The notes beneath the pieces were generated by a model. The model saw only the letters and a list, made by a program, of their open reading frames with translations. It made no database searches and had not been told where the DNA came from. Below, in pieces: positions 1 to 64,000 of a DNA stretch of 64,000 nt. The position numbers were made by a program, and so were the translations under genes. Every line of letters begins with the position of its first letter. Position 1 is the first letter of the stretch. The DNA is taken from assembly GCF_022809115.1 (NCBI RefSeq), contig NZ_JALGBH010000001.1, forward strand, positions 1,302,001-1,366,000, in the 5' to 3' direction. The DNA is from Pedobacter montanisoli. Lineage in GTDB: Bacteria; Bacteroidota; Bacteroidia; Sphingobacteriales; Sphingobacteriaceae.

Positions 1-3000
1 GTACCTGAAAGTTCTGTTTTAAGAATATCTTGTACAAGTGGATTGATGAGGTGTTCGCTGTGATGACGTACTATTTTTATTTGTCCATTATCGTTTTGTT
101 TCGCAATAATTGGGATTTGTTTGAGCCGGTGAGAAATTCGTTTGACAAATTGGTTTGTAAGATCGACAAGATTACTTTTACTTCTGTAGTTTTCTATTAA
201 TTCATGTTTAGCTGCGTTATTTGAATTAATAAATTGTTCAAGATGCTTTGAGCTTGCGCCTCTAAATTCATAAATATTTTGGTCATCATCGCCTACTGCA
301 ATCACTCTCATTTCTTCATTTTGTTCCATTAAAGCGCTTATCAATCCAAACTCGTCCTCATCCATATCTTGTGCTTCGTCAATTACCAAAACAGTTTTTG
401 TTATCCGACTTGCTTCAACTTCATTGTTTTTTATTTTTTGAATAGTCTTTTTTACTATTTCACTAGATTTTTCCAAACTGCCAACTTTACCCAACAAATC
501 AAAACAATAAGAGTGGAAGGTTTTTATTTCGATGTAATTCGCAGCATTTCCAATTAATTTAAGCAGCCGCTTTTTAAATTCGGTTGCTGCTGCCCTTGAA
601 AACGTAATCATTAGCAATTGCTCGTGTTTTACGTCTTCCATTAAAAGCAAAGAAGCCAGTTTGTGAACCAAAACTCGTGTTTTTCCACTTCCAGGGCCAG
701 CAGCAATAGCAATGTGCTTGGTCTCATTGTCATTGATGATTTTTAATTGTGTTGGAGAGAGTTCTCCAAAAAGTTGTTTGAATTTTGAAGGTGTGATATT
801 CCGCTTGATTTCGTTTTGTCTACTTCCTTTAAAATACTTGTTGAGGAATGAAGAGTAATTTAATTGAAAATAATCTTCTACAAATTGTAAAGCATTTTTG
901 TAGTCGTCAATCATTTTGGTGGCATACTCGCCCACAATGTGAATTTGCTGGATTTTGCTTTCGTAAAACTGATGAAGTTTTTGATAATCTTCTTTTGTGT
1001 ACTGTTTTTTATTGTTTTGCTCTGTTCGTTCAATGGTTAAACGATTATATACCACTAAGAAGCCGCCTTCAATTTTTATAGCTTCAATTCTTGATAAATA
1101 AAATAAAGTGTCTTCGACATCATCAAGATTGATATCTACTTTAAATAGATTAGAACTTGTATCGTAGGTTTTTTTTAATTCATGAACAGAAAATTCAACC
1201 AATACTTCGTCTCTACTCAAATCGTCTTTCGACGCATTTACATTACTTTTTTCGTAGAGAAATTCAACAATGAATTTTGCTAACGCATGTCGTTTCTGTA
1301 ATTTATCAATTAAGAATTCTTTTGAGTGTAGAGAAGCAGCAGCAATGTGGTTTTTTGATTCTAGGTTTTTTCGTTTAATCCAATTTTTAATCGCCCAAAA
1401 ATTGATAATGGTTTTAATTTTGTTAGTACTGATATCGACCAGTCCTTTTTCTTCTGCTTGTCCATTCAATTCTTTAATATGAAGTACTTTTTCTTGTTCT
1501 TCAAAAATAGGGAGCAAAAAGTTTTCAATTTTACTGAATGCTTCGAGAATATTGAAGGAGCGATTTTTGTTTTCTCCTTTTTTTATGAAAGCAGTTAAAT
1601 CCTTTGCATCTGCTAAAATTTTTTCTTCACGTAAAAGGTTTATAATGTTTATTACTTCTTCTTTAACAATTCCTAAATGGTCGCTAATGTAATCAATTCT
1701 TGATTCTGCACTTTCATCATTTAAATGTTTTCTACTCTTGCTAGAAAAAAGCTTTTTGATAATTCTAATGGCCTTTGCTTTTTTGTTATCGGCAAATTTT
1801 TCCGAAACATTGATCTTATCAATCGCTTCTTGGGCATTTTTTGAAAGAATACTATTGGCAAAAACTCTTGGCATATTCTGCCCCCGCTTCAAATATCCTG
1901 CATCTTCTAGCGCAGCAATGGCTGTTGTTACCCTTGTTTCAATCTCGGCAACATTATCATCCCAACCAGCTATTCTTGCAATTTCCAAAGCAGAATTTGA
2001 AACCTTTGCACGAAATTTTGTTATTTCTTTTATTGCTTTCCAAATCTGCTGAATTTCTTTGATAGATAATTTAGTTTGATTTAAAAGGATAAAGTGTTTG
2101 CTTAAATCTTCTTCGTTAAATAATACAAAGCACTCGGCGGTAATGCTTTCATCTCGTCCTGCTCTGCCAGCTTCCTGAACGTAATTTTCTAGTGAATCGG
2201 AAATTTCAAAGTGAATAACCATTCCCACATCTTTTTTATCAACGCCCATTCCAAAAGCAGATGTTGCTACCATTATTTGAGTATCACCGTTGATAAATGA
2301 GTTTTGATTTTCAGACTTTTCAGCCTTATCCATTTTTCCATGATAAGCTTTTACACTGAAACCGTCTTTGAATAGTCTTTCGGCAAGTAAAAATGCCTTT
2401 CGTGTTCTTGAAACATAAATAATGGTAGGGCAATTTTTTAGCTCAATTAAATCGCGAACTGTCTGATATTTATCTTCTTCGTCTCCTTTTGCATAAACTT
2501 TATACTGGAGATTTGTTCGTGACGCTTTTGAAGTAAACAATTCCAGATTAATGGAAAGTTTTTCTCGAAAATAATCTTGAATGTCTTCAATGACTTTTTG
2601 CTTTGCAGTAGCAGTGAAACAAGAAACAGGAATGCTGTCTTCAAGATTTTTCTTTTCTTGAATTGATTTAATGAAATCCCCGATGTATAAATAATCTACC
2701 CTAAAGTCTTGTCCCCATGAAGAAAAGCAGTGCGCTTCGTCGATAACAAAACGTGAAATTTTTCTTCCCAGAACTAAACGCTCAATAGTTTTTGAGCGCA
2801 ATGATTCTGGTGATATGTAAAGAAGGGAAGCTGAACCATTTTCAACTCTCTCAAAAGATTTTGCTCTTTCAATCGGGTCAAGTAGACCATTAATGGTAAC
2901 CGCATCTGTAATACCAATTTTTTCAAGATTGTCAACTTGGTCTTTCATTAACGATTGCAAGGGTGAGATAACGATGGTCAAAGCTTTTGAATTCTCTCCA

Positions 3001-3914
3001 CTCATTAACGCTGGAACTTGAAACGTAATTGACTTTCCTCCTCCTGTAGGAAAAACGGCAAGAATAGATTTGTTATCAATCGCAGCTTTAACAGCTTTTT
3101 CTTGTAATGGCTCGTCTCCGTATTTTCTATAAGAATCAAAACCAAAAAATCTTTTTAGTCCCTTATTTGCGTCTAAAACTTCGTTGCAATAATTACAGCC
3201 GCTAAGGCAAGGGTTGTTCCGTAAACGAAACATTATCCGTTCAACTTCTGGATAATTTTTTAAAACCCAGGGAGGAGTTATCGAATGTATTTTTTTATGC
3301 TGAATGAAAGAATTGACTAATGATAAACAGTATGCAAGTTCAATTGGATTTTCTGAAGTTTCTTTTTCTAAAGAAACTTGCTCGCAAATTTCATTTTTAA
3401 ATTTTAATCGGATTAGTTTTTCAGTTTCTGTGCTGGAGCTGAAATATCCGATAAAGCGAAAAAAAGCCTGAAACTCTTTTTTGCTATGCAACAATAAGTA
3501 GAGAATTTGCTGAAAGGTATCATCAATTTGTTTGAAAGCAGCGATTTCGTCATTTAACAAATCTCGAGCTTTGATTGAATCATTTAGCGGATTGTTATTG
3601 TCTTCAGATTGTAACTTATCGTCTTTAAGTAATGAGTGATAAGGATTTGTTGGAAAAATAAGAGGCGAAAGAAACAAAGTGTCAATGATGTTAGCTGAGT
3701 TTATTCCTACATCTTGAAGTGCTTGTCTAATGTATTTGATATCATGATTGAAAATATTATGCCCGCAAATAAATTGCGTTCCATTGAGGAACTGTGTAAA
3801 TTCAGCTACTGAGGTTTTGTGAAAAAGAGCTCCATTATCCCTGATACTTCCAATATCAAGAATTTTACCACTTTTGGGCTCAATCTCTGTATCAATAAAT
3901 GCAATTGTTTTCAA
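1..3914 (-). CDS. DEDD exonuclease-RecQ-UvrD fusion helicase (3' end missing)
   Basis: Predicted DNA repair or recombination enzyme, 1304 codons visible, C-terminus beyond the window edge. The start is a TTG at 3914 with an in-frame TGA three codons upstream, so no longer N-terminus is possible. Residues 1-100 carry the DEDDh exonuclease motifs FIDTE, GHNIFNHD (about 50) and HSLLKD (about 91). A Cys cluster CLSGCNYC lies near 235. A RecQ-type helicase follows, with Walker A PTGGGKS (about 295), DEAH (about 390) and the arginine-finger region QEAGRAGRDE. A UvrD/Rep-type core begins near 1075 with AGPGSGKT, then VIDEAQD (about 1180) and GDDDQNIYEFRGA. All motifs lie in one frame, so this is one fused gene and not three neighbours. 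Large RecQ-family proteins of this kind are known in Bacteroidetes. The substrate cannot be told from sequence. Confidence 0.9.
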   Translation of the reverse strand, partial: MKTIAFIDTEIEPKSGKILDIGSIRDNGALFHKTSVAEFTQFLNGTQFICGHNIFNHDIKYIRQALQDVGINSANIIDTLFLSPLIFPTNPYHSLLKDDKLQSEDNNNPLNDSIKARDLLNDEIAAFKQIDDTFQQILYLLLHSKKEFQAFFRFIGYFSSSTETEKLIRLKFKNEICEQVSLEKETSENPIELAYCLSLVNSFIQHKKIHSITPPWVLKNYPEVERIMFRLRNNPCLSGCNYCNEVLDANKGLKRFFGFDSYRKYGDEPLQEKAVKAAIDNKSILAVFPTGGGKSITFQVPALMSGENSKALTIVISPLQSLMKDQVDNLEKIGITDAVTINGLLDPIERAKSFERVENGSASLLYISPESLRSKTIERLVLGRKISRFVIDEAHCFSSWGQDFRVDYLYIGDFIKSIQEKKNLEDSIPVSCFTATAKQKVIEDIQDYFREKLSINLELFTSKASRTNLQYKVYAKGDEEDKYQTVRDLIELKNCPTIIYVSRTRKAFLLAERLFKDGFSVKAYHGKMDKAEKSENQNSFINGDTQIMVATSAFGMGVDKKDVGMVIHFEISDSLENYVQEAGRAGRDESITAECFVLFNEEDLSKHFILLNQTKLSIKEIQQIWKAIKEITKFRAKVSNSALEIARIAGWDDNVAEIETRVTTAIAALEDAGYLKRGQNMPRVFANSILSKNAQEAIDKINVSEKFADNKKAKAIRIIKKLFSSKSRKHLNDESAESRIDYISDHLGIVKEEVINIINLLREEKILADAKDLTAFIKKGENKNRSFNILEAFSKIENFLLPIFEEQEKVLHIKELNGQAEEKGLVDISTNKIKTIINFWAIKNWIKRKNLESKNHIAAASLHSKEFLIDKLQKRHALAKFIVEFLYEKSNVNASKDDLSRDEVLVEFSVHELKKTYDTSSNLFKVDINLDDVEDTLFYLSRIEAIKIEGGFLVVYNRLTIERTEQNNKKQYTKEDYQKLHQFYESKIQQIHIVGEYATKMIDDYKNALQFVEDYFQLNYSSFLNKYFKGSRQNEIKRNITPSKFKQLFGELSPTQLKIINDNETKHIAIAAGPGSGKTRVLVHKLASLLLMEDVKHEQLLMITFSRAAATEFKKRLLKLIGNAANYIEIKTFHSYCFDLLGKVGSLEKSSEIVKKTIQKIKNNEVEASRITKTVLVIDEAQDMDEDEFGLISALMEQNEEMRVIAVGDDDQNIYEFRGASSKHLEQFINSNNAAKHELIENYRSKSNLVDLTNQFVKRISHRLKQIPIIAKQNDNGQIKIVRHHSEHLINPLVQDILKTELSG

Positions 3915-4203
3915 GCGAATTCAGAAAATATGATTGATAAATATACTTTTTTTTTATATCGCTACAACATTCAAGTTTTAGTAGAAAGAACTTTGTTATA
4001 TATAGCTCTGGTATTTGGTTATTCTTTGTTTAGATATTTACTTTTAGCAATGTCCTGCTAGATTGACATGAAGTTGAATTTTTAACAGCAGTAAAGCCTG
4101 GCTTGGGCAGTTAATGTTGCTTTTCAAAAAAGAACTTTATAAAATGTATTATCGGTAGTTTCAGGACCACAACTAAGTTTTTACAACATTAAAACACTTA
4201 ACT
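3915..4203. other. Divergent intergenic region, no gene seen
   Basis: AT-rich spacer between the leftward helicase gene and the rightward lpdA. An 80-codon frame overlapping 3819-4061 covers the helicase start and has no recognisable features, so I do not call it. The helicase promoter is not obvious. The lpdA promoter and an inverted repeat lie just to the right. Confidence 0.5.
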
Positions 4204-4218
4204 TTTGGTGTTTAAGTG
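4195..4218. promoter_or_regulatory. Inverted repeat overlapping the lpdA promoter
   Basis: Perfect 7-bp arms CACTTAA (4195-4201) and TTAAGTG (4212-4218) flank a 10-bp spacer that contains the -33 TTTG. A dimeric regulator bound here would cover the -33 element, so a repressor operator is a reasonable guess. No regulator is identified. Confidence 0.4.
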
Positions 4219-4234
4219 CTAAAACGTACATTTG
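4204..4234 (+). promoter_or_regulatory. Bacteroidetes-type promoter of lpdA
   Basis: TTTG at 4204-4207, 19 bp, then TACATTTG at 4227-4234. This matches the Bacteroidetes -33/-7 consensus (TTTG and TAnnTTTG) with correct spacing. The lpdA ATG follows 23 bp downstream. Confidence 0.75.
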
Positions 4235-4257
4235 CCTTAATAAAAAAATAAAATCTT

Positions 4258-5664
4258 ATGCAATACGATGTAGTTGTTATAGGCTCGGGCCCGGGCGGTT
4301 ATGTAGGTGCCATCCGTTGTGCACAATTGGGTTTAAAAACAGCAATAGTTGAAAAATATAAAACCTATGGAGGTACCTGCTTAAATGTAGGATGTATTCC
4401 TTCAAAAGCATTATTAGATTCTTCAGAGCATTACCATAATGCAGCACATACTTTTACTACACATGGTATCAACTTAAAAGACTTAAAAGTTGATATGAAG
4501 CAGATGATTGCCCGTAAAGATGATGTAGTGGCGCAAAATACTGCAGGTATTACTTATCTGTTTAAAAAGAACAAAATCGATGCGTTTGAAGGTGTAGGCT
4601 CTTTCGAAGATAAAAACACGATCGTAGTAACCAAGGCTGACGGAACTACAGAGAAAATAACAGCTAAAAACGTAATTATTGCAACGGGTTCTAAACCTAC
4701 AGCATTGCCATTTTTACCAGTAGATAAAAAACGGATCATTACTTCAACAGAAGCCTTAAATTTAAAAGAGGTGCCTAAAACAATGATTGTAATTGGTGGT
4801 GGAGTAATTGGTTTAGAATTAGGTTCTGTATATGCCCGTTTAGGAACAAAAGTTACTGTGGTTGAATTTGCGGGATCAATTATCAGCACCATGGATGGTG
4901 GTTTAGGCAAAGAATTGCAAAGGGTGCTTAAGAAAACCTTAGGAATGGAATTCTTATTGAACCATAAAGTAACCGGAGCTGCTGCTAAAGGTAAAACAGT
5001 AACCGTAACTGCTGATAACGCTAAGGGTGAACCTGTTAAATTAGAAGCAGATTATTGCATTGTAGCTGTAGGCAGAACGGCATATACTGAAGGATTAGGT
5101 TTAGAAAAAATTGGTGTTGCGCTTGATGAAAGAGGTAAAAAAGTACCGGTAAATGATCATCTTGAAACTACTGTACCAGGTGTTTACGCTATTGGTGATG
5201 TGGTTAAGGGTGCTATGTTAGCGCATAAAGCTGAAGAAGAAGGTGTTTATGTGGCTGAGCGTATAGCCGGACAAAAGCCACATATCAATTATAACTTAAT
5301 TCCCGGTGTAGTTTATACTTGGCCAGAAGTTGCTTCTGTTGGTCAAACAGAAGAGCAATTGAAAACAGCTGGTGTTAAATATAAAGTAGGCTCTTTCCCT
5401 TTCAAAGCCAGCGGACGTGCAAAAGCAAGTATGGATACAGATGGTTTTGTTAAAGTATTGGCTGATGAGCAAACAGACGAAATTTTAGGTGTACATATGA
5501 TTGGCCCACGTGCCGCCGATATGATTGCTGAAGCAGTTGTAGCCATGGAGTTCAGAGCTGCAGCAGAAGATGTTGCAAGAATATGCCATGCGCACCCAAC
5601 TTTTACAGAGGCGATGAAAGAAGCCGCTTTGGCAGCTACTGCAAACAGGGCAATACACATTTAA
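4258..5664 (+). CDS. lpdA: Dihydrolipoyl dehydrogenase
   Basis: E3 flavoenzyme that reoxidises dihydrolipoamide with NAD+ in the 2-oxoacid dehydrogenase complexes and the glycine cleavage system. The 468-aa length is normal. The N-terminal FAD site is GSGPGGY (about 9-15), and the redox-active disulfide is Cys41/Cys46 in GGTCLNVGCIPSK. A central NAD-binding GGGVIGLELG follows. The C-terminal dimerisation domain carries the active-site base in HAHPTF (about 446). The gene stands alone, not next to E1/E2 genes, so it may serve several complexes. It has its own promoter and is followed by a terminator. Confidence 0.96.
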   Translation: MQYDVVVIGSGPGGYVGAIRCAQLGLKTAIVEKYKTYGGTCLNVGCIPSKALLDSSEHYHNAAHTFTTHGINLKDLKVDMKQMIARKDDVVAQNTAGITYLFKKNKIDAFEGVGSFEDKNTIVVTKADGTTEKITAKNVIIATGSKPTALPFLPVDKKRIITSTEALNLKEVPKTMIVIGGGVIGLELGSVYARLGTKVTVVEFAGSIISTMDGGLGKELQRVLKKTLGMEFLLNHKVTGAAAKGKTVTVTADNAKGEPVKLEADYCIVAVGRTAYTEGLGLEKIGVALDERGKKVPVNDHLETTVPGVYAIGDVVKGAMLAHKAEEEGVYVAERIAGQKPHINYNLIPGVVYTWPEVASVGQTEEQLKTAGVKYKVGSFPFKASGRAKASMDTDGFVKVLADEQTDEILGVHMIGPRAADMIAEAVVAMEFRAAAEDVARICHAHPTFTEAMKEAALAATANRAIHI

Positions 5665-5686
5665 TTTGATCAATTGATTATAAATT

Positions 5687-5717
5687 AAATCCCCTGAGCA
5701 TAGCTTGGGGGATTTTT
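5687..5717 (+). terminator. Rho-independent terminator after lpdA
   Basis: Stem AAATCCCC (5687-5694) pairs with GGGGATTT (5708-5715), followed by Ts. The longest frame of the next gene would begin inside this hairpin, which argues for an internal start there. Confidence 0.75.
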
Positions 5718-5785
5718 ATTTACAAGGAATTAACCCGATTATCGGCTTGGTTATTGCGGTTGACTTATGCTTAAATATTACTTTA

Positions 5786-6976
5786 ATGTCGCAGAAAATG
5801 AATGAAACCGTACCGCAAAATGCTGAAATAAATCATCCTTATGGGAAGAAAAGAACCAGATTGGCGGTTTCTTTATTTTATTACGGGCAGGGTGTTTGTT
5901 TTGCAAGCTGGGCCAGCCGTATAGCTGATATTAAATCGAACTTACATTTATCTGATGCGCTTTTAGGAAGTATTTTACTGGCCTTACCTTTAGGTCAATT
6001 AATTACCATGCCCTTATCGGGCAAGCTTACGGCAACCTATGGTAGTAAAAAAATACTCACGTTTGCAACTCCGTTTTATGCTTTGGCCCTTGTATCCATT
6101 GCTTTTGTAAATGCAGGCTGGCAATTGCCTGTAGCCTTATTGTTTTTTGGCATATCGGGTAACTTGTGTAATATCTCATTAAATACACAGGCAGTGGCGG
6201 CCGAAAATTTTTATGGTAAACCTATCATGTCTTCTTTTCACGGTTCATGGAGCTTAGGCATGTTTAGCGGAGCTTTGATTGGCTTACTGATGATGAATTT
6301 ACAAGCCGGCTTATTTACACATTTTGCGGTAGTAGCTGCATTAACATGGCTGCATATCAGCATTAACCATAAATTTTTAGTAAAAGGAAGCAAACCTACC
6401 GCTGAGAAGAAAACCAAAATATTTGTGAAACCTCCTTCGGTACTGGTACAGCTGGGAATTATTGCATTTTGTAGTATGGCTACAGAAGGAGCCATGATGG
6501 ATTGGAGTGGCGTTTATTTTAAAGAAATTGTTCAGGCTCCTGCCCGTTGGGTAATTCTAGGCTATGCTTCTTATGCGGCTACCATGACTTTTGGTCGTTT
6601 TCTGGGAGACAGGGCCATTGCTAATTATGGACGAAAACGCATGTTGCAGGTTAGTGGTATTATTATTTCTGTAGGCATGGCTATATCCGTTGCTTTTCCT
6701 TATCTCATTTCGGCAACTATAGGTTTTATGTTGGTAGGTATCGGGGTTTCGGTAATTATACCGATGATTTATAGCATTGCAGGCAACCACCAGAAAGTAC
6801 CTTCGAGTGTGGCCATTGCTATGGTATCCAGTATAGCCTATTTTGGCTTTTTAATGGGGCCGCCACTTATTGGTTATATTTCAGAGCTGTCGAGCTTAAA
6901 GTATTCTTATGCTTTGATAGGTTGTTTTGGCATCTTAATTACGGCTATGGTATCTAAACTGAGTGCGATTAGGTAA
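5786..6976 (+). CDS. MFS transporter
   Basis: Inner-membrane secondary transporter of the major facilitator superfamily. About 12 hydrophobic segments are visible, with a loop rich in basic residues between the two halves (GSKPTAEKKTK). The general architecture resembles YbjJ/FucP-like members, but the substrate is unknown. The open frame extends back to 5705, but that start lies in the preceding terminator. ATG 5786 gives 396 aa, close to YbjJ-type lengths, and ATG 5798 is an alternative. The gene is convergent with the RND operon, separated by repeats and a bidirectional terminator. Confidence 0.85.
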   Translation: MSQKMNETVPQNAEINHPYGKKRTRLAVSLFYYGQGVCFASWASRIADIKSNLHLSDALLGSILLALPLGQLITMPLSGKLTATYGSKKILTFATPFYALALVSIAFVNAGWQLPVALLFFGISGNLCNISLNTQAVAAENFYGKPIMSSFHGSWSLGMFSGALIGLLMMNLQAGLFTHFAVVAALTWLHISINHKFLVKGSKPTAEKKTKIFVKPPSVLVQLGIIAFCSMATEGAMMDWSGVYFKEIVQAPARWVILGYASYAATMTFGRFLGDRAIANYGRKRMLQVSGIIISVGMAISVAFPYLISATIGFMLVGIGVSVIIPMIYSIAGNHQKVPSSVAIAMVSSIAYFGFLMGPPLIGYISELSSLKYSYALIGCFGILITAMVSKLSAIR

Positions 6977-6987
6977 AAAAGCTATTT

Positions 6988-7080
6988 CGTTATGCTGAAC
7001 TTCCTGAAGTGTTGGGGAAAGCTATTTCGAGCATCTTTATCCATTGGCCATATAGATCCTGAAACAAGTTCAGGACGACG
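6988..7080. repeat. REP-like hairpin repeat, copy 1
   Basis: Left arm begins CGTTATGCTGAAC and right arm ends with TCCTGAA-acaag-TTCAGGA (7056-7074) and ACGACG. The arms are mutual inverted repeats around a centre containing GCATCTTTATCCAT. It carries a short insertion compared with copy 3. Confidence 0.75.
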
Positions 7081-7168
7081 AAGAAGCAGGGATGACGCTA
7101 TACTGAATTAATATAATGCGTCATGCTAACCACGAAGATAGCCATAAGGTCATAAATAAAAAATAAAC

Positions 7169-7261
7169 CGTTATACTGAACTTTCCGATTGGCTTCGAGG
7201 CAAAAACTATTTCAACATATTACTTGAAGAATATAGACTCTGAAATAAATCCAGAGTGACG
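7169..7261. repeat. REP-like hairpin repeat, copy 2
   Basis: Begins CGTTATACTGAAC and ends in a hairpin ACTCTG...CAGAGT followed by GACG. It has diverged from copies 1 and 3, but the hairpin arms changed together, which suggests selection on or conversion of the fold. Confidence 0.7.
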
Positions 7262-7322
7262 TTAAAAGAAAGCCCGTTATGCTGACTACGATTAGCTACG
7301 AGGTCATAAATAAAAATAAACC

Positions 7323-7391
7323 CGTCATGCTGAATTTATTTCGGCATCTTTATCTATAGGGATATAGATCCTGAAACGAGTTCAGGATGGC
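7323..7391. repeat. REP-like hairpin repeat, copy 3
   Basis: The most compact copy: left arm CGTCATGCTGAATTTATTTC, right arm from AGATCCTGAAAC (7366) to 7391. The spacers before copies 2 and 3 share the run AGGTCATAAATAAAAA (7148 and 7301), so the array is a compound repeat of hairpin plus spacer. Confidence 0.75.
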
Positions 7392-7400
7392 AATAAAAAT

Positions 7401-7432
7401 AAAAAGGGGATCCTGTAACAGGTCCCCTTTTT
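7401..7432. terminator. Bidirectional terminator between MFS gene and RND operon
   Basis: Perfect 10-bp stem AAAAAGGGGA (7401-7410) and TCCCCTTTTT (7423-7432). The A- and T-runs on the two sides let it work for both converging transcripts. Confidence 0.85.
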
Positions 7433-7452
7433 GGATTTATTTGTATGTGAAA

Positions 7453-10400
7453 TTAATGTTCCCACTCATTTACATCTTTATGGTCATAAGGCTCAACCAT
7501 CAATTCTTCAATAGTTTTCCCTTTCTTATCGAAACCGAACTTGTGTAACAGGTTATCAAAAATCTGATACATCACCGGTACAACCACCAGAGTTAAGAAG
7601 AGCGAACTCGTTAAACCTCCAATAATTACCCAGGCCAAACCATTTTTCCAGTCGGCACCTGCACCACTTGCTAATGCAATAGGCAACATACCGATAACCA
7701 TGGCAATGGTGGTCATTAAGATGGGACGTAAACGAGCATGATTGGCTAAAATCAAGGCTTCGTGAGTAGATTTGCCTTGCGCTTTCATGTGGTTGGTAAA
7801 GTCAACCAGAATAATCGCGTTCTTGGCTACCAGACCCATTAGCATGATGAAACCTAAGATAGTAAAGATACCTAAAGCATTATTGGTTAATGCCAGCGCT
7901 AGTAAAGCTCCAATTAAAGCCAGTGGTAAAGAGAACATTACCACAAAAGGATAAACAAAACTATCATATAGTGCCACCATAATAAGGTAAACCAAGATAA
8001 TTGCGGCTAATAAGGCAATACCTAAAGTACCGAAACCTTCACTTTGGTTTTCCTGATCACCAGACCAGAAGAAGCTAATGCCAGCAGGTTTTTGCATTTT
8101 ATCTAGTTCTTTTTGGAAATCTGCAACCACCGAACCTGTAGGTCTGCCTACGGTTTGCGATTGTACAGTAACCGAAGTCGATTTATTTAAACGCTCCAGT
8201 AAACTTGGTCCAGAACCTTCTTTAATATCAGCAAATTGTGAAAGTTTGATCTGTTGGCCAGCAGAATTTACGAATATCAGATTACGAACATCATCAATGT
8301 CCTTACGGTCAAAATCCTGATATTGAATATTGATATCGTACTCGTACTCACCCTGACGGAATTTACCATCTGTGTTACCTGCAAAAGCAGTTTGCATAGT
8401 GGTACCTACAGTAGATAAGTTTAATCCTAAGGCTGCCATTTTATCACGGTCCACCTTAACGTTGATCTCTGGCGTTCCTTTCTCTACTGAAAGTTTAGTT
8501 TGTGTAGCTCCGGGAATTTTCGCCAATACTTTCTCTGCTTTTTGAGCAAATGCTAAAACTGTGTCTAACTCTGAACCCATTACAACCAACTGAATAGGCG
8601 CATTATCTGCTGTACCTAAAATACCGATAGGAACCGTTTTAATTTTAGCACCCACCAATACTTTTTGTAAATCACGAGTATAGGTAGTAGAGATGATATC
8701 AGAGGATACATTGTTGCGCTCTGGTTTATCTACCAATTTCACGTTAATCTCAGATTTATAAGCGGTAGCTGTAGTACCACCCATGCCTTCACTCGATTGT
8801 CCAACGGTAGTGATCATCTGAACAACCTCTTTTTTAGTGCTTAAATAGTTTTCAGCTTTTTGGGTATAGAGGTTAGTTTGCTCTAAAGAAGCATCTTTAG
8901 GCAACTCTATTTGCAGTAAGAACTCACCTTTATCAGATTTAGGGAAAAACTCAAAACCAATGTAGCCCGCTCCCAGTAAACCACAAGAAGAAAGGAATAA
9001 TACCACCATGGTAATTAATGTGATGGCTTTGTGTTTAAGAGTCCATTCTAACACTCTGGTTACCCACTGCGTAAATCTATGTAATTGTTTTTCGAACCAG
9101 AGAATGAACTTACCAAAGAAGCTTTTACCTTCAATACGTTCTAATTTACCAAAACGAGAGAAAATTAGCGGTACAATGGTAAACGACGCAACCAAAGATA
9201 ATAAGGTAGAAATAATTACCACCACACAGAATTGGCGTAAGATGTTGGCCACCATACCGGTACTTACCGCAATAGGGAAGAACACCACCACAATTACGAA
9301 AGTGATGGAAACTACGGTGAAACCAATTTCGCGAGTAGCATCTGTTGCTGCACGTACTTTGTTTTTGCCCATCTCCATGTGACGCTGGATGTTCTCCAGA
9401 ACTACGATTGCATCATCCACTAGAATACCTACTACCAGAGATAAACCCAGTAAAGACATCAGGTTTAAGGTATAGCCAAATAGTGAGATACCAATAAACG
9501 TAGCGATTAACGACGCAGGAATAGAAATCATTACAATTACTGCGTTACGCAAGCTATGTAAGAAGAAAAGCATTACCACAGCTACCAATACAACCGCCAG
9601 CATTAAATCGTGGATTACTGCATCGGCAGATTGCAGGGTATAAACCGAACTGTCATTTACAATCTTGATATCTAAATTGATGTCTTTGTAATCATTTTTA
9701 AGCTTTTCAATGATCGCTTTAGTGCCTTCACTTACGGTTACCGCATTAGCATCGCTCTGCTTAATAATTTGTAGAGCAATGGAGTTGGCTCTGTTGATAC
9801 GAGCAATTTTTTCAGTTTCTTTTTGTGTATCCTGAACATCGGCAATATCTCTCAAACGCACTTGTGCACCATCTTTGCTGGTACTTACTACCAAGTTGCG
9901 CATTTCTTCTACGTTGGCGTATTTACCTGATAAACGCACCAAAATGTCTTGGGCTTTAGTTTTTACGCTACCTGTAGGGAAATCTAAGTTGGAAGCTAAA
10001 ATGGCCTGTTGTACCGCAGGTACAGATAAACCATATCCTTGCATGGCTTTTGCATCTAAAGCTACTTTAATTTCACGTTCAGAACCACCAATTAAGTTTA
10101 CCTGTGCTACACCCGATACACGAGAAATGATAGGTGCAATACGCTTATCCATCAAGTCGTAGAACGAAATATCGTCCATTTTGGCGGATGCAGACATGGT
10201 AATCACAGGGAAATCGTCTAAAGAGAATTTACTCAACGAAGGCTGTTTCACGTCATCTGGCAAGGTGGCCAAAATAGCATTTACTTTTCTTTGTGCATCA
10301 TTTAAGGCAATATCTATTTGTGCGTTTTCGTTAAGGGTAATAATTACCACCGATAGGCCTTCATAAGAGTTTGCGTTAATTTTCTTGATGTTTTCCATCG

Positions 10401-10617
10401 AAGAAACTGCATCTTCAATTTTTTTAGTAACGGTACTTTCTACCTCATTTGGCGAAGCACCCGGATAAATAGTAGAGATAGATACCACGTTTGGAGAGAA
10501 CTTAGGTAAAAGCTCATATCCTAGCGAGAAATAACTCAATAAACCTAGCAGGGTGAGTGCGGTAAATACCACAATTACCAGCGAAGGTCTTTTTATAGAT
10601 ATATCAGTAATTTTCAT
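7453..10617 (-). CDS. RND multidrug efflux permease (AcrB/MexB class)
   Basis: Proton-driven inner-membrane pump of the HAE1 RND family, working as a trimer with the adaptor and TolC proteins encoded upstream. At 1054 aa it has full family length. It shows the N-terminal transmembrane helix (ITDISIKRPSLVIVVF), two large periplasmic loops and two sets of TM helices. The GILVDDAIVVLENIQR segment near residue 400 holds the paired Asp residues of the proton relay. It is the last gene of the operon, and a repeat-bearing 95-bp gap separates it from the adaptor gene. Substrates cannot be predicted. Confidence 0.95.
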   Translation of the reverse strand: MKITDISIKRPSLVIVVFTALTLLGLLSYFSLGYELLPKFSPNVVSISTIYPGASPNEVESTVTKKIEDAVSSMENIKKINANSYEGLSVVIITLNENAQIDIALNDAQRKVNAILATLPDDVKQPSLSKFSLDDFPVITMSASAKMDDISFYDLMDKRIAPIISRVSGVAQVNLIGGSEREIKVALDAKAMQGYGLSVPAVQQAILASNLDFPTGSVKTKAQDILVRLSGKYANVEEMRNLVVSTSKDGAQVRLRDIADVQDTQKETEKIARINRANSIALQIIKQSDANAVTVSEGTKAIIEKLKNDYKDINLDIKIVNDSSVYTLQSADAVIHDLMLAVVLVAVVMLFFLHSLRNAVIVMISIPASLIATFIGISLFGYTLNLMSLLGLSLVVGILVDDAIVVLENIQRHMEMGKNKVRAATDATREIGFTVVSITFVIVVVFFPIAVSTGMVANILRQFCVVVIISTLLSLVASFTIVPLIFSRFGKLERIEGKSFFGKFILWFEKQLHRFTQWVTRVLEWTLKHKAITLITMVVLFLSSCGLLGAGYIGFEFFPKSDKGEFLLQIELPKDASLEQTNLYTQKAENYLSTKKEVVQMITTVGQSSEGMGGTTATAYKSEINVKLVDKPERNNVSSDIISTTYTRDLQKVLVGAKIKTVPIGILGTADNAPIQLVVMGSELDTVLAFAQKAEKVLAKIPGATQTKLSVEKGTPEINVKVDRDKMAALGLNLSTVGTTMQTAFAGNTDGKFRQGEYEYDINIQYQDFDRKDIDDVRNLIFVNSAGQQIKLSQFADIKEGSGPSLLERLNKSTSVTVQSQTVGRPTGSVVADFQKELDKMQKPAGISFFWSGDQENQSEGFGTLGIALLAAIILVYLIMVALYDSFVYPFVVMFSLPLALIGALLALALTNNALGIFTILGFIMLMGLVAKNAIILVDFTNHMKAQGKSTHEALILANHARLRPILMTTIAMVIGMLPIALASGAGADWKNGLAWVIIGGLTSSLFLTLVVVPVMYQIFDNLLHKFGFDKKGKTIEELMVEPYDHKDVNEWEH

Positions 10618-10620
10618 CTT

Positions 10621-10690
10621 TTTTGTATTGCGTTTGGCGTATCACGATTAGCATTTGGCATTTGCTAGTTTTAGCACTCTGCTTTTGCTT
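10621..10690. repeat. GCGTT-rich intergenic repeat, locus 1
   Basis: Inside the operon, between permease and adaptor genes. The stretch TATTGCGTT then GGCGTATCAC matches, with gaps, the reverse complement of the repeat between fusA and rpsJ. Probably a family of small dispersed intergenic repeats. Confidence 0.5.
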
Positions 10691-10712
10691 AAGCTTTTCG
10701 TTTTTAACTTTT

Positions 10713-11777
10713 TTACTTAATTACAGTAACAGGAGCACCTTCGGTTAGGTTAATCTGGCCACTTGTAATTACAGTTTCTCCTTCTTTTAGGCCATCTAAA
10801 ATTTCTACAGACTCTCCTAAAATACGACCTGAAACTACTTTACGTAACTCAGCTACGTTTTTAGAGGTGTTTAGCACATAAACTTCATTACTGCTCACAC
10901 TGCCTACAAAAGAAGTACGTGGAACTAAAATAGCCGGTGCCTGTTTAGGGAATTTGAATAAAGCTGTGCCATACATACCTGCTCTTAAGCTGTTTTTAAC
11001 ATTATTGGTTACCTCAACTTCTATAGGGAAGTTTAACGTTTGATCAGCTTTTGCTGCAATAAAAGTTACTTTGCCCGAAAAACTTTCGTTAGGGAAAACC
11101 GAAGATTGAATTTGAACAGCATCACCAATTTTCAAGTTAGCCACTTGCCCCTCGTTAACGTTTACTTTCAATTTCAATTTAGAAACATCAACCAGTTCAA
11201 ATAATGGTGTACCAGGAGATACTACTGCTCCTACTTCAATCATTTTCTTGTTTACAACACCGTTGATAGATGAACGGATATTGGCGTCGCTTAATTTACG
11301 TTGTTGTTGTTGCAGGCGTAATTTAGCATTTTCTGCAGCAAGTCTGGCCTGATCTAATTGTTGTTGAGTTACACCACCAGTTTTGAAAGAACTTTCATAA
11401 CGAGCCAGGTCTCTCACTGCATTTTGATAAGTAGCTTCTGCAGTTTCTCTGTCTGTGTTTAAAATTTCAGCATCAATTCTAGCTAAAACTGTTCCTTTGC
11501 TTACGCGACTACCTTCCTCTACAAATATTTTGGTTACACGACCAGAGTTTTCAGCACTAAAATTCAATTCTTGATTTGGCGCAAAAGTTCCGTTTACAGT
11601 AAAGTCTAAGTTAATCTCTTTACGTTCAACATTAGCTACTTTTACCGCAATTGCACCACTGCCTTTGGCAATAAAATCAGTAGTTTCTTGTGCTTTCTTT
11701 TTATTGTTGTTCAATACATAGCCAATTGCAGCCAATACTACAATTACTACGAGAATGATGGTTATTACTCTTTTCAT
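10713..11777 (-). CDS. RND efflux periplasmic adaptor subunit
   Basis: Membrane-fusion protein linking the inner-membrane RND pump to the outer-membrane channel, 354 aa. It has an N-terminal membrane anchor (about 4-24) and a lipoyl/barrel-sandwich half GRVTKIFVEEGSRVSKGTVLARID. A Gln- and Arg-rich alpha-hairpin (about 110-165) is followed by the second lipoyl half and a beta-barrel. No lipobox is seen, so it is probably anchored by the uncleaved helix. The spacing to the tolC-like gene upstream is 31 bp, consistent with one transcript. Confidence 0.93.
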   Translation of the reverse strand: MKRVITIILVVIVVLAAIGYVLNNNKKKAQETTDFIAKGSGAIAVKVANVERKEINLDFTVNGTFAPNQELNFSAENSGRVTKIFVEEGSRVSKGTVLARIDAEILNTDRETAEATYQNAVRDLARYESSFKTGGVTQQQLDQARLAAENAKLRLQQQQRKLSDANIRSSINGVVNKKMIEVGAVVSPGTPLFELVDVSKLKLKVNVNEGQVANLKIGDAVQIQSSVFPNESFSGKVTFIAAKADQTLNFPIEVEVTNNVKNSLRAGMYGTALFKFPKQAPAILVPRTSFVGSVSSNEVYVLNTSKNVAELRKVVSGRILGESVEILDGLKEGETVITSGQINLTEGAPVTVIK

Positions 11778-11808
11778 TTTATCTGATGTTATTTCTTCTG
11801 TATTTGAT

Positions 11809-13137
11809 TTATTGTACCAAGGTTCTGATGTCGCCTTTAGCTTTAATTAATTGTATTTCTGCTATTTTATAATTTAATAATGCTTGTGTGTAGCTATTTT
11901 GAGCTTGTGTTAAAGCATTTTCAGTATCTAAAAGATCAGTTAAAGAAGCCAATCCGTTGTTGTAGTTGTTTTGGGTACTTGTGTAAATTTCTTTAGCTAA
12001 TTCCGCATTTTTCTTTTGAGATTTAATGGTGTTGATGCTGTTTCTCAATTGGATTTTTGCATTTTCATAAGCAAAGTTCAATGAGTTTTTAGTTAAAACG
12101 ATGTCTTCATCTGCCTGCTTAAGATCTATATCTGCCTGACGAACTTTTGATCTGGTTAAGAAGCCGTTAAAAATAGGTACATGTAAAGTAACACCTATGG
12201 CAGAAGATCCAAAACCAATGGCATCTTTGCTACTTCTCAGAAAGTCGAAACTATCAGACTGACTAGCATAAGTATAATTAGCGGATAAAGCCAGGCTTGG
12301 ATAATACTCAGCAACATAAGCTTTACGTTGTAAGGTTAGCAAGCGTTTCTGCACATCTAACAATTTAAATTCTGTACGATTGGCAAGATTCAATGTGTCT
12401 GGTAAAACCGGTAAGGCAGTTACTTCTGTAAGCTCTTTTTCAGGCAATGAAATAGGGGTTGCCACAGGCATACCCATAGATAATTTTAACTGGTTTTCAA
12501 GCAACGTAATTGCGTTTAAAATCTCTGTTCTGCTGGTATTAAGATTAGTTAAGTTTACACTTATGCGATCAACATCAATCTTTCTGGCTAAGCCATTACT
12601 GTACTGGTTGTTGATGATTTTTTCAACTACTTTTACATTTTTGATATTGGTATCAATAACGCTAAGCTGTAAACGGTTTACCAAAATTTGATAGTAGTTA
12701 TTGGCTACCTGTTCTATTACCTGTTCCTGGGTTAGTTGTGAGTTCAATGCATAATAAGCTTCACTGGATTTTGCTGCTTGCAGACCCGTAAAAACCTGCT
12801 GGTTAAACAATTGCTGTTGAAGCTGCACACCTGCTTGCGAATTCCAGGTTTTTCCTAATTTAATGGCTTGATTACCAAACACAATCTGTCCGATAATAGG
12901 GTTGTAGGTTAAACCAGTGTTTCCAGAAATTTGTGGAAGTGCCTGAGCTCTTACTTCTTCAGTTTTATATTTTCCTTTATCTATATCTAAAAGTGCCTTT
13001 TTAATGTTGGAGTTGTTATCCAGAGCGTAATTAAGGGCGTCTTTAAGCGTAAGGGGTTGCTGTGCCTTTGCAAATTGCGGAAGCCATCCCGCTAAAATCA
13101 AAAGACAGGTGAGTTTCGCTATCTTATTTTTAAGCAT
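11809..13137 (-). CDS. TolC-family outer membrane efflux protein
   Basis: Outer-membrane channel of the tripartite pump, 442 aa with a signal peptide ending near AKAQQ (about 26). Two repeats rich in alanine, leucine, asparagine and glutamine form the coiled helices of the periplasmic tunnel, for example QAQNSYTQALLNYKIAEIQLIKAKG near the C-terminus. Twelve bp separate it from the TetR gene upstream, so the whole set TetR-TolC-adaptor-pump reads as one operon. Confidence 0.93.
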   Translation of the reverse strand: MLKNKIAKLTCLLILAGWLPQFAKAQQPLTLKDALNYALDNNSNIKKALLDIDKGKYKTEEVRAQALPQISGNTGLTYNPIIGQIVFGNQAIKLGKTWNSQAGVQLQQQLFNQQVFTGLQAAKSSEAYYALNSQLTQEQVIEQVANNYYQILVNRLQLSVIDTNIKNVKVVEKIINNQYSNGLARKIDVDRISVNLTNLNTSRTEILNAITLLENQLKLSMGMPVATPISLPEKELTEVTALPVLPDTLNLANRTEFKLLDVQKRLLTLQRKAYVAEYYPSLALSANYTYASQSDSFDFLRSSKDAIGFGSSAIGVTLHVPIFNGFLTRSKVRQADIDLKQADEDIVLTKNSLNFAYENAKIQLRNSINTIKSQKKNAELAKEIYTSTQNNYNNGLASLTDLLDTENALTQAQNSYTQALLNYKIAEIQLIKAKGDIRTLVQ

Positions 13138-13148
13138 CTTATTGTTAA

Positions 13149-13778
13149 TTAATTATGAGTGTAGTTTTTGTTTGTTGTTTTTTCGTACTTTTTGATTAAA
13201 GCGAGTCCTTTCTCGTTACAAATACCGTGCAAAAAATGTTTGGTTATTTCTATGATAACATTTGCAAGGTTATATCTGTTTTTAGTATATCTCTCATGTG
13301 GTCCAAAAATTATATCTATCTGATCTAAGCGTAGTTGTGCAATAATGTCAATATTTAACTCTTCTCGGTAAAGCCCTTCGTGAATACCTCTTTGTAAATT
13401 GCTATATACGGCTTCACTAATATGATGTTGTTTAAACTCTTTAAAGATCAGCCATGCCTTGGTATGGTATTTCTGTAAATCATAAAATAATTTCTGATTC
13501 ATGGTAGAAAGCATACTATCTACATTTTGTAAAGTAAAAAGAACCTCTTCAACAGCATTAGCAGAATTATTGATCTGATACTGTATTTCACATTTGTGAT
13601 TTGCGATCTTTTCTGTCATCAAGGTATTTACCAATTCGTCTTTATCTTTAAAATGCTGATAAATTGTTTTTTTTGAAATTCCTAAGTGTTTGGCAATGTC
13701 ATCCATGGTAACACTTTTAAATCCAAATTGACAAAACAATCCATCTGCTTCTTTAATAATATGTGCTTTAATATCCAA
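13149..13778 (-). CDS. TetR/AcrR-family transcriptional regulator
   Basis: First gene of the efflux operon, 209 aa. The N-terminal helix-turn-helix is typical (VTMDDIAKHLGISKKTIYQHFKDKDEL, about 24-50). The C-terminal ligand-binding domain is variable, with no recognised ligand. Because it leads the operon, it probably represses both itself and the pump. The inverted repeat at 13812-13843, beside its -7 box, is the best operator candidate. Confidence 0.92.
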   Translation of the reverse strand: MDIKAHIIKEADGLFCQFGFKSVTMDDIAKHLGISKKTIYQHFKDKDELVNTLMTEKIANHKCEIQYQINNSANAVEEVLFTLQNVDSMLSTMNQKLFYDLQKYHTKAWLIFKEFKQHHISEAVYSNLQRGIHEGLYREELNIDIIAQLRLDQIDIIFGPHERYTKNRYNLANVIIEITKHFLHGICNEKGLALIKKYEKTTNKNYTHN

Positions 13779-13804
13779 ACTTGTCTCCTAAAATAAACCG
13801 GGCG

Positions 13805-13843
13805 CAAAACTAAGGAAACTTTTTTTAATTCCAGAGTTTCCTT
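13805..13843 (-). promoter_or_regulatory. Efflux operon promoter with TetR operator candidate
   Basis: On the minus strand the -7 box TAGTTTTG occupies 13812-13805, about 27 bp before the TetR start. A perfect 9-bp inverted repeat, AAGGAAACT (13812-13820) and AGTTTCCTT (13835-13843) with a 14-bp spacer, covers the -33 to -7 interval. No good TTTG -33 is seen. Confidence 0.65.
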
Positions 13844-14015
13844 GTTTAAAATTTTGTCATCTTAGTGTTTATATTTTTATTCCTTCTTACAAAGAGAATT
13901 AAAATAATGATACTCTTTTAACTGGTATCGGCGAAATGCCGGAAATAACAGGTGAACAACATTAAAAAATGTTGTAAAAAGCAGAAAGGTTTAAAATTAG
14001 TAGAGCTGTATTTTA

Positions 14016-14023
14016 TACTTTTG
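14016..14023 (+). promoter_or_regulatory. Probable -7 box of murB
   Basis: TACTTTTG matches TAnnTTTG and ends 15 bp before ATG 14039. It lies inside the longer open frame and so decides the start in favour of 14039. The -33 element is not clear. Confidence 0.5.
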
Positions 14024-14038
14024 TATTTTCACTTCGTT

Positions 14039-15052
14039 ATGCTAATAAAACAAGAGATCTCACTTAAGCCTTACAATACCTTTGGTATAGATGTTAAAGC
14101 TAAATACTTTGCTGAAATTAAAAATGAACAGGATCTGGAAGAACTGTTCATGAGCAGGGAAGCCAAAGAAGAAAAGCTTTTAATTTTAGGCGGAGGGAGC
14201 AACATGCTGTTTACGCAAGATTTTAAGGGACTTGTGGTTAAAATGGCTATAGAGGGTATATCTTATGCACTTAACGGCAATGTGGTTGAACTAATTGCAG
14301 GTGCAGGTGTGGTATGGAATGACCTGGTAATGTTTTGCGTAACGAATAATTTTGCTGGACTGGAAAATCTTACTTTAATTCCAGGTACGGTAGGAGCATC
14401 GCCCATACAAAATATAGGAGCTTATGGAGTAGAGCTTAAAGATGCTTTTAAGCAATGTAGAGTTTTTGAAATAGCAACAGGCCGGTTTCTGACTTTTAGC
14501 TACGAAGACTGCAAATTTGGTTATCGCGACAGCGTATTTAAAAATGAATATAAGGGCAAATACATTGTTACATCTGTAACATTTAATTTAAGTACCGAAG
14601 CCCATTTAAAAACGCATTATGGTGCCATCAATGCAGAATTAGAAGCACAGCAAATTACGAAGCCTACCATTGCAGATGTATCAAAAGTTGTGGCTAAGAT
14701 TAGAGTGAGTAAATTGCCAGATCCTACAACCATAGGTAATGCAGGTAGTTTCTTTAAAAATCCTGTGATTTCAAAAACACAATTTAACCAATTGATTGTT
14801 AATTTTCCGGATGTGGTACATTTTGATGTGCCTGATGATCAGGTGAAAATTGCAGCGGGGTGGTTGATTGAACAGTGCGGATTTAAAGGTATAACAGATG
14901 GTCATACAGGAACCTGGAAAAATCAGGCTCTGGTTCTGGTAAACCACGGTAATGCTACAGGACAGGAAGTGTATAATTTTTCGGAAAAAATCATCACAGA
15001 AGTGTACACTAAATTTGGCGTATGTTTAGAACGCGAAGTGAATGTGTTTTAA
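14039..15052 (+). CDS. murB: UDP-N-acetylmuramate dehydrogenase
   Basis: FAD enzyme that reduces UDP-GlcNAc-enolpyruvate to UDP-MurNAc with NADPH, an early cytoplasmic step of peptidoglycan synthesis. The chosen start MLIKQEISLKPYNTFG gives 337 aa, as for type I MurB; the frame runs back to 13952 without homologous character. The FAD-binding LILGGGSNML, then NLTLIPGTVGASPIQNIGAYG, the YRDSVFK substrate region and GNAGSFFKNP (with the catalytic Ser) are all present in order. It stands alone, with a -7 box just upstream. Confidence 0.95.
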   Translation: MLIKQEISLKPYNTFGIDVKAKYFAEIKNEQDLEELFMSREAKEEKLLILGGGSNMLFTQDFKGLVVKMAIEGISYALNGNVVELIAGAGVVWNDLVMFCVTNNFAGLENLTLIPGTVGASPIQNIGAYGVELKDAFKQCRVFEIATGRFLTFSYEDCKFGYRDSVFKNEYKGKYIVTSVTFNLSTEAHLKTHYGAINAELEAQQITKPTIADVSKVVAKIRVSKLPDPTTIGNAGSFFKNPVISKTQFNQLIVNFPDVVHFDVPDDQVKIAAGWLIEQCGFKGITDGHTGTWKNQALVLVNHGNATGQEVYNFSEKIITEVYTKFGVCLEREVNVF

Positions 15053-15191
15053 ATACTTAGCTAAAACGCAGGGAGTAATAATTTCACTAGGTTTTTAACT
15101 TTTGGTATCATAGTTGTTAGGTTTTATGTAACTAATTACAGTACACTATTTACTTAGTATTCTGTCTTTTTCTAATTCTAAACCCTACACT

Positions 15192-15710
15192 ATGACACAA
15201 GTACAGTTTAACAACCAGTTGAATGAATATTCAGGCTCTCTGCAGTCATTCGCCTTGAATTTTACAAAAGATATTGAAGACGCTAATGATTTAGTGCAAG
15301 ACACTCTATTAAAAGCGGTAACCTATTATAACAAATTTAAAGAGGGTACCAATTTAAAAGGATGGCTTTTTACCATAATGCGTAATACGTTTATTAACAA
15401 CTACAGACGCACCATTAAAACCAATGCTATTATTACGCAAAGCGACGATATATCATCAGCGCATCTTTATTACAGTGCATCAAAGAACACGGCAGAAAGA
15501 AAGTTTGTTTTAGGAGATATTCATAAAGCGCTAGCTACTTTACAACCTGAGTACCAGGTGCCATTTGTGAAATATTTTGAAGGTTTTAAATATCATGAGA
15601 TCGCAGATGAACTCAATATTCCTATAGGAACGGTTAAAACCCGTATCCATGTAGCAAGAGGTATTTTAAAAAAATACCTGAAAACTTACGCTACAGAAAT
15701 GCAACAGTAA
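15192..15710 (+). CDS. ECF-type RNA polymerase sigma factor
   Basis: 172-aa sigma-70 factor of the extracytoplasmic type. Region 2 is DANDLVQDTLLKAVTYYNKFKEGTN with LKGWLFTIMRNTFIN. Region 4 is the helix-turn-helix YHEIADELNIPIGTVKTRIHVAR. No anti-sigma gene follows; a terminator hairpin comes directly after it. The next genes are a lycopene-cyclase-like protein and a cytochrome b5 protein, so a link to pigment regulation is possible but not shown. Confidence 0.93.
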   Translation: MTQVQFNNQLNEYSGSLQSFALNFTKDIEDANDLVQDTLLKAVTYYNKFKEGTNLKGWLFTIMRNTFINNYRRTIKTNAIITQSDDISSAHLYYSASKNTAERKFVLGDIHKALATLQPEYQVPFVKYFEGFKYHEIADELNIPIGTVKTRIHVARGILKKYLKTYATEMQQ

Positions 15711-15734
15711 CATTTTTAAATACCTAATTATAAA

Positions 15735-15792
15735 AAGCGTTTGAACAGATTAGAGCTATTTTAACTGTTTAAGCGCTTTCTTTATTTTTTAA
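15735..15792 (+). terminator. Terminator after the sigma factor
   Basis: Fourteen-base arms at 15735-15748 and 15765-15778 pair with two G-U wobbles and are followed by TCTTTATTTTTT. It separates the sigma gene from the membrane protein gene. Confidence 0.7.
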
Positions 15793-15845
15793 TCATAGCA
15801 ATCAGCATTAAAATTCTATTTTTGGGCTGCTTAATATTGCTATTC

Positions 15846-16529
15846 ATGAAGTTTTATTTCCTCTTTATTGGTCTGGTTGCCTTAATATTCCCGGTTTTAT
15901 TTTTGGCCGATAAAAAAGTTACATTTAAGGGTTTGCGAAAACCTGTTTTATGGGCATCTGTAGCTGCATTTGTACCTTATAGTTTGCTTACCGTGTTTTT
16001 TGTTTCAGCAGGCTCGTGGGTTTATGAAGATCAATATCTAATTAAAATATTTGTCTTACATGTTCCTGTAGAACATTACTTGCTCAATTTTGCCTTATGT
16101 TTTAGCGGTGCTATGGTTTATAGCTATGTTAATCAAAAATTTAACAATAATAATCTACAGAAATACAGCCTGGCATTTAGTAATTTATTGTTGGGTGTAT
16201 GTGTGGCTTTTATTTTCTTTGCACATAAGTACTCTTTTACCTTAATTGCATTTAGCTTAATGCTGCTTATTTTATTTTTGGTTGAATATGTAGGCAAGCA
16301 AAGGTTTATGTATAAATTTTACAGAAGCTTTTTGCTGATGCTGGTCCCTGCTATTGCGGTATTTGGTTTGCTAAAGATGTTACCTATTGTAAAATATCCT
16401 TATAGTGATGCACTAAAGGTAGCCATATTTGGAGGAGCTACAGAAAATATTGTGTTATTCTTTGCCATGTTTTTGATTTGTATTTATACTTATGAAGCTG
16501 TAAAGCATAAAAAAGAATTGAATGGATAA
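15846..16529 (+). CDS. Lycopene-cyclase-domain (CarR/CrtYcd-like) membrane protein
   Basis: About 227 aa and seven hydrophobic segments, matching the layout of heterodimeric or fused lycopene cyclases: KFYFLFIGLVALIFP at the start, then SWVYEDQYLIKIFVLHVPVEHYLLN. The family motif is usually PxEE. Here it reads PVEH in the first half and GATENIVLFF in the second, so one of the acidic residues is replaced. ATG 15846 is preferred over 15822 because family members begin right at the first helix. It overlaps the cytochrome b5 gene by 8 bp. A carotenoid cyclase role is an inference, and the motif change may mean altered chemistry. Confidence 0.7.
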   Translation: MKFYFLFIGLVALIFPVLFLADKKVTFKGLRKPVLWASVAAFVPYSLLTVFFVSAGSWVYEDQYLIKIFVLHVPVEHYLLNFALCFSGAMVYSYVNQKFNNNNLQKYSLAFSNLLLGVCVAFIFFAHKYSFTLIAFSLMLLILFLVEYVGKQRFMYKFYRSFLLMLVPAIAVFGLLKMLPIVKYPYSDALKVAIFGGATENIVLFFAMFLICIYTYEAVKHKKELNG

Positions 16530-16761
16530 CCTGCCTCATTATACAAAACAGCAATTGGCCTTAAGAAATGGGCAGGATAAACCTCAGGTTTGGGTTGCTT
16601 ATAAGGGAAAGATATACGATGTTACAGAAAGCCGTTTGTGGAAAAGCGGCAAACATTATGAGCATTGGGCAGGGCAGGACCTTACCGAAGAACTGGCCGA
16701 TGCACCGCATACGGAGGTAGTGTTTGAAAAATTCGAAATTATAGGAATGCTGACCATATAG
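16522..16761 (+). CDS. Cytochrome b5 heme-binding domain protein
   Basis: 79-aa soluble protein made of a single cytochrome b5-like domain: YTKQQLALRNGQDKPQVWVAYKGKIYDV, then HYEHWAGQDLTEELADAPH with possible axial His ligands. Its start ATG overlaps the end of the lycopene-cyclase-like gene (ATGGATAA), so the two are translated from one mRNA. It may donate electrons to a membrane oxygenase or hydroxylase. No such enzyme is encoded beside it here. Confidence 0.82.
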   Translation: MDNLPHYTKQQLALRNGQDKPQVWVAYKGKIYDVTESRLWKSGKHYEHWAGQDLTEELADAPHTEVVFEKFEIIGMLTI

Positions 16762-16762
16762 T

Positions 16763-18202
16763 TTATTCTTTTTTTAATGCAGCATTGATCTGTGTAATAA
16801 GTTCTTCAGGCTGGTCGGATGGAGTAGCCATAAATATCCTGCCCTTTTTATCAATTAATGTTGTAGTTGGGTAGGCTGCTACTTTATAATCAGATATTAT
16901 AGGGTGTTTAGTTCCTAACCCTTGAGTATATACATGAATTCCCTGAATGTCAAATTGCTGAAGTGCCTCTAGCCAGTTTTGTTTTGAATCAATGGAAACA
17001 TTTAGAAAAACAACCTCAGGATAATTTTTAAAATACTCTTTTACAGGTTTTAGTTTTTGAAAAAGAGTATGACAGGGAACGCAATCCTTGAACCAAAAAT
17101 CTAGCAGTACTACTTTTCCAGCAAGATCACTTAGTTTAAGTATATTTCCTTTTGAATCATTGAGTGCCAATGCTGGAGCTGAAATCCCCTGCTTAAACAA
17201 ATTATTCACTCTTTGAAAAATGTATCTGCCATACACGGTACTTTCCTTATCTTTCATTGTTTGTGCAATAATTTTTTCCAGATCTTCGCCCTGATTGAGC
17301 CGACTAAGATCTCCCTCTAAAAATAAGGTGAGTACTGGTAATTTTAATTTTTCAGAGAGCAAACTGTTTAGAAATATGTATTTATCCAACAGTTGATGTG
17401 TGTTATTATTCATTACCATCGATTGATATTCCTTAAATAGCACTGTATATACACTTTCGGCATATCGATCTGAAGATGAAAAAGAATCATCAAAATAAAA
17501 AGTCAGATTATTTTCAATAGTTTTTATTGTTTTAGGAGATAGTATATTTTTTTTCGTCGCTAAGATTTGCTGATTGGTTTCATGATAAATGTAACTGGGA
17601 ATATTATACTTTAAGAGCATGAAAGTACCCATAATATCAGCTTTTAATAGTGTGTGTGCTTGTTCACTCATATAGTGCCGTTGGCTTTGCAACAATGCAA
17701 GATTTGCATTCATAGCTGAATCGGCAAAGCGGAACAGATAATCGAGAGGGTATTTGCTAATTTTTGCATTAGCTATTTTTGCTTTCAATCCTGCATTTTT
17801 GTTTTGATATAGCCTGTTTTTAAAGTCTGATAAATTGGTAGCGACAATAAATTTTGCTCTAGCTATATTGCTAATGAGAAACGAATCGGGATCTAGAATT
17901 AGTCGTTCTTCAGGTTCAATAAGGCCTGAAAGTATCTGATTGCCTCTTTTAATATATAGCCATGCAGGAGTTTCAATTTGCCATTGGCGGATAAGAACAT
18001 TTTTTTCAAGCAGGAGGTCATATTTACTATATGAACGGGTTATGCTGTTTTGTGTCAGTTGGATCGTAAGAGTATCTGTGCCAGATTGGGATATATTTAT
18101 TTGTAGAGTAGCAGGTATCTGTGCCGAGCTGGTTAATATAAATGTTAACAGACATGAAATCAATAAAAATACAATGCCAATCCTTTTTAAGTTAATTTTC
18201 AT
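16763..18202 (-). CDS. TlpA-like thiol-disulfide oxidoreductase
   Basis: Exported thioredoxin-fold protein of 479 aa. The signal peptide ends near LTSSAQ, if translation starts at ATG 18202 (MKINLKRIG); the longer frame from 18241 adds a poor N-terminus. The long N-terminal part (to about 340) is family-specific and helical. The C-terminal TlpA/AhpC-type domain has FWFKDCVPCHTL, where CVPC is the redox pair, and the cis-Pro region VAAYPTTTLID. The Bacteroidetes have many such periplasmic proteins. It is divergent from the sigma factor at 18338, which may control it. Confidence 0.85.
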   Translation of the reverse strand: MKINLKRIGIVFLLISCLLTFILTSSAQIPATLQINISQSGTDTLTIQLTQNSITRSYSKYDLLLEKNVLIRQWQIETPAWLYIKRGNQILSGLIEPEERLILDPDSFLISNIARAKFIVATNLSDFKNRLYQNKNAGLKAKIANAKISKYPLDYLFRFADSAMNANLALLQSQRHYMSEQAHTLLKADIMGTFMLLKYNIPSYIYHETNQQILATKKNILSPKTIKTIENNLTFYFDDSFSSSDRYAESVYTVLFKEYQSMVMNNNTHQLLDKYIFLNSLLSEKLKLPVLTLFLEGDLSRLNQGEDLEKIIAQTMKDKESTVYGRYIFQRVNNLFKQGISAPALALNDSKGNILKLSDLAGKVVLLDFWFKDCVPCHTLFQKLKPVKEYFKNYPEVVFLNVSIDSKQNWLEALQQFDIQGIHVYTQGLGTKHPIISDYKVAAYPTTTLIDKKGRIFMATPSDQPEELITQINAALKKE

Positions 18203-18337
18203 AATGTTCGTTTTATAATTTAGTATACGTTTTAAATGCACTATATGTTGGGAGCAGTTAAAACAAAAAATAAAATAATATACAGACCCAACGAATAAGT
18301 AAATTGAAGCGTATTGTTAAAAACAATCATTTCATAA

Positions 18338-18898
18338 TTGGATAAACTACACTACGAAACATTAATTGAGGGATGTATTCTGAATCGTCGGGATGCGCAA
18401 AAAGCGCTTTATAAAATGTGTTACGAAGAGATGATGAGGTTGTGTATGCGCTATCTTAAAACCCATGATCTTGCTAAAGAAGCCCTAAATAGTGGTTTCT
18501 TAAAGATATTCAATAATATAGGAGAATACAATCCTGAAAAAGGAAATCTGATGTCATGGATAAGAACCATATTGATTAGAACCTGTATAGATTTGGAAAG
18601 GAAAGAGTTTAGGTTTACACGCATGCAGCAATATCAGGAGAGAGAAGTCGCAATAACACCTGCTATCCTCGAAAAACTTTATGCTCAGGATATATTGTAT
18701 GCTATCAGGAAATTGCCTACAGCAAGTCAGGTGGTCTTTAATTTATCAGTAATAGATGGTTATTCTCATAAAGAAATAGGAGAGTTATTAGGTATTGGGG
18801 AGAGTACTTCCAGGTGGCACTTATCATCGGCTAAAAAACAACTTAGGGAAATACTTTCTGAAAACAATCAATCAAGGGAAAATGAAAGACAGGGATAG
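18338..18898 (+). CDS. ECF-type RNA polymerase sigma factor
   Basis: 186 aa. Region 2 includes LAKEALNSGFLKIFNNIGEYNPEKGN with SWIRTILIRTCIDLER. Region 4 includes YSHKEIGELLGIGESTSRWHLSSAKKQL. The start must be TTG 18338, because a TAA codon lies immediately before it in frame and the next ATG would remove conserved region 2 sequence. It overlaps the next gene by 17 bp, as is usual for a sigma and its membrane partner. Confidence 0.92.
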   Translation: MDKLHYETLIEGCILNRRDAQKALYKMCYEEMMRLCMRYLKTHDLAKEALNSGFLKIFNNIGEYNPEKGNLMSWIRTILIRTCIDLERKEFRFTRMQQYQEREVAITPAILEKLYAQDILYAIRKLPTASQVVFNLSVIDGYSHKEIGELLGIGESTSRWHLSSAKKQLREILSENNQSRENERQG

Positions 18899-19478
18899 AC
18901 AAATGCAAGAAAATATATGGCAAACGAAGATTGATTCCATTCCGCTACCTGAAAATTCAGATCAGGCATGGGAAGATATGGAGGCTTTGTTAAATACCCA
19001 CTATCCGGTTACTGAACCGGTGAGGACTGGGGGAGTATTAAAGATCGTTATGACGAAGCTTTTTAGTATGTTGGGATATGTACTGCCCGCTGCAGCTATG
19101 GTAACCGTTGGAACATACATGATTATTCCTACTAAGGATAATGAAAAGACCTTACCTCTTCCTTCTCAGATGTCTAAGAAAAGAAAAGTTGATTTACCGG
19201 TAAAGAAAGATACTAATCTTAAAAAGGATAGTCTTATACGAGCTAATGAGAACTCAAAGAGTATTTTGATAGATACTATACCTCAAAATAAGATACCATC
19301 TATGCGCATTCGTTCTGGTAAAATTCAGCATTTGCAAGAAGAGGTTTTGAATGAAAAAGAAACAGATAGCTCGGTACAGGAAATCATATCAAGATATCGT
19401 AAAAGTGCTCCAAACAATGTGAGGAGCACTGAAAATACTGAGGTAAAATCTAATAACAGGGCACGCAAAAGAAATTAA
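18882..19478 (+). CDS. Single-TM protein, putative anti-sigma partner
   Basis: 198 aa from ATG 18882 (MKDRDRQMQENIW), which follows AAGGGA and overlaps the sigma stop; the frame opens earlier at 18795 without support. The N-terminal 60 residues are cytoplasmic and acidic. One TM segment (about 70-90, GYVLPAAAMVTVGTYMII) is followed by a Lys- and Ser-rich tail. No zinc anti-sigma motif is visible, so the anti-sigma role rests on position and topology only. Confidence 0.65.
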   Translation: MKDRDRQMQENIWQTKIDSIPLPENSDQAWEDMEALLNTHYPVTEPVRTGGVLKIVMTKLFSMLGYVLPAAAMVTVGTYMIIPTKDNEKTLPLPSQMSKKRKVDLPVKKDTNLKKDSLIRANENSKSILIDTIPQNKIPSMRIRSGKIQHLQEEVLNEKETDSSVQEIISRYRKSAPNNVRSTENTEVKSNNRARKRN

Positions 19479-20398
19479 TCCTGAATAATTTCAAAACTGC
19501 TTAATGCCACAAATTGTTGTATCCTGTTGTTGATTTCTTGTTGAGATAATTCTTTTAAACGTTCGGTTCCAAATTTCTCTACACAGAAAGACGCTAAGGC
19601 AGAACCATATATCAATGCATTTTTCATATTGTTGAAATTGATGGTGCCTACTTTAGCCAGATAACCGATAAATCCGCCGGCAAAAGTATCACCTGCTCCG
19701 GTAGGGTCAAATACATCTGCTAAAGGTAAAGCCGGAGCCGAGAAGATTTTATCTTCATGGAAAAGAAGTGCACCATGTTCACCTTTTTTAATGATCAGGT
19801 ATTTAGGCCCCATGGTTAAGATCTTGTTGGCTGCTTTAACTAAAGAATACTCGCCTGATAACTGACGAGCTTCAGAATCGTTAATGGTTAGCACGTCGAT
19901 CATTTTCAAAGTGTCTAACAAGTCGCCCATCATAATGTCCATCCAGAAATTCATGGTATCTAATACAATCAGTTTCGGACGGTTCTTTAATCTCTTAATT
20001 ACGGTCTGTTGTATTTGAGGTGTAAGATTGCCTAACATCAGGTATTCGCAATCCTGGTAACTATCAGGAATAATCGGATCAAAATTCTCCAGTACATTAA
20101 GTTCTGTAATCAAAGTATCGCGGCTGTTCATATCATTGTGATATTTTCCGCTCCAGAAAAATGATTTTTCCCCTTCTTTTATTTGAAGCCCTTCGGTATC
20201 AATTCCTCTGTTATTTAAAGTCTGGATATCTTCTTTTTTAAAATCATCACCTACAACAGCAACAATTTTTGTTTTATCATACAGGTACGAAGCAGCTAAA
20301 CTGGCAAATGTTGCTGCTCCTCCTACTATTTTATCGGTTTTGCCAAAAGGTGTTTCAATGGCATCAAAAGCTACTGTACCTATGATTATCAGGCTCAT
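19475..20398 (-). CDS. PfkB-family carbohydrate/nucleoside kinase
   Basis: 307-aa cytoplasmic kinase of the ribokinase superfamily. The N-terminal GGAATFASLAASYL binds substrate. The C-terminal DPTGAGDTFAGGFIGYLA is PfkB signature 2, with the catalytic Asp of GAGD near 238. Substrate (sugar, adenosine or inosine) cannot be fixed. It ends convergently with the putative anti-sigma gene, overlapping by 4 bp. Confidence 0.92.
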   Translation of the reverse strand: MSLIIIGTVAFDAIETPFGKTDKIVGGAATFASLAASYLYDKTKIVAVVGDDFKKEDIQTLNNRGIDTEGLQIKEGEKSFFWSGKYHNDMNSRDTLITELNVLENFDPIIPDSYQDCEYLMLGNLTPQIQQTVIKRLKNRPKLIVLDTMNFWMDIMMGDLLDTLKMIDVLTINDSEARQLSGEYSLVKAANKILTMGPKYLIIKKGEHGALLFHEDKIFSAPALPLADVFDPTGAGDTFAGGFIGYLAKVGTINFNNMKNALIYGSALASFCVEKFGTERLKELSQQEINNRIQQFVALSSFEIIQD

Positions 20399-20441
20399 AC
20401 GTTAAGTTTTATAAATTTTAAATTTTTTTTCGCTACAAATA

Positions 20442-20472
20442 TTGCATAAATAATTTAAAAGCCCTAATATTG
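20442..20472 (+). promoter_or_regulatory. Promoter of the tRNA-Asn pair
   Basis: TTG at 20442-20444, 20 bp, then TAATATTG at 20465-20472 (one mismatch to TAnnTTTG). The bases after it, CATTCCC, resemble those after the tRNA-Gln and rpsL promoters. Confidence 0.5.
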
Positions 20473-20540
20473 CATTCCCAAAACGAACGAGGGTGTTTTG
20501 CATAACAGAGCATCTAAAGGCGTTTTAGCAATACCAGCAC

Positions 20541-20614
20541 TCCCGAATAGCTCAGCTGGTTAGAGCATCTGACTGTTAATCAGAGGGTCGCTGGTTCGAG
20601 CCCAGCTTCGGGAG
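20541..20614 (+). tRNA. tRNA-Asn (GTT), copy 1
   Basis: 74-nt cloverleaf with acceptor stem TCCCGAA/TTCGGGA, D arm AGCTCAGCTGGTTAGAGC, anticodon loop CTGTTAAT (GTT) and T arm CTGGTTCGAGCCCAG. Discriminator G, CCA not encoded. Confidence 0.97.
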
Positions 20615-20615
20615 C

Positions 20616-20641
20616 AAAGCCTTACAATAGTAGGGCTTTTT
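20616..20641 (+). terminator. Weak terminator or processing hairpin after tRNA-Asn 1
   Basis: AAAGCC (20616-20621) pairs with GGCTTT (20634-20639), then Ts. It may end the transcript or act between the two tRNAs. Confidence 0.5.
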
Positions 20642-20685
20642 ATTTGAAAGATTGATAACCGATAATATTTTTCCATTATGGAAAT

Positions 20686-20759
20686 TCCCGAATAGCTCAG
20701 CTGGTTAGAGCATCTGACTGTTAATCAGAGGGTCGCTGGTTCGAGCCCAGCTTCGGGAG
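20686..20759 (+). tRNA. tRNA-Asn (GTT), copy 2
   Basis: Identical over all 74 nt to the copy at 20541. It begins 71 bp downstream and is probably co-transcribed with it. Recent tandem duplication or gene conversion is likely. Confidence 0.97.
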
Positions 20760-20787
20760 CTGCTGGTCTGCATGTCTGCAGACAAAT

Positions 20788-20824
20788 AAAACCCCATTTC
20801 TAGCTCATAGGATGGGGTTTTTTC
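20788..20824 (+). terminator. Terminator of the tRNA-Asn pair
   Basis: Perfect 10-bp stem AAAACCCCAT (20788-20797) with ATGGGGTTTT (20812-20821), followed by Ts. Confidence 0.85.
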
Positions 20825-21114
20825 ATTTGACGAAATCTTGAGGTCTAGTTTTGAGTGTGAGCTAATTTGCACTTATTAATTCTGCTGGATATCTTTTTGG
20901 ATTGGCGTAGCTAAGTACAAGTGTGGATTGGTGTGTGGTTTTGGTACTAAGGACTTACGTTGAAGAAAGAAGCTATGAATGGGAGTGAATGAAGACTAAA
21001 GGGTTACAGCCATTGTCCTAATGCTGGAAAGTTAGATTATTTGACCAACAAATTTCAAAATTTGTAACCTTCTTGAAAAAAGCATCCTCTAATAAGTAAA
21101 CAAAGAAAAAAATT

Positions 21115-21456
21115 ATGGAAAAGTTTGCTATTTGGGTTATTGCATGGTTATCATTCTGCATCTGTTTATTTCTGGCTTGGTTCTTTTCACATAGAGCAAA
21201 ACACCGAGAAAGAATGTTGATGATTGAAAAAGGTTTAAATCCTACAGAAGAAGGGAAAAAGAATAAAAATGTACAATCTCTTAGCATGAAGTTGGGCTTG
21301 GTCATTTTAGGATTAGGTTTTGGCTTAGCTGTCATTGCTTTTTTGGCTAACTTCGGCATATTAGGAAGATCAGATGCCATGCCCATAGCCATACTTGCTC
21401 TAAGTGGCGGAGGTGCACTGATTTTTGCAAACTATATAGAAAACCGAAGAAATTAA
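21115..21456 (+). CDS. Small two- or three-TM membrane protein, DUF6249-like
   Basis: 113 aa. TM segment at about 5-25, a charged middle (HRERMLMIEKGLNPTEEGKKNKN), then two hydrophobic segments (about 58-80 and 90-107). The middle motif MLMIEKGL resembles the DUF6249 family, often encoded with ECF sigma factors in Bacteroidetes. It lies 10 bp before the sigma gene. The molecular function is unknown. Confidence 0.75.
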   Translation: MEKFAIWVIAWLSFCICLFLAWFFSHRAKHRERMLMIEKGLNPTEEGKKNKNVQSLSMKLGLVILGLGFGLAVIAFLANFGILGRSDAMPIAILALSGGGALIFANYIENRRN

Positions 21457-21466
21457 GCATTACAGA

Positions 21467-22015
21467 ATGGATGACATTTATGTAAGAAAAGTTTGTGCAG
21501 GCGATACAGAAGCTTTCAGGTATTTTGTTGAACAGTATAAAGCATTATCTATTTCATTGGCTGTTTCTGTGGTTAAAGATGAGTTCGTGGCAGAGGAAGT
21601 GGTTCAAGATGCATTTATCAACGCTTTTAGGGGCATCAAAAACTTCAAGTTCAAATCAAAATTTAGCAGCTGGTTTTACAGAATCGTATTAAATGAGGCG
21701 TTTAGACGCTTAAAAAAAATGCAAAAGGAGATTGTGGACTTTCGCCACAGCTATGATGAAGAGATTGCTGATGAAAGTGAGGTGCTTACTCTGCAACAAA
21801 ATGAACAGGTTCATCTTATTAATGAAGCATTAAAGCTTCTTCCCGCCCGTGAAAGTTTGGTGCTAAGACTTTTCTATCTTCAGGAAGAAAGTATTAAAGA
21901 AGTTGCTGCCATTACGGGTTGGACAGAAATCTACATAAAAGTCACATTGCATAGGGCAAGAAAAAACATGCATGCTGCAATTAAAAGTTTACTAAAAAAA
22001 TCAAATAATTCATAA
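21467..22015 (+). CDS. ECF-type RNA polymerase sigma factor
   Basis: 182 aa. Region 2: FVAEEVVQDAFINAFRGIKNF with FSSWFYRIVLNEAFRRLKK. Region 4: SIKEVAAITGWTEIYIKVTLHRARKN. It is the middle gene of a three-gene set with small membrane proteins on both sides (gaps 10 bp and 1 bp), which suggests membrane control of its activity. Confidence 0.93.
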   Translation: MDDIYVRKVCAGDTEAFRYFVEQYKALSISLAVSVVKDEFVAEEVVQDAFINAFRGIKNFKFKSKFSSWFYRIVLNEAFRRLKKMQKEIVDFRHSYDEEIADESEVLTLQQNEQVHLINEALKLLPARESLVLRLFYLQEESIKEVAAITGWTEIYIKVTLHRARKNMHAAIKSLLKKSNNS

Positions 22016-22016
22016 G

Positions 22017-22364
22017 ATGCCTAAAACACCTTTAACAGATCAGCAGCTTGCCGGCTTAATCAAAAAAAGCCTGATTGAAGCTCCGAGTAAAGATTTTGAT
22101 GATAATGTGATGTATCATATAAAAAAGGAGGCTCAAAAAGCAAGATCTTTAACTAATAATGCAAAAATATCACTGGTGTTCTTTATCCTGGGAACTGGTT
22201 TTGGCTTATTAGTTTCTCATCTATTGCCAATGTTAGGTGATACAGTAGCTGGTATTGATGTGAAAACGCTAGTTCTTGTTTTTCAAATATGCTACGTTAT
22301 CCTTATTCTAACTCAATTAGAGCATATCATCAAACTGTTCTCAAGAAAGACTGAAAATAATTAA
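22017..22364 (+). CDS. Two-TM protein, putative sigma partner
   Basis: 115 aa. A cytoplasmic N-terminus of about 45 residues (PLTDQQLAGLIKKSLIEAPSKDFDDNVMYHIK) precedes two TM segments (about 52-72 and 84-103). The N-terminal pattern 'PS.DF...VM..I' is common in small sigma-linked membrane proteins of this phylum. It begins 1 bp after the sigma stop. The anti-sigma role is an inference from position. Confidence 0.65.
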   Translation: MPKTPLTDQQLAGLIKKSLIEAPSKDFDDNVMYHIKKEAQKARSLTNNAKISLVFFILGTGFGLLVSHLLPMLGDTVAGIDVKTLVLVFQICYVILILTQLEHIIKLFSRKTENN

Positions 22365-22453
22365 AAACCAAGATAGCTGAGGTTTAAAAATTAATCTGTA
22401 ATCCTCCATCATCTTAAATAAGTATTTTCTCTAAAATATAAATTAATCAAAAC

Positions 22454-23833
22454 ATGAAAAGAATTATTCTTATGGTAATCATGATTACCGTACAGGCGAG
22501 TTATGCCCAACAAAAAGGGATTGAATTTAATAACAAGAAATGGTCAGAAGTTCTTTTTGAAGCAAAAAGGACGAATAAGCTCATATTTGTAGATGTATTT
22601 ACAGATTGGTGCGGTCCATGTAAACTGATGGATGAAGCAGTTTTCCCTTTAACAGAAGTGGGTAGCGTGTACAATAAGTCTTTTATCAATTATAAGATTG
22701 ATGCCGAAAAAGGTGAAGGCCCTGCTTTTGCGAAAAAATATGTTATTCAATCTTATCCAAGCTATCTTTTTATCAATGGAGAAGGTACGCTTATTTATCG
22801 TACAGGCGGATCTATGGAAGCATCGGAGCTGATAAGACATGCAAAAAATGCTATAGATGAAGCCCAGCAACCTTTAAGTCTCTTAGACATGGAAAAGTTA
22901 TATCCAGCGCATAAAAAGGATAAGACGTTTTTACTTAGTTATTTATTGAAGTTAACCCGACTTAAAATGAATACAAGCGATTTATTGGATGACTATATTT
23001 CCATGTTAAGCGATACCGAAAGATCAACATACAGTACCATTCAGCTTTTGGTTGATAATGGCACTTGGCTTAACAGAAAAATGCAGTTAGGGATTGCAAT
23101 GACTACACTTGAAAATAATCAGGGATTGTTTAATGATTTGGCAGCAAAAAATCTGGTACATGGAGAAACATTGTCGAGCATAAAAGATAATGCGATGACC
23201 GTTACTTTGAGGAAAGCAATTACCGAAAAGAACGAAGCTCTATTACGTAAAGTAATGGCCCTTAAAGAAGATTTTTCTAAAAACATGTTTGATAATAAGC
23301 AAACAATCGCCTTGAAGTTTAGTTATGAAACACGGGATTATGTGAGGTTTAAAAGCGAAAACAGGACTTTTATCAATAACTATTTACTTAAAATACCACT
23401 TGATACTTTGCTCAAACATGATCAGGTATTTTATGAAAAAATGAAAAAGAAAATTCAATCCGCTGCCGATCAAAAATATAATAGTAAGGAGTATATTGAT
23501 AGTTATAAACACACGCAATCTATACAGCTTTGTAATTTTTTGGCAACTACAGTTGAAAATCTTTTAAAAATCCCATTAAATAAGGCAGAATCTAATGAAG
23601 CTGTTACATGGGCAGGAATTGCAGTTCAAATTGCAGCAACTGATATCGATTTTTACAAAAACGCTGCGCCATTTTATCAAATGGTTTATGCAAAAGCCCT
23701 TTATAAAAATGGATTGAAAGAAAAGGCTATTACCGCAATTACACAGCTTCTTGATACAAATTCAGAAAACCCAAAGGCAAAAGCCATTTTAAGTGAACTT
23801 TTAGATAAAATGAAGATGGGTGAAGAAGTTTAA
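22454..23833 (+). CDS. Secreted thioredoxin-family protein
   Basis: 459 aa with a signal peptide (cleaved near ASYAQQ). A thioredoxin-fold domain carries FVDVFTDWCGPCKLMDEAVF (CGPC about 56-59) and the cis-Pro loop SYPSYLFI. The remaining 300 residues are helical, without a recognised domain, and end in TPR-like helices. Probably a periplasmic disulfide reductase or chaperone. It stands alone and ends at a clear terminator. Confidence 0.85.
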   Translation: MKRIILMVIMITVQASYAQQKGIEFNNKKWSEVLFEAKRTNKLIFVDVFTDWCGPCKLMDEAVFPLTEVGSVYNKSFINYKIDAEKGEGPAFAKKYVIQSYPSYLFINGEGTLIYRTGGSMEASELIRHAKNAIDEAQQPLSLLDMEKLYPAHKKDKTFLLSYLLKLTRLKMNTSDLLDDYISMLSDTERSTYSTIQLLVDNGTWLNRKMQLGIAMTTLENNQGLFNDLAAKNLVHGETLSSIKDNAMTVTLRKAITEKNEALLRKVMALKEDFSKNMFDNKQTIALKFSYETRDYVRFKSENRTFINNYLLKIPLDTLLKHDQVFYEKMKKKIQSAADQKYNSKEYIDSYKHTQSIQLCNFLATTVENLLKIPLNKAESNEAVTWAGIAVQIAATDIDFYKNAAPFYQMVYAKALYKNGLKEKAITAITQLLDTNSENPKAKAILSELLDKMKMGEEV

Positions 23834-23856
23834 TTGGTTTTTTGTTTAGTATATGA

Positions 23857-23893
23857 AAAAAGAGGTCAACTTTTAAAATTAACCTCTTTTTGT
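23857..23893 (+). terminator. Terminator after the thioredoxin-family gene
   Basis: AAAAAGAGGT (23857-23866) pairs with ACCTCTTTTT (23882-23891). Symmetrical A/T tracts mean it may also work in the other direction. Confidence 0.8.
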
Positions 23894-24102
23894 ATCTGCG
23901 TAAAAAGCTAAAATATGTTAGTTCTAATTAATCAGTTTTGCTTCAGGTAGATAATCTAACTTTAATCAACGGATTTGATACGCTAAAAACCCTTTGTATA
24001 ATAGCTCTGCATACTTTTGACAACTGAATAAATAACGTTCGTTTAAACCTGTTGTGGTTTTTAATTCAATATCACCATAAGCAAAATATCCAGCCCATAT
24101 TT

Positions 24103-25008
24103 TTATTTAGTTAAGACTGCTTTTTTGATGATTATATCCATGTAGGTTGGTAAATCAATTCCTTTTATTTCATAATCCTGTACACCCATTTTTTTCAACC
24201 AATCGCCCCAATATTTTTTAATCACATCCTCTTCAAAGTTTTTTCCTTTTTGTGGGTTAATACCAATAACCAAAACTTTAAGATCTTGTAATCCTGATGT
24301 AGCAGGTAAAAAACCTATTCTTTTACTTTCCATGTTATTGGCAAAGTCGGTGGTGTTTAATTTGAAATCTTTTATTAATTCTGGAGTGAGGTAAGAAGTC
24401 TGATTTTTTACTTTCAGCTTGTTGTCTTGGTGAAACATGTAACCGTCTGTAAGAATTACCAGTATATTACGATGATTAGATTTGATACATTGATCTTTAA
24501 CCTTATTCTTAAAAAATGTCCAGATATCAGCACCGATATATTTGTTTTCTTTTAACGCTATCTGATAGATCTTGTTAGAACATGAAACATATGTTGGTGT
24601 AACGCTTGATATTGCTTTTGGAGTGACGGTGGCTTTGTTAAATACAAACCTCATTTGTTTGGCCAAATCATTAATTTGAGCATCTTTTGGTTCAGGCTCA
24701 AAGAAAAGCTGAATTTGATCGTCCATACCACTAATTCTGCTATTGCTTAAATGTTCCTGAAAAGCTTCACCCAAACTTTTGATATACCCTAAGTCACGTT
24801 GGTAAATTTCCATCGTTTGGTTGGGGTATTTTTTGAGGTCTATCCGGTCTGATAAGTCTAAGAAGATACTTAGATTTAAATTTTTATCAGACTTCTTTTT
24901 TTGTGAATTAACTTTTTCATTAGCAGATGATGGCTCATTGCTTACACAACCAGTTTGAAACATGAAGATCGTGACCATCATGATTATTAATAAGTATAAC
25001 TTTTTCAT
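24103..25008 (-). CDS. vWA-like lipoprotein, third gene of the TerB-like operon
   Basis: 301 aa from ATG 25008 (MKKLYLLII), 1 bp after the stop of the upstream gene; the longer frame from 25035 would overlap that gene. A lipobox FQTGC places an acylated Cys at about 21. The mature part shows a von Willebrand A-like pattern: beta strand with FLDLSDRID and, later, NILVILTDGYMF. The first motif DxSD differs from the classic DxSxS metal site, so metal binding is uncertain. No close family is recognised. Its operon partners are a TerB-like protein and a coiled-coil membrane protein. Confidence 0.75.
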   Translation of the reverse strand: MKKLYLLIIMMVTIFMFQTGCVSNEPSSANEKVNSQKKKSDKNLNLSIFLDLSDRIDLKKYPNQTMEIYQRDLGYIKSLGEAFQEHLSNSRISGMDDQIQLFFEPEPKDAQINDLAKQMRFVFNKATVTPKAISSVTPTYVSCSNKIYQIALKENKYIGADIWTFFKNKVKDQCIKSNHRNILVILTDGYMFHQDNKLKVKNQTSYLTPELIKDFKLNTTDFANNMESKRIGFLPATSGLQDLKVLVIGINPQKGKNFEEDVIKKYWGDWLKKMGVQDYEIKGIDLPTYMDIIIKKAVLTK

Positions 25009-25009
25009 A

Positions 25010-26281
25010 TTAGGAAACTTTAGAATAAATAACATGTTGGTGTTTTGGCTTAATAAGATCCAAGCTTTCTAAATGCTCGTTAGCTACAGCTTCGCATTCT
25101 GCAAGAATTGAATTTTTTTTAGCCTCTGGCAATGCTAGTTCTGCATTGATAGCCTGAAACCACCCTTCTACATATTGGTTATGATAGTGGAGATATTGTT
25201 TTATATTGAGAATAAATCCGTCAATTTTATTTTGTAACACCTCAATTCTACCTTTGATTGTACTGATTAACTGTTTGGTATCTTCCATATCCTTTATAAT
25301 TTGTGAACGCGTATCGTTAAGTCTGTTCAGTTCTTGCTGTTTGTTTCGAATAAATGCTTTGATTTTATCAATATTTTCAAATTCCTTCATTACAAAATCA
25401 AATACTAAACCCCATATGATATAAACTACAAAACCTGCAAAGATGATCATCCAGAATTCTGCTTCTCCTATTGCTACTTTGAGGTTATATGGTGGCGTGG
25501 TAGGAGTTTTACTAAAATCATATATCTTCTTTTCAATCTGATAAGCCAAGAGCCCATCAAAAAGAAATGTTATTAGAAAAAGGGCAGCTAATCTGAAGAA
25601 ATTTTTAAGACCCTTTCCTTTTTGCATCATATGAATAATATAACCGAGGCCTAAGAATACAGTTGGAATGGTTAAAACCAGAACACCTTCCAGCCAACCT
25701 TCTCTCTTTGCATTGTTGAGGGCTTGTGCATCGAAAATGGCCGTACTTAAACTATCATCTGAAAATGTTTTAAAGAGTGCAGAATAGGTGGCAGAGATGT
25801 AAAAAACAAATAAGTAGATAGATATTGGAATTAATAGTAATAAACCAATATAAAATAAAGCATGAGGTTGTTTTGTATCTGTTACGCCATGTTTCTCGGG
25901 ATTACTTTTTACAGTTTCGATAGCTTGCTTAATTAGTTCTGCTTTCTGATCATTTTGCTCTAACTTATCTTGATGAATAGATAAAGCTGTTTCAGCATTT
26001 CTCAATTCGCTTTCCTGTCTGATCTTATCTTCAATATAAGGCTGCTTTAACTTTTGCTGCTCTTCTTTTAGTTTGCGACATTGTTCTTCAAAGCTGCTGT
26101 AAACATTTTGAAGGCATGCTTTTAAAGTAAGTGCTTGCCCAGAAGCTTTTTGGGAGGCACCATATCCACTCTGATAATATGTGATACGAACTTGAACCTC
26201 ATCATGATTTGATTCTGCATCTGAATTAACAGCTGGAATAGTTTGTTTCTTTAAGGAAAATATTTTGTTAATTGATTCCAT
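25010..26281 (-). CDS. Four-TM coiled-coil membrane protein of unknown function
   Basis: 423 aa, no family recognised. Residues 60-130 form a charged coiled coil (EEQCRKLKEEQQKLKQ). Four hydrophobic segments lie at about 140-168, 198-218, 228-248 and 275-298. A second coiled coil (300-360) and a globular tail complete it. No signal peptide, so both coiled coils are predicted to be cytoplasmic with an even number of TM helices. It is 2 bp from the TerB-like gene and 1 bp from the lipoprotein gene, which suggests tight co-translation and a shared membrane complex. Confidence 0.8.
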   Translation of the reverse strand: MESINKIFSLKKQTIPAVNSDAESNHDEVQVRITYYQSGYGASQKASGQALTLKACLQNVYSSFEEQCRKLKEEQQKLKQPYIEDKIRQESELRNAETALSIHQDKLEQNDQKAELIKQAIETVKSNPEKHGVTDTKQPHALFYIGLLLLIPISIYLFVFYISATYSALFKTFSDDSLSTAIFDAQALNNAKREGWLEGVLVLTIPTVFLGLGYIIHMMQKGKGLKNFFRLAALFLITFLFDGLLAYQIEKKIYDFSKTPTTPPYNLKVAIGEAEFWMIIFAGFVVYIIWGLVFDFVMKEFENIDKIKAFIRNKQQELNRLNDTRSQIIKDMEDTKQLISTIKGRIEVLQNKIDGFILNIKQYLHYHNQYVEGWFQAINAELALPEAKKNSILAECEAVANEHLESLDLIKPKHQHVIYSKVS

Positions 26282-26283
26282 AG

Positions 26284-26685
26284 TTATCCATTAATTTTAG
26301 TTAATACCTGTGAGAGTGTCATTTCTTGTTCTGCGCAGTTTAATAAGAAAGAACAAATACTGTCAATGTTGGTGTCTTCGAATTGAAAGCGACGGCAAAA
26401 TTTCTGTAAAGTATTGTATTCATCATCTGTTACTTCTTTATCTGCCCAAGTCATTACCGCTAAATCATAAAGGTATTCGACTCTTTCATCTCTTGTTTCG
26501 GGAATTGAAATCCTTGCAAGAGGATTTGTTAAAATTTTTTCAAGTTGGCTTGTTTCTACACCCCGTTGTTCAGCAAACAGATAAAGTTGTTTCATTTCAG
26601 GAGTGTCGAAATCTTCATCTGCACATGCCATTTGATAAAGCCTTAAGAAACGGCTTTGTAATGCAGCGGTAATCTGATTTTCCAT
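26284..26685 (-). CDS. TerB-like (tellurite-resistance family) helical protein
   Basis: 133 aa, all helical and acidic. Two related segments, MACADEDFDTPEMKQL and MTWADKEVTDDEYNTL, give the duplicated helix pattern with Asp/Glu clusters seen in TerB/TerB-like domains, which are linked to metal sensing. It leads the three-gene operon. The promoter 60-100 bp upstream carries an inverted repeat shared with the gene at 29895. TerB membership is judged from pattern only; a remote calcium-binding-like fold cannot be excluded. Confidence 0.68.
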   Translation of the reverse strand: MENQITAALQSRFLRLYQMACADEDFDTPEMKQLYLFAEQRGVETSQLEKILTNPLARISIPETRDERVEYLYDLAVMTWADKEVTDDEYNTLQKFCRRFQFEDTNIDSICSFLLNCAEQEMTLSQVLTKING

Positions 26686-26750
26686 TTTTTTGTTTGGATT
26701 TTAGCTTACGATTTAAAGTCGTATTGGTTTTTTAATAATTCTATTTTTAC

Positions 26751-26794
26751 CAAAACTAAAGCATACACATAAGCATTCTATACGGAAAACCGTA
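26751..26794 (-). promoter_or_regulatory. Promoter and activator-site candidate of the TerB-like operon
   Basis: The minus-strand -7 box TAGTTTTG (26758-26751) has no TTTG -33. In its place is the perfect repeat TACGG-AAAA-CCGTA (26781-26794), centred 29.5 bp upstream of the -7 box and so near -41 from the expected start point. That is a typical activator position. The twin site is at 29835-29848. Confidence 0.6.
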
Positions 26795-26879
26795 CCCTTA
26801 AAAAGACTAAAATGGAAGTGCTTGACTGACTTAATCCAGCAATTATATTTAATAGGAAAAGAAAATTTATAGCAGGATT

Positions 26880-27545
26880 TTAAATGATTCCCATATCCTT
26901 ACAAAAGGCTATCAACTGTTCATTTTTTTTGAAATTGAGCACTGTTTTGATATGATTTAAACGTTTTTCCATAGTGCTCATACCGCTTGGTGTAATGTTC
27001 ATTTCTTCAAGCTTTTTGGGGATTTCTTTGAGCAAAGCACCTTCTGCCAGGAGAGATAATATAGTAAGATCGTAAGAAGTAAATTTATGACTATTGCTTG
27101 GCCTGATTTTTTCGTTGATTGTTGGCGATATGTAGTTTTGTCCTTTGGCAACAGCTTTAACAGCTTGTTCTAATTCATAGGCATCAAGACGCCCTTTATG
27201 TACAAAGCCATTGATTTGTAAATCCTTAAAATAAGATTGTATTAGGGCAGGGCGGTCTTCTACTGAAAAAATAATGACTTTGAGTTGCGGACAGATTCTT
27301 CTAGCTTCTTGAATAAGATCTAAACCACTTTTTAACTTTTGCGTGCGATGATCTTCAACAAAAGAAATATCCGTAATCAATAATTCATAAGGCTCATGGG
27401 TTTCCAGTTCTTTTTTGATTCTTGTTAAGCCATCATCACAGTAATAGACATAGTGGCAAACAGGTATCTGTAAATCTATAACCGTCTTGGCAACAGCTCT
27501 GCTGCTCATCTGATGATCTTCTGCAACGAGTACTTTTTCAAACAT
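26880..27545 (-). CDS. LuxR-type response regulator
   Basis: 221 aa. Receiver domain with the acidic pair ED (about 9-10), the phospho-acceptor Asp in LLITDISF (about 60) and the Lys in GFVHKGRL. The C-terminal helix-turn-helix domain (LTILSLLAEGALLKEIPKKL... STMEKRLNHIKTVL) is LuxR/FixJ-like but divergent. It is 8 bp from the histidine kinase gene and lies directly before the TerB-like operon, whose promoter carries a palindromic site it could bind. Confidence 0.9.
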   Translation of the reverse strand: MFEKVLVAEDHQMSSRAVAKTVIDLQIPVCHYVYYCDDGLTRIKKELETHEPYELLITDISFVEDHRTQKLKSGLDLIQEARRICPQLKVIIFSVEDRPALIQSYFKDLQINGFVHKGRLDAYELEQAVKAVAKGQNYISPTINEKIRPSNSHKFTSYDLTILSLLAEGALLKEIPKKLEEMNITPSGMSTMEKRLNHIKTVLNFKKNEQLIAFCKDMGII

Positions 27546-27553
27546 AATCTAAA

Positions 27554-29242
27554 TTAGCTTAATGGAATGAGAACCTTAACTTTAAGTCCGCCACTCTCAT
27601 GATTTTCAAAAGTAAATACTCCTTTTAAACTTGTGATACGGGTTTCCGTATTGCGTAAACCCGTGCCCTCGACAGGATTTTTATGAATGCCAATTCCATT
27701 ATCGCGGTAATTTATTTCCAGGTTTTTACTTTGTAATACAAAACGTAATACTACATGGCTGGCCTGGCTATGTTTAGTCATGTTAACCAATAACTCCTGT
27801 AAGACTAGAAAGATTTCATCTTTAACAGACTCACTTATTTTATTGATACTTTCGTCTAATCCAACCGTAACAATTTTCCTTTCAGTATTTGAGAATGAAG
27901 AAATCAATCCGGTTAAACGCTCTAGATAATCATCAGGTTTAGCTACTACGGCATGAGAGATATCTCGTGATTTATGATAAAGATCTTCCATTTGTCCAAC
28001 CAACTGTTCTTTATTAATCTCATCTCCATATTCAACGTCTGACATCATGCGATACAGGCCATTAGCTACTACATCATGAATTTCTTTAGATACTTTTAAT
28101 TTATTTTCCCGAATAGATTTTTCTGCCTGTTCTGCCAACCGTTGTTTGCGTTTTCGGTAAAAAATAACGCCACCAATTACAGTAACTACTGCAATTAAAA
28201 TTGCTATCCATAAAGCTGTAGTTTTACGAGCTATTTCATATTTTTTTTGGATATTTTCTTTTTCCAATCGTACTTTCTCTGATTTATGCTTTTCAGTTTC
28301 ATACTTTATCAGAGCAAACTGATTTTTAGCAGCATTTCGTATGCTATATAAGCTATCATCTAATTGTCTATAACGTTTAAAATAAATCAATCTTTTTTGT
28401 GCATCTAATTCAATCAGTTTTCTTAAGGCCTCCAGTTCATTATCTGGATTTCCTAATATTAAGGCTAGTTTGTACATTAATCTGCTATAGTATAAAGCAG
28501 AGTCGGGTTTTGTTTTAAGGTAATAATCTGATAAATGAGAGTAGCTGGAGTTCACACCCCATTGGTTCCCAATTCGTTTACGAATGGCTAGAGCTATTAA
28601 ATAACTGGGAACAGGGTTAAAGTTGGGTTGTTGCAACCATTGTGCATTCGCGAGATTAGTGAGTACTTTGGCCTTGGTTTCATCTTTTGGGTTTCTTACC
28701 AGAATTTCTTGATAAAGCTTAATGGCAGGTGCATAATTTCCTTCTTCTCTATATGCATTTGCAATGTTGTTTTTTGCTGTATGTAGGTTTGAGCTATCTT
28801 TAATTAGGGGCAGAGATTGTGAATAAAAGTCGATAGACTCTTTATATTTCTTAAGATCATAGGATGCGACTCCTAGGTTATTTAAATTAGAAATAATGAA
28901 AGGATGATGCTCCTTATTTTTCTTGTTCAAAAAATTTAGCGCCTCTATGCTTAATTCCTGTCCATCAAAACTATCTCCAGATTCAGTAGCAATGATCGCC
29001 ATATAGGTTAATGAACTAGCAATCCTAAAACTATCTCTCTTTTTAAGATAGATGTCTTTAACTTCATTAAAAACCTTAAATGCACTATCTGTCTTTTTTG
29101 AATCAAATAACAGGTATGCTTTTTCAGTTAATGGATGGGGCTTAGATAAGTTGGGCTTTTCTTTGGGGCTTTTCTTTTCTGGAGAGCAGGCTAGTAATAA
29201 TAAGCCAACTAAGAATAAAAAATATGTTAAGATGCGTCTCAA
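27554..29242 (-). CDS. TPR-containing lipoprotein-type sensor histidine kinase
   Basis: 562 aa. The N-terminus has a lipobox LLLLACS (Cys19), so the long periplasmic TPR region (about 40-310) may be lipid-anchored at its front. A coiled coil leads to a TM helix (about 343-363, ALWIAILIAVVTVIGGVIFY). The cytoplasmic part is of the NarL/DesK class: SKEIHDVVANGLYRMM with the phospho-His and a HATPase domain with ELLVNMTKHS, YRDNGIGI and GTGLRNTETRI. It is paired with the response regulator downstream. The combination of lipid anchor and TM helix is unusual. Confidence 0.9.
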   Translation of the reverse strand: MRRILTYFLFLVGLLLLACSPEKKSPKEKPNLSKPHPLTEKAYLLFDSKKTDSAFKVFNEVKDIYLKKRDSFRIASSLTYMAIIATESGDSFDGQELSIEALNFLNKKNKEHHPFIISNLNNLGVASYDLKKYKESIDFYSQSLPLIKDSSNLHTAKNNIANAYREEGNYAPAIKLYQEILVRNPKDETKAKVLTNLANAQWLQQPNFNPVPSYLIALAIRKRIGNQWGVNSSYSHLSDYYLKTKPDSALYYSRLMYKLALILGNPDNELEALRKLIELDAQKRLIYFKRYRQLDDSLYSIRNAAKNQFALIKYETEKHKSEKVRLEKENIQKKYEIARKTTALWIAILIAVVTVIGGVIFYRKRKQRLAEQAEKSIRENKLKVSKEIHDVVANGLYRMMSDVEYGDEINKEQLVGQMEDLYHKSRDISHAVVAKPDDYLERLTGLISSFSNTERKIVTVGLDESINKISESVKDEIFLVLQELLVNMTKHSQASHVVLRFVLQSKNLEINYRDNGIGIHKNPVEGTGLRNTETRITSLKGVFTFENHESGGLKVKVLIPLS

Positions 29243-29299
29243 TGTTTTTGTTTTTGCCTAAAATAAGAAAAAACAATGCATTAATTTAAATTAAGCCGC

Positions 29300-29337
29300 T
29301 ATATAAAAACCGGGTGCAACTTATAGCGCACCCGGTT
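29300..29337 (-). terminator. Terminator of the small secreted-protein gene
   Basis: Perfect 10-bp stem AACCGGGTGC / GCACCCGGTT (29308-29317 and 29328-29337). On the minus strand it is followed by TTTATAT. It separates the small gene from the kinase gene. Confidence 0.85.
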
Positions 29338-29349
29338 AGTAAAAAATAA

Positions 29350-29547
29350 TTATGGTCTTGGTGGTGGAATTTGACCATTATCGCCATTGTGACCTCCACT
29401 TTTTCCGTCACCGTCGGTTCCGTCATCTTCTGATGGAGGCGGTGTATCATTAGTGGTAGCTACTGAACTAGAACCATGATGGTTTCTGCAAGAATTTTGT
29501 AAAGGGGATGCCAATCCCAATAAAATGGCAATTATTAATGGTAACAT
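29350..29547 (-). CDS. Small secreted or lipidated protein, unknown function
   Basis: 65 aa. A hydrophobic N-terminus (LPLIIAILLGLASP) with a Cys at 20 is followed by a low-complexity tail rich in Gly, Asp, Asn and Pro (PPPSEDDGTDGDG, ending QIPPPRP). The strong terminator 12 bp downstream shows that the region is a real transcript end. No homologue is recognised. It lies between the kinase gene and the candidate structured RNA. Confidence 0.55.
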   Translation of the reverse strand: MLPLIIAILLGLASPLQNSCRNHHGSSSVATTNDTPPPSEDDGTDGDGKSGGHNGDNGQIPPPRP

Positions 29548-29574
29548 AATTTTAGAAATAATTTTTGCTTAATG

Positions 29575-29755
29575 GCAGGGCGTACCGAACCCTATCGGTA
29601 GCTTGCTGCAGTTTTAAGCGGCGCCGCTTTGTTGGGAAGGTTTTTGAGCAGCTTGAGCGGAAAGATTTGTTTGCTTCCCAGGTCAACCAAATTTTTCTGC
29701 TTGTTACTGCTCGGGTGATTTCTTAGGTTCGGGTAATACATATACCCTCGCTTCA
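29575..29755. ncRNA. Candidate structured RNA, strand uncertain
   Basis: GC-richer island inside a 347-bp gap. Long-range pairing closes the region: TACCGAACCCTA (29583-29594) with TAGGTTCGGGTA (29724-29735), 11 pairs with two bulges. Inside, AAGCG/CGCTT forms a small hairpin (29616-29629, part of a 14-bp palindrome) and TGGGAAG (29633-29639) pairs with CTTCCCA (29674-29680). The rod shape recalls 6S-type RNA, but I cannot match it to a family. It could also be the leader of the small gene at 29350-29547. Confidence 0.35.
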
Positions 29756-29834
29756 GATTTCGAAAACAAAATTGTGATGTGTTAAGCGCTTGACTGGTAA
29801 GTGGTTCCGATGGTGTTAATATTTCCGATAGGAA

Positions 29835-29878
29835 TCCGGAAAACCGTAATAAAATCTTTATATTCCGGAGTATTTTCG
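29835..29878 (+). promoter_or_regulatory. Promoter and activator-site candidate of the 29895 gene
   Basis: TCCGG-AAAA-CCGTA (29835-29848) shares 12 consecutive bases with the site before the TerB-like operon. It is centred 29.5 bp upstream of the -7-like TATTTTCG (29871-29878, one mismatch). The spacing is identical in the two promoters. The ATG follows at 29895. Confidence 0.55.
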
Positions 29879-29894
29879 TTCAAAACCCTATTTT

Positions 29895-30815
29895 ATGTTT
29901 TCAACTTATAAGCAAGTTGTCTTGCAAACTTATCTCAGAAAGAAAGCTGCAGGATCTTTGTCATTTCGGTTGCTGGAACCTACTCCTGCAGGTATAAAAG
30001 AAGAATTAACTCAATATTTGAATGAAAGATTTGATCCTAAAAAAGATGAACAAACACTGGAGCTTTTTTTTGGTCATCATGAGAGTGCAGCGGCTTATGC
30101 AAAAGTTGTAAGGAGAGTTGAGATTGATAAGTTTAGACCAGTGATTAAATTCTTAAAAGGACTAACGGATAACCCTGATGATAAGCAGGTACATCTTGCT
30201 GCTTTATTGATAGACTTTAGAGAAAGACCTTATGAATTTGGGAAAGAGTATAGTTTGGAAGAGGAAAATGATCCGATAGCAGAAAATGAAGAGAATATTG
30301 AATCTAAGGATGGAGATCCAGAGGTAGAGGAAACAGACGGAAAGAATCCAGTTAAGGAGCCTGAAGAAATGGGAGAGAATGAGGATATTAAGGTCAGAAG
30401 ACCGTTTTTTTTAAAGACCATTAACAAAAAGAAATCTGTATTCACTTTGCTTCTAGTGTTGCTTTTTGGTTCCTTAGGATTTGTTGTTAGTCATTTAACT
30501 GATGACAAAATTACTGGTAAACAATGTATGTACTGGAAAGGAGATCATTATGAAGCAATAGAGTGTGACATTAAGTTAGCTGCTGATATTGACAAAATTG
30601 CATTGGATACATTCTTATTGAAGAATTTTAAAAAAATTACAAGAGTAGATACAATAACAGAAAGATCAATAGGAAAGATTTGGTACCTGAAACACCAAAA
30701 ATCTTTTGATTTTTTTACTGCCAAAGGTGTTCATCCTATTCACAAAAGAAAACTAAGTCGTTTAAGTAAAATCATCTATGATAATGAAATAAAACCTTTG
30801 AAAACAGCAGAATAA
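29895..30815 (+). CDS. Single-TM protein with acidic linker, unknown function
   Basis: 306 aa. A cytoplasmic helical domain (about 1-115) precedes an Asp/Glu-rich linker (120-165), a TM helix (181-199) and a C-terminal outside domain with paired Cys in QCMYWKGDHYEAIECD. I do not recognise a family. The absence of a signal peptide gives an N-in, C-out topology. The promoter shares a regulatory site with the TerB-like operon, so this protein probably belongs to the same response. Confidence 0.78.
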   Translation: MFSTYKQVVLQTYLRKKAAGSLSFRLLEPTPAGIKEELTQYLNERFDPKKDEQTLELFFGHHESAAAYAKVVRRVEIDKFRPVIKFLKGLTDNPDDKQVHLAALLIDFRERPYEFGKEYSLEEENDPIAENEENIESKDGDPEVEETDGKNPVKEPEEMGENEDIKVRRPFFLKTINKKKSVFTLLLVLLFGSLGFVVSHLTDDKITGKQCMYWKGDHYEAIECDIKLAADIDKIALDTFLLKNFKKITRVDTITERSIGKIWYLKHQKSFDFFTAKGVHPIHKRKLSRLSKIIYDNEIKPLKTAE

Positions 30816-31028
30816 TTAATTATTTGCTTTATTTATTTTGTAGTAAATTGTGAAACTTATACAGTTTTTAAGGACATTACATGTCTTATTTTGGCTACTC
30901 CTTAAAACCATAAATCTCTTTTAATTTTTTTATCCTTTTTTGTCTTCAAAAAAAATAATAAAAAAAGTACTATTTCATTAATCTTTACGTCTTGTTAATT
31001 GTCTATAGTTCAGTATAAACAATACATT

Positions 31029-32993
31029 ATGACAACCTATAACCGAACCCCTTCTCTTGTGCTCTCTCTATTTGCACTGGTTATTGCCTTTTGTTCCTTT
31101 GTAAGAGCAGAATCAAATGCAGATAATAAATTAAATATGCCTTACAAAGCAGCTGGTTTAACCAAAGAAGAAGCTGCGGCGCATTTGCTTAGTCGCTTTA
31201 CTTATGGAGCTAAAGTTGGAGAAGTAGAAGAGGTAGTTAAAAAAGGTCTGGATAAATGGTTAAAAGAACAATTAGAAGGCGATGCCAAAGATGAAGAACT
31301 GAACGGACTGTTAAACTCTTATGATGCTATTAATTTAACGAATAAAGAAGCAGAAGATGCTTTTCCGCAACCAGCAAGGGTTAACAGAATGGCCATAAAT
31401 CAGGGCTATGTAAATAAAGATTCAGTTAATAACGGCAATAATAAATATCAGAGAGAAGCTGTAGCTGCCTTTATGAAAGATAAAGGTTATCGTCCGCAAG
31501 GCGAATTATTCCGCCAGTTGATTAATCAGAAAATTTTAAGAGCGGCTTATACTAAAAACCAGTTTCGTGAGATCATGACCGATTTCTGGTTCAATCATTT
31601 TAATGTTGCTTTAAACAAAAATCAATGTGCCATTTTTGTACCTGCTTATGAGCGGGATGTGATACGTCCGAACGTATTTGGTGATTTTGATCAGTTACTG
31701 CTAAAAACAGCAAAATCTCCTGCCATGCTGATGTATCTGGATAATTTTTCAAGTTCTGGCATAAATGTACCTGTACCCGGAACCGAGAATGCAAATACAG
31801 TAAGTCTTGAGCAGCGACAAAAAATAAAAGAGAATATTCAAAAACGCTTTTTACAGGTGCGACAGCAGCGGAAAGGTAACGGAGGCTTAAATGAAAATTA
31901 TGCCCGTGAGGTTATGGAGCTGCACACTTTAGGTGTTGATGGCGGATATACCCAAAATGATGTAACAGAAGCGGCCAGAATTTTAACAGGTTGGACCGTT
32001 GCGCCTATGGGTAATGAAGGATATGGTGCAGCAACACAAAAAATCATAGATCGTATTGGTGAAAATAATTTGCGTAACAAGGGTTTTGTAATTGATGGCG
32101 ATTTTTTCTTTGCCATGAACAGACATGATAACGGGGAAAAAACAGTTTTAGGAAGGAAATTTGAAGCAGGCGGAGGATATGAAGAAGGTAAAGCACTTTT
32201 AGAAATGCTGGCCCATCATAAATCAACAGCTAACTTTATCTCTAAAAAAATTGCAACGAGATTTGTAAACGATAATCCGCCACAAAGTTTGGTAGATAAA
32301 TTGGCTAAGACCTTTCTGGCTAAAAATGGTAATATTAAAGATGTGATCATTACCATGGTAAACTCTCCTGAATTCTGGTCTAAAGAAGCCTTAAGAGAAA
32401 AAACCAAATCGCCGTTTGAGTTAGCTATTAGTACAGTACGAAGCTTAAATGCAGATATTTCTCAACCTTATCAGCTTTATACCTGGATCAACAGAATGGG
32501 ACAACAAATGTATTATTACCAGGCGCCTACCGGTTTTCCTGATAGGGGACAGTACTGGATTAATACCGGATCTTTGTTAAACCGGATGAATTTTGGTCTG
32601 GCTTTTGCCTCACAAAAGATACCAGGGATTAATATTAATTTACTGGCTTTAAATGACAATCATGAGCCCGAAAGTGCAGTTTCTGCTTTAGAAACTTATA
32701 GTAAGCTCATCATGCCCGAAAGAGATTTAGATAAAACCATAGATCGTTTAAAACCGATGTTAAATGATCCGGAGCTTCAGCAAAAAGTAGCTGATGCTGC
32801 TGCAAAAAATAATCAGAATAACCAGAATAATACTGTTAGTATGCAGAATACAGCTGATACGGATAAGATGAAATCCGGAAAAGGCAAAAAAGCGATAGAA
32901 AATCCGGTAGTAAGACAACAGGCAGGAAACAGTACGATACTGGCACAGGTGGTAGGGGTAATTATCGGCTCTCCAGAATTTCAACGTAAATAA
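31029..32993 (+). CDS. DUF1800 domain-containing exported protein
   Basis: 654 aa from ATG 31029 (MTTYNRTPSLVLS), which starts a clean signal peptide (to about FVRAES); a TTG at 30999 is a poorer choice. DUF1800 features are present: HLLSRFTYGAKVGEVE, the FWFNHFNV block, NENYAREVMELHTLGV and EAARILTGWTV. The C-terminal part is Asn/Gln-rich. DUF1800 and DUF1501 genes are regularly paired, as here. The function is not established; an exported protein role is safe. Confidence 0.9.
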   Translation: MTTYNRTPSLVLSLFALVIAFCSFVRAESNADNKLNMPYKAAGLTKEEAAAHLLSRFTYGAKVGEVEEVVKKGLDKWLKEQLEGDAKDEELNGLLNSYDAINLTNKEAEDAFPQPARVNRMAINQGYVNKDSVNNGNNKYQREAVAAFMKDKGYRPQGELFRQLINQKILRAAYTKNQFREIMTDFWFNHFNVALNKNQCAIFVPAYERDVIRPNVFGDFDQLLLKTAKSPAMLMYLDNFSSSGINVPVPGTENANTVSLEQRQKIKENIQKRFLQVRQQRKGNGGLNENYAREVMELHTLGVDGGYTQNDVTEAARILTGWTVAPMGNEGYGAATQKIIDRIGENNLRNKGFVIDGDFFFAMNRHDNGEKTVLGRKFEAGGGYEEGKALLEMLAHHKSTANFISKKIATRFVNDNPPQSLVDKLAKTFLAKNGNIKDVIITMVNSPEFWSKEALREKTKSPFELAISTVRSLNADISQPYQLYTWINRMGQQMYYYQAPTGFPDRGQYWINTGSLLNRMNFGLAFASQKIPGININLLALNDNHEPESAVSALETYSKLIMPERDLDKTIDRLKPMLNDPELQQKVADAAAKNNQNNQNNTVSMQNTADTDKMKSGKGKKAIENPVVRQQAGNSTILAQVVGVIIGSPEFQRK

Positions 32994-33001
32994 TTTAAAT
33001 T

Positions 33002-34270
33002 ATGGTTACCAGAAGAGGATTTATAAAAGCCGGAGGCTTAGCATTATTTGGCATAAGCCTGGGCGGTATTCCCGGATTTTTAGCAGAAGCCGTTGCGGCT
33101 ACAACCCGTCCTTTGTTGTTTAAAAAGAAAAAAATACTGGTATGTATTTTTCAAAGAGGAGCAATGGATGGCTTAATGGCGGTAACACCTTTCAATGATC
33201 AGTATCTGCAGGCTGTTCGCCCTACATTGTTCATGTCTGCTGCGAGTAATGCAAAAGGAAAATCGCTGATTGACCTGGACGGAAAATATGGATTACACCC
33301 TTCAATGAGTGCATTTGAACAAGTGTTTAAAGATAAAAGGCTGGCTATAGTTCATGGCATAGGATCACCAAATAATACCCGTTCGCATTTTGATGCGCAG
33401 GATTTTATGGAATCTGGTACACCATTTAAAAAAGGAACTACATCTGGATGGTTGAACAGGGCAGTAGGTTTGTTGGGACACGAGGCGGTTACACCTTTTC
33501 AGGCAGTGAGCTTAACTTCTTCTTTACCGCGTTCTTTTTATGGAGATAATGCTGCGGTAGCCATTAGGAACCTCTCCGAATTTAATATCCAGTTAAGAGG
33601 TAATCCTAAGGGTGCAAATCTGGCATCAAAAAGTTTTGAAGATTTATATGACCAGACTTCATCAGGTTTGTTAAAGACTACCGGAAAAGAAAGCTTTGAG
33701 GCAATCAATATGTTGAACAAAACCAATGTAGCTGCATACAAACCCGAAAATAATGTGGTATATCCAACATCTGCCTTAGGAAATTCATTAAAACAGATTG
33801 CACAGTTAATTAAAATGGATGTGGGGATGGAAGTTGCATTTGCAGAATCAGGTGGTTGGGATACCCATTTTAACCAAGGCACAGATACCGGTATTTTTGC
33901 CAGAAATGTAAATGATTTGAGTAATAGTATTATGGCTTTTTGGAACGATCTTGAAAAATACCAGGATCAGGTTACCGTAATGACCATGACCGAATTTGGA
34001 CGTACAGTAGCGCAAAATGGAACAGGTGGAACAGATCATGGAAGAGCATCATGTAATTTTATTTTAGGTAATGATGTAAAAGGAGGAATGGTACACGGTA
34101 CTGTAAATCCGTTGGCCAAAGAAAACCTTGAAGATGGAAGAGACCTAGCTGTGACCACCGATTTCAGGAGTGTTTTTAGCGAGGTGGCCGACTTGCATTT
34201 AGGAATTAATAATGATAAAATTCTTTTCCCTGATTTTTCGGGTAGCCACATAGGCATGATGAAAATTTAA
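33002..34270 (+). CDS. DUF1501 domain-containing Tat-exported protein
   Basis: 422 aa. The N-terminus TRRGFIKAGGLALFG is a twin-arginine signal, so it is exported folded, possibly with a cofactor. Core motifs of the DUF1501/sulfatase-like fold are visible: LVCIFQRGAMDGL, ESGGWDTHFNQ, TMTEFGRTVAQNG and GTDHGRAS, with likely metal-binding Asp/His. It begins 8 bp after the DUF1800 stop, so the two are made together. Confidence 0.9.
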   Translation: MVTRRGFIKAGGLALFGISLGGIPGFLAEAVAATTRPLLFKKKKILVCIFQRGAMDGLMAVTPFNDQYLQAVRPTLFMSAASNAKGKSLIDLDGKYGLHPSMSAFEQVFKDKRLAIVHGIGSPNNTRSHFDAQDFMESGTPFKKGTTSGWLNRAVGLLGHEAVTPFQAVSLTSSLPRSFYGDNAAVAIRNLSEFNIQLRGNPKGANLASKSFEDLYDQTSSGLLKTTGKESFEAINMLNKTNVAAYKPENNVVYPTSALGNSLKQIAQLIKMDVGMEVAFAESGGWDTHFNQGTDTGIFARNVNDLSNSIMAFWNDLEKYQDQVTVMTMTEFGRTVAQNGTGGTDHGRASCNFILGNDVKGGMVHGTVNPLAKENLEDGRDLAVTTDFRSVFSEVADLHLGINNDKILFPDFSGSHIGMMKI

Positions 34271-34288
34271 GATTCTGTTTTAGAAACT

Positions 34289-34343
34289 AATGCAATGAGT
34301 TTTACAGTTATTTTTACGAATGACGGTAATCCATCATTGCATT
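34289..34343 (+). terminator. Possible terminator after the DUF1501 gene
   Basis: Perfect 10-bp arms AATGCAATGA (34289-34298) and TCATTGCATT (34334-34343), with an inner TTAC/GTAA hairpin in the long loop and a T-rich run after it. The large loop lowers confidence. Confidence 0.4.
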
Positions 34344-34405
34344 TTATATTTTTATTGCGTTATTGTTTGGCAGGTAACGTATTTTAGCCTTCCAGTTTTT
34401 ATACC

Positions 34406-35671
34406 ATGAAGAAAATTTTTTTAAGAAGTTTGGTTCTGCTATCCATATTGTTTTCATTTACGATATGCCATGCACAGGAACTCACCCAACAGGTAGAGTC
34501 CAATAGAAAAAATGCAATTGATCAACAGAAAAAACCTTATGTAGTTTATATATCGGTTGATGGTTTGCGTTGGGATTTGGTAGATAGGTTTAATGCTTCA
34601 CATTTGAAAGAATTAAGAGCAACAGGTGTACAAGCTGAGTACATGAAACCTTCATTTCCAACTTTAACCTTTCCCAATCATTATACTTTGGTTACAGGTA
34701 TGTATCCTTCGCATCACGGTTTAGTAAATAACAGTTTTTTTGACCCTCAAAAAAAGCAGGTTTATAACAAACGATATAAAAACGCTGTTCAGGACAGTAC
34801 CTGGTATAATGGCATTCCGATATGGTCTCTGGCAGAAAAAAATCATATGCTTTCGGCGAGTTTCTACTGGACAGGTTCTGAAAGTGCCATAGCTGGCTAT
34901 CGACCTACCTATTGGTATATGTACAATGAGAAGATAACAATGGATGATCGACTGAAAGCTTTTGCAGAATGGCTGGCTTTGCCAGAAGATAAAAGGCCGC
35001 ATCTCATTACCTGGTATTTTCCTCAGGTAGATTTTGCCGGACATCATTTTGGACCTGAATCTAAAGAAAGTGAAGAAGCCGTAAAACTGATTGATGAAAC
35101 CGTTGGTAAAATGGCCGATATTGGAAAACAATCTGGTTTGCCCATCAATTTCATCTTGGTTTCTGATCATGGAATGGCTACAGTAGATACACAAAATGCA
35201 ATCCCTATCCCAGTCGCTATTGATACTGCTAAATTTATTATTCCCCTGGATGATGGCGTATTGCTGCATTTGTATGCAAAAGACAAGAAAGACGTAGAAC
35301 CCACTTATCAAAAACTAAAAAAAGAAGCGAAGAATTTTGACGTGTACCTGGCTGGCAATACGCCTGGGAAATGGCATTTCTCTAGTAAAGAAGATAAATT
35401 AGCCCGTATTGGCGATATTATTTTAGTGCCTCATTATCCGCAGGTATTTGATATAGGTAAGAAAATAACCATCGGAAAACATGGCTATGATAATGACCTA
35501 CCTCAAATGAGAGCTACTTTTTATGCCTGGGGACCTGCTTTTAAAGAAGGGATAAAGATCCCTCCATTTGAAAATGTAAACGTTTATCCTTTAATTGCTA
35601 GGATATTAGGGTTGCCTTATTACCATCAAATAGACGGTAATATCCAGGTGCTTAAAGATGTGCTGAAGTAG
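34406..35671 (+). CDS. Ectonucleotide pyrophosphatase/phosphodiesterase-family protein
   Basis: 421 aa, signal peptide ending at CHAQE. Alkaline-phosphatase-superfamily fold: metal-binding SVDGLRWDL, the nucleophile Thr in PSFPTLTFPNHYTLVTG, PQVDFAGHHFGP, and SDHGMATVD. These match the NPP group, which hydrolyses nucleotide diesters or pyrophosphates. It is periplasmic or on the outer side. The true substrate is not given by the sequence. Confidence 0.9.
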   Translation: MKKIFLRSLVLLSILFSFTICHAQELTQQVESNRKNAIDQQKKPYVVYISVDGLRWDLVDRFNASHLKELRATGVQAEYMKPSFPTLTFPNHYTLVTGMYPSHHGLVNNSFFDPQKKQVYNKRYKNAVQDSTWYNGIPIWSLAEKNHMLSASFYWTGSESAIAGYRPTYWYMYNEKITMDDRLKAFAEWLALPEDKRPHLITWYFPQVDFAGHHFGPESKESEEAVKLIDETVGKMADIGKQSGLPINFILVSDHGMATVDTQNAIPIPVAIDTAKFIIPLDDGVLLHLYAKDKKDVEPTYQKLKKEAKNFDVYLAGNTPGKWHFSSKEDKLARIGDIILVPHYPQVFDIGKKITIGKHGYDNDLPQMRATFYAWGPAFKEGIKIPPFENVNVYPLIARILGLPYYHQIDGNIQVLKDVLK

Positions 35672-35772
35672 ATAATTGCGATTGCGTTTCGTAAAATTTT
35701 CGTGCGTAAACAGATTCAGACTTTCATTTTGATAAATTTAACTTCATTAACTTAAATGACTAAGACTGAACA

Positions 35773-37353
35773 ATGAAGAAGATTTTCAAAATTATGATCT
35801 TTGCAATGGCTGCAAATGTGGCTGTCGTAAATGCACAACAAGGGGCCAGACCTCAACAGTCAAGACCTGCAAATACTGCTGCACCTGCTGCTACAGAGCA
35901 AAAAGAAGATGCTCCACGTACCAATCAAAATGTAAACTCAAGAACTATAGTGCCTGAAAGTTCCGTTGTTACACAACATACGGTAACTATAAAGGGTAAA
36001 TCTATTCCTTATAAGGCAACGGCTGGTACATTGCCAGTGTGGAATGAAGAAGGTAAACCAGTTGCCGGACTTTTCTATACTTATTATGAAAGAACTGATG
36101 TTCAAAATAAAGATAGTCGTCCTTTAATCATATCGTTTAACGGTGGGCCAGGATCCGCTTCAGTGTGGATGCATATTGCTTATACAGGGCCGGTAGTTTT
36201 AAATATCGATGATGAAGGTTATCCGGTACAACCGTACGGATATAAAGATAATCCAAATTCTATTTTAGATGTTGCCGATATCGTGTACATAGACCCGGTA
36301 AATACGGGTTATTCAAGAACAGTAAGCAAAGACGTTCCAACCAGCCAGTTTTTTGGTGTAAGACAAGACATTAAATATTTAGCTGAGTGGATCAATACAT
36401 TTGTAACCCGTGTTAACAGATGGGCTTCTCCAAAATACTTAATAGGTGAAAGTTACGGAACCACAAGGGTATCTGGATTGGCTTTAGAATTACAGAGCAA
36501 CCATTGGATGTACCTTAATGGTGTAATTTTGGTGTCGCCTACAGAATTGGGTATAGAACGAGGCGTAACTACAGATGCTGCACTACGTTTACCTTACTTT
36601 GCTGCAACAGCATGGTACCATAAAGCTTTAGCTGCTGATTTGCAGAATAAAAAATTAACAGACATGTTGCCTGAGGTAGAAAAATTTACGATTGATGAAT
36701 TATTACCGGCTATTGCAAAAGGTGGGCTTTTATCAGCAGCAGATAAACAGAAAATAGCAGCTAAAATGGCGAGATACTCTGGCCTGAGCGAAAAAGTTAT
36801 TTTACAAAATAACCTAGATGTTTCTACCAATTTGTTCTGGAAAGAATTATTGAGAGATAAAGGTTACACCGTAGGTAGGTTAGATTCAAGATACAGAGGT
36901 ATTGATAAATCTGATGGTGGTGAAAGACCAGATTATAATGCCGAGCTTACTTCATGGTTGCACTCATTTACGCCGGCTATTAATATGTATCTGCGTAATG
37001 CACTTAATTATAAAACCGATTTAAAATATAACATGTTTGGCCCGGTATATCCATGGGATAACACAGGCAACAGGACTGGAGAGAATTTACGAGCAGCAAT
37101 GGCACAAAATCCTTATTTACATTTAATGGTACAATCTGGCTATTATGATGGTGCCTGCGATTATTTTAACGCCAAATACAATATGTGGCAAATGGATTTA
37201 AACGGTAAGTTAAAAGATCGCATGAGCTGGAAAGGTTATGAGAGCGGACACATGATGTATTTACGTAAACCTGATTTAGCTGCCGCTAACGATCATATCC
37301 GTGAGTTTATTAAAGATTCTTTGCCAGCACCTAACCAGTCAGCAAAGTTCTAA
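35773..37353 (+). CDS. S10-family serine carboxypeptidase
   Basis: 526 aa, signal peptide ending at VVNAQQ, then a Pro/Ala/Gln-rich spacer (22-60). The alpha/beta-hydrolase core has NGGPGSASVW (123-132, oxyanion hole), the nucleophile Ser in IGESYGTTR (about 224-232) and the catalytic His in YESGHMMYL. A helical cap lies between. It releases C-terminal amino acids from peptides in the periplasm or outside. Monocistronic. Confidence 0.93.
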   Translation: MKKIFKIMIFAMAANVAVVNAQQGARPQQSRPANTAAPAATEQKEDAPRTNQNVNSRTIVPESSVVTQHTVTIKGKSIPYKATAGTLPVWNEEGKPVAGLFYTYYERTDVQNKDSRPLIISFNGGPGSASVWMHIAYTGPVVLNIDDEGYPVQPYGYKDNPNSILDVADIVYIDPVNTGYSRTVSKDVPTSQFFGVRQDIKYLAEWINTFVTRVNRWASPKYLIGESYGTTRVSGLALELQSNHWMYLNGVILVSPTELGIERGVTTDAALRLPYFAATAWYHKALAADLQNKKLTDMLPEVEKFTIDELLPAIAKGGLLSAADKQKIAAKMARYSGLSEKVILQNNLDVSTNLFWKELLRDKGYTVGRLDSRYRGIDKSDGGERPDYNAELTSWLHSFTPAINMYLRNALNYKTDLKYNMFGPVYPWDNTGNRTGENLRAAMAQNPYLHLMVQSGYYDGACDYFNAKYNMWQMDLNGKLKDRMSWKGYESGHMMYLRKPDLAAANDHIREFIKDSLPAPNQSAKF

Positions 37354-37472
37354 TTTAAGCTTAAGAACTGATTTAATATATAAGCGATTGGCTTGAATTA
37401 CAATTCAGACTGTTTAAGAATAAATTTATTGCAACATCTTTGCTGATAAATGCTTACTTTTACAGCCCCAAT

Positions 37473-38438
37473 ATGGAACAGATAAAAACATCTTTTGATT
37501 TTGAAAAGCCTTTAACTGATTTAATTCAGCAAATAGATAAGGTAAAGCAGATTGCAGAAAAAACCAAAGTTGATATGTCGGCAACTATAGATGAACTGAA
37601 TAAAAAGGTAGCAGACACAAGCCAATCGCTATATAACAATTTAACAGGGTGGCAGAAAGTTCAAATGTCACGTCATCCAGAACGCCCGCAAACTTTAGAT
37701 TATATCAAAATGATTTGCGATGACTTTATTGAGTTGCACGGCGACAGAACTGTTAAAGATGATAAGGCTATTGTAGGTGGCTTTGCTACTATTGCCGGAC
37801 AAACGGTAATGATTATTGGTCACCAGAAAGGAAAAAATACCAAAGAACGTCAGTTTCATAATTTTGGTATGGCCAATCCTGAAGGCTACCGTAAAGCTTT
37901 GCGTTTAATGCGCTTAGCTGAGAAGTTTAATAAACCGGTTATTACTTTCATCGATACGATGGGAGCTTATCCGGGTTTGGAGGCAGAAGAAAGAGGACAA
38001 GGAGAAGCTATTGCCCGTAACTTGTTAGAAATGTCGGTTTTAAAAGTGCCAATCCTTTGTTTTATTGTAGGAGAGGGTGCATCTGGTGGTGCTTTAGGCA
38101 TTGGTATCGGTGATAAGGTATATATGCTTGAGCATACCTGGTATTCGGTAATTTCTCCAGAATCATGTTCTTCTATTTTATGGCGCAGCTGGGATTTTAA
38201 AGAAAGAGCGGCTGAATGCCTGAAATTAACTTCGGAGGATATGTTTAAAAACGGATTAATTGACGGAGTAGTAAAAGAGCCATTGGGAGGTGCGCACCAA
38301 GATCCTGAATGGATGGCAGCTAACCTTAAACAACATATTGTTTCTGATCTTAAAGAACTTAAATCTATGTCAGTAGAGAAATTGGTTTCTAAACGTATTG
38401 ATAAGTTCTGCGCAATGGGCGTAGTTAACGAAGGTTAA
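37473..38438 (+). CDS. accA: Acetyl-CoA carboxylase carboxyltransferase subunit alpha
   Basis: Transfers the carboxyl group from biotin-BCCP to acetyl-CoA, together with AccD, in fatty-acid synthesis. ATG 37473 ([13 protein letters not shown]) gives 321 aa, close to the usual 319; the frame back to 37440 adds an unlikely N-terminus. Conserved [27 protein letters not shown] and [15 protein letters not shown] (oxyanion glycines) are present. accD is not in the window, so the subunits are encoded apart. Confidence 0.96.
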
Positions 38439-38460
38439 GTTAAACTGTAAAATATATTAG

Positions 38461-38497
38461 ACTGCCTCAGATTAAAGTATTTGAGGCAGTTTTTTTA
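38461..38497 (+). terminator. Terminator after accA
   Basis: Perfect 9-bp stem ACTGCCTCA (38461-38469) and TGAGGCAGT (38482-38490), followed by seven Ts. Confidence 0.9.
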
Positions 38498-38528
38498 TGC
38501 CTGTGCTTTCTGATTTCTTATTTCTATA

Positions 38529-38556
38529 ACGTGATGCTGAACTCGTTTCAATATCT
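38529..38556. repeat. Solo left arm of the REP-like repeat
   Basis: ACGTGATGCTGAACTCGTTTC and the following bases match the left arm of the repeats at 6988-7391. The right arm is decayed or absent. Confidence 0.5.
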
Positions 38557-38664
38557 TAAGAGAAAATTTATGCTATTGTATTATATTTCGAACTAATCGG
38601 GATGGTAGTTATGAATTTATTATATAGCTTTCTGTAATACAGAATCTTTAAACTCATTATAAAC

Positions 38665-38703
38665 AAAAAGCCCAGTTCATTTCATTTGAACCGGGCTTTT
38701 TTT
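38665..38703 (-). terminator. Terminator of the DUF2723 gene
   Basis: AAAAAGCCC (38665-38673) pairs with GGGCTTTTT, extended by GTTCA/TGAAC with one mismatch. Suited to the leftward transcript and possibly working both ways. Confidence 0.8.
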
Positions 38704-38722
38704 ATATTGAACTGATTTTAGC

Positions 38723-41700
38723 TTATTGATTAGAGAAGAACTGGTTAAATCTTCCGTATAAAGCTTCGTATTGTTTTTTCAATTTATCAGCTAACTGAGT
38801 TTGTTTATACTGAGCGGCAACTTTCTCCATAGGATCTAAACCATACATTAAGCCAATCTGTATGTTCTGACCGCCTATAATGGTTTTCTTACTTGCAGAA
38901 ACGTCTGCCAAATAGGTAATTTCTTTCTGTACATAATCAGCATATCTCTCAATAAGCTTATTGGCACGACTGGTTTCACCTAAAATATACAGGTTCTGAG
39001 CCATGGTTGGTACAGCCATCACATTTCTTAAACCATAAATACGGGTAGGCATTACCTCGTCATATTTTTTCATCACCTTTTTAGCTTCTTCTAAACGACC
39101 TGCTTTAATTAATTCAGAAGTAAGATTGTTGAAAATGTTATTGAAAATGGCAATATCATCTGCCGACTGTTCATCTAAATATTTTGCATTTTTAATATTA
39201 CCCCACAAGAATTTGTTCATTACATGGTCATACATAGGGTTTACATTTACCTGAGTTTCTCCTCTTTCTAAAGCACTGGTATCAGGCTGTAAAGGCAATA
39301 ATCTTAATGCTAAACCTTCGCTATATAAATATTTATCTAAACCATTGAACTGCTCACTAGGAACTGTACTGCAGAAATAAATTGGGCGTTTCCAGTTGTT
39401 ATGAGCCAGGATATCAAACATGGCCAAAGTACCTTTGGTTACATAAGGTTTGTTAAAGGTCCATTCTATAGCAGGAACAATTTTATTTCTTTCACTTTCC
39501 GGTAGTGTTTGTGTTTTGATCACATCATCAGCATTAACCGTTAATTTGAAATTTTTTGTCGGAATGAAATTTGACTTGCTGCCATCGCTTAGAGGTAGCA
39601 TATCATTAGGATCGTCTGATAATAACAGATCAACAATCTGTTTAAGTTCAACAGGATCTTTAATGCCCATATCTTTATGGTACATTACATCCCTTACCCC
39701 ACTCACATACTGAGCCTCTTTCATCGATAAAGGTAATGCTTCAGACTCGTGTACTTTTCTCTGTAAATTATTAATATACCAGTCTGTGTCAAATAAACTA
39801 AGGTTTACTAATCTGATATCAGGCCTGATATTTTCTACTTCCTGTGCGTACCAAAGCGGATAAGTATCATTATCGCCATAAGTAAATAAGATGGCGTTAG
39901 GAGCACAGGATTGCAAATAACTTACTGCAATATCATGAGCTACCATTTTAGTAGAGCGGTCATGACTTTTCCAACCCTGCTGAGCCATAAGTATAGGTGC
40001 CGCAAACATCGAAACCACAATAGCCGCTATAGCCGCATTTTTTGCATTTAACTTTTTAAATATCCATTCCTTAACGGCCACTACGCCAATACCAATCCAG
40101 ATGGCAAAAGCATAGAAAGATCCTACATAAGCGTAATCCCTTTCACGGGGTTCTAAAGGTTTTTGGTTCAGGTACATTACAATAGCAATACCCGTAAAGA
40201 AAAACAAAAGACCAATAATACCAGCATCTCCTGGTTTACGTTTAAAGTGCCATACCGCACCCAATACTCCTAAAATAAGAGGTAAAAAGAAATACCTGTT
40301 ATAAGCATTACTTTCTTTTATGGACGGTGGAAGATTGGTTTGATCGCCATAAAGCATTGAATCTATAGGTTTGATGCCGCTAATCCACTGGCCCTCATAT
40401 AAGCTACCCTGACCTTGTATTTCATTTTGGCGACCGGCAAAATTCCATAAGAAATAACGCATATACATAAAACCAACCTGATGACGTATAAAGAAGCTTA
40501 AGTTATCAAAGAAAGAAGGGAAATGCTGGTCGTCAAAGCCCATTAAATCCTTATAATAATTGATATGTCTTTGCTCATCGCTGTACATTCTAGGGAATAA
40601 TACTTCATGTTGTAAGCGACGGATACTATCAGGGAAATTGGTGTTTTCGCCATAGATAGTTTTTCTTTTAATACCTGAAACTTCGTATTTTTTCTCTCCT
40701 TTACGATAGCTTTTACCCGTATCTTTATAAATAGGACGGCTTCCGTCTTCTTCATATTGAGGTATTGAATTATAGTTAGGGCCAAAAAGTAAAGGCTGAT
40801 CGCCATACTGTTCACGGTTCAGGTATCCTAAAAAAGAGAATGCATTATCAGGATCACTGTTATTTAAATTTGGTTTTGCCTGTGCTCTGATTAAGATCAT
40901 GGCAAAAGATCCGTAACCGAAAATAATCAGTACTACAGAAAGTAAAGCCAAATTCAATACTTTTTTGCTGTGTTTGATCGAGTAAAGTATGCCCCAAACC
41001 AAACTACCGATAAGAAGCGCTGAAAAGACAAGTACGCCACTGCCAAAACCTAAACCTAAAGTATTTACAAAGAATAAATCGAAATAAGCTCCAAATTTAA
41101 CGAGGTACTGGATAATGCCGTATTGTACAAAGGCTAAAATTAATATACCAACAACCAAAGTTTTGAATATACCTGACGTGGTAGGTTTTTCTGTTTTTTT
41201 GAAATAATAAACAAAAGCTATGGCTGGTATGGTTAATAAGTTTAACAAGTGAATGCCTATTGAAAGGCCCATGGTGTAAGCAATGAATAGTAACCATCTA
41301 TCGGCTCTCGGCTCATCAGCAATGGCTTCCCACTTTAGAATTGCCCAGAATACAATTGCTGTAAAAAGAGATGAAAGTGCATACACCTCTGCCTCAACTG
41401 CCGAAAACCAGAAGCTATCAGAGAAAGCATAAGCCAGTGCACCTACTGCACCTGCGCCCATAATGGTAATTAAATTTGCTTTACTGATTTCTTCACCTTT
41501 TTTGATGAGTACTTTTTTAACCAAGGCGGTGATGGTCCAGAATAAAAATAAGATAGTTGCTGCGCTAGCTATTCCAGAGCCAAAGTTCATGAAATAAGCA
41601 ATTTTCTTTACGTCGCCAAAAGCTAGTAAAGAGAAAAACCTTTCGATCATTAAAAACAGAGGAGCTCCGGGTTGGTGTACAATCTGCATTTTGAAAGCAG

Positions 41701-41821
41701 AAGCGATAAACTCACCGCAATCCCAGAAACTGCTAGACGGTTCGAGTGTTAATGTGTAGCAAATAGCTGCAATAGCAAAGCATATCCAGCCTACTATATT
41801 ATTTACTTTTGAATAGTTCAT
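38723..41821 (-). CDS. DUF2723 multi-TM protein, glycosyltransferase-C type
   Basis: 1032 aa. The N-terminal half has about 12 TM segments and the motif SSFWDCGEFIASAFKMQIVHQPGAPLF, typical of DUF2723. Bacterial DUF2723 proteins are related to TMEM260, a protein O-mannosyltransferase, so an O-glycosylation role is likely and the DCGE acid may be catalytic. The C-terminal 350 residues are soluble, probably periplasmic, and end in helical repeats. It is widespread in Bacteroidetes. It is monocistronic, divergent from the tRNA-Gln gene. Confidence 0.88.
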   Translation of the reverse strand: MNYSKVNNIVGWICFAIAAICYTLTLEPSSSFWDCGEFIASAFKMQIVHQPGAPLFLMIERFFSLLAFGDVKKIAYFMNFGSGIASAATILFLFWTITALVKKVLIKKGEEISKANLITIMGAGAVGALAYAFSDSFWFSAVEAEVYALSSLFTAIVFWAILKWEAIADEPRADRWLLFIAYTMGLSIGIHLLNLLTIPAIAFVYYFKKTEKPTTSGIFKTLVVGILILAFVQYGIIQYLVKFGAYFDLFFVNTLGLGFGSGVLVFSALLIGSLVWGILYSIKHSKKVLNLALLSVVLIIFGYGSFAMILIRAQAKPNLNNSDPDNAFSFLGYLNREQYGDQPLLFGPNYNSIPQYEEDGSRPIYKDTGKSYRKGEKKYEVSGIKRKTIYGENTNFPDSIRRLQHEVLFPRMYSDEQRHINYYKDLMGFDDQHFPSFFDNLSFFIRHQVGFMYMRYFLWNFAGRQNEIQGQGSLYEGQWISGIKPIDSMLYGDQTNLPPSIKESNAYNRYFFLPLILGVLGAVWHFKRKPGDAGIIGLLFFFTGIAIVMYLNQKPLEPRERDYAYVGSFYAFAIWIGIGVVAVKEWIFKKLNAKNAAIAAIVVSMFAAPILMAQQGWKSHDRSTKMVAHDIAVSYLQSCAPNAILFTYGDNDTYPLWYAQEVENIRPDIRLVNLSLFDTDWYINNLQRKVHESEALPLSMKEAQYVSGVRDVMYHKDMGIKDPVELKQIVDLLLSDDPNDMLPLSDGSKSNFIPTKNFKLTVNADDVIKTQTLPESERNKIVPAIEWTFNKPYVTKGTLAMFDILAHNNWKRPIYFCSTVPSEQFNGLDKYLYSEGLALRLLPLQPDTSALERGETQVNVNPMYDHVMNKFLWGNIKNAKYLDEQSADDIAIFNNIFNNLTSELIKAGRLEEAKKVMKKYDEVMPTRIYGLRNVMAVPTMAQNLYILGETSRANKLIERYADYVQKEITYLADVSASKKTIIGGQNIQIGLMYGLDPMEKVAAQYKQTQLADKLKKQYEALYGRFNQFFSNQ

Positions 41822-41984
41822 ACTTTTGAAGTAAAATACTTTGTTGGTAATTATAAATGCTGCCGAAAATAAAAAAATAGATTGACATACGGGTTATGCC
41901 AAACCCTTTTTAACAAATATTAACGAGAAATAAAGGTGATTATAAATGGATTAGAAAAAGCGGTGAAAAATTTTGTTAATATTA

Positions 41985-42015
41985 TTTGCATAAAATAAAA
42001 AAGTACGTACATTTG
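41985..42015 (+). promoter_or_regulatory. Promoter of tRNA-Gln
   Basis: TTTG (41985-41988), 19 bp, then TACATTTG (42008-42015). Exact match to the Bacteroidetes consensus. It is followed by CATTCC, like the tRNA-Asn promoter. Confidence 0.8.
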
Positions 42016-42049
42016 CATTCCATTTCGGGACGAAGGTTTTGAAATTGAT

Positions 42050-42120
42050 TGTCCGATAGTATAAGGGTAGTACAAGTGATTTTGGTTCATTTAGTCTTGG
42101 TTCGAATCCAGGTCGGACAA
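42050..42120 (+). tRNA. tRNA-Gln (TTG)
   Basis: 71-nt cloverleaf with acceptor TGTCCGA/TCGGACA, anticodon stem AGTGA/TCATT around the loop TTTTGGT (anticodon TTG), and T arm CTTGGTTCGAATCCAGG. Discriminator A, CCA not encoded. Confidence 0.95.
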
Positions 42121-42129
42121 CAAACGTTT

Positions 42130-42162
42130 CGGATTGTGAATATTCACAATCCGATTTTTTTT
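42130..42162 (+). terminator. Palindromic terminator of tRNA-Gln
   Basis: A 26-bp perfect palindrome (42129-42154) with GGATTGTGAA on the left arm, followed by eight Ts. A very strong hairpin ends only 32 bp before prs. Confidence 0.88.
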
Positions 42163-42186
42163 AACCCGCATTGATATCGATAAATC

Positions 42187-43128
42187 ATGCCATTGCAGTT
42201 TAACCCAGTTAAAATTTTTGCAGGAAGCGGCACACAGGCTGTTGCTGCAAAAATAGCCGAAGAATACGGCAGACCTCTTGGTGATGTAACCATTAGTAAA
42301 TTTAGCGATGGCGAGTTTCAGCCTTCTTTTAATGAGTCTATAAGAGGTTGCGATGTTTTCATCGTTCAATCTACCAACCAACCAACAGACAATCTAATGG
42401 AGCTTTTGTTAATGGTTGATGCCGCTCGCAGAGCATCAGCACATTACATTACAGCAGTAGTTCCTTATTATGGTTTGGCACGTCAGGATCGTAAAGATAA
42501 ACCTCGTGTAGCTATTGGTGCTAAATTGGTTGCTAACTTACTAAAAGCAGCAGGAATTAACCGTATCATGACCATGGATTTACATGCGGCGCAGATACAG
42601 GGTTTTTTTGATATCCCGGTAGATCACTTGGATGCTTCTGTAATTTTTGTGCCTTATATTAAAGCTCTGGGTCTGGAAAACCTGACCATTGCTTCTCCGG
42701 ATATGGGCGGTTCATACAGAGCAAGAACTTTTGCTAAATTCTTTAATGCAGAGGTGGTGATTTGCGATAAAAGACGTAAACGTGCCAATGAAATAGAATC
42801 GATGTCTATTATTGGTGATGTAACAGGGCAGGATATTGTTTTAATTGATGATATATGTGATACCGCAGGTACTTTAGCTAAAGCAGCCGCGTTGATCATG
42901 GAGAATGGTGCGAAGAGTGTAAGAGCGGTGTGTACACACCCGGTTCTATCAGGTAAAGCTTATGAGACTATAGAAAACTCAATGCTTGAAGAACTGATCG
43001 TAACCGATACCATTCCGTTAAAACAAGAATGTAGTAAAATTAAAGTGCTGAGTACAGCCCCTTTATTTGCAAAAGCAATTGCTAATGTGAATGAACATGG
43101 TTCAATTAGCGACCTTTTTAAAGTTTAG
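42187..43128 (+). CDS. prs: Ribose-phosphate pyrophosphokinase
   Basis: Makes PRPP from ribose 5-phosphate and ATP for nucleotide, His and Trp synthesis. The 313-aa length is standard. Seen are FSDGEFQPSFNESIRG, the Mg/ATP-binding DLHAAQIQGFF, and the PRPP loop VLIDDICDTAGTLAKA. The ATG lies shortly after the tRNA-Gln terminator. A GCGTT-rich repeat follows the gene. Confidence 0.97.
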   Translation: MPLQFNPVKIFAGSGTQAVAAKIAEEYGRPLGDVTISKFSDGEFQPSFNESIRGCDVFIVQSTNQPTDNLMELLLMVDAARRASAHYITAVVPYYGLARQDRKDKPRVAIGAKLVANLLKAAGINRIMTMDLHAAQIQGFFDIPVDHLDASVIFVPYIKALGLENLTIASPDMGGSYRARTFAKFFNAEVVICDKRRKRANEIESMSIIGDVTGQDIVLIDDICDTAGTLAKAAALIMENGAKSVRAVCTHPVLSGKAYETIENSMLEELIVTDTIPLKQECSKIKVLSTAPLFAKAIANVNEHGSISDLFKV

Positions 43129-43195
43129 CGCTTTGCGTTAAGCGGTGAGCGAAAAACGCTAATCGCCTTTCGTCAAACGCTTTTGAGAGCATTTA
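43129..43195. repeat. GCGTT-rich intergenic repeat, locus 2
   Basis: Between prs and rplY. Repeated modules such as TTTGCGTTAAGCG, AACGCTAATCGC and AAACGC suggest the same family as 10621 and 62224, in a different arrangement. Confidence 0.5.
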
Positions 43196-43215
43196 ACAAT
43201 TAAAAATAAATAAAA

Positions 43216-43794
43216 ATGAAAACTATCGCTATTAGCGGTTCTCCTAGAGAGAACGTAGGGAAACGCGATGCTAAAGAGCTTCGTTACCAAGGTAAAGTTC
43301 CAGCCGTATTATACGGAGGTAAAGAGCAGGTGCATTTTGCTTTTACCAGTACTGAACTAAACGATGCTATTTATTCACCAGAAGCCAGCTTCGTTGAAAT
43401 CAATGTAGGTGGAAAAACTTCAAAAGCTATCGTAAAAGATTTACAATTCCATCCTTTAACTGACCTATTGGTTCACGTTGATTTTCTTGAATTATTTGAC
43501 GATAAGGAAATCACTATGGAGATCCCAGTTAGATTAACCGGAACTTCTCCAGGTGTAAAAATGGGGGGTAAATTAGTTCAAAAATTACGTAAACTACGTG
43601 TTAAAGCATTACCTAAAAATATGCCTCAGGTAGTAGAAGTAAGCATTGAGAAATTAGAAGTGGGTAACTTATTCCGTGTACGTGATCTTAAAACAGATAA
43701 CTACGTGGTAACCAATACTCCGGAAGATACGATTGTTTCTGTAGGTATGTCAAGAGCTTTAAAACAAGCTGAAAACGCTGCTAAAGGAAAATAA
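43216..43794 (+). CDS. rplY: 50S ribosomal protein L25/Ctc
   Basis: 192 aa, the long Ctc (TL5) form. An N-terminal 5S rRNA-binding domain (RENVGKRDAKELRYQGKVPAVLYGG) is followed by the C-terminal beta domain (VRLTGTSPGVKMGGKLVQ). It binds 5S rRNA at the central protuberance. In this phylum it is often encoded with prs and pth, as here. Confidence 0.96.
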   Translation: MKTIAISGSPRENVGKRDAKELRYQGKVPAVLYGGKEQVHFAFTSTELNDAIYSPEASFVEINVGGKTSKAIVKDLQFHPLTDLLVHVDFLELFDDKEITMEIPVRLTGTSPGVKMGGKLVQKLRKLRVKALPKNMPQVVEVSIEKLEVGNLFRVRDLKTDNYVVTNTPEDTIVSVGMSRALKQAENAAKGK

Positions 43795-43815
43795 TTTAAA
43801 AAGCTTCTAAAAAAG

Positions 43816-43848
43816 AACGGCGTGGATTTTCTACGCCGTTTTTGTTTT
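43816..43848 (+). terminator. Terminator after rplY
   Basis: AACGGCGTGG (43816-43825) pairs with CTACGCCGTT (43831-43840), with one G-U pair, then TTTGTTTTT. It lies before pth, so pth may have its own promoter. Confidence 0.82.
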
Positions 43849-43882
43849 TATAAAAGGATATCAAATTTTATAACTTTACGCC

Positions 43883-44443
43883 ATGAAATTTCTGATTGTA
43901 GGTTTAGGTAATATAGGTGCAGAATATGCGAGCACAAGGCACAATATTGGGTTTGATATTGCCGATGGACTTGTTGCAGCCCTTGAGGGTAATTTTGAGT
44001 TTGGCAGATTAGCCTATCATGCAGAAGTAAGTCATAAAGGCAAAAAGATACACGTAATTAAACCCACCACTTATATGAATTTAAGTGGTAAAGCGGTTAA
44101 TTACTGGATGAAAGAGTTGAAAATTGCTCCTGAAAATGTTTTGGTACTGGTTGATGATCTGGCTCTGCCTTTTGGTAAAATGCGTTTAAAACTGAAGGGA
44201 AGCAGTGCAGGACATAACGGGTTAAAAAGTATAGAAGAAGTTTGTGGAGGTCAGAATTATGCCCGTTTACGTTTTGGTATAGGCGATGATTTTCCGAAGG
44301 GAAGACAGGTAGATTTTGTACTGGGAAAATTTGATAAAAATGAACAAAAAGATTTACCGGTTCTGATTAACCGTGCAATAACTATTGTTAAGAGTTTTGC
44401 TACTATTGGACCAGCGATGACTATGACTCAGTTTAATCAGTAA
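43883..44443 (+). CDS. pth: Peptidyl-tRNA hydrolase
   Basis: Releases peptides from stalled peptidyl-tRNA. The 186-aa size is typical. The catalytic His is in STRHNIGFD (about residue 20), with KPTTYMNLSGKAV, VDDLALPFG (Asp) and GSSAGHNGLKS. The -7-like TAACTTTA lies just before the start. Confidence 0.96.
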   Translation: MKFLIVGLGNIGAEYASTRHNIGFDIADGLVAALEGNFEFGRLAYHAEVSHKGKKIHVIKPTTYMNLSGKAVNYWMKELKIAPENVLVLVDDLALPFGKMRLKLKGSSAGHNGLKSIEEVCGGQNYARLRFGIGDDFPKGRQVDFVLGKFDKNEQKDLPVLINRAITIVKSFATIGPAMTMTQFNQ

Positions 44444-44521
44444 ATGCTATCAATACTGAATAAATTAATTTAATGATCAGGCCAAACAGGCTTCAGCATC
44501 TTAGCTGTAAATATTAATCTA

Positions 44522-46114
44522 TTAATTTTTTTGGGTTAATTTGGCTATTTTTTCATGAAGAACATTTACTTTAAATGGTTTGCCAATAATATCATTGGCG
44601 CCGGCTTTATAAGCGGTTTCATTATCAGAATCTAATACTCCGGCAGAAAAAGTAATAATAGGAATAGTTTCTTTACCAGGGGCATAGCCTTCTCTTATTT
44701 TTTTAATGGCTTCGAGGCCATTCATTACCGGCATATAAGTGTCCATTAAAATAAGATCAAATTGATCTTGAGCGAGAGCATCTATGGCTTCCTGCCCGTT
44801 GGTTACCACATGGGTTTCTATATTCCAGTTGTTTAATATTTTAACGATCAGGAAAACATTTATAGAATTATCTTCCGCTATAAGAATTTTTAATCCATCA
44901 AATTTCTGGAGTGTTTGAGGTTCCTGCTCTGTTTTTTCACTCTCGTTATCGTCCACAAATTTGTACCATTTGCTAAAAATAAAAGTACTTCCCTTACCTA
45001 ATTCGCTGCTTACCTCCAGAGAGCCTCCTTTAAGTTCAATTAATTTCTTTACAATAGAAAGTCCTAAACCAGTGCCTTCATAAACTTTGGTGCTGATGTT
45101 ATCTGCCTGTTCAAAAGTGTTAAAAATGGTATCTATATTTTCTTTTGAAATGCCTATGCCTGTATCAGAAATGATGAACTTAATATGTACCAGATTATTG
45201 TTCTTTTCAGGTACCTCAATTTTAAATGTTACTTCGCCTTGATTGGTAAATTTAATGGCATTGCTCAATAAATTCATAAAGATCTGGCTTAGTCTTAATG
45301 AATCGGCCATAATGATCTTGGGTAACTGAGGATCTATATCTAAATTGAGGGCTATGTTTTTTTCTTTGGCTTTTACACTTAATAAATTGGCAGCCTGTGT
45401 TACAATATCGTATATGTTGGTTTTAGCCAGACTGATCTTGAACTTACCAGCTTCTATTTTTGATAGATCCAGAATATCATTGATTACACCTAACAATGAA
45501 CTTGATGATACATCAATGAGGTTAACTATTTCAAGCTGGCTTTCGTCTAAGCTACTTTGCTTGAGCAGGTGTAATAAACCAATAATACCATTTATGGGTG
45601 TTCTGATTTCATGACTCATATTAGCCATAAAATTTTCTTTGGCTCTTTTTCCCTGTTCGGCATCTTCTTTGGCTTTGATCAGGTCATGCTGTATTTTTTC
45701 AAGCTGTTCGTTCTTTTTTTTGATCTCTCGTTGTGTACGTACAAGTTGTATAAAAGCATCTACTTTTGCAGATGTAATATAAGGGTCTAAAGGTTTATAC
45801 AGGTAATCTACGGCTCCGGCGTTTAATCCTTTAATGGCATATTTTGCTTCAGTAGAGATAGCCGTTACAAAAATTACCATAATATCTTTTGTACGAACAT
45901 TGTTCTTTAAGATCTCAACCAGCTCAAAGCCATTCATTTTGGGCATTTGTACATCAACCAATGCAATTGCAATATCTTTTTCCCAGCAGATACGCAGTGC
46001 ATCATTAGGCGAGGTAGTACTAATGATATTAATATCACTTCTCTTAATGAGTGCTTCCAGTGCAATGATATTTTCCTGCTTGTCGTCTATAATTAACAGG
46101 TTGATTGTTTTCAT
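44522..46114 (-). CDS. Hybrid histidine kinase (REC-HisKA-HATPase-REC)
   Basis: 530 aa, soluble, no TM. The first receiver (about 5-120) has the Asp in IALVDVQMPKMNG. A coiled coil leads to HisKA FMANMSHEIRTPINGI (His about 170) and a HATPase with NLLSNAIKFTN, DTGIGI and GTGLGLSIVKK. The final receiver (about 410-525) has LILMDTYMPVMNG. It lies 11 bp after cheR in an operon with the large CHASE3 kinase, so it probably forms a phosphorelay with it. Confidence 0.92.
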   Translation of the reverse strand: MKTINLLIIDDKQENIIALEALIKRSDINIISTTSPNDALRICWEKDIAIALVDVQMPKMNGFELVEILKNNVRTKDIMVIFVTAISTEAKYAIKGLNAGAVDYLYKPLDPYITSAKVDAFIQLVRTQREIKKKNEQLEKIQHDLIKAKEDAEQGKRAKENFMANMSHEIRTPINGIIGLLHLLKQSSLDESQLEIVNLIDVSSSSLLGVINDILDLSKIEAGKFKISLAKTNIYDIVTQAANLLSVKAKEKNIALNLDIDPQLPKIIMADSLRLSQIFMNLLSNAIKFTNQGEVTFKIEVPEKNNNLVHIKFIISDTGIGISKENIDTIFNTFEQADNISTKVYEGTGLGLSIVKKLIELKGGSLEVSSELGKGSTFIFSKWYKFVDDNESEKTEQEPQTLQKFDGLKILIAEDNSINVFLIVKILNNWNIETHVVTNGQEAIDALAQDQFDLILMDTYMPVMNGLEAIKKIREGYAPGKETIPIITFSAGVLDSDNETAYKAGANDIIGKPFKVNVLHEKIAKLTQKN

Positions 46115-46125
46115 GCAATTGATGT

Positions 46126-46962
46126 TTATGCTATTTTTTGATATACGTTAAACTTCTTATCTATTACTTTAAGTTTTTTTAATATATCAGTATCTCTAAT
46201 GGTTTCTTTACTACCTAAACATAGAAAACCTAAATTCGCTAAGCTATTATAAAACAGATTGATTACTTTTTTTTGCAGTTCAGCATTAAAGTAAATCAAT
46301 ACATTCCGGCAGGTTATCAGCTGAAACTCATTGAACGGACCATCTGAAACTAAATTATGAGTCGAAAATAAGATATTTTTCTTTAACGACCGAGAAATTA
46401 ACGCTGCATCATACTTAGCGGTATAATAATCTGATAGAGATAAGCCACTATCTACCTGCGAAAGATTTTCAGAATATCGTTTTATTTTTTGCAAGTCGTA
46501 AATACCTTCCTTAGCGGTTTCCAGCTCTCTGGTATTGATATCGGTGCCATATATAAAGCTTCTTTTGTATAAACCTGCTTTATCAAACAGGATGGCTAAA
46601 GAATAAAGTTCTTCCCCGCTTGAGCAACCTGCACTCCAAATTTTGATATGCTGATAAGTGCTCAGATAAGGAACAATAACTTTGTTGATAACTTTATAAA
46701 AACCCGGATCTCTGAACATTTCGGTAACATTTACCGTAACCTCCACTAGAAATTCCTGAAAAAAATCGGGTTGATTAATTAATGCATTGCAAAGCTCAAA
46801 GAAAGTATAACCTTTTAAGATCATTAATCTTACGATACGTCTTTTTAAGGATGCTTCTGAATAATCACTGAAATCAAATCCATGTACATTCAATACCAGA
46901 CTGATCAGTTCATGAAGCTGTTTGTCTGAAATAGCTGAATTTCCCGGAGTATGAATTTGCAT
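46126..46962 (-). CDS. CheR-type methyltransferase
   Basis: 278 aa. SAM-dependent protein-glutamate methyltransferase: N-terminal helical domain, then VTEMFRDPGFYK, IWSAGCSSGEELYSLAIL (SAM loop) and LITCRNVLIYFN. The operon holds no CheB methylesterase and no methyl-accepting protein. In such clusters CheR may modify the coiled coil of the neighbouring hybrid kinase, but this is an inference. Confidence 0.92.
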   Translation of the reverse strand: MQIHTPGNSAISDKQLHELISLVLNVHGFDFSDYSEASLKRRIVRLMILKGYTFFELCNALINQPDFFQEFLVEVTVNVTEMFRDPGFYKVINKVIVPYLSTYQHIKIWSAGCSSGEELYSLAILFDKAGLYKRSFIYGTDINTRELETAKEGIYDLQKIKRYSENLSQVDSGLSLSDYYTAKYDAALISRSLKKNILFSTHNLVSDGPFNEFQLITCRNVLIYFNAELQKKVINLFYNSLANLGFLCLGSKETIRDTDILKKLKVIDKKFNVYQKIA

Positions 46963-46984
46963 AAGGTATATATAGATTTAATTG

Positions 46985-49900
46985 TTAACTGAGCCAAACT
47001 CTTAACATAGACAATAGTTTATCTGTGTCAATTGGTTTAGCGATATAGTCATTGGCACCAGCCTCTATACATTTTTCTTTGTCGTTTTTCATGGCTTTAG
47101 CCGTTAGGGCTATAACTGGTAGTTTAGCCAGTTTGGTTTGTTGTCTTATGGCTTTCATGGCTTCATATCCATCCATTTCAGGCATCATAATATCCATTAA
47201 TACCAAATCTATTTCCGGATGTTCTTCTAATTTTTCTAAAGCTTCCCTGCCATTTGTAGCAATAATTACATTGATATTATAAGATTGTAATGCTGATGAT
47301 AAAGCAAATATGTTACGCATATCATCATCAGTAATCAGGATATTTTTATTCTCTAATGCTTTTTCAATGGTAACAGATGCGTTTTTAACTTTCTGTGTTT
47401 TACCGTCACTATAATTTTTCTTTTGAGGTTCTTCTTTCTTGATTTTATTCACAAAAAGATTTACTTCGTCCAGTAGCCGGTCATTAGATTTATTGTTTTT
47501 AAGTACCATGGCTTGTGTGTGTCGCATAATATGGGCCATTTGTTCTTTGTCTAGCTCCATGGCAGTATTGATAATTACTGGTGTTGATGCCCATTTAGGG
47601 TTCAGTTTAATCTCATCAAGGAGATCAAAGCCTGACACATCTGGTAATTTCAAGTCTAGAACAATGCAGTCAAAATGATTATGCTCAAGTATTTGCCGTG
47701 CTTCTGCACCTGTATAGGCCTGTGCTACTTTGGCACCTTTTTCAATTAATTGAGCACTCAGCTCGTTACTTTGTAGAACCTGATCTTCTATAACCAGAAC
47801 ATTATTAAACTGATATTCGTTATGCTCTGATAATAAACGAAAAGCCTTATCTAACTGCTCTTTTTCTATTGGTTTCTTTAAAAAACCAATAGCACCTTCT
47901 TTTTGAGCCTGTTTTACTTTTTCATCACCGGCCGACATCATGTGCACAGGAATATGCTGTGTATCAGGATCTGCTTTTAGTTTTTTGAGAATGGTCCATC
48001 CATCCATAACAGGCAGCATGATATCTAATATAATGGCATCAGGTTTTAGAGTTTGAGCCAGCTCAAGCCCTTTGTCGCCACTATAGGCCAAAACAGGTTC
48101 AAATCCTTTTTCTATTGCATAATTTTTCAAAATCTCGGCAAAATTCTCATCATCTTCAACAATAAGAAGCCTTGTATGTTTTTTATCAGTTTCACTTTCT
48201 TCGGCAGCGACCGGTTTTGCAGGCAATTCTACAGGGATATCTGTACTTTCATTCTCTTGTTTTATTTCTTGTTTAGCGGTTTCTGTATGTAATGGTATAA
48301 ATAAGGTAAAAGTACTGCCTAATCCTGCCTGACTTTCTAATTGGATTTCGCCACCAAGTAAATTTGCTAATTCTCTGCTGATAGAAAGTCCTAAACCTGT
48401 ACCTCCGTATTTTCTGCTGGTAGAACCATCTTCTTGTTGAAAGGCTTCAAAAATGATTTGTTGTTTGTCTGCTGCAATACCTATTCCAGTATCTTTTATA
48501 GAGAAATAAAGTATGCCTGCCGAGGCTTCATTATTCAGATTTTTATGATAAAATTTTTGATCTTTTCCTGCTATACCTGCATTAACGGTAACACTACCAC
48601 TATCTGAGGTGAATTTGAAAGCATTTGACAACAGGTTTTTAATGATCTGTGTAAGTCTGGTTTCATCGGTTTGTATGAACTCAGGGAGATCATCAGCTAG
48701 TTTGAACTGATAATTGATGTTTTTCTGATTCGCTACCTCAGTAAATAAGGCATCGGTTTGCTCTTTGATTGCTTCTAAAGCTACTCGCTCCACAACCAGA
48801 TCTACATTGCCCGATTCGATTTTTGACAGGTCTAAAATGTCATTGATAAGAGATAGCAGATCTGTTCCGGCATTGTGTATTACTCCGGCATATTTAATCT
48901 GTTCTTCGTTAAGATTTAAAGGTTTGTTCTCCTTTAATATTTTGGCTAAAATTAAAATACTGTTTAGTGGAGTTCTTAATTCGTGGCTCATGTTGGCCAA
49001 AAATTCAGATTTGTATTTGCTGCTCAGTTCTAGTTCTTCGGCCTTTAAACTAATAGCTTCTTTAGCCTGATTTAATGAAACATTTTTTTCTTCAAGTAAC
49101 TGTGCCTTTTCTTCGAGTTCTGCGTTGGCCTGCTGTAATTCTTCCTGCTGCACCCGTAACTCTTCTTCTGAAGCTTGTAGTTCTTCTGTTTTATGAATTA
49201 AATCTTCGTTGGTTACTCTGAGTTCTTCCTGCTGACTGGCAAGTTCTTCAGCCTGTTGTTGTGTCTGTTCAAATAAAGCCTGTAATTTTGCCTTTGCCAT
49301 AACTGCATTTACGGCAATACCTATATTTGGGCTCACAGCTTCGAGATATGCAATTTGTTCTTCGGTTATTTTTGATCTGAAGCCTAATTCAATAATAGCA
49401 ATTGTTTCATTTTCAAATAAAACAGGTATGCAGACAATCTGAGCAGGTAATGTATTGCCCAAAGCGGTTTCAATCTTAATGTAATCATTAGGAACGTTGT
49501 CTAATATTTTTATTTTCTTTTCAAAGGCAGCCTGACCTACTAATGTTTCACCAAATTTAACTTCAAAAAAGCCAGGTTTTTCTTTACAGGCGTAACCACC
49601 TTTGCTTTTTAAGGTTTGTTCTTTTTTGTTTACAAGGAAAAATAAACCTACGGGTAAAGATAGGTACGTGCAGATCTGGGTTACAATCCTAGTGGTTAGT
49701 TCATCCATAGATTGCTCACCATGCATTACCTCATTTAATTTGGTTTCGCCCAGCAGCATCCAGTTGTTGTGTTCATTTTTAGCTGAGAGCAAAGCCAGTT
49801 CATCATTGGTATTTCTAATGAGCTTTTCAGTCTCTTTCTGCTGATCAAAAGTTCTTTTGATATAAGAGAATAAAAACAATATCAACCCGAAAATAATAAA

Positions 49901-50473
49901 GGAACTTATGGTGACTATCAGAATGGTTCTATGAGCACGCTGTTCATTAACGATTTTTTTCTGAGCAAGGAGATTATATTGATATCTTATAAGTTGGGCA
50001 TTAAATTTTAAGAACTGCTCTTTGTATATTCGGCCTTTATCAGTAGCAATTTGTTTTTTGGCAGCGTCATCGCCTAAAGTATTGGCCTTAGCCATAACCT
50101 GTTTAAGATCATATACTTTTAAGGCAGCATAATGTTGTAAACTATCAACAAGTTCTGCATTTGAGTTCTCTTCTCCTATTATCTTTTTAAGCTCCTCAAT
50201 AGAAGGAATGATTTTATCTATGCTTTGGTTATAAGGTTGCTTGTATTCATCTTTTAAGGTAATGACAAAACCCCTTAGCCCGGCTTCGGCATTGATAATT
50301 TCGACCTCAACTTCTTCAGCTTTTTTAATAACAGACTGAGTATGCTCAACAAGTGCAGCGCTTTCTGTTAAAGAAGTAATGCTAAAATAAGACATCATTG
50401 CCGATACCAAAACAAATATTAGTGATACGGCAAAGCCGGTAAATATTTGCTGTTTAAAGGAAAGTTTGATCAT
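46985..50473 (-). CDS. CHASE3-GAF hybrid histidine kinase with three receivers
   Basis: 1162 aa. TM helix about 12-30, CHASE3-like extracytoplasmic helical domain (about 35-175), second TM (about 183-203), GAF domain (about 255-395), and a Glu/Gln coiled coil (400-480). HisKA follows with FLANMSHELRTPLNSI (His about 498). The HATPase domain has NLLSNAFKFTS and GTGLGLSISRE. Three receivers follow with phospho-acceptors in IILDIMLPVMDG, IVLDLKLPDVSG and VLMDIMMPEMDG. It is the first gene of the kinase-cheR-kinase operon. Confidence 0.92.
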   Translation of the reverse strand: MIKLSFKQQIFTGFAVSLIFVLVSAMMSYFSITSLTESAALVEHTQSVIKKAEEVEVEIINAEAGLRGFVITLKDEYKQPYNQSIDKIIPSIEELKKIIGEENSNAELVDSLQHYAALKVYDLKQVMAKANTLGDDAAKKQIATDKGRIYKEQFLKFNAQLIRYQYNLLAQKKIVNEQRAHRTILIVTISSFIIFGLILFLFSYIKRTFDQQKETEKLIRNTNDELALLSAKNEHNNWMLLGETKLNEVMHGEQSMDELTTRIVTQICTYLSLPVGLFFLVNKKEQTLKSKGGYACKEKPGFFEVKFGETLVGQAAFEKKIKILDNVPNDYIKIETALGNTLPAQIVCIPVLFENETIAIIELGFRSKITEEQIAYLEAVSPNIGIAVNAVMAKAKLQALFEQTQQQAEELASQQEELRVTNEDLIHKTEELQASEEELRVQQEELQQANAELEEKAQLLEEKNVSLNQAKEAISLKAEELELSSKYKSEFLANMSHELRTPLNSILILAKILKENKPLNLNEEQIKYAGVIHNAGTDLLSLINDILDLSKIESGNVDLVVERVALEAIKEQTDALFTEVANQKNINYQFKLADDLPEFIQTDETRLTQIIKNLLSNAFKFTSDSGSVTVNAGIAGKDQKFYHKNLNNEASAGILYFSIKDTGIGIAADKQQIIFEAFQQEDGSTSRKYGGTGLGLSISRELANLLGGEIQLESQAGLGSTFTLFIPLHTETAKQEIKQENESTDIPVELPAKPVAAEESETDKKHTRLLIVEDDENFAEILKNYAIEKGFEPVLAYSGDKGLELAQTLKPDAIILDIMLPVMDGWTILKKLKADPDTQHIPVHMMSAGDEKVKQAQKEGAIGFLKKPIEKEQLDKAFRLLSEHNEYQFNNVLVIEDQVLQSNELSAQLIEKGAKVAQAYTGAEARQILEHNHFDCIVLDLKLPDVSGFDLLDEIKLNPKWASTPVIINTAMELDKEQMAHIMRHTQAMVLKNNKSNDRLLDEVNLFVNKIKKEEPQKKNYSDGKTQKVKNASVTIEKALENKNILITDDDMRNIFALSSALQSYNINVIIATNGREALEKLEEHPEIDLVLMDIMMPEMDGYEAMKAIRQQTKLAKLPVIALTAKAMKNDKEKCIEAGANDYIAKPIDTDKLLSMLRVWLS

Positions 50474-50598
50474 TGGTTGAAATTATAAAGCTAAGATAGG
50501 ATTTAATGCAATAATTATTTTAGAGAATCATCAGTTATTATGCCGCTTAAAATAATTTAAAGTTGCTAACTTTACATGCAACATCTTAATAAACTGCA

Positions 50599-50949
50599 AT
50601 GATCTTATACGGCATACCAAATTGTAATACAGTAAAAAAAGCGCAAGACTGGCTTAAAGAAAAAAATATTGCGTTTGAATTTCATGATTTTAAGAAAAAA
50701 GGAATTACAAACGAAAAACTTAAAATCTGGTTTAAAACTTTTGGAGCAGAAACCGTTCTAAATAAGAAAGGTCTTACTTATAAAAAACTAAGCAAAGAAG
50801 AGCAGTCTGCTTTAAATAATGAAAATGCAATTATTGCTTATCTAAAGCAAAATACAAGTGCCATTAAAAGGCCTGTGGTTGAGATTAATAATGAACCTGT
50901 TCTTATAGGGTTTGATGAAAATACATACACAGCGAAACTGGCAAAGTAG
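50599..50949 (+). CDS. ArsC/Spx-family reductase-like protein
   Basis: 116 aa, YffB-like. The N-terminal YGIPNCNTVKKAQDWL carries a single active-type Cys (about residue 9), as in ArsC-type proteins; there is no CxxC. Later KRPVVEI matches the conserved RP of the family. Arsenate reduction is not assured; YffB-type proteins are small glutathione- or thiol-linked reductases of unclear role. It is divergent from the kinase operon. Confidence 0.88.
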   Translation: MILYGIPNCNTVKKAQDWLKEKNIAFEFHDFKKKGITNEKLKIWFKTFGAETVLNKKGLTYKKLSKEEQSALNNENAIIAYLKQNTSAIKRPVVEINNEPVLIGFDENTYTAKLAK

Positions 50950-50993
50950 CTGTTAAAAATTGTTAAACCTGTATATTAAATCGCATTACCTGT

Positions 50994-51001
50994 TAAATTT
51001 G
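50994..51001 (+). promoter_or_regulatory. -7 box three bases before a start codon
   Basis: TAAATTTG ends 3 bp before ATG 51005, so transcription would begin at or near the A of the start codon. A -33 element is not clear. Confidence 0.35.
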
Positions 51002-51004
51002 ATT

Positions 51005-51721
51005 ATGCTTAGAAAGCTCCTATTCATATTGTTGACTTTTGCTCCTTTCTTTTCAATGGCGCAGCAGACTTATCTTACAGGTAATATCTTTGATAACGAA
51101 AAACGAAGTGTTCCATTAGAAGGAGTAAGCGTTAGAAATTTAAGCACTAAGGCCTTTGTTTTTAGCGATAAAGATGGACATTTTGCCATCGGAGCAAAAA
51201 CAGGCGACCTGATTACTTTTGGTATGATGGGATATGAAACCGATACCGTTTATCTGATCAATCTCTTTCCCAAAAACATTTACTTAAGAGCAAGTGTAAA
51301 TACATTAAACACAGTAAATGTTACTACGGCTAAAATATCTCCATTTTTAGATACAAAAGATCCTAATGCCACTCCTGCCAGAAGAATAGATTATTCAAAA
51401 GAAAAAGGAGGAATTGGTTTTAATTTAGGTTATGGTAAATACAAACGTCAGCAAGCCAAAGTAAGAGAGCTTGAAGAACAGGATGAACTCCTTACTGAGA
51501 TCAACGATAATTTTAATGAAAAGGTAATACTGGACCTGACTAAATATAAAGGAAAAGACATCAAAGACTTTATTGGTCTATACCGTCCAACACCAGAACA
51601 AATCAAAGCAGAACACCCATTCAACTATCCTTATTATATCGTTAAATCTTTTCACGAATGGTTAAAGTTACCTCCAGAGGCGAGGAAATTACCTGCGCTT
51701 CCTAAGCTTAAAGCCAACTAA
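51005..51721 (+). CDS. Exported carboxypeptidase-like regulatory domain protein
   Basis: 238 aa from ATG 51005 (MLRKLLFILLTFAPFFSMAQQ), a clear signal peptide; the longer start at 50960 places extra residues before it. The N-terminal half is a CarboxypepD_reg-like beta-sandwich (GNIFDNEKRSVPLEGVSVRNL, FSDKDGHFAIGAKTGD), like the plug-linked domain of TonB receptors. The C-terminal half is charged and unclassified. Cell-envelope location is expected. Confidence 0.82.
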   Translation: MLRKLLFILLTFAPFFSMAQQTYLTGNIFDNEKRSVPLEGVSVRNLSTKAFVFSDKDGHFAIGAKTGDLITFGMMGYETDTVYLINLFPKNIYLRASVNTLNTVNVTTAKISPFLDTKDPNATPARRIDYSKEKGGIGFNLGYGKYKRQQAKVRELEEQDELLTEINDNFNEKVILDLTKYKGKDIKDFIGLYRPTPEQIKAEHPFNYPYYIVKSFHEWLKLPPEARKLPALPKLKAN

Positions 51722-51801
51722 ATGCAACATTGGTAACAATGTAACCATTTATTTGAAAATGATTTTCAGAAAAGCTAGATTTAACGCAAATTAAAACAGC
51801 T

Positions 51802-53778
51802 ATGAATAAATTTATATCCAAAATTTTTGTAATGGCTTTGGTGGGTACATTTGCATTAAAAGCAGGTGCACAACAACCAAATGCTGTTTCATCAAATTAC
51901 AGTACAGCAGATGCTTTCGGACCGCTATTCTATACCCAGAACGGTAACGAATTTCGTTCTGCAAGTGGTTATCCAGGGCCAAAATACTGGCAAAATAGGG
52001 TTGACTATAACATTACAGCCAAATTAGATGAAGCTGGTAATGGAGTTACGGCTTCAGTTACAATTACTTATAAAAATAACAGTCCTGATAAGCTGCCATT
52101 TTTATGGTTACAGTTAGACCAAAACTCTTTTGCAGAAAACTCAAGAGGTAAACAAGTTACTCCAAATAACAGCCGTTATGGCGCAAAAGGAGATAAAATT
52201 GACGGCGGTTACAAAATCAAAAATGTAAGTGTAAGTCAAAAAAATGCAGCAGTTAAGTTCTCTTCAATTGTAGAAGATACCAGAATGCAGATTAGACTTA
52301 ATGAACCAATGGCTGCCAATGGCGATGTAGTTACTATTAAAATAGACTACAACTATGTAATTCCAAAATTAGGTTCAGACAGAACAGGGCATTTAACCAC
52401 TAAAAACGGTGAAATTTTTGCCGTTGCACAATGGTTTCCAAGAATGTGTGTGTATGATGATGTATTAGGATGGAATACTTTACCTTATTGGGGTGGAGGA
52501 GAGTTCTATTGCGAGTACGGTGACATCAATTATACCATCACTGCACCTGCAAGCCATATTGTAATGGGTTCGGGAGAATTATTAAACCCTCAGGAAGTAT
52601 TTACCGCCGAGCAGTTAAAAAGATGGAACGACGCAAAATTAAGCGATAAAACTATTCACATCAGATCAGAAGAAGAAGTTACCGATCCGAAATCTCGTCC
52701 GGCTAAAGATTTCCTTACCTGGAAATTTAAAATGGTTAATACCAGAGATGCAGCATGGGCAAGTTCTAAAGCTTTTGTATTAGATGCAGCACGTATCAAT
52801 TTGCCAAGTGGTAAAAAATCTTTAGCTGTTTCAGCACATCCGGTAGAAAGCGCAGGTATGGACAGTTATGGCCGTGGTGTTGAATATGTGAAAGGAGCAA
52901 TAGAATTCTATTCAAAACAATTGTATGAATATCCTTATCCAATGGCTGTAAACGTAGCCACCAATATTGGTGGTATGGAGTATCCGGGTATTGTTTTCTG
53001 CGGATGGAATGCTAAAAAAGGAAGTGCATGGGGCGTAATTGATCATGAATTTGGCCACATTTGGTTCCCAATGATTGTAGGTTCTAACGAACGTAAATTT
53101 GGCTGGATGGATGAAGGTTTCAATACCTTTATTAATGACCTATCGAGCGAGGCTTTTAACAATGGTGAGTACAAACCACGTAAAGCTGATATGAATGCTA
53201 TAGGTAAAGCGGTTATTGGTAATCCCCGATATGAAAATATTATGTTAATGCCTGATGCTATGCGTGAGGCTAACATTGGTGTTAACCTTTATTCTAAACC
53301 AGGGTGGGGTTTACACTTATTGAGAAACGAGATTTTAGGTAAAGATCGTTTTGATTATGCTTTCAAAGAATATATTAAAGCCTGGGCATATAAGCATCCA
53401 ACACCTTTTGATTTTTTCAGAGCAATGGAGAACGGAGCAGGTGAAGATTTAAGCTGGTTCTGGAAAAGCTGGTTCTTAAACAGCTGGAAGATGGATCAGG
53501 CAATCGGAGATGTTAAAGAAACTAAAGATGATCAAGGTTATCATTATGCAGTTCGTATTGATAATTTAGAAAAAATGCCGATGCCGATTATTGTTGAGTT
53601 TAAAACTGCAAGCGGAAAAACAGAGATCGTAAGGTTGCCTGTTGATGTGTGGATGAAAAATGTATCATGGACTGTTAACTATACCTCAAAAGAACAGGTT
53701 ACAGAAATTACATTAGATCCTAACAAAGTTTTACCAGATAGTAACCCTGATAATAATAAATGGAAAGCGGCGAATTAA
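51802..53778 (+). CDS. M1-family metallopeptidase
   Basis: 658 aa with signal peptide (ending ALKAGAQQ). Zinc site HEFGH (about 415-419) with the third ligand Glu in [10 protein letters not shown] about 19 residues further. The aminopeptidase exopeptidase motif is seen as GGMEYPG, a variant of GAMEN. The C-terminal part has a beta domain with [16 protein letters not shown]. It is probably a periplasmic aminopeptidase. Strong terminator downstream. Confidence 0.93.
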
Positions 53779-53800
53779 GATAATTCGAATCTTTAAAAAC

Positions 53801-53836
53801 AAAAAGGCTCCAGCAATTCTGCTGGAGCCTTTTTTA
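53801..53836 (+). terminator. Terminator after the M1 peptidase gene
   Basis: Perfect 14-bp stem, 53801-53814 with 53821-53834 (core GGCTCCAGC), loop AATTCT, T-run at the end. Confidence 0.93.
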
Positions 53837-53921
53837 TGAAAAATAAAACTTCATAGTTTCTTCATTTGTGTGCGCTTACTTAGTGTTATTAAATTAATTA
53901 ATCAACATAAAAAAATTAAAA

Positions 53922-54155
53922 ATGAAAAACTTGAAATTATTTGGATTTGCATTAGTAGCATTATTCGCAGTTAGCACAGTAAGCGCACAAACTTCACCAA
54001 AAGCAGCAAAAACAGCTCCGGCAACTACTACAGCTCCAGCGGCTAAAAAAGAAGAGAAAAAAGCTGAGCCTAAAAAAGCTGAAAAACCTGAGGCTAAAAA
54101 AGAAGCAAAGAAAGAAGTGAAAAAAGCTGAAAAACCAGCTACTCCAAAAAAGTAA
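53922..54155 (+). CDS. Secreted Lys/Ala/Glu/Pro-rich mini-protein
   Basis: 77 aa. Good signal peptide MKNLKLFGFALVALFAVSTVSAQ, then a 54-residue tail almost only of Lys, Ala, Glu, Pro and Thr with repeats of KKAEKP and KKEAKKE. No domain. The mature peptide is strongly basic and disordered. It may bind LPS, nucleic acid or the cell wall, but no function can be assigned. It is flanked by two terminators and so forms its own transcript. Confidence 0.75.
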   Translation: MKNLKLFGFALVALFAVSTVSAQTSPKAAKTAPATTTAPAAKKEEKKAEPKKAEKPEAKKEAKKEVKKAEKPATPKK

Positions 54156-54188
54156 AAAATAATAAAAAATAGTAGTTTTCTTTTAGTA

Positions 54189-54219
54189 AATCCTGAGCAT
54201 ATTTTGTTCGGGATTTTTT
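54189..54219 (+). terminator. Terminator after the mini-protein gene
   Basis: AATCCTGA (54189-54196) pairs with TTCGGGATT (one wobble), followed by Ts. Confidence 0.65.
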
Positions 54220-54280
54220 GTTTGTTTCCGGATGATAGATTTTATTATACAGGTTTTTATATCTTAGTTGCCAAATTACA

Positions 54281-55390
54281 ATGATGAAAATAGCAGGCAG
54301 ATTTCTTTTCATACTATTGATCATTTTTTGTATTCATACTTCGGATGCAAATGCCCAAAATAACGCATCAATAGAGTTTACTCCGCAAGTAAGCTTAACC
54401 CGTTTCTCAGCTAATCCTATTAATAAGCTAACAGGTTCTGTTTATGGTGCTGAGCTGGTTTACCATAAATATACCACTACCAATCCCGCTGGCTGGATGC
54501 GTGAGCTGAACCTCAAAAGTATAGATGTTATTTTCAATTATAAGAATATGAGTAAGGTAAAGCGGGTTTATCAGCCTATTGAAAATGAATTTGGTGATAG
54601 CTATGGCTTATTAGCAGGCATAACCATTCCTTTGATCAGTTCTAACCATTTCTATATAGATGTAGCTCCTTCATTTGGAGGTCTTTATGCAAGCCAAACA
54701 TGGTTTACCAACAAAAATCCAATTATAGGAGCGCATTTGAACTTTGCATCGAGAATAGCATTAAAAACAGGTGTTGCACTTAATAATAAAACAGATCTTA
54801 CGGGAGGTATAGATATTCTGCATTATTCTAATGCCGGAACAAGAGTACCTAATAATGGAATGAATGTAGTAAGTGCCGGGTTAGGGATCAAATATAATTT
54901 TAACAGACCTGGAATAGATACTGTTACCACAAAAACAGATGTTATTAAAAAGCATCAGTTTGATCTGGGTGCAAACATAGGCAGAAGAGGTGTTTATGAG
55001 AGTAAAGACGGTTTATATAAAACAGGTCTGTATGCGGGATACAATTACAGAGTATCACATGTTTGGGCATTAAGCACTGGAATTGATGCTGTATATTACC
55101 ATACGATTTATGACCCTAACAGGAATCTGGAAACCTATCAATCTAATGCGTCATCATTTAAACGTTGGCGAGTAGGTATAGCCGTGGGGCCCGATTTTTG
55201 GATGGGAAATTTGGCAGCTATGTTTAAATATGGTTATTATATTTATTATGACAGTTTAAAACCGATGAAAACCTACTGGACTACCGGCTTTAAATACAAA
55301 ACTAACAATTGGTTTGCTTTACAGGCTAAAATATACGTGCATAAAACAGAAGCAGATTATTTAGGCTTTGGATTTTTAATAACGCAATAA
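54281..55390 (+). CDS. PagL-like acyloxyacyl hydrolase (lipid A deacylase family)
   Basis: 369 aa, signal peptide ending at DANAQN. The outer-membrane beta-barrel has the PagL-type active-site stretch LHYSNAGTRVPNNGMN, with His and Ser. PagL removes the 3-O acyl chain from lipid A. This protein is about twice the size of classic PagL because of a second barrel-like half (about 225-369, RVSHVWALSTGIDAVYYH). The extra half is unexplained. Confidence 0.85.
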   Translation: MMKIAGRFLFILLIIFCIHTSDANAQNNASIEFTPQVSLTRFSANPINKLTGSVYGAELVYHKYTTTNPAGWMRELNLKSIDVIFNYKNMSKVKRVYQPIENEFGDSYGLLAGITIPLISSNHFYIDVAPSFGGLYASQTWFTNKNPIIGAHLNFASRIALKTGVALNNKTDLTGGIDILHYSNAGTRVPNNGMNVVSAGLGIKYNFNRPGIDTVTTKTDVIKKHQFDLGANIGRRGVYESKDGLYKTGLYAGYNYRVSHVWALSTGIDAVYYHTIYDPNRNLETYQSNASSFKRWRVGIAVGPDFWMGNLAAMFKYGYYIYYDSLKPMKTYWTTGFKYKTNNWFALQAKIYVHKTEADYLGFGFLITQ

Positions 55391-55393
55391 AGT

Positions 55394-55576
55394 ATGATCA
55401 GGCTTACAAATGATACTCCTGTAGAGATTCTTGTTAATATTAAAAAGGGAGATTTGGTAACGGATACTTTCAGTAAAACCGGATTGGTAGATCATATTAA
55501 CATAACCGACGATGGCCTTTATCAGATTTTTGAATTTACGTTGGTAACCGGCAGAATCATTACCGTTAAACGCTAG
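55394..55576 (+). CDS. Small conserved-looking protein, unknown function
   Basis: 60 aa, predicted all-beta (TPVEILVNIKKGDLVTDTF... FEFTLVTGRIITVK), no signal peptide. It starts 3 bp after the deacylase stop, which supports it as a real co-transcribed gene. It overlaps the end of the converging MFS gene by 4 bp. Confidence 0.6.
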   Translation: MIRLTNDTPVEILVNIKKGDLVTDTFSKTGLVDHINITDDGLYQIFEFTLVTGRIITVKR

Positions 55577-56793
55577 TCTTGTAGCTGATTGTATTTTTTG
55601 CCCTGATTATAAAAATAATAGCACACAATAATAATAAAAGCTAAAATGCCTTCTATAAGTACAATAGTTTTTGCACTCAAAACATGGGCAAAGTAACCTA
55701 TGGCTAAAGTCCCGATAGGTAATATACCTTGGTATGCCATTAAATAATAACTGATAGCTCTTCCTCTTAATTCGTTTGCAGAGTGGGTTTGTATGTAAGT
55801 GTTAATTGCAGAAGTGAGCATCATCATACCTATACAAGCCAAACTTGTGCTGATTAGCGCCATCCATACAGTTGGAGCAACAGATAATAAAATTAATCCA
55901 GCACCAAATATAATGGCGGATAAAATAACAATTCTGCTCAGATCCTTTCCTGATTTTAACGATGCCATATATATCGCTCCCAAAAGAGCACCCAAACCTC
56001 CAGCACTTTCAAACCAGCTAAATGTAGTTGCATCGCCATTGAATACGGTTTTTGCAAATACGGGTAATAGTGTAGAAAATGGAATAACCAGAAGACTGGA
56101 AAAAGCCAGCACAATAATAAGAGAAGAAATATCAGGCGAATCTTCCAGATAATGATAACCCTTTTTTAAGCCTGTCCATATATCCTCATTTAATGCATTA
56201 TTGCTTTTAAGGTTTAATTTCATTAATAACAGGCAGATAATTACCGGGATAAAGCTCAAAAAATTGAGGATAAAACAAGCATCTTCTCCATATGTGCTTA
56301 AGATAATGCCGGCAAGAGCAGGACCTATAAGCCTTGCTGCATTAAATGCAGATGAATTTAAAGCTACTGCATTAGAGAGGTCGTCTTTGTTATCTACAAA
56401 CTCTACCACTAAAGATTGACGGGCAGTAGTTTCAAAAGTAGCAACTATGCCCTGTATCAAACTTAAAATAGCTATAAGCGTGATATTGTAATGTTTTAAC
56501 CATACCAGAAGAGCAAGTACACCCGCCTGTAGCATAAAGATAACCTGACAAACCAATACCGTTTTGTATTTATTACGTTTATCTACAAAATTACCGGCAA
56601 TAGGGCCCAGTAACAAAGCAGGTATCAGAGCAAGGAAACTGATTAAACCTAACATAAAAGCAGAACCTGTAATTCGGTACACTAACCAGCTTACAGCAAC
56701 ACGCTGCATCCATGTACCAATTAATGATATGGATTGACCTGTAAAATGCAATCGGTAATTGTAGTAATTAAAAGATCTGAACATCGATTTCAT
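55573..56793 (-). CDS. MFS exporter (EntS/MFS_3-like)
   Basis: 406 aa, 12 TM segments. The N-terminal FNYYNYRLHFTGQSISLIGTWMQRVAVSWLVYRITGSAFMLG is characteristic of the EntS-like group, which exports siderophores, macrolides and other small molecules. The first half has the GNFVDKRNKYK version of the MFS loop. It is 11 bp from the MarR gene upstream, so both are probably induced together. Confidence 0.9.
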   Translation of the reverse strand: MKSMFRSFNYYNYRLHFTGQSISLIGTWMQRVAVSWLVYRITGSAFMLGLISFLALIPALLLGPIAGNFVDKRNKYKTVLVCQVIFMLQAGVLALLVWLKHYNITLIAILSLIQGIVATFETTARQSLVVEFVDNKDDLSNAVALNSSAFNAARLIGPALAGIILSTYGEDACFILNFLSFIPVIICLLLMKLNLKSNNALNEDIWTGLKKGYHYLEDSPDISSLIIVLAFSSLLVIPFSTLLPVFAKTVFNGDATTFSWFESAGGLGALLGAIYMASLKSGKDLSRIVILSAIIFGAGLILLSVAPTVWMALISTSLACIGMMMLTSAINTYIQTHSANELRGRAISYYLMAYQGILPIGTLAIGYFAHVLSAKTIVLIEGILAFIIIVCYYFYNQGKKYNQLQD

Positions 56794-56804
56794 AGGAAAG
56801 GCTT

Positions 56805-57230
56805 TTACTGGTTGGTCATTTTTTCAAATACGGGAACGATTTGGTTTAACAATTCGATTTCTTTCTCATTCAATTTCTCTTTTATTATTTTTTGCAGCCA
56901 CATATCTCTGGTATGTTTAAGCTGGCTTAACTTTAACTGTCCGTTTTTAGAAAGAGATATTAAAGACTTGCGTTTATCTTTAGGATCGGTGGTTCTTAAG
57001 ATAAACTCTTGCTGTTCAAGATTGTTTAAACATTGTGATATCGCCTGTGCAGATACCTGTTCTAAAGCAGCTAAATCTGAGGGCAGGCTTTGTGGATTAC
57101 GATCTAAATGTCCTATAATATTCATCTCGGTTGCAGAGAACAATAAATCCTGGTTTTGCTTTTTAATTAGCCTGGTGATTTTAAAAATATAGGCCCTTAA
57201 CTTAGAAATATCTTGGATTTCAATTTTCAT
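56805..57230 (-). CDS. MarR-family transcriptional regulator
   Basis: 141 aa from ATG 57230 (MKIEIQDISK); a TTG at 57236 also lies in frame. Winged helix-turn-helix: NPQSLPSDLAALEQVSAQAISQCLNNLEQQEFI, then the wing with DKRKSLISLSKNG. It precedes the MFS exporter in an operon and probably represses it. A -7 box lies 3 bp before the ATG and an inverted repeat lies just upstream. Confidence 0.9.
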   Translation of the reverse strand: MKIEIQDISKLRAYIFKITRLIKKQNQDLLFSATEMNIIGHLDRNPQSLPSDLAALEQVSAQAISQCLNNLEQQEFILRTTDPKDKRKSLISLSKNGQLKLSQLKHTRDMWLQKIIKEKLNEKEIELLNQIVPVFEKMTNQ

Positions 57231-57233
57231 ACA

Positions 57234-57268
57234 CAAATTTACTAAATTAACTTAATAAAGTAACTTTA
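57234..57268 (-). promoter_or_regulatory. MarR-exporter promoter with operator candidate
   Basis: On the minus strand, TAAATTTG (57241-57234) ends 3 bp before ATG 57230. A 5-bp inverted repeat TAAAG-TAA-CTTTA (57256-57268) lies upstream, where a MarR dimer could block polymerase. Confidence 0.45.
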
Positions 57269-57322
57269 CTACTTGTAAGCCTTATGTCAATTATTATAAA
57301 AACCCTATCTCACAAGATGAAG

Positions 57323-58732
57323 TTAACCAAGTTGATTGTTTAGGGGAAGTTTGATGGTAAAACAGGTGCCTTGTTTATAGATAGAATAAACATCTATTGT
57401 TCCATTGAGTTTAGTGACGATTTCTTTAACAAGATAAAGGCCTATACCAGTACCTTTTTCATGATGATTGGTTACAAAAAACATATCAAATATTTTTGCT
57501 TGATGCTGTTCTTCTATCCCAGATCCGTTATCCTCGACGGTAAATATGTTAAACTGCCCTTCCTGATAAGCTTTGATTTTAATTTTGATCAGTTTCTTTT
57601 CAGAATCGTAATATTTAATGGCATTAGAAACCAGATTTGAAAAAATAATATTTAACCTAAATAAATTTGAATAGATCTTATTTATACTAATATCCATACT
57701 AAAATCAACTTCCTTATCCTCAACCATAAACTGAAGATCGCTAATGATATGATTAAAGAAAGGAATCAGTTCAATGTCTTCATTGATAACTTCTATCCTT
57801 TTGTTTTTAGAAAAGTTAATAATTTCCTGTATAAAAGCATCCTGTCTTGAGGTAAGCGTATGCATCATGGTATAATATTCTTTTAAAACCTCTGGCTTTT
57901 TCTCTGTTTCAGCAAGTTTAATTAATCCTTTCAGGGAAGTAATGGGAGCTCTCAGATCATGAGATACACTATAAGTGAACATGTCCAGTTCATTGTTAAT
58001 CTGGGTTAGGAACTGATTTTGACTATTGGTCTTTTTTTGTAAAGCGCTTAATTTCTTAATAAAAAAAGCAGAGTAAAGAACTATACATAAAATCATTAAG
58101 ATAGCTCCTATAGTTATAAAATACAAGGTTACATTATTAATGTATCTGATACTTTTAGCCAAAACAGCATCAAACTCTTTTCCTTTTTTGGTAAGCTGAT
58201 CACTGATTGAATTAACCTGTAAAGCCAGATTCTTTTCTTCCTGATCTTGTATTAATTTCTGTTTTAATATTTTCTGGTGTATATCATTGCCTGTTTTTTC
58301 TAAATCCATAATTAACAGATCGGCTTCTTTCCAGATATCAACAGCAGATTTGAAGGCTGCGGCATCTTTAAAGTTCTTATAAATCCAGATCATTTTTTCT
58401 ACATCATAAGAACTGTTCCCACCGTTAATAAAATGTTTGCGGCTAATTTCTTCGGGTCCTTTTTGATCTAAATTAATTCTTGCTAGGCTGTCAGAAATAG
58501 GAATATGGAGGTTTGTATTGAACTTTTTAAAATAATCTTCGTTTTTAGTAAATATATAAAGCGTCAGACATCTGGTTGCTTCTTGTTGTCCCTTAGTAAA
58601 AGAAGATTCACCAGCAGTAAATGCTCTCGTTCCATCTAATATCTTAAGCGCAAAATAATTTATAGTAATAATGGTTATTATAGTGGTTATAATAACAACT
58701 ATGTAAGAAACTAGGAAACTTTTTTTATGCAT
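57323..58732 (-). CDS. Membrane sensor histidine kinase
   Basis: 469 aa from ATG 58732 (MHKKSFLVSYIVV), at the first TM helix; the longer frame from 58774 adds an unlikely Cys/Arg-rich stretch. Two TM helices (about 7-30 and 208-232) enclose a helical sensing domain with no recognised fold. HisKA: YSVSHDLRAPITSLKG. HATPase: NLVSNAIKYYD, DNGSGI and GTGIGLYLVKEI. No response regulator is next to it. Confidence 0.9.
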   Translation of the reverse strand: MHKKSFLVSYIVVIITTIITIITINYFALKILDGTRAFTAGESSFTKGQQEATRCLTLYIFTKNEDYFKKFNTNLHIPISDSLARINLDQKGPEEISRKHFINGGNSSYDVEKMIWIYKNFKDAAAFKSAVDIWKEADLLIMDLEKTGNDIHQKILKQKLIQDQEEKNLALQVNSISDQLTKKGKEFDAVLAKSIRYINNVTLYFITIGAILMILCIVLYSAFFIKKLSALQKKTNSQNQFLTQINNELDMFTYSVSHDLRAPITSLKGLIKLAETEKKPEVLKEYYTMMHTLTSRQDAFIQEIINFSKNKRIEVINEDIELIPFFNHIISDLQFMVEDKEVDFSMDISINKIYSNLFRLNIIFSNLVSNAIKYYDSEKKLIKIKIKAYQEGQFNIFTVEDNGSGIEEQHQAKIFDMFFVTNHHEKGTGIGLYLVKEIVTKLNGTIDVYSIYKQGTCFTIKLPLNNQLG

Positions 58733-59031
58733 TCTTCTGGTTCTGTGGCATATTGAGCGTTGATAACAAACCAAAATTGCTTTTTTGGTCTATTGTTTCA
58801 ATTAATCAACAATGCTATAAACTAAAGTAATAAGAAAAGTTGATTTTATTTATAGGTTATCTCGCTGATATTTAGATATTCTGAAAAATGACTTGAGGTA
58901 TTAGCGTAATGAAACTTTAAAAGGTTATTTTGAATAGCGGCTTTTTTATTCAGCAGATCGTTCCTAGTTTAGGTAATAAATCCCTCTTGTGTTAAGCTAT
59001 TTTTAACTTATAAAATTTTTATTGTAACCTC
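58733..59031. other. Intergenic region before the ribosomal operon, no gene seen
   Basis: AT-rich spacer between the divergently transcribed kinase gene and rpsL. Only the rpsL promoter at its right end is recognised. Confidence 0.5.
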
Positions 59032-59062
59032 TTGATAGTTAAAAGAAATTGTTCTAATTTTG
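59032..59062 (+). promoter_or_regulatory. Promoter of the rpsL operon
   Basis: TTG (59032-59034), 20 bp, TAATTTTG (59055-59062), followed by CAGTCCC. A leader of about 70 nt precedes rpsL. Confidence 0.7.
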
Positions 59063-59139
59063 CAGTCCCTTAATGTAGGCTAGTTGCAAACTGCTAACAA
59101 CAAGGAAATTAAATAAATATTTGAAACAAAAAGCAAGAA

Positions 59140-59553
59140 ATGCCAACCATTCAACAATTAGTTAGAAAAGGTAGAGTAGCACTGGAGTTTAAGAGTAAAT
59201 CTCCAGCGTTGGACAGCTGTCCACAGCGAAGAGGCGTGTGTACCCGTGTATACACCACTACCCCTAAGAAACCAAACTCTGCAATGCGTAAAGTTGCCCG
59301 TGTACGTTTAACCAATGGTAAAGAGGTGAATGCCTACATTCCAGGAGAAGGTCACAACTTACAGGAGCACTCAATCGTGTTAATCCGTGGTGGTCGTGTT
59401 AAAGACTTACCAGGTGTACGTTACCACATCATCCGTGGTGCATTAGATACATCTGGCGTAGCAGGTCGTAACCAACGTCGTAGTAAATATGGTACTAAGC
59501 GCCCTAAACCAGGACAGGCAGCTGCAGCACCAACAAAAGGTAAAAAGAAATAA
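59140..59553 (+). CDS. rpsL: 30S ribosomal protein S12
   Basis: 137 aa, decoding-centre protein. [22 protein letters not shown] and [16 protein letters not shown] are conserved; the Lys residues that change in streptomycin resistance appear wild-type. First gene of the str operon. Its C-terminal tail is Ala- and Lys-rich. Confidence 0.98.
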
Positions 59554-59571
59554 TTTAGGAGGACAATAGAA

Positions 59572-60039
59572 ATGAGAAAATCAAAACCAAAAAAGAGAAT
59601 CATTCTTCCTGATCCTAAATTTAATGATGTTCAGGTTACAAGATTTGTAAATAACATGATGTACGATGGAAAAAAATCTATCGCTTACACTATTTTCTAT
59701 GATGCAGTTGAAATTGCAGAGAAAAAAGCTGGCGAAAATGGTTTAGAAGTTTTCAAACGTGCATTAGCAAATATCAGCCCTTCTGTAGAGGTTAAATCTC
59801 GTCGTGTAGGTGGAGCAAACTTCCAGGTTCCTACTGAGGTTAGACCTGATCGTAAAATGGCATTAGGTATGAAATGGTTAATCACTTACGCTCGTAAGCG
59901 TGGAGAAAAAACCATGAAAGAAAAATTAGCAGCTGAGATGGTATCGGCAGCTAAAGGTGAAGGTGCAGCAGTTAAGAAAAAAGAAGATACGCATAAAATG
60001 GCTGAGGCTAACAAAGCGTTCTCACACTTCAGATTCTAA
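59572..60039 (+). CDS. rpsG: 30S ribosomal protein S7
   Basis: 155 aa, nucleates assembly of the 30S head by binding 16S r[27 protein letters not shown] and [22 protein letters not shown] are typical. It starts 18 bp after rpsL, with AGGAGG about 10 bp upstream of the ATG, a strong Shine-Dalgarno unusual for this window. Confidence 0.98.
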
Positions 60040-60051
60040 GATAAAATATAA

Positions 60052-60081
60052 CTGATCAGCTGATGTAAATTAGCTGATCAG
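60052..60081 (+). promoter_or_regulatory. Hairpin in the rpsG-fusA gap
   Basis: CTGATCAGCT (60052-60061) pairs with AGCTGATCAG (60072-60081), extended inward by AT/AT. There is no T-run, so it is not a terminator. It could serve mRNA processing or translational control between rpsG and fusA. Confidence 0.5.
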
Positions 60082-60095
60082 CTAATTATAAAAAG

Positions 60096-62219
60096 ATGTC
60101 AAGAGATTTAAAATTTACAAGAAATATTGGTATCGCTGCACACATCGATGCTGGTAAAACTACTACTACTGAGCGTATTCTTTATTATGCCGGAGTTAAC
60201 CATAAATTAGGAGAGGTACACGAAGGTGCTTCTACTATGGACTGGATGGTACAGGAAGCTGAGCGTGGTATAACCATTACTTCTGCTGCTACTACCGTTT
60301 TCTGGAACTACCGTGGTGATAAGTATAATGTTAACGTTATTGATACTCCCGGACACGTTGACTTTACCGTAGAGGTAAACCGTTCGTTACGTGTTTTAGA
60401 CGGATTAGTATTCTTATTTTCGGCTGTTGATGGTGTTGAGCCTCAGTCTGAAACAAACTGGAGATTAGCTGATAACTACAAAGTACCTCGTATCGGTTTC
60501 GTTAATAAAATGGACCGTTCTGGTGCTGACTTCTTAAAAGTAGTTAAACAAGTTAAAGATATGTTAGGTTCTGAAGCAGTAGCTTTACAGTTACCTATCG
60601 GATCTGAAGACAGCTTTAAAGGTGTAGTTGATTTGATCAACAACCGTGGTATTGTTTGGAATGAGCATGATAAAGGTATGACCTTTACTGAAGTGCCAAT
60701 TCCTGATGATATGCTTGATGAAGTTGCTGAATACCGTGAAAAATTATTAGAAGCTGTTGCGGGTTATGATGAGTCATTAATGGAGAAATTCTTTGATGAT
60801 CCTAATTCATTAACTGAGCGTGAAATCTTAGACGCTTTACGTAAAGCAGTATTAGATAATTCTATTGTTCCTATGGTTTGTGGTTCATCTTTCAAAAACA
60901 AAGGTGTACAAACTATGCTGGATTTAGTAATGGAGTTATTGCCTTCGCCATTAGATCAGGAAGCTGTAAAAGGTACTAACCCTGATACTGGTGAAGAAAT
61001 TTCTCGTAAACCAGATGTAAAAGAGCCATTTGCTGCATTAGGATTTAAAATTGCAACTGACCCATTCGTAGGTCGTTTATGCTTTATCCGCGCTTATTCT
61101 GGTAAATTAGATGCTGGTTCTTACGTGTTAAATACCCGTTCTGGTAATAAAGAACGTATCTCTCGTATCTTCCAAATGCACGCTAACAAACAAAACCCTA
61201 TTCCTTTTATCGAAGCAGGTGATATTGGTGCAGTAGTTGGTTTTAAAGATATCAAAACTGGAGATACTCTTTGTGATGAGAAACATCCAATCGTTCTTGA
61301 GTCTATGACATTCCCTGAGCCGGTAATCGGTTTAGCGATTGAGCCAAAAACTCAGGCCGACGTAGATAAATTAGGTATTGCTTTAGGTAAATTAGCTGAA
61401 GAAGATCCAACTTTCGTAGTTAAAACTGACGAAGAAACTGGCCAAACAGTAATCTCAGGTATGGGTGAGCTTCACTTAGATATCTTAATTGACCGTTTAA
61501 GACGTGAATTTAAGGTAGAGGTTAACCAAGGAGCTCCTCAGGTAGCTTACAAAGAGTCTATCAATGGAAGCACTGAGCACCGTGAGGTTTACAAAAAACA
61601 ATCAGGTGGTCGTGGTAAGTTTGCAGACATCAAAGTTGTGATTTCTCCAATTGATGAAGATTTTGATACATCTAAATCTGCACTTCAATTTGTGAATGAA
61701 ATTGTGGGTGGTGCTATTCCAAAAGAATACATTCCTTCAGTTCAAAAAGGTTTCGAAGCTTCATTGAGCAATGGTGTATTAGCGGGTTATCCATTATCTG
61801 GAATGAAAGTTCGTTTGATTGATGGATCATTCCACGCAGTTGACTCTGATGCGTTATCTTTCGAATTAGCTGCTAAAATGGCTTACCGTGAAGCATTACC
61901 AAAATGTCGTCCTGTATTAATGGAGCCTATCATGAAGGTAGAAGTATTAACTCCTGAAGAAAACATGGGTGATGTAATGGGTGACTTAAACCGTCGTCGT
62001 GGACAAATGCAAGGTTTAGATACACGTAATGGTGCACAGGTAATCAAAGCAATCGTTCCTCTATCAGAAATGTTTGGTTATGTAACTCAATTACGTACAA
62101 TCACTTCAGGTCGTGCAACTTCTACAATGGAATTTGATCACTATGCTGAAGCACCTCGTAACGTTCAAGAAGAGGTTATAGCTAAATCAAAAGGAAAAGT
62201 TAAAGGAATTGAAGACTAA
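60096..62219 (+). CDS. fusA: Elongation factor G
   Basis: Translocation GTPase, 707 aa. G1 [11 protein letters not shown]2 and G3 with [10 protein letters not shown] and DTPGHVDF, G4 NKMD, then domains II-V with [14 protein letters not shown] and the domain IV loop [13 protein letters not shown]. All essential motifs are present. Codon use and position mark it as the main EF-G. Confidence 0.98.
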
Positions 62220-62223
62220 TAAT

Positions 62224-62285
62224 GTTTAGCGGATAGCGTTTTGCGTGTGATATTTCTGTCATACGCAAAACGCTTAACGCAATAC
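62224..62285. repeat. GCGTT-rich intergenic repeat, locus 3
   Basis: Between fusA and rpsJ. Contains the hairpin AGCGTTTTGCGT (62235-62246) / ACGCAAAACGCT (62263-62274), extended to about 16 pairs, and ends TTAACGCAATACC. It is related to the repeats at 10621 and 43129. It may also affect mRNA stability inside the operon. Confidence 0.6.
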
Positions 62286-62347
62286 CAAAATAAATCCGTC
62301 GTTGGTTATTAATAGCTCTAACTTTCGACATTAATTAAATAAATACG

Positions 62348-62653
62348 ATGAGCCAAAGAATTAGAATTAAATTAAAATCTTACGATTACAACTTGGTAGA
62401 TAAATCTGCTGAGAAAATCGTAAAAACTGTAAAACCTACAGGAGCAGTTGTAAGCGGACCTATTCCATTACCAACAGAAAAGAAAATCTTTACTGTATTG
62501 CGTTCGCCACACGTAAACAAAAAAGCTCGTGAGCAGTTTCAATTGTGTGCTTATAAACGTCTTTTAGATATTTATAGCTCAAACTCAAAAACTGTTGATG
62601 CTTTAATGAAACTTGAATTACCAAGTGGAGTAGAAGTAGAAATCAAAGTTTAA
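62348..62653 (+). CDS. rpsJ: 30S ribosomal protein S10
   Basis: 101 aa, 30S head protein and NusG partner (NusE). [47 protein letters not shown] and KAREQFQL are conserved. It is followed by a terminator and an unrelated peptidase gene. In most Bacteroidetes it is followed by rplC. Confidence 0.98.
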
Positions 62654-62671
62654 TGATTTTTAAAATATTCG

Positions 62672-62706
62672 AAAAGGGTATCAAATAATTTGATACCCTT
62701 TTTTGT
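62672..62706 (+). terminator. Terminator after rpsJ
   Basis: AAAAGGGTATCAAAT (62672-62686) pairs with ATTTGATACCCTTTT (62688-62702), followed by TTG. A strong stem that closes the rpsL-rpsG-fusA-rpsJ transcript. Confidence 0.9.
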
Positions 62707-62855
62707 TGAATAAGCTTTTGGTTTTCTTCAGAAGTTAAATTGTTACAACAGGAGAATAAAAGGTTTTATATATTGACGACTTAATTATTCCTATTCCTGA
62801 GATTTGCAATAAAACAGGTAAAAATTAAGAAACTTAAATAAATAAGCAGAAAGCA

Positions 62856-64000
62856 ATGAAGATCAAACATTCTTTTTTCTATCTGACGCTCATTCCATTT
62901 GTAATTTCATCCTGTGCCGTAAAAAGGCAGACAGGTGAGGTAAAAACAGCTAAAATTGATGAGGCTGCTATTAAAATAGCACGCCAGCAAAAACAGATTT
63001 TTACATTTAAAGATCAGGGTGTTTATTTTAGTAATAATTTTCCTTCTGCCCGTATCAATCAGCTGGAAAAAGAGAATGACAGTACTTATTCAATTACTAT
63101 CAAATCTGAAAACAGACCTATAAATCCTAGTCCATGGTTTGCATTTAAAGTTTGGGGCACCCCTCATAAAAATGTTTATATCAATTTAAAATATCCTGAA
63201 GATAAACACAGGTATGAGCCAAAGGTTACAACAAACTACGTGGATTGGAAAAATATTACCAATGTTAAATTGAGCACTGATAAAAAGCAGGCTAACTTTA
63301 AAGTACAGCTTTCAACAGATACATTAATTATAGCTGCTCAGGAAATTATTTCTGCTGCCCAATCTTACCAATGGATGGATAAGTTTGCAGAAGAAAGATC
63401 TTTAAATAAGCAGGTAATAGGATATAGTATAGGTGGCAAACCTATTGTAGCTTTAAATACAATCAAAAGCGATGGTAAAAAGATCATAGTTGTTTTAAGT
63501 AGGCAACATCCGCCTGAAGTTTCTGGTTATATGGCAATGGTTGAATTTGTAGAAACTTTAACTGGCAACACAGAAGAAGCTCGCAATTTTTTAAAGAATT
63601 ATGAACTTGTTATTATTCCAATGGTTAATCCCGATGGTGTAGATGAAGGAAACTGGCGTCATAGCTTTGCCGGAGTTGATCTGAATAGGGACTGGACAGA
63701 TTTTAAACAGCCGGAAACAAAAGCTGTTAAGGAATATTTATTAAATAAAGTAAAACAACAAAATGCAAAAGTTTATTTTGCACTTGATTTTCATTCTACT
63801 TATAATGATGTTCTTTATACTAATGAGTATAGAAAGGATACTAATAAGCCTGGGTTAGTTAATAACTGGATAAAAGGATTGCATGATTTTGAAGGCTCAA
63901 AAAAGACTGAGGTAAAACCTTCAGGTAATGGGGGAAATGTTTCGAAAGCCTGGTTAGGTAGAGTTTTAAACGCCGAGGCATTGACCTATGAAGTAGGTGA
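62856..64000 (+). CDS. M14-family zinc carboxypeptidase, lipoprotein (3' end missing)
   Basis: 381 codons visible. Lipobox VISSCAV (Cys about 20), so probably membrane-anchored. An N-terminal beta domain resembles the pre-domain of cytosolic-carboxypeptidase-like M14 proteins. The zinc site is RQHPPEVSG (HxxE, about 217-220) with the third His in DFHST (about 310). The substrate-anchoring region is VNPDGVDEGNWRH and DLNRDW. The catalytic Glu is probably the one in LTYEVG, only a few residues before the edge. Metal and catalytic residues are thus all present. Confidence 0.9.
   Translation, partial: MKIKHSFFYLTLIPFVISSCAVKRQTGEVKTAKIDEAAIKIARQQKQIFTFKDQGVYFSNNFPSARINQLEKENDSTYSITIKSENRPINPSPWFAFKVWGTPHKNVYINLKYPEDKHRYEPKVTTNYVDWKNITNVKLSTDKKQANFKVQLSTDTLIIAAQEIISAAQSYQWMDKFAEERSLNKQVIGYSIGGKPIVALNTIKSDGKKIIVVLSRQHPPEVSGYMAMVEFVETLTGNTEEARNFLKNYELVIIPMVNPDGVDEGNWRHSFAGVDLNRDWTDFKQPETKAVKEYLLNKVKQQNAKVYFALDFHSTYNDVLYTNEYRKDTNKPGLVNNWIKGLHDFEGSKKTEVKPSGNGGNVSKAWLGRVLNAEALTYEVG

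Follow-up and report, generated by a model that had tools for sequence, protein, structure and literature searches.

Do three closely spaced genes for a TerB-like protein, a coiled-coil membrane protein and a vWA-like lipoprotein form one system with the two-component genes beside them, and what would such a system be for? We addressed this in a 64,000-nt stretch of the Pedobacter montanisoli genome (contig NZ_JALGBH010000001.1, positions 1,302,001 to 1,366,000; hereafter the window), where a preliminary description had singled out the three genes. The trio is a real set, and it belongs to a larger module that usually carries swappable cargo. On the reading that we prefer, with a probability of roughly 0.55, a TPR kinase and its regulator would control the locus as a regulon, acting through a dedicated operator on the TerB/four-TM/vWA operon, whose products would likely form a complex across the envelope that counters invading DNA or damage to the envelope; the least certain step is the anti-invader purpose, as opposed to metal stress. 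No description of the module was found in the open-licence literature searched, and within that scope it adds an undescribed conserved module and two unnamed protein families.

The trio lies on the minus strand and encodes the TerB-like protein (26284..26685, 133 aa, without TM segment or signal), the coiled-coil protein (25010..26281, 423 aa), predicted to cross the inner membrane four times, and the lipoprotein (24103..25008, 301 aa). On the same strand follow the response regulator (26880..27545, 221 aa), the TPR sensor histidine kinase (27554..29242, 562 aa) and a small secreted or lipoprotein-like gene (29350..29547, 65 aa), which is placed between the kinase gene and its divergent partner on the plus strand, a gene for a TM protein (29895..30815, 306 aa). 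Of 83 confirmed candidate loci, 80 were retained, and the expected co-occurrence across Bacteroidota was borne out, with all three trio genes in 80/80, a count of loci that are related by descent and therefore not independent. The TM gene at 29895, described earlier as an orphan, is instead a standing member of the module (75/80 loci). Close relatives of the small lipoprotein occur in 6/80 loci, and another small secreted family, c10, in 25/80.

An even sample of 296 genomes gave a similar picture: the vWA and coiled-coil families were each found in 18 genomes and both in 17, adjacent in 17/17, with a close TerB beside the pair in 13 of these 17. A diverged coiled-coil gene adjoins the vWA gene in the vWA-only genome (G261), and the coiled-coil-only match (G041) is weak, extends over 71 residues and contains a stop. 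A distant vWA profile matched 22/395 genomes in a phylum search, of which two matches (G299, G372) are weak pieces and two others (G337, G354) belong to full TerB trios; in a class-level search around G145 (98 genomes) it found G145 itself and one weak broken place. Judged from these genomes, the gene set is kept together, in conserved order, in scattered Bacteroidota.

The lipoprotein has a Rossmann-like vWA fold, as had been proposed, and this is evident from the fold and not from Pfam sequence searches, in which no vWA family was found for the lipoprotein and 29 relatives. A Rho_RNA_bind match in 21/30 members of this family looks spurious and was set aside. Its predicted lipoprotein nature is consistent with an invariant C21, and DLSDRI (51-56) and TDGY (187-190) are also invariant. 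The textbook MIDAS motif is D-x-S-x-S; here a MIDAS-like D51-L-S53-D-R55, that is D-x-S-x-R, is invariant in 60/60 sequences. For the coiled-coil protein, the structure model is weak overall (pTM 0.45) and the Foldseek matches, for the most part to long helices, all lay above E = 1e-3; it has no match to a known family or fold. Profiles of the three families gave nothing convincing against PDB sequences. The proposed TerB similarity is supported by a Pfam TerB score of 24.2 bits (cut-off 24.4) and by matches at E<=0.01 in 33/36 relatives; it is a weak match, since a six-frame search for TerB in the P. montanisoli genome had no match at E<=1e-3. That this three-gene form was new to the earlier reader agrees with our searches of Pfam, NCBIfam, PADLOC and PHROGs, in which the membrane protein and the lipoprotein had no convincing family. 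If the parts do work together, TerB may dock from the cytoplasm on the coiled coils of the four-TM protein, which would span the inner membrane and could be touched at its conserved outer loops by the vWA lipoprotein.

The nearest known comparison is the Ter system (terZABCDEF, TelA), which has been described as combining signal synthesis, ligand binding by TerB/TerD, TM components and sub-membrane vWA proteins, and as preventing the entry of phages or xenobiotics (PMC7824862, excerpt). The classical ter genes respond to Zn and Mn (PMC12054061, excerpt). Both systems share TerB-like, membrane and vWA proteins, and it might be argued that the module is a new branch of classical Ter with another membrane part, given that TerB and vWA both belong to Ter (PMC7824862, excerpt). 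We consider this unlikely. TerD (PF02342) had no match in the own genome, in a search whose control was positive in 2/14 genomes; TerC and TelA had none among nine scanned window proteins; the vWA protein is a predicted lipoprotein and not a cytoplasmic TerF/TerY-type protein, and the membrane protein falls outside known families. The module further differs from Ter in its altered MIDAS-like motif and in having its own two-component system and operator. Phage inhibition and xenobiotic or metal resistance are reported for Ter (PMC7824862, PMC12054061, excerpts). Because the genome has no TerD, the module does not qualify as a strict Ter system.

The kinase and regulator have the H-box, HATPase and receiver aspartate of a HisKA_3/NarL-type pair. 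The kinase begins with a lipobox-like signal (LLLACS) and carries TPRs, one predicted TM segment (343-361), an H-box (EIHD from residue 387) and an HATPase_c domain (29.8 bits, above the 26.4 cut-off). The regulator's receiver domain scores 27.2 bits, slightly below 30.2, with D59 as the receiver aspartate; no Pfam HTH family matched, and the protein is RcsB/UhpA/NarL-like overall. In the TM protein, an N-terminal part is followed by one TM segment (181-199) and a C-terminal domain predicted to be periplasmic. A signal might reach the predicted periplasmic TPR domain by way of the small lipoprotein or of the TM protein's outer domain. The pair recalls LiaFSR and Rcs, the kinase resembling LiaS/UhpB and the regulator RcsB/NarL in NCBIfam, far below curated cut-offs, and differs from them in its predicted periplasmic TPR sensor, its divergent TM partner and a regulon mostly confined to one locus.

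This resemblance bears on the purpose of the system. A pure envelope-stress response, in which periplasmic or membrane damage by antimicrobial peptides, metals or osmotic change is sensed and repaired with no anti-invader role, is a possibility that we hold at clearly less than even. LiaS and RcsB are both envelope-stress proteins, predictions place the sensor domain and several products outside the inner membrane, the classical ter genes show a response to metals (Zn and Mn; PMC12054061, excerpt), and some cargo is of SH3, YidD or ion-channel type. The LiaS/RcsB likeness is, however, family-wide and far under the cut-offs, and the cargo is partly nuclease-like: among the families listed (the first 25 of 39, from 124/145 cluster representatives and the first three downstream genes), SNase, HSDR_N, Excalibur and EEP nuclease domains were found. 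Because neighbourhood ORFs were called by a simple rule that takes the longest ORF, the cargo counts include small spurious ORFs. Some secreted-looking cargo proteins are PBCV-adaptor-like. With SNase, EEP nuclease and Excalibur proteins that also look secreted, they could instead speak for the uptake or use of extracellular DNA, the TPR kinase sensing DNA or its breakdown products and inducing secreted nucleases and an envelope-spanning machine. DprA, 0.8 kb from the distant coiled-coil/vWA pair of L153, would also fit this reading. We regard it as very doubtful: none of the first 25 of 39 cargo families was recognised as a competence gene, the window, L001 and L003 have no cargo between regulator and TerB, and DprA occurs at a single distant locus. 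In the regulon reading, the same switch would in most relatives also activate the nuclease-rich small cargo.

Distant coiled-coil/vWA pairs give a further indication. Within 3 kb of such pairs lie Card1, then Cas_NE0113, RT-Cas1 and Cas6 (L155), Csx3 (L156), the housekeeping-type gene DprA (L153), an AriA/NsnB-like ATPase (L154), and a retron-type RT with a DpdF-like helicase (L162); at L157 none of the CRISPR, RT, DprA, ATPase or helicase-type neighbours was found. This link is raw proximity at six distant loci that are without TerB, kinase or operator. Between the roles left open earlier, phage defence or metal/envelope stress, the pairs near CRISPR and retron-type RT genes favour the former without proving it, and the latter gained no positive evidence. 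vWA systems with TM partners adjoining CRISPR loci have been reported (UAS list, PMC10910872, excerpt), and the module's distant relatives likewise sit at CRISPR loci, although, unlike vWA-MoxR-VMAP systems, it has no MoxR-type AAA+ ATPase among the nine scanned window proteins. The main text of a type III effector paper does not mention vWA (PMC11229360), and four window proteins gave only weak PADLOC matches, the best being PDC-S48 for TerB (23 bits). Module relatives had no match in phages and no close relative in viral contigs, and plasmids yielded one weak partial match (25.8%), which suggests that this is not a typical mobile defence cassette; no abutting tRNA was found either, and a mobile-element reading was set aside.

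The link between trio and two-component pair, already suspected, is strengthened by a predicted operator. The full element is an operator TACGG-N4-CCGTA plus a -7 box TAnnTTTG at fixed spacing, and the predicted TerB-operon promoter (26751..26794, minus strand) has it without mismatch (operator 26781-26794; -7 box TAGTTTTG, 26751-26758). Of 534 relaxed operator matches, counted on both strands, 194 are followed by a -7 box that begins exactly 22 nt further on and 20 by one at 21 nt, compared with 1 at 22 nt in shuffled sequence. Class II activators use operators centred near -41.5. With the sigma-A -7 box of Flavobacterium located at -12 to -5 (PMC9723704, excerpt), the operator would occupy -48 to -35, with its centre at -41.5. 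The predicted promoter has this class II layout, with an operator near -41.5 and a -7 box, and the phosphorylated regulator may recruit RNA polymerase there by class II activation. Strict elements are absent from 11 of 73 regulator-TerB intervals (81 loci, window included, the rest lacking the pair in range). A degenerate copy precedes the TM gene in the window (predicted promoter 29835..29878, plus strand; operator TCCGG-N4-CCGTA, 29835-29848; TATTTTCG, 29871-29878; 22-nt spacing, 2 mismatches), and among 70 TM-kinase intervals the strict form occurs in 12 and the relaxed form in 37. When at least 8 of 10 operator bases were required and no -7 box, 72/74 regulator-TerB and 59/70 TM-kinase intervals had a site, against mononucleotide-shuffle expectations of 15.6 and 8.4. 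The element is kept where the genes are unlinked, in a locus without a kinase (L002) and in one with the pair ~7 kb downstream of TerB (L006).

Fifty-six of 139 strict module sites fall within called genes. One perfect copy, the predicted regulator-gene promoter (27607..27650, minus strand; operator 27637-27650; -7 box TACTTTTG, 27607-27614), lies in the kinase gene, its operator covering the codons of NTETRI in the G2-box region. It could be an accident of these codons that drives nothing, the intergenic copies alone being real: the peptide is conserved for catalysis and so limits how the DNA can vary, 28/75 kinases would be expected to have a -7 box by itself (70 observed), and in a Muricauda/Cellulophaga-like clade the right half-site deviates from the clade's own operator. 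That explanation appears improbable, however, because 68 of the 75 kinases that could be placed in a module locus, the window's among them, have both operator and -7 box, where the codon usage of the individual genes predicts 5.2. Among 426 codon columns, the six with the strongest synonymous constraint also all fall at residues 531-544, coinciding with the element, and most of the palindrome is kept whether the second residue of the peptide is T, M, A or V. As a promoter, the kinase copy would raise regulator dose independently of kinase dose, a positive feedback. In Salmonella, the rcsB promoter reportedly lies in the rcsD coding region. A separate promoter for that regulator gene has been reported (PMC3762810, excerpt), as is predicted here, but in the module the regulon's own operator is part of the predicted promoter and is conserved over many genera. 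Embedding in kinase catalytic codons, a further difference from LiaFSR and Rcs, would make this a well-conserved sequence in which protein and promoter codes overlap, and a useful case for work on the way regulators adjust their own dose. More tentatively, the whole could be an inducible innate-immunity chassis of Bacteroidota, in which a two-gene membrane/vWA core is joined to lineage-specific sensors: type III CRISPR in some, a retron-type RT plus helicase in others, and here TerB and a TPR two-component system. Its swappable nuclease cargo would be under one dedicated operator, and G2-box codons would double as regulator promoter. If the anti-invader reading is true, a defence-type chassis would be common to CRISPR, RT and two-component settings.

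The operator is directly testable and predicts a regulon in genomes that carry it. In 8 whole genomes (~33 Mb), TTACGG-N4-CCGTAA was found at 14 places, of which 12 are in the 21-kb module locus, and the backward-read pattern at 3. Apart from that of L001, these genomes were picked for a locus in which the exact site was already known, and what can be learned from the count is therefore limited to how scarce the pattern is elsewhere. The own genome (3.29 Mb) has three perfect full elements (TerB promoter, kinase-internal, and downstream of a paralogous regulator) and three with one mismatch (small lipoprotein, SH3/Cys-rich protein, paralogous kinase), four of these six belonging to the module or its paralogue. 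Five other, unexplained places match at 2 mismatches, as does the TM-gene element of the window; they lie outside the system and were treated as background. When up to 3 mismatches are allowed, the counts for the pattern (27 and 25) do not exceed those for its backward control (36 and 28). The SH3/Cys-rich protein belongs to a family that is cargo elsewhere, and the small-lipoprotein element (C1:340418) would yield a leaderless transcript.

In the window (C1:1302001-1366000 in a genome of 3.29 Mb), a minus-strand row of genes starts at 29547 with a small lipoprotein-like gene (65 aa) and runs down to 24103 through a histidine kinase with TPRs (562 aa, starting at TTG, 27554-29242), a response regulator (221 aa) 3′ of it, a protein resembling TerB (133 aa), a 423-aa coiled-coil protein predicted to have four TM segments (the membrane protein) and, last, a vWA lipoprotein (301 aa); a TM protein (306 aa) is encoded on the plus strand in divergent orientation. 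Among named relatives, those closest to the module proteins are from Pedobacter. The kinase opens with LLLACS, a lipobox-like signal that may give the TPR sensor a lipid anchor besides its membrane span, to our knowledge an unusual combination for a histidine kinase. Two tandem tRNA-Asn(GTT) genes (20541-20615 and 20686-20760) do not adjoin the module.

A scan with a membrane-protein profile yielded 80 named loci, mostly from Flavobacteriaceae, with others from Pedobacter, Olivibacter, Kaistella, Halpernia and one Chlorobiota bin; since the membrane protein was itself the search bait, the neighboring genes are the informative facts. TerB and vWA genes lay beside it in 80/80 loci, with median gaps within the trio of 3 and 4 bp. 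The three-gene module proposed in the preliminary description is real and recurs elsewhere, and its TerB-like protein and the vWA fold of its lipoprotein were both upheld. The trio stands, but its limited size does not: kinase, regulator and TM gene all accompany it in 71/80 loci, and swappable extra genes (cargo) are frequent. Strictly speaking, the module does not belong to the Ter system. Among the nine other loci, three have little upstream sequence (L064, L071, L078), one reflects a clustering loss (L074), one carries the kinase/regulator/TM set downstream (L006), and four lack one or both of kinase and regulator in place (L002, L026, L046, L052). Close relatives of the window's small lipoprotein occur in 6/80 loci, and a different small secreted family (c10) in 25.

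The module is patchy, at about 6% of a phylum sample. Profile searches of an even sample of 296 genomes of the phylum found the vWA protein in 18, the membrane protein in 18 and both in 17, there adjacent, with a close TerB adjoining in 13 of the 17. The vWA-only genome (G261) has a diverged membrane gene adjoining its vWA gene, and the one match to the membrane protein only (G041) spans just 71 residues and contains a stop. The TerB profile matches 36/296 genomes in all, a figure that includes other TerB-like genes elsewhere. Two of three sampled genomes of the window's own genus have the module.

Same-strand extra ORFs of at least 60 aa lie between regulator and TerB in 67 of the 71 loci with the kinase-regulator pair upstream (an average of 2.8 per locus when all 81 loci, window included, are counted), and further cargo ORFs were found 3′ of the vWA gene. 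Among the Pfam matches listed for 124 representatives (25 of 39 families), the most frequent were SNase (9), YidD (7), DUF4236 (6), DUF1508 (5), SH3_3 (5), Excalibur (4) and HSDR_N (3), followed by ion channels, DUF3892, EEP nuclease and others. Among the PADLOC matches listed (25 of 42), an SNase model appears nine times, and Cas1/Cas2 models match neighbors of Cellulophaga loci. Cas1 and Cas2 genes lie directly 3′ of the module there (L066:12545-13749 by Pfam; same place in L070, by eye). Four loci (L001, L003, L008, L076) are compact, with no cargo between regulator and TerB, and none was found in the window, upstream or downstream.

The shared promoter site claimed previously was upheld as a predicted site. 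The palindrome TACGG-N4-CCGTA (the predicted operator) precedes the TerB operon (26781-26794) and recurs within the kinase gene (27637-27650), and a variant, TCCGG-N4-CCGTA, precedes the TM gene (29835-29848). The strict operator is present in 69/80 loci. Its occurrences number 139 in the 0.81 Mb of module sequence (56 within called genes), versus 20 in the 0.80 Mb of flanks and one in dinucleotide-shuffled module sequence. Eight whole genomes contain it at 14 places, 12 of them within the 21-kb module locus, and its backward reading at three; as seven of the eight were chosen for having a site, only the scarcity outside the locus counts. The Bacteroidota -7 box TAnnTTTG starts exactly 22 nt past the operator in 194/534 relaxed matches, versus one in shuffled downstream sequence. 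This full element occupies 62/73 regulator-TerB intervals, where the backward-read motif and 20 shuffles of each interval gave none; in front of the TM gene the fit is less tight (relaxed 37/70, strict 12/70). The textbook position of a class II activator is -41.5. The operator would be centered on -41.5 if the -7 box is placed at -12 to -5, the span given for F. psychrophilum sigma-A (PMC9723704). We assign a probability of roughly 0.85 to this regulatory anatomy as read from predicted sites.

Toward the C-terminal end of the kinase, in what we take to be the G2-box region, the internal operator overlies the N-[T/M/A/V]-[E/G]-x-R-I codons, and its -7 box, 61 nt from the regulator ATG, overlies codons around [I/F/L]-T-F. 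Against synonymous codons drawn from each gene's own usage, with the operator scored at a minimum of 8/10 bases, operator plus -7 box was observed in 68/75 kinases versus 5.2 expected, a ratio that is not a probability because the kinases share ancestry; the -7 box alone was observed in 70/75 versus 28. The six columns richest in excess identical codons, of 426 in the kinase codon alignment, all fall at window residues 531-544; shared descent would not by itself account for this lead over the whole gene. Additional kinase copies often have a weaker site (e.g., L035, 6/10; L017, 7/10), whereas those of L010 and L031 keep 9/10.

The perfect full element occurs at three places in the own genome: the TerB promoter, the kinase gene, and directly 3′ of a paralogous regulator on contig C2 (L115:9820-10003, C2:1492819-1493002). 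The last is followed by about 120 nt with no listed ORF of at least 55 aa and then a hairpin-T terminator-like sequence; this stretch may encode a small RNA or mark the loss of a cargo gene. The C2 set (L115:5961-9746) comprises a second TM gene, small lipoprotein, TPR kinase and regulator, the kinase again with an internal element (one mismatch); a second membrane-protein gene was not found in the genome. One-mismatch elements also precede a gene for a 70-aa small lipoprotein (element at C1:340418-340461), whose transcript would be leaderless, and one for an SH3/Cys-rich protein (element at C1:883730-883773) whose family is cargo in other genomes (c22). The two genes (L114:7202-7414 and L116:3223-3750) are small, secreted and unlinked to the module, and the former product has a GPQGGCFYFNSNGNKTYVDR stretch, presumably resembling a PBCV basic adaptor. 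Elements with two mismatches are that of the TM gene and five others whose presence is unexplained. When up to three mismatches are allowed, matches to the pattern (27 and 25) do not outnumber those to its backward control (36 and 28), and weight can therefore be placed on the top of this list only. The compact window version may keep part of its cargo dispersed under the same predicted operator.

Six distant loci were read in which a related membrane/vWA pair stands with neither TerB nor kinase. At L155 the pair lies 0.4 kb from Card1, followed by Cas_NE0113, RT-Cas1 and Cas6 (Pfam; L155:5108-14982); a Cas2-like gene was also seen by eye. Csx3 lies 2.8 kb from the pair at L156, DprA 0.8 kb at L153 and an AriA/NsnB-like ATPase 2.3 kb at L154, and the profile-confirmed pair of L162, an uncultivated viral contig, follows genes for a retron-type RT and a DpdF-like helicase. 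None of the neighbor genes of these five was seen at L157. All eight vWA proteins aligned, including five from TerB-less, kinase-less loci, keep DLSDRI unchanged. These neighbors and the invariant motif suggest that anti-invader settings may use the pair as a chassis, for which TerB plus the two-component system would be one possible driver. A clustering study (PMC10910872) describes vWA systems that have TM partners and lie at CRISPR loci, and the Ter system is said to prevent phage entry (PMC7824862), like the putative anti-invader role here. For the module itself, an anti-invader purpose is a tentative reading of its sequence context, somewhat short of even odds. Earlier, phage defense or metal/envelope stress was left open as the role; anti-invader or general envelope protection is more likely than metal stress. 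Overall, that earlier interpretation is partly right. At L162:731-10747, an apparent operon encodes the retron-type RT, a 241-aa protein, the 1455-aa DpdF-like helicase, a 273-aa protein, the membrane-protein relative, a 127-aa protein and the vWA relative, and looks like an undescribed defense cassette.
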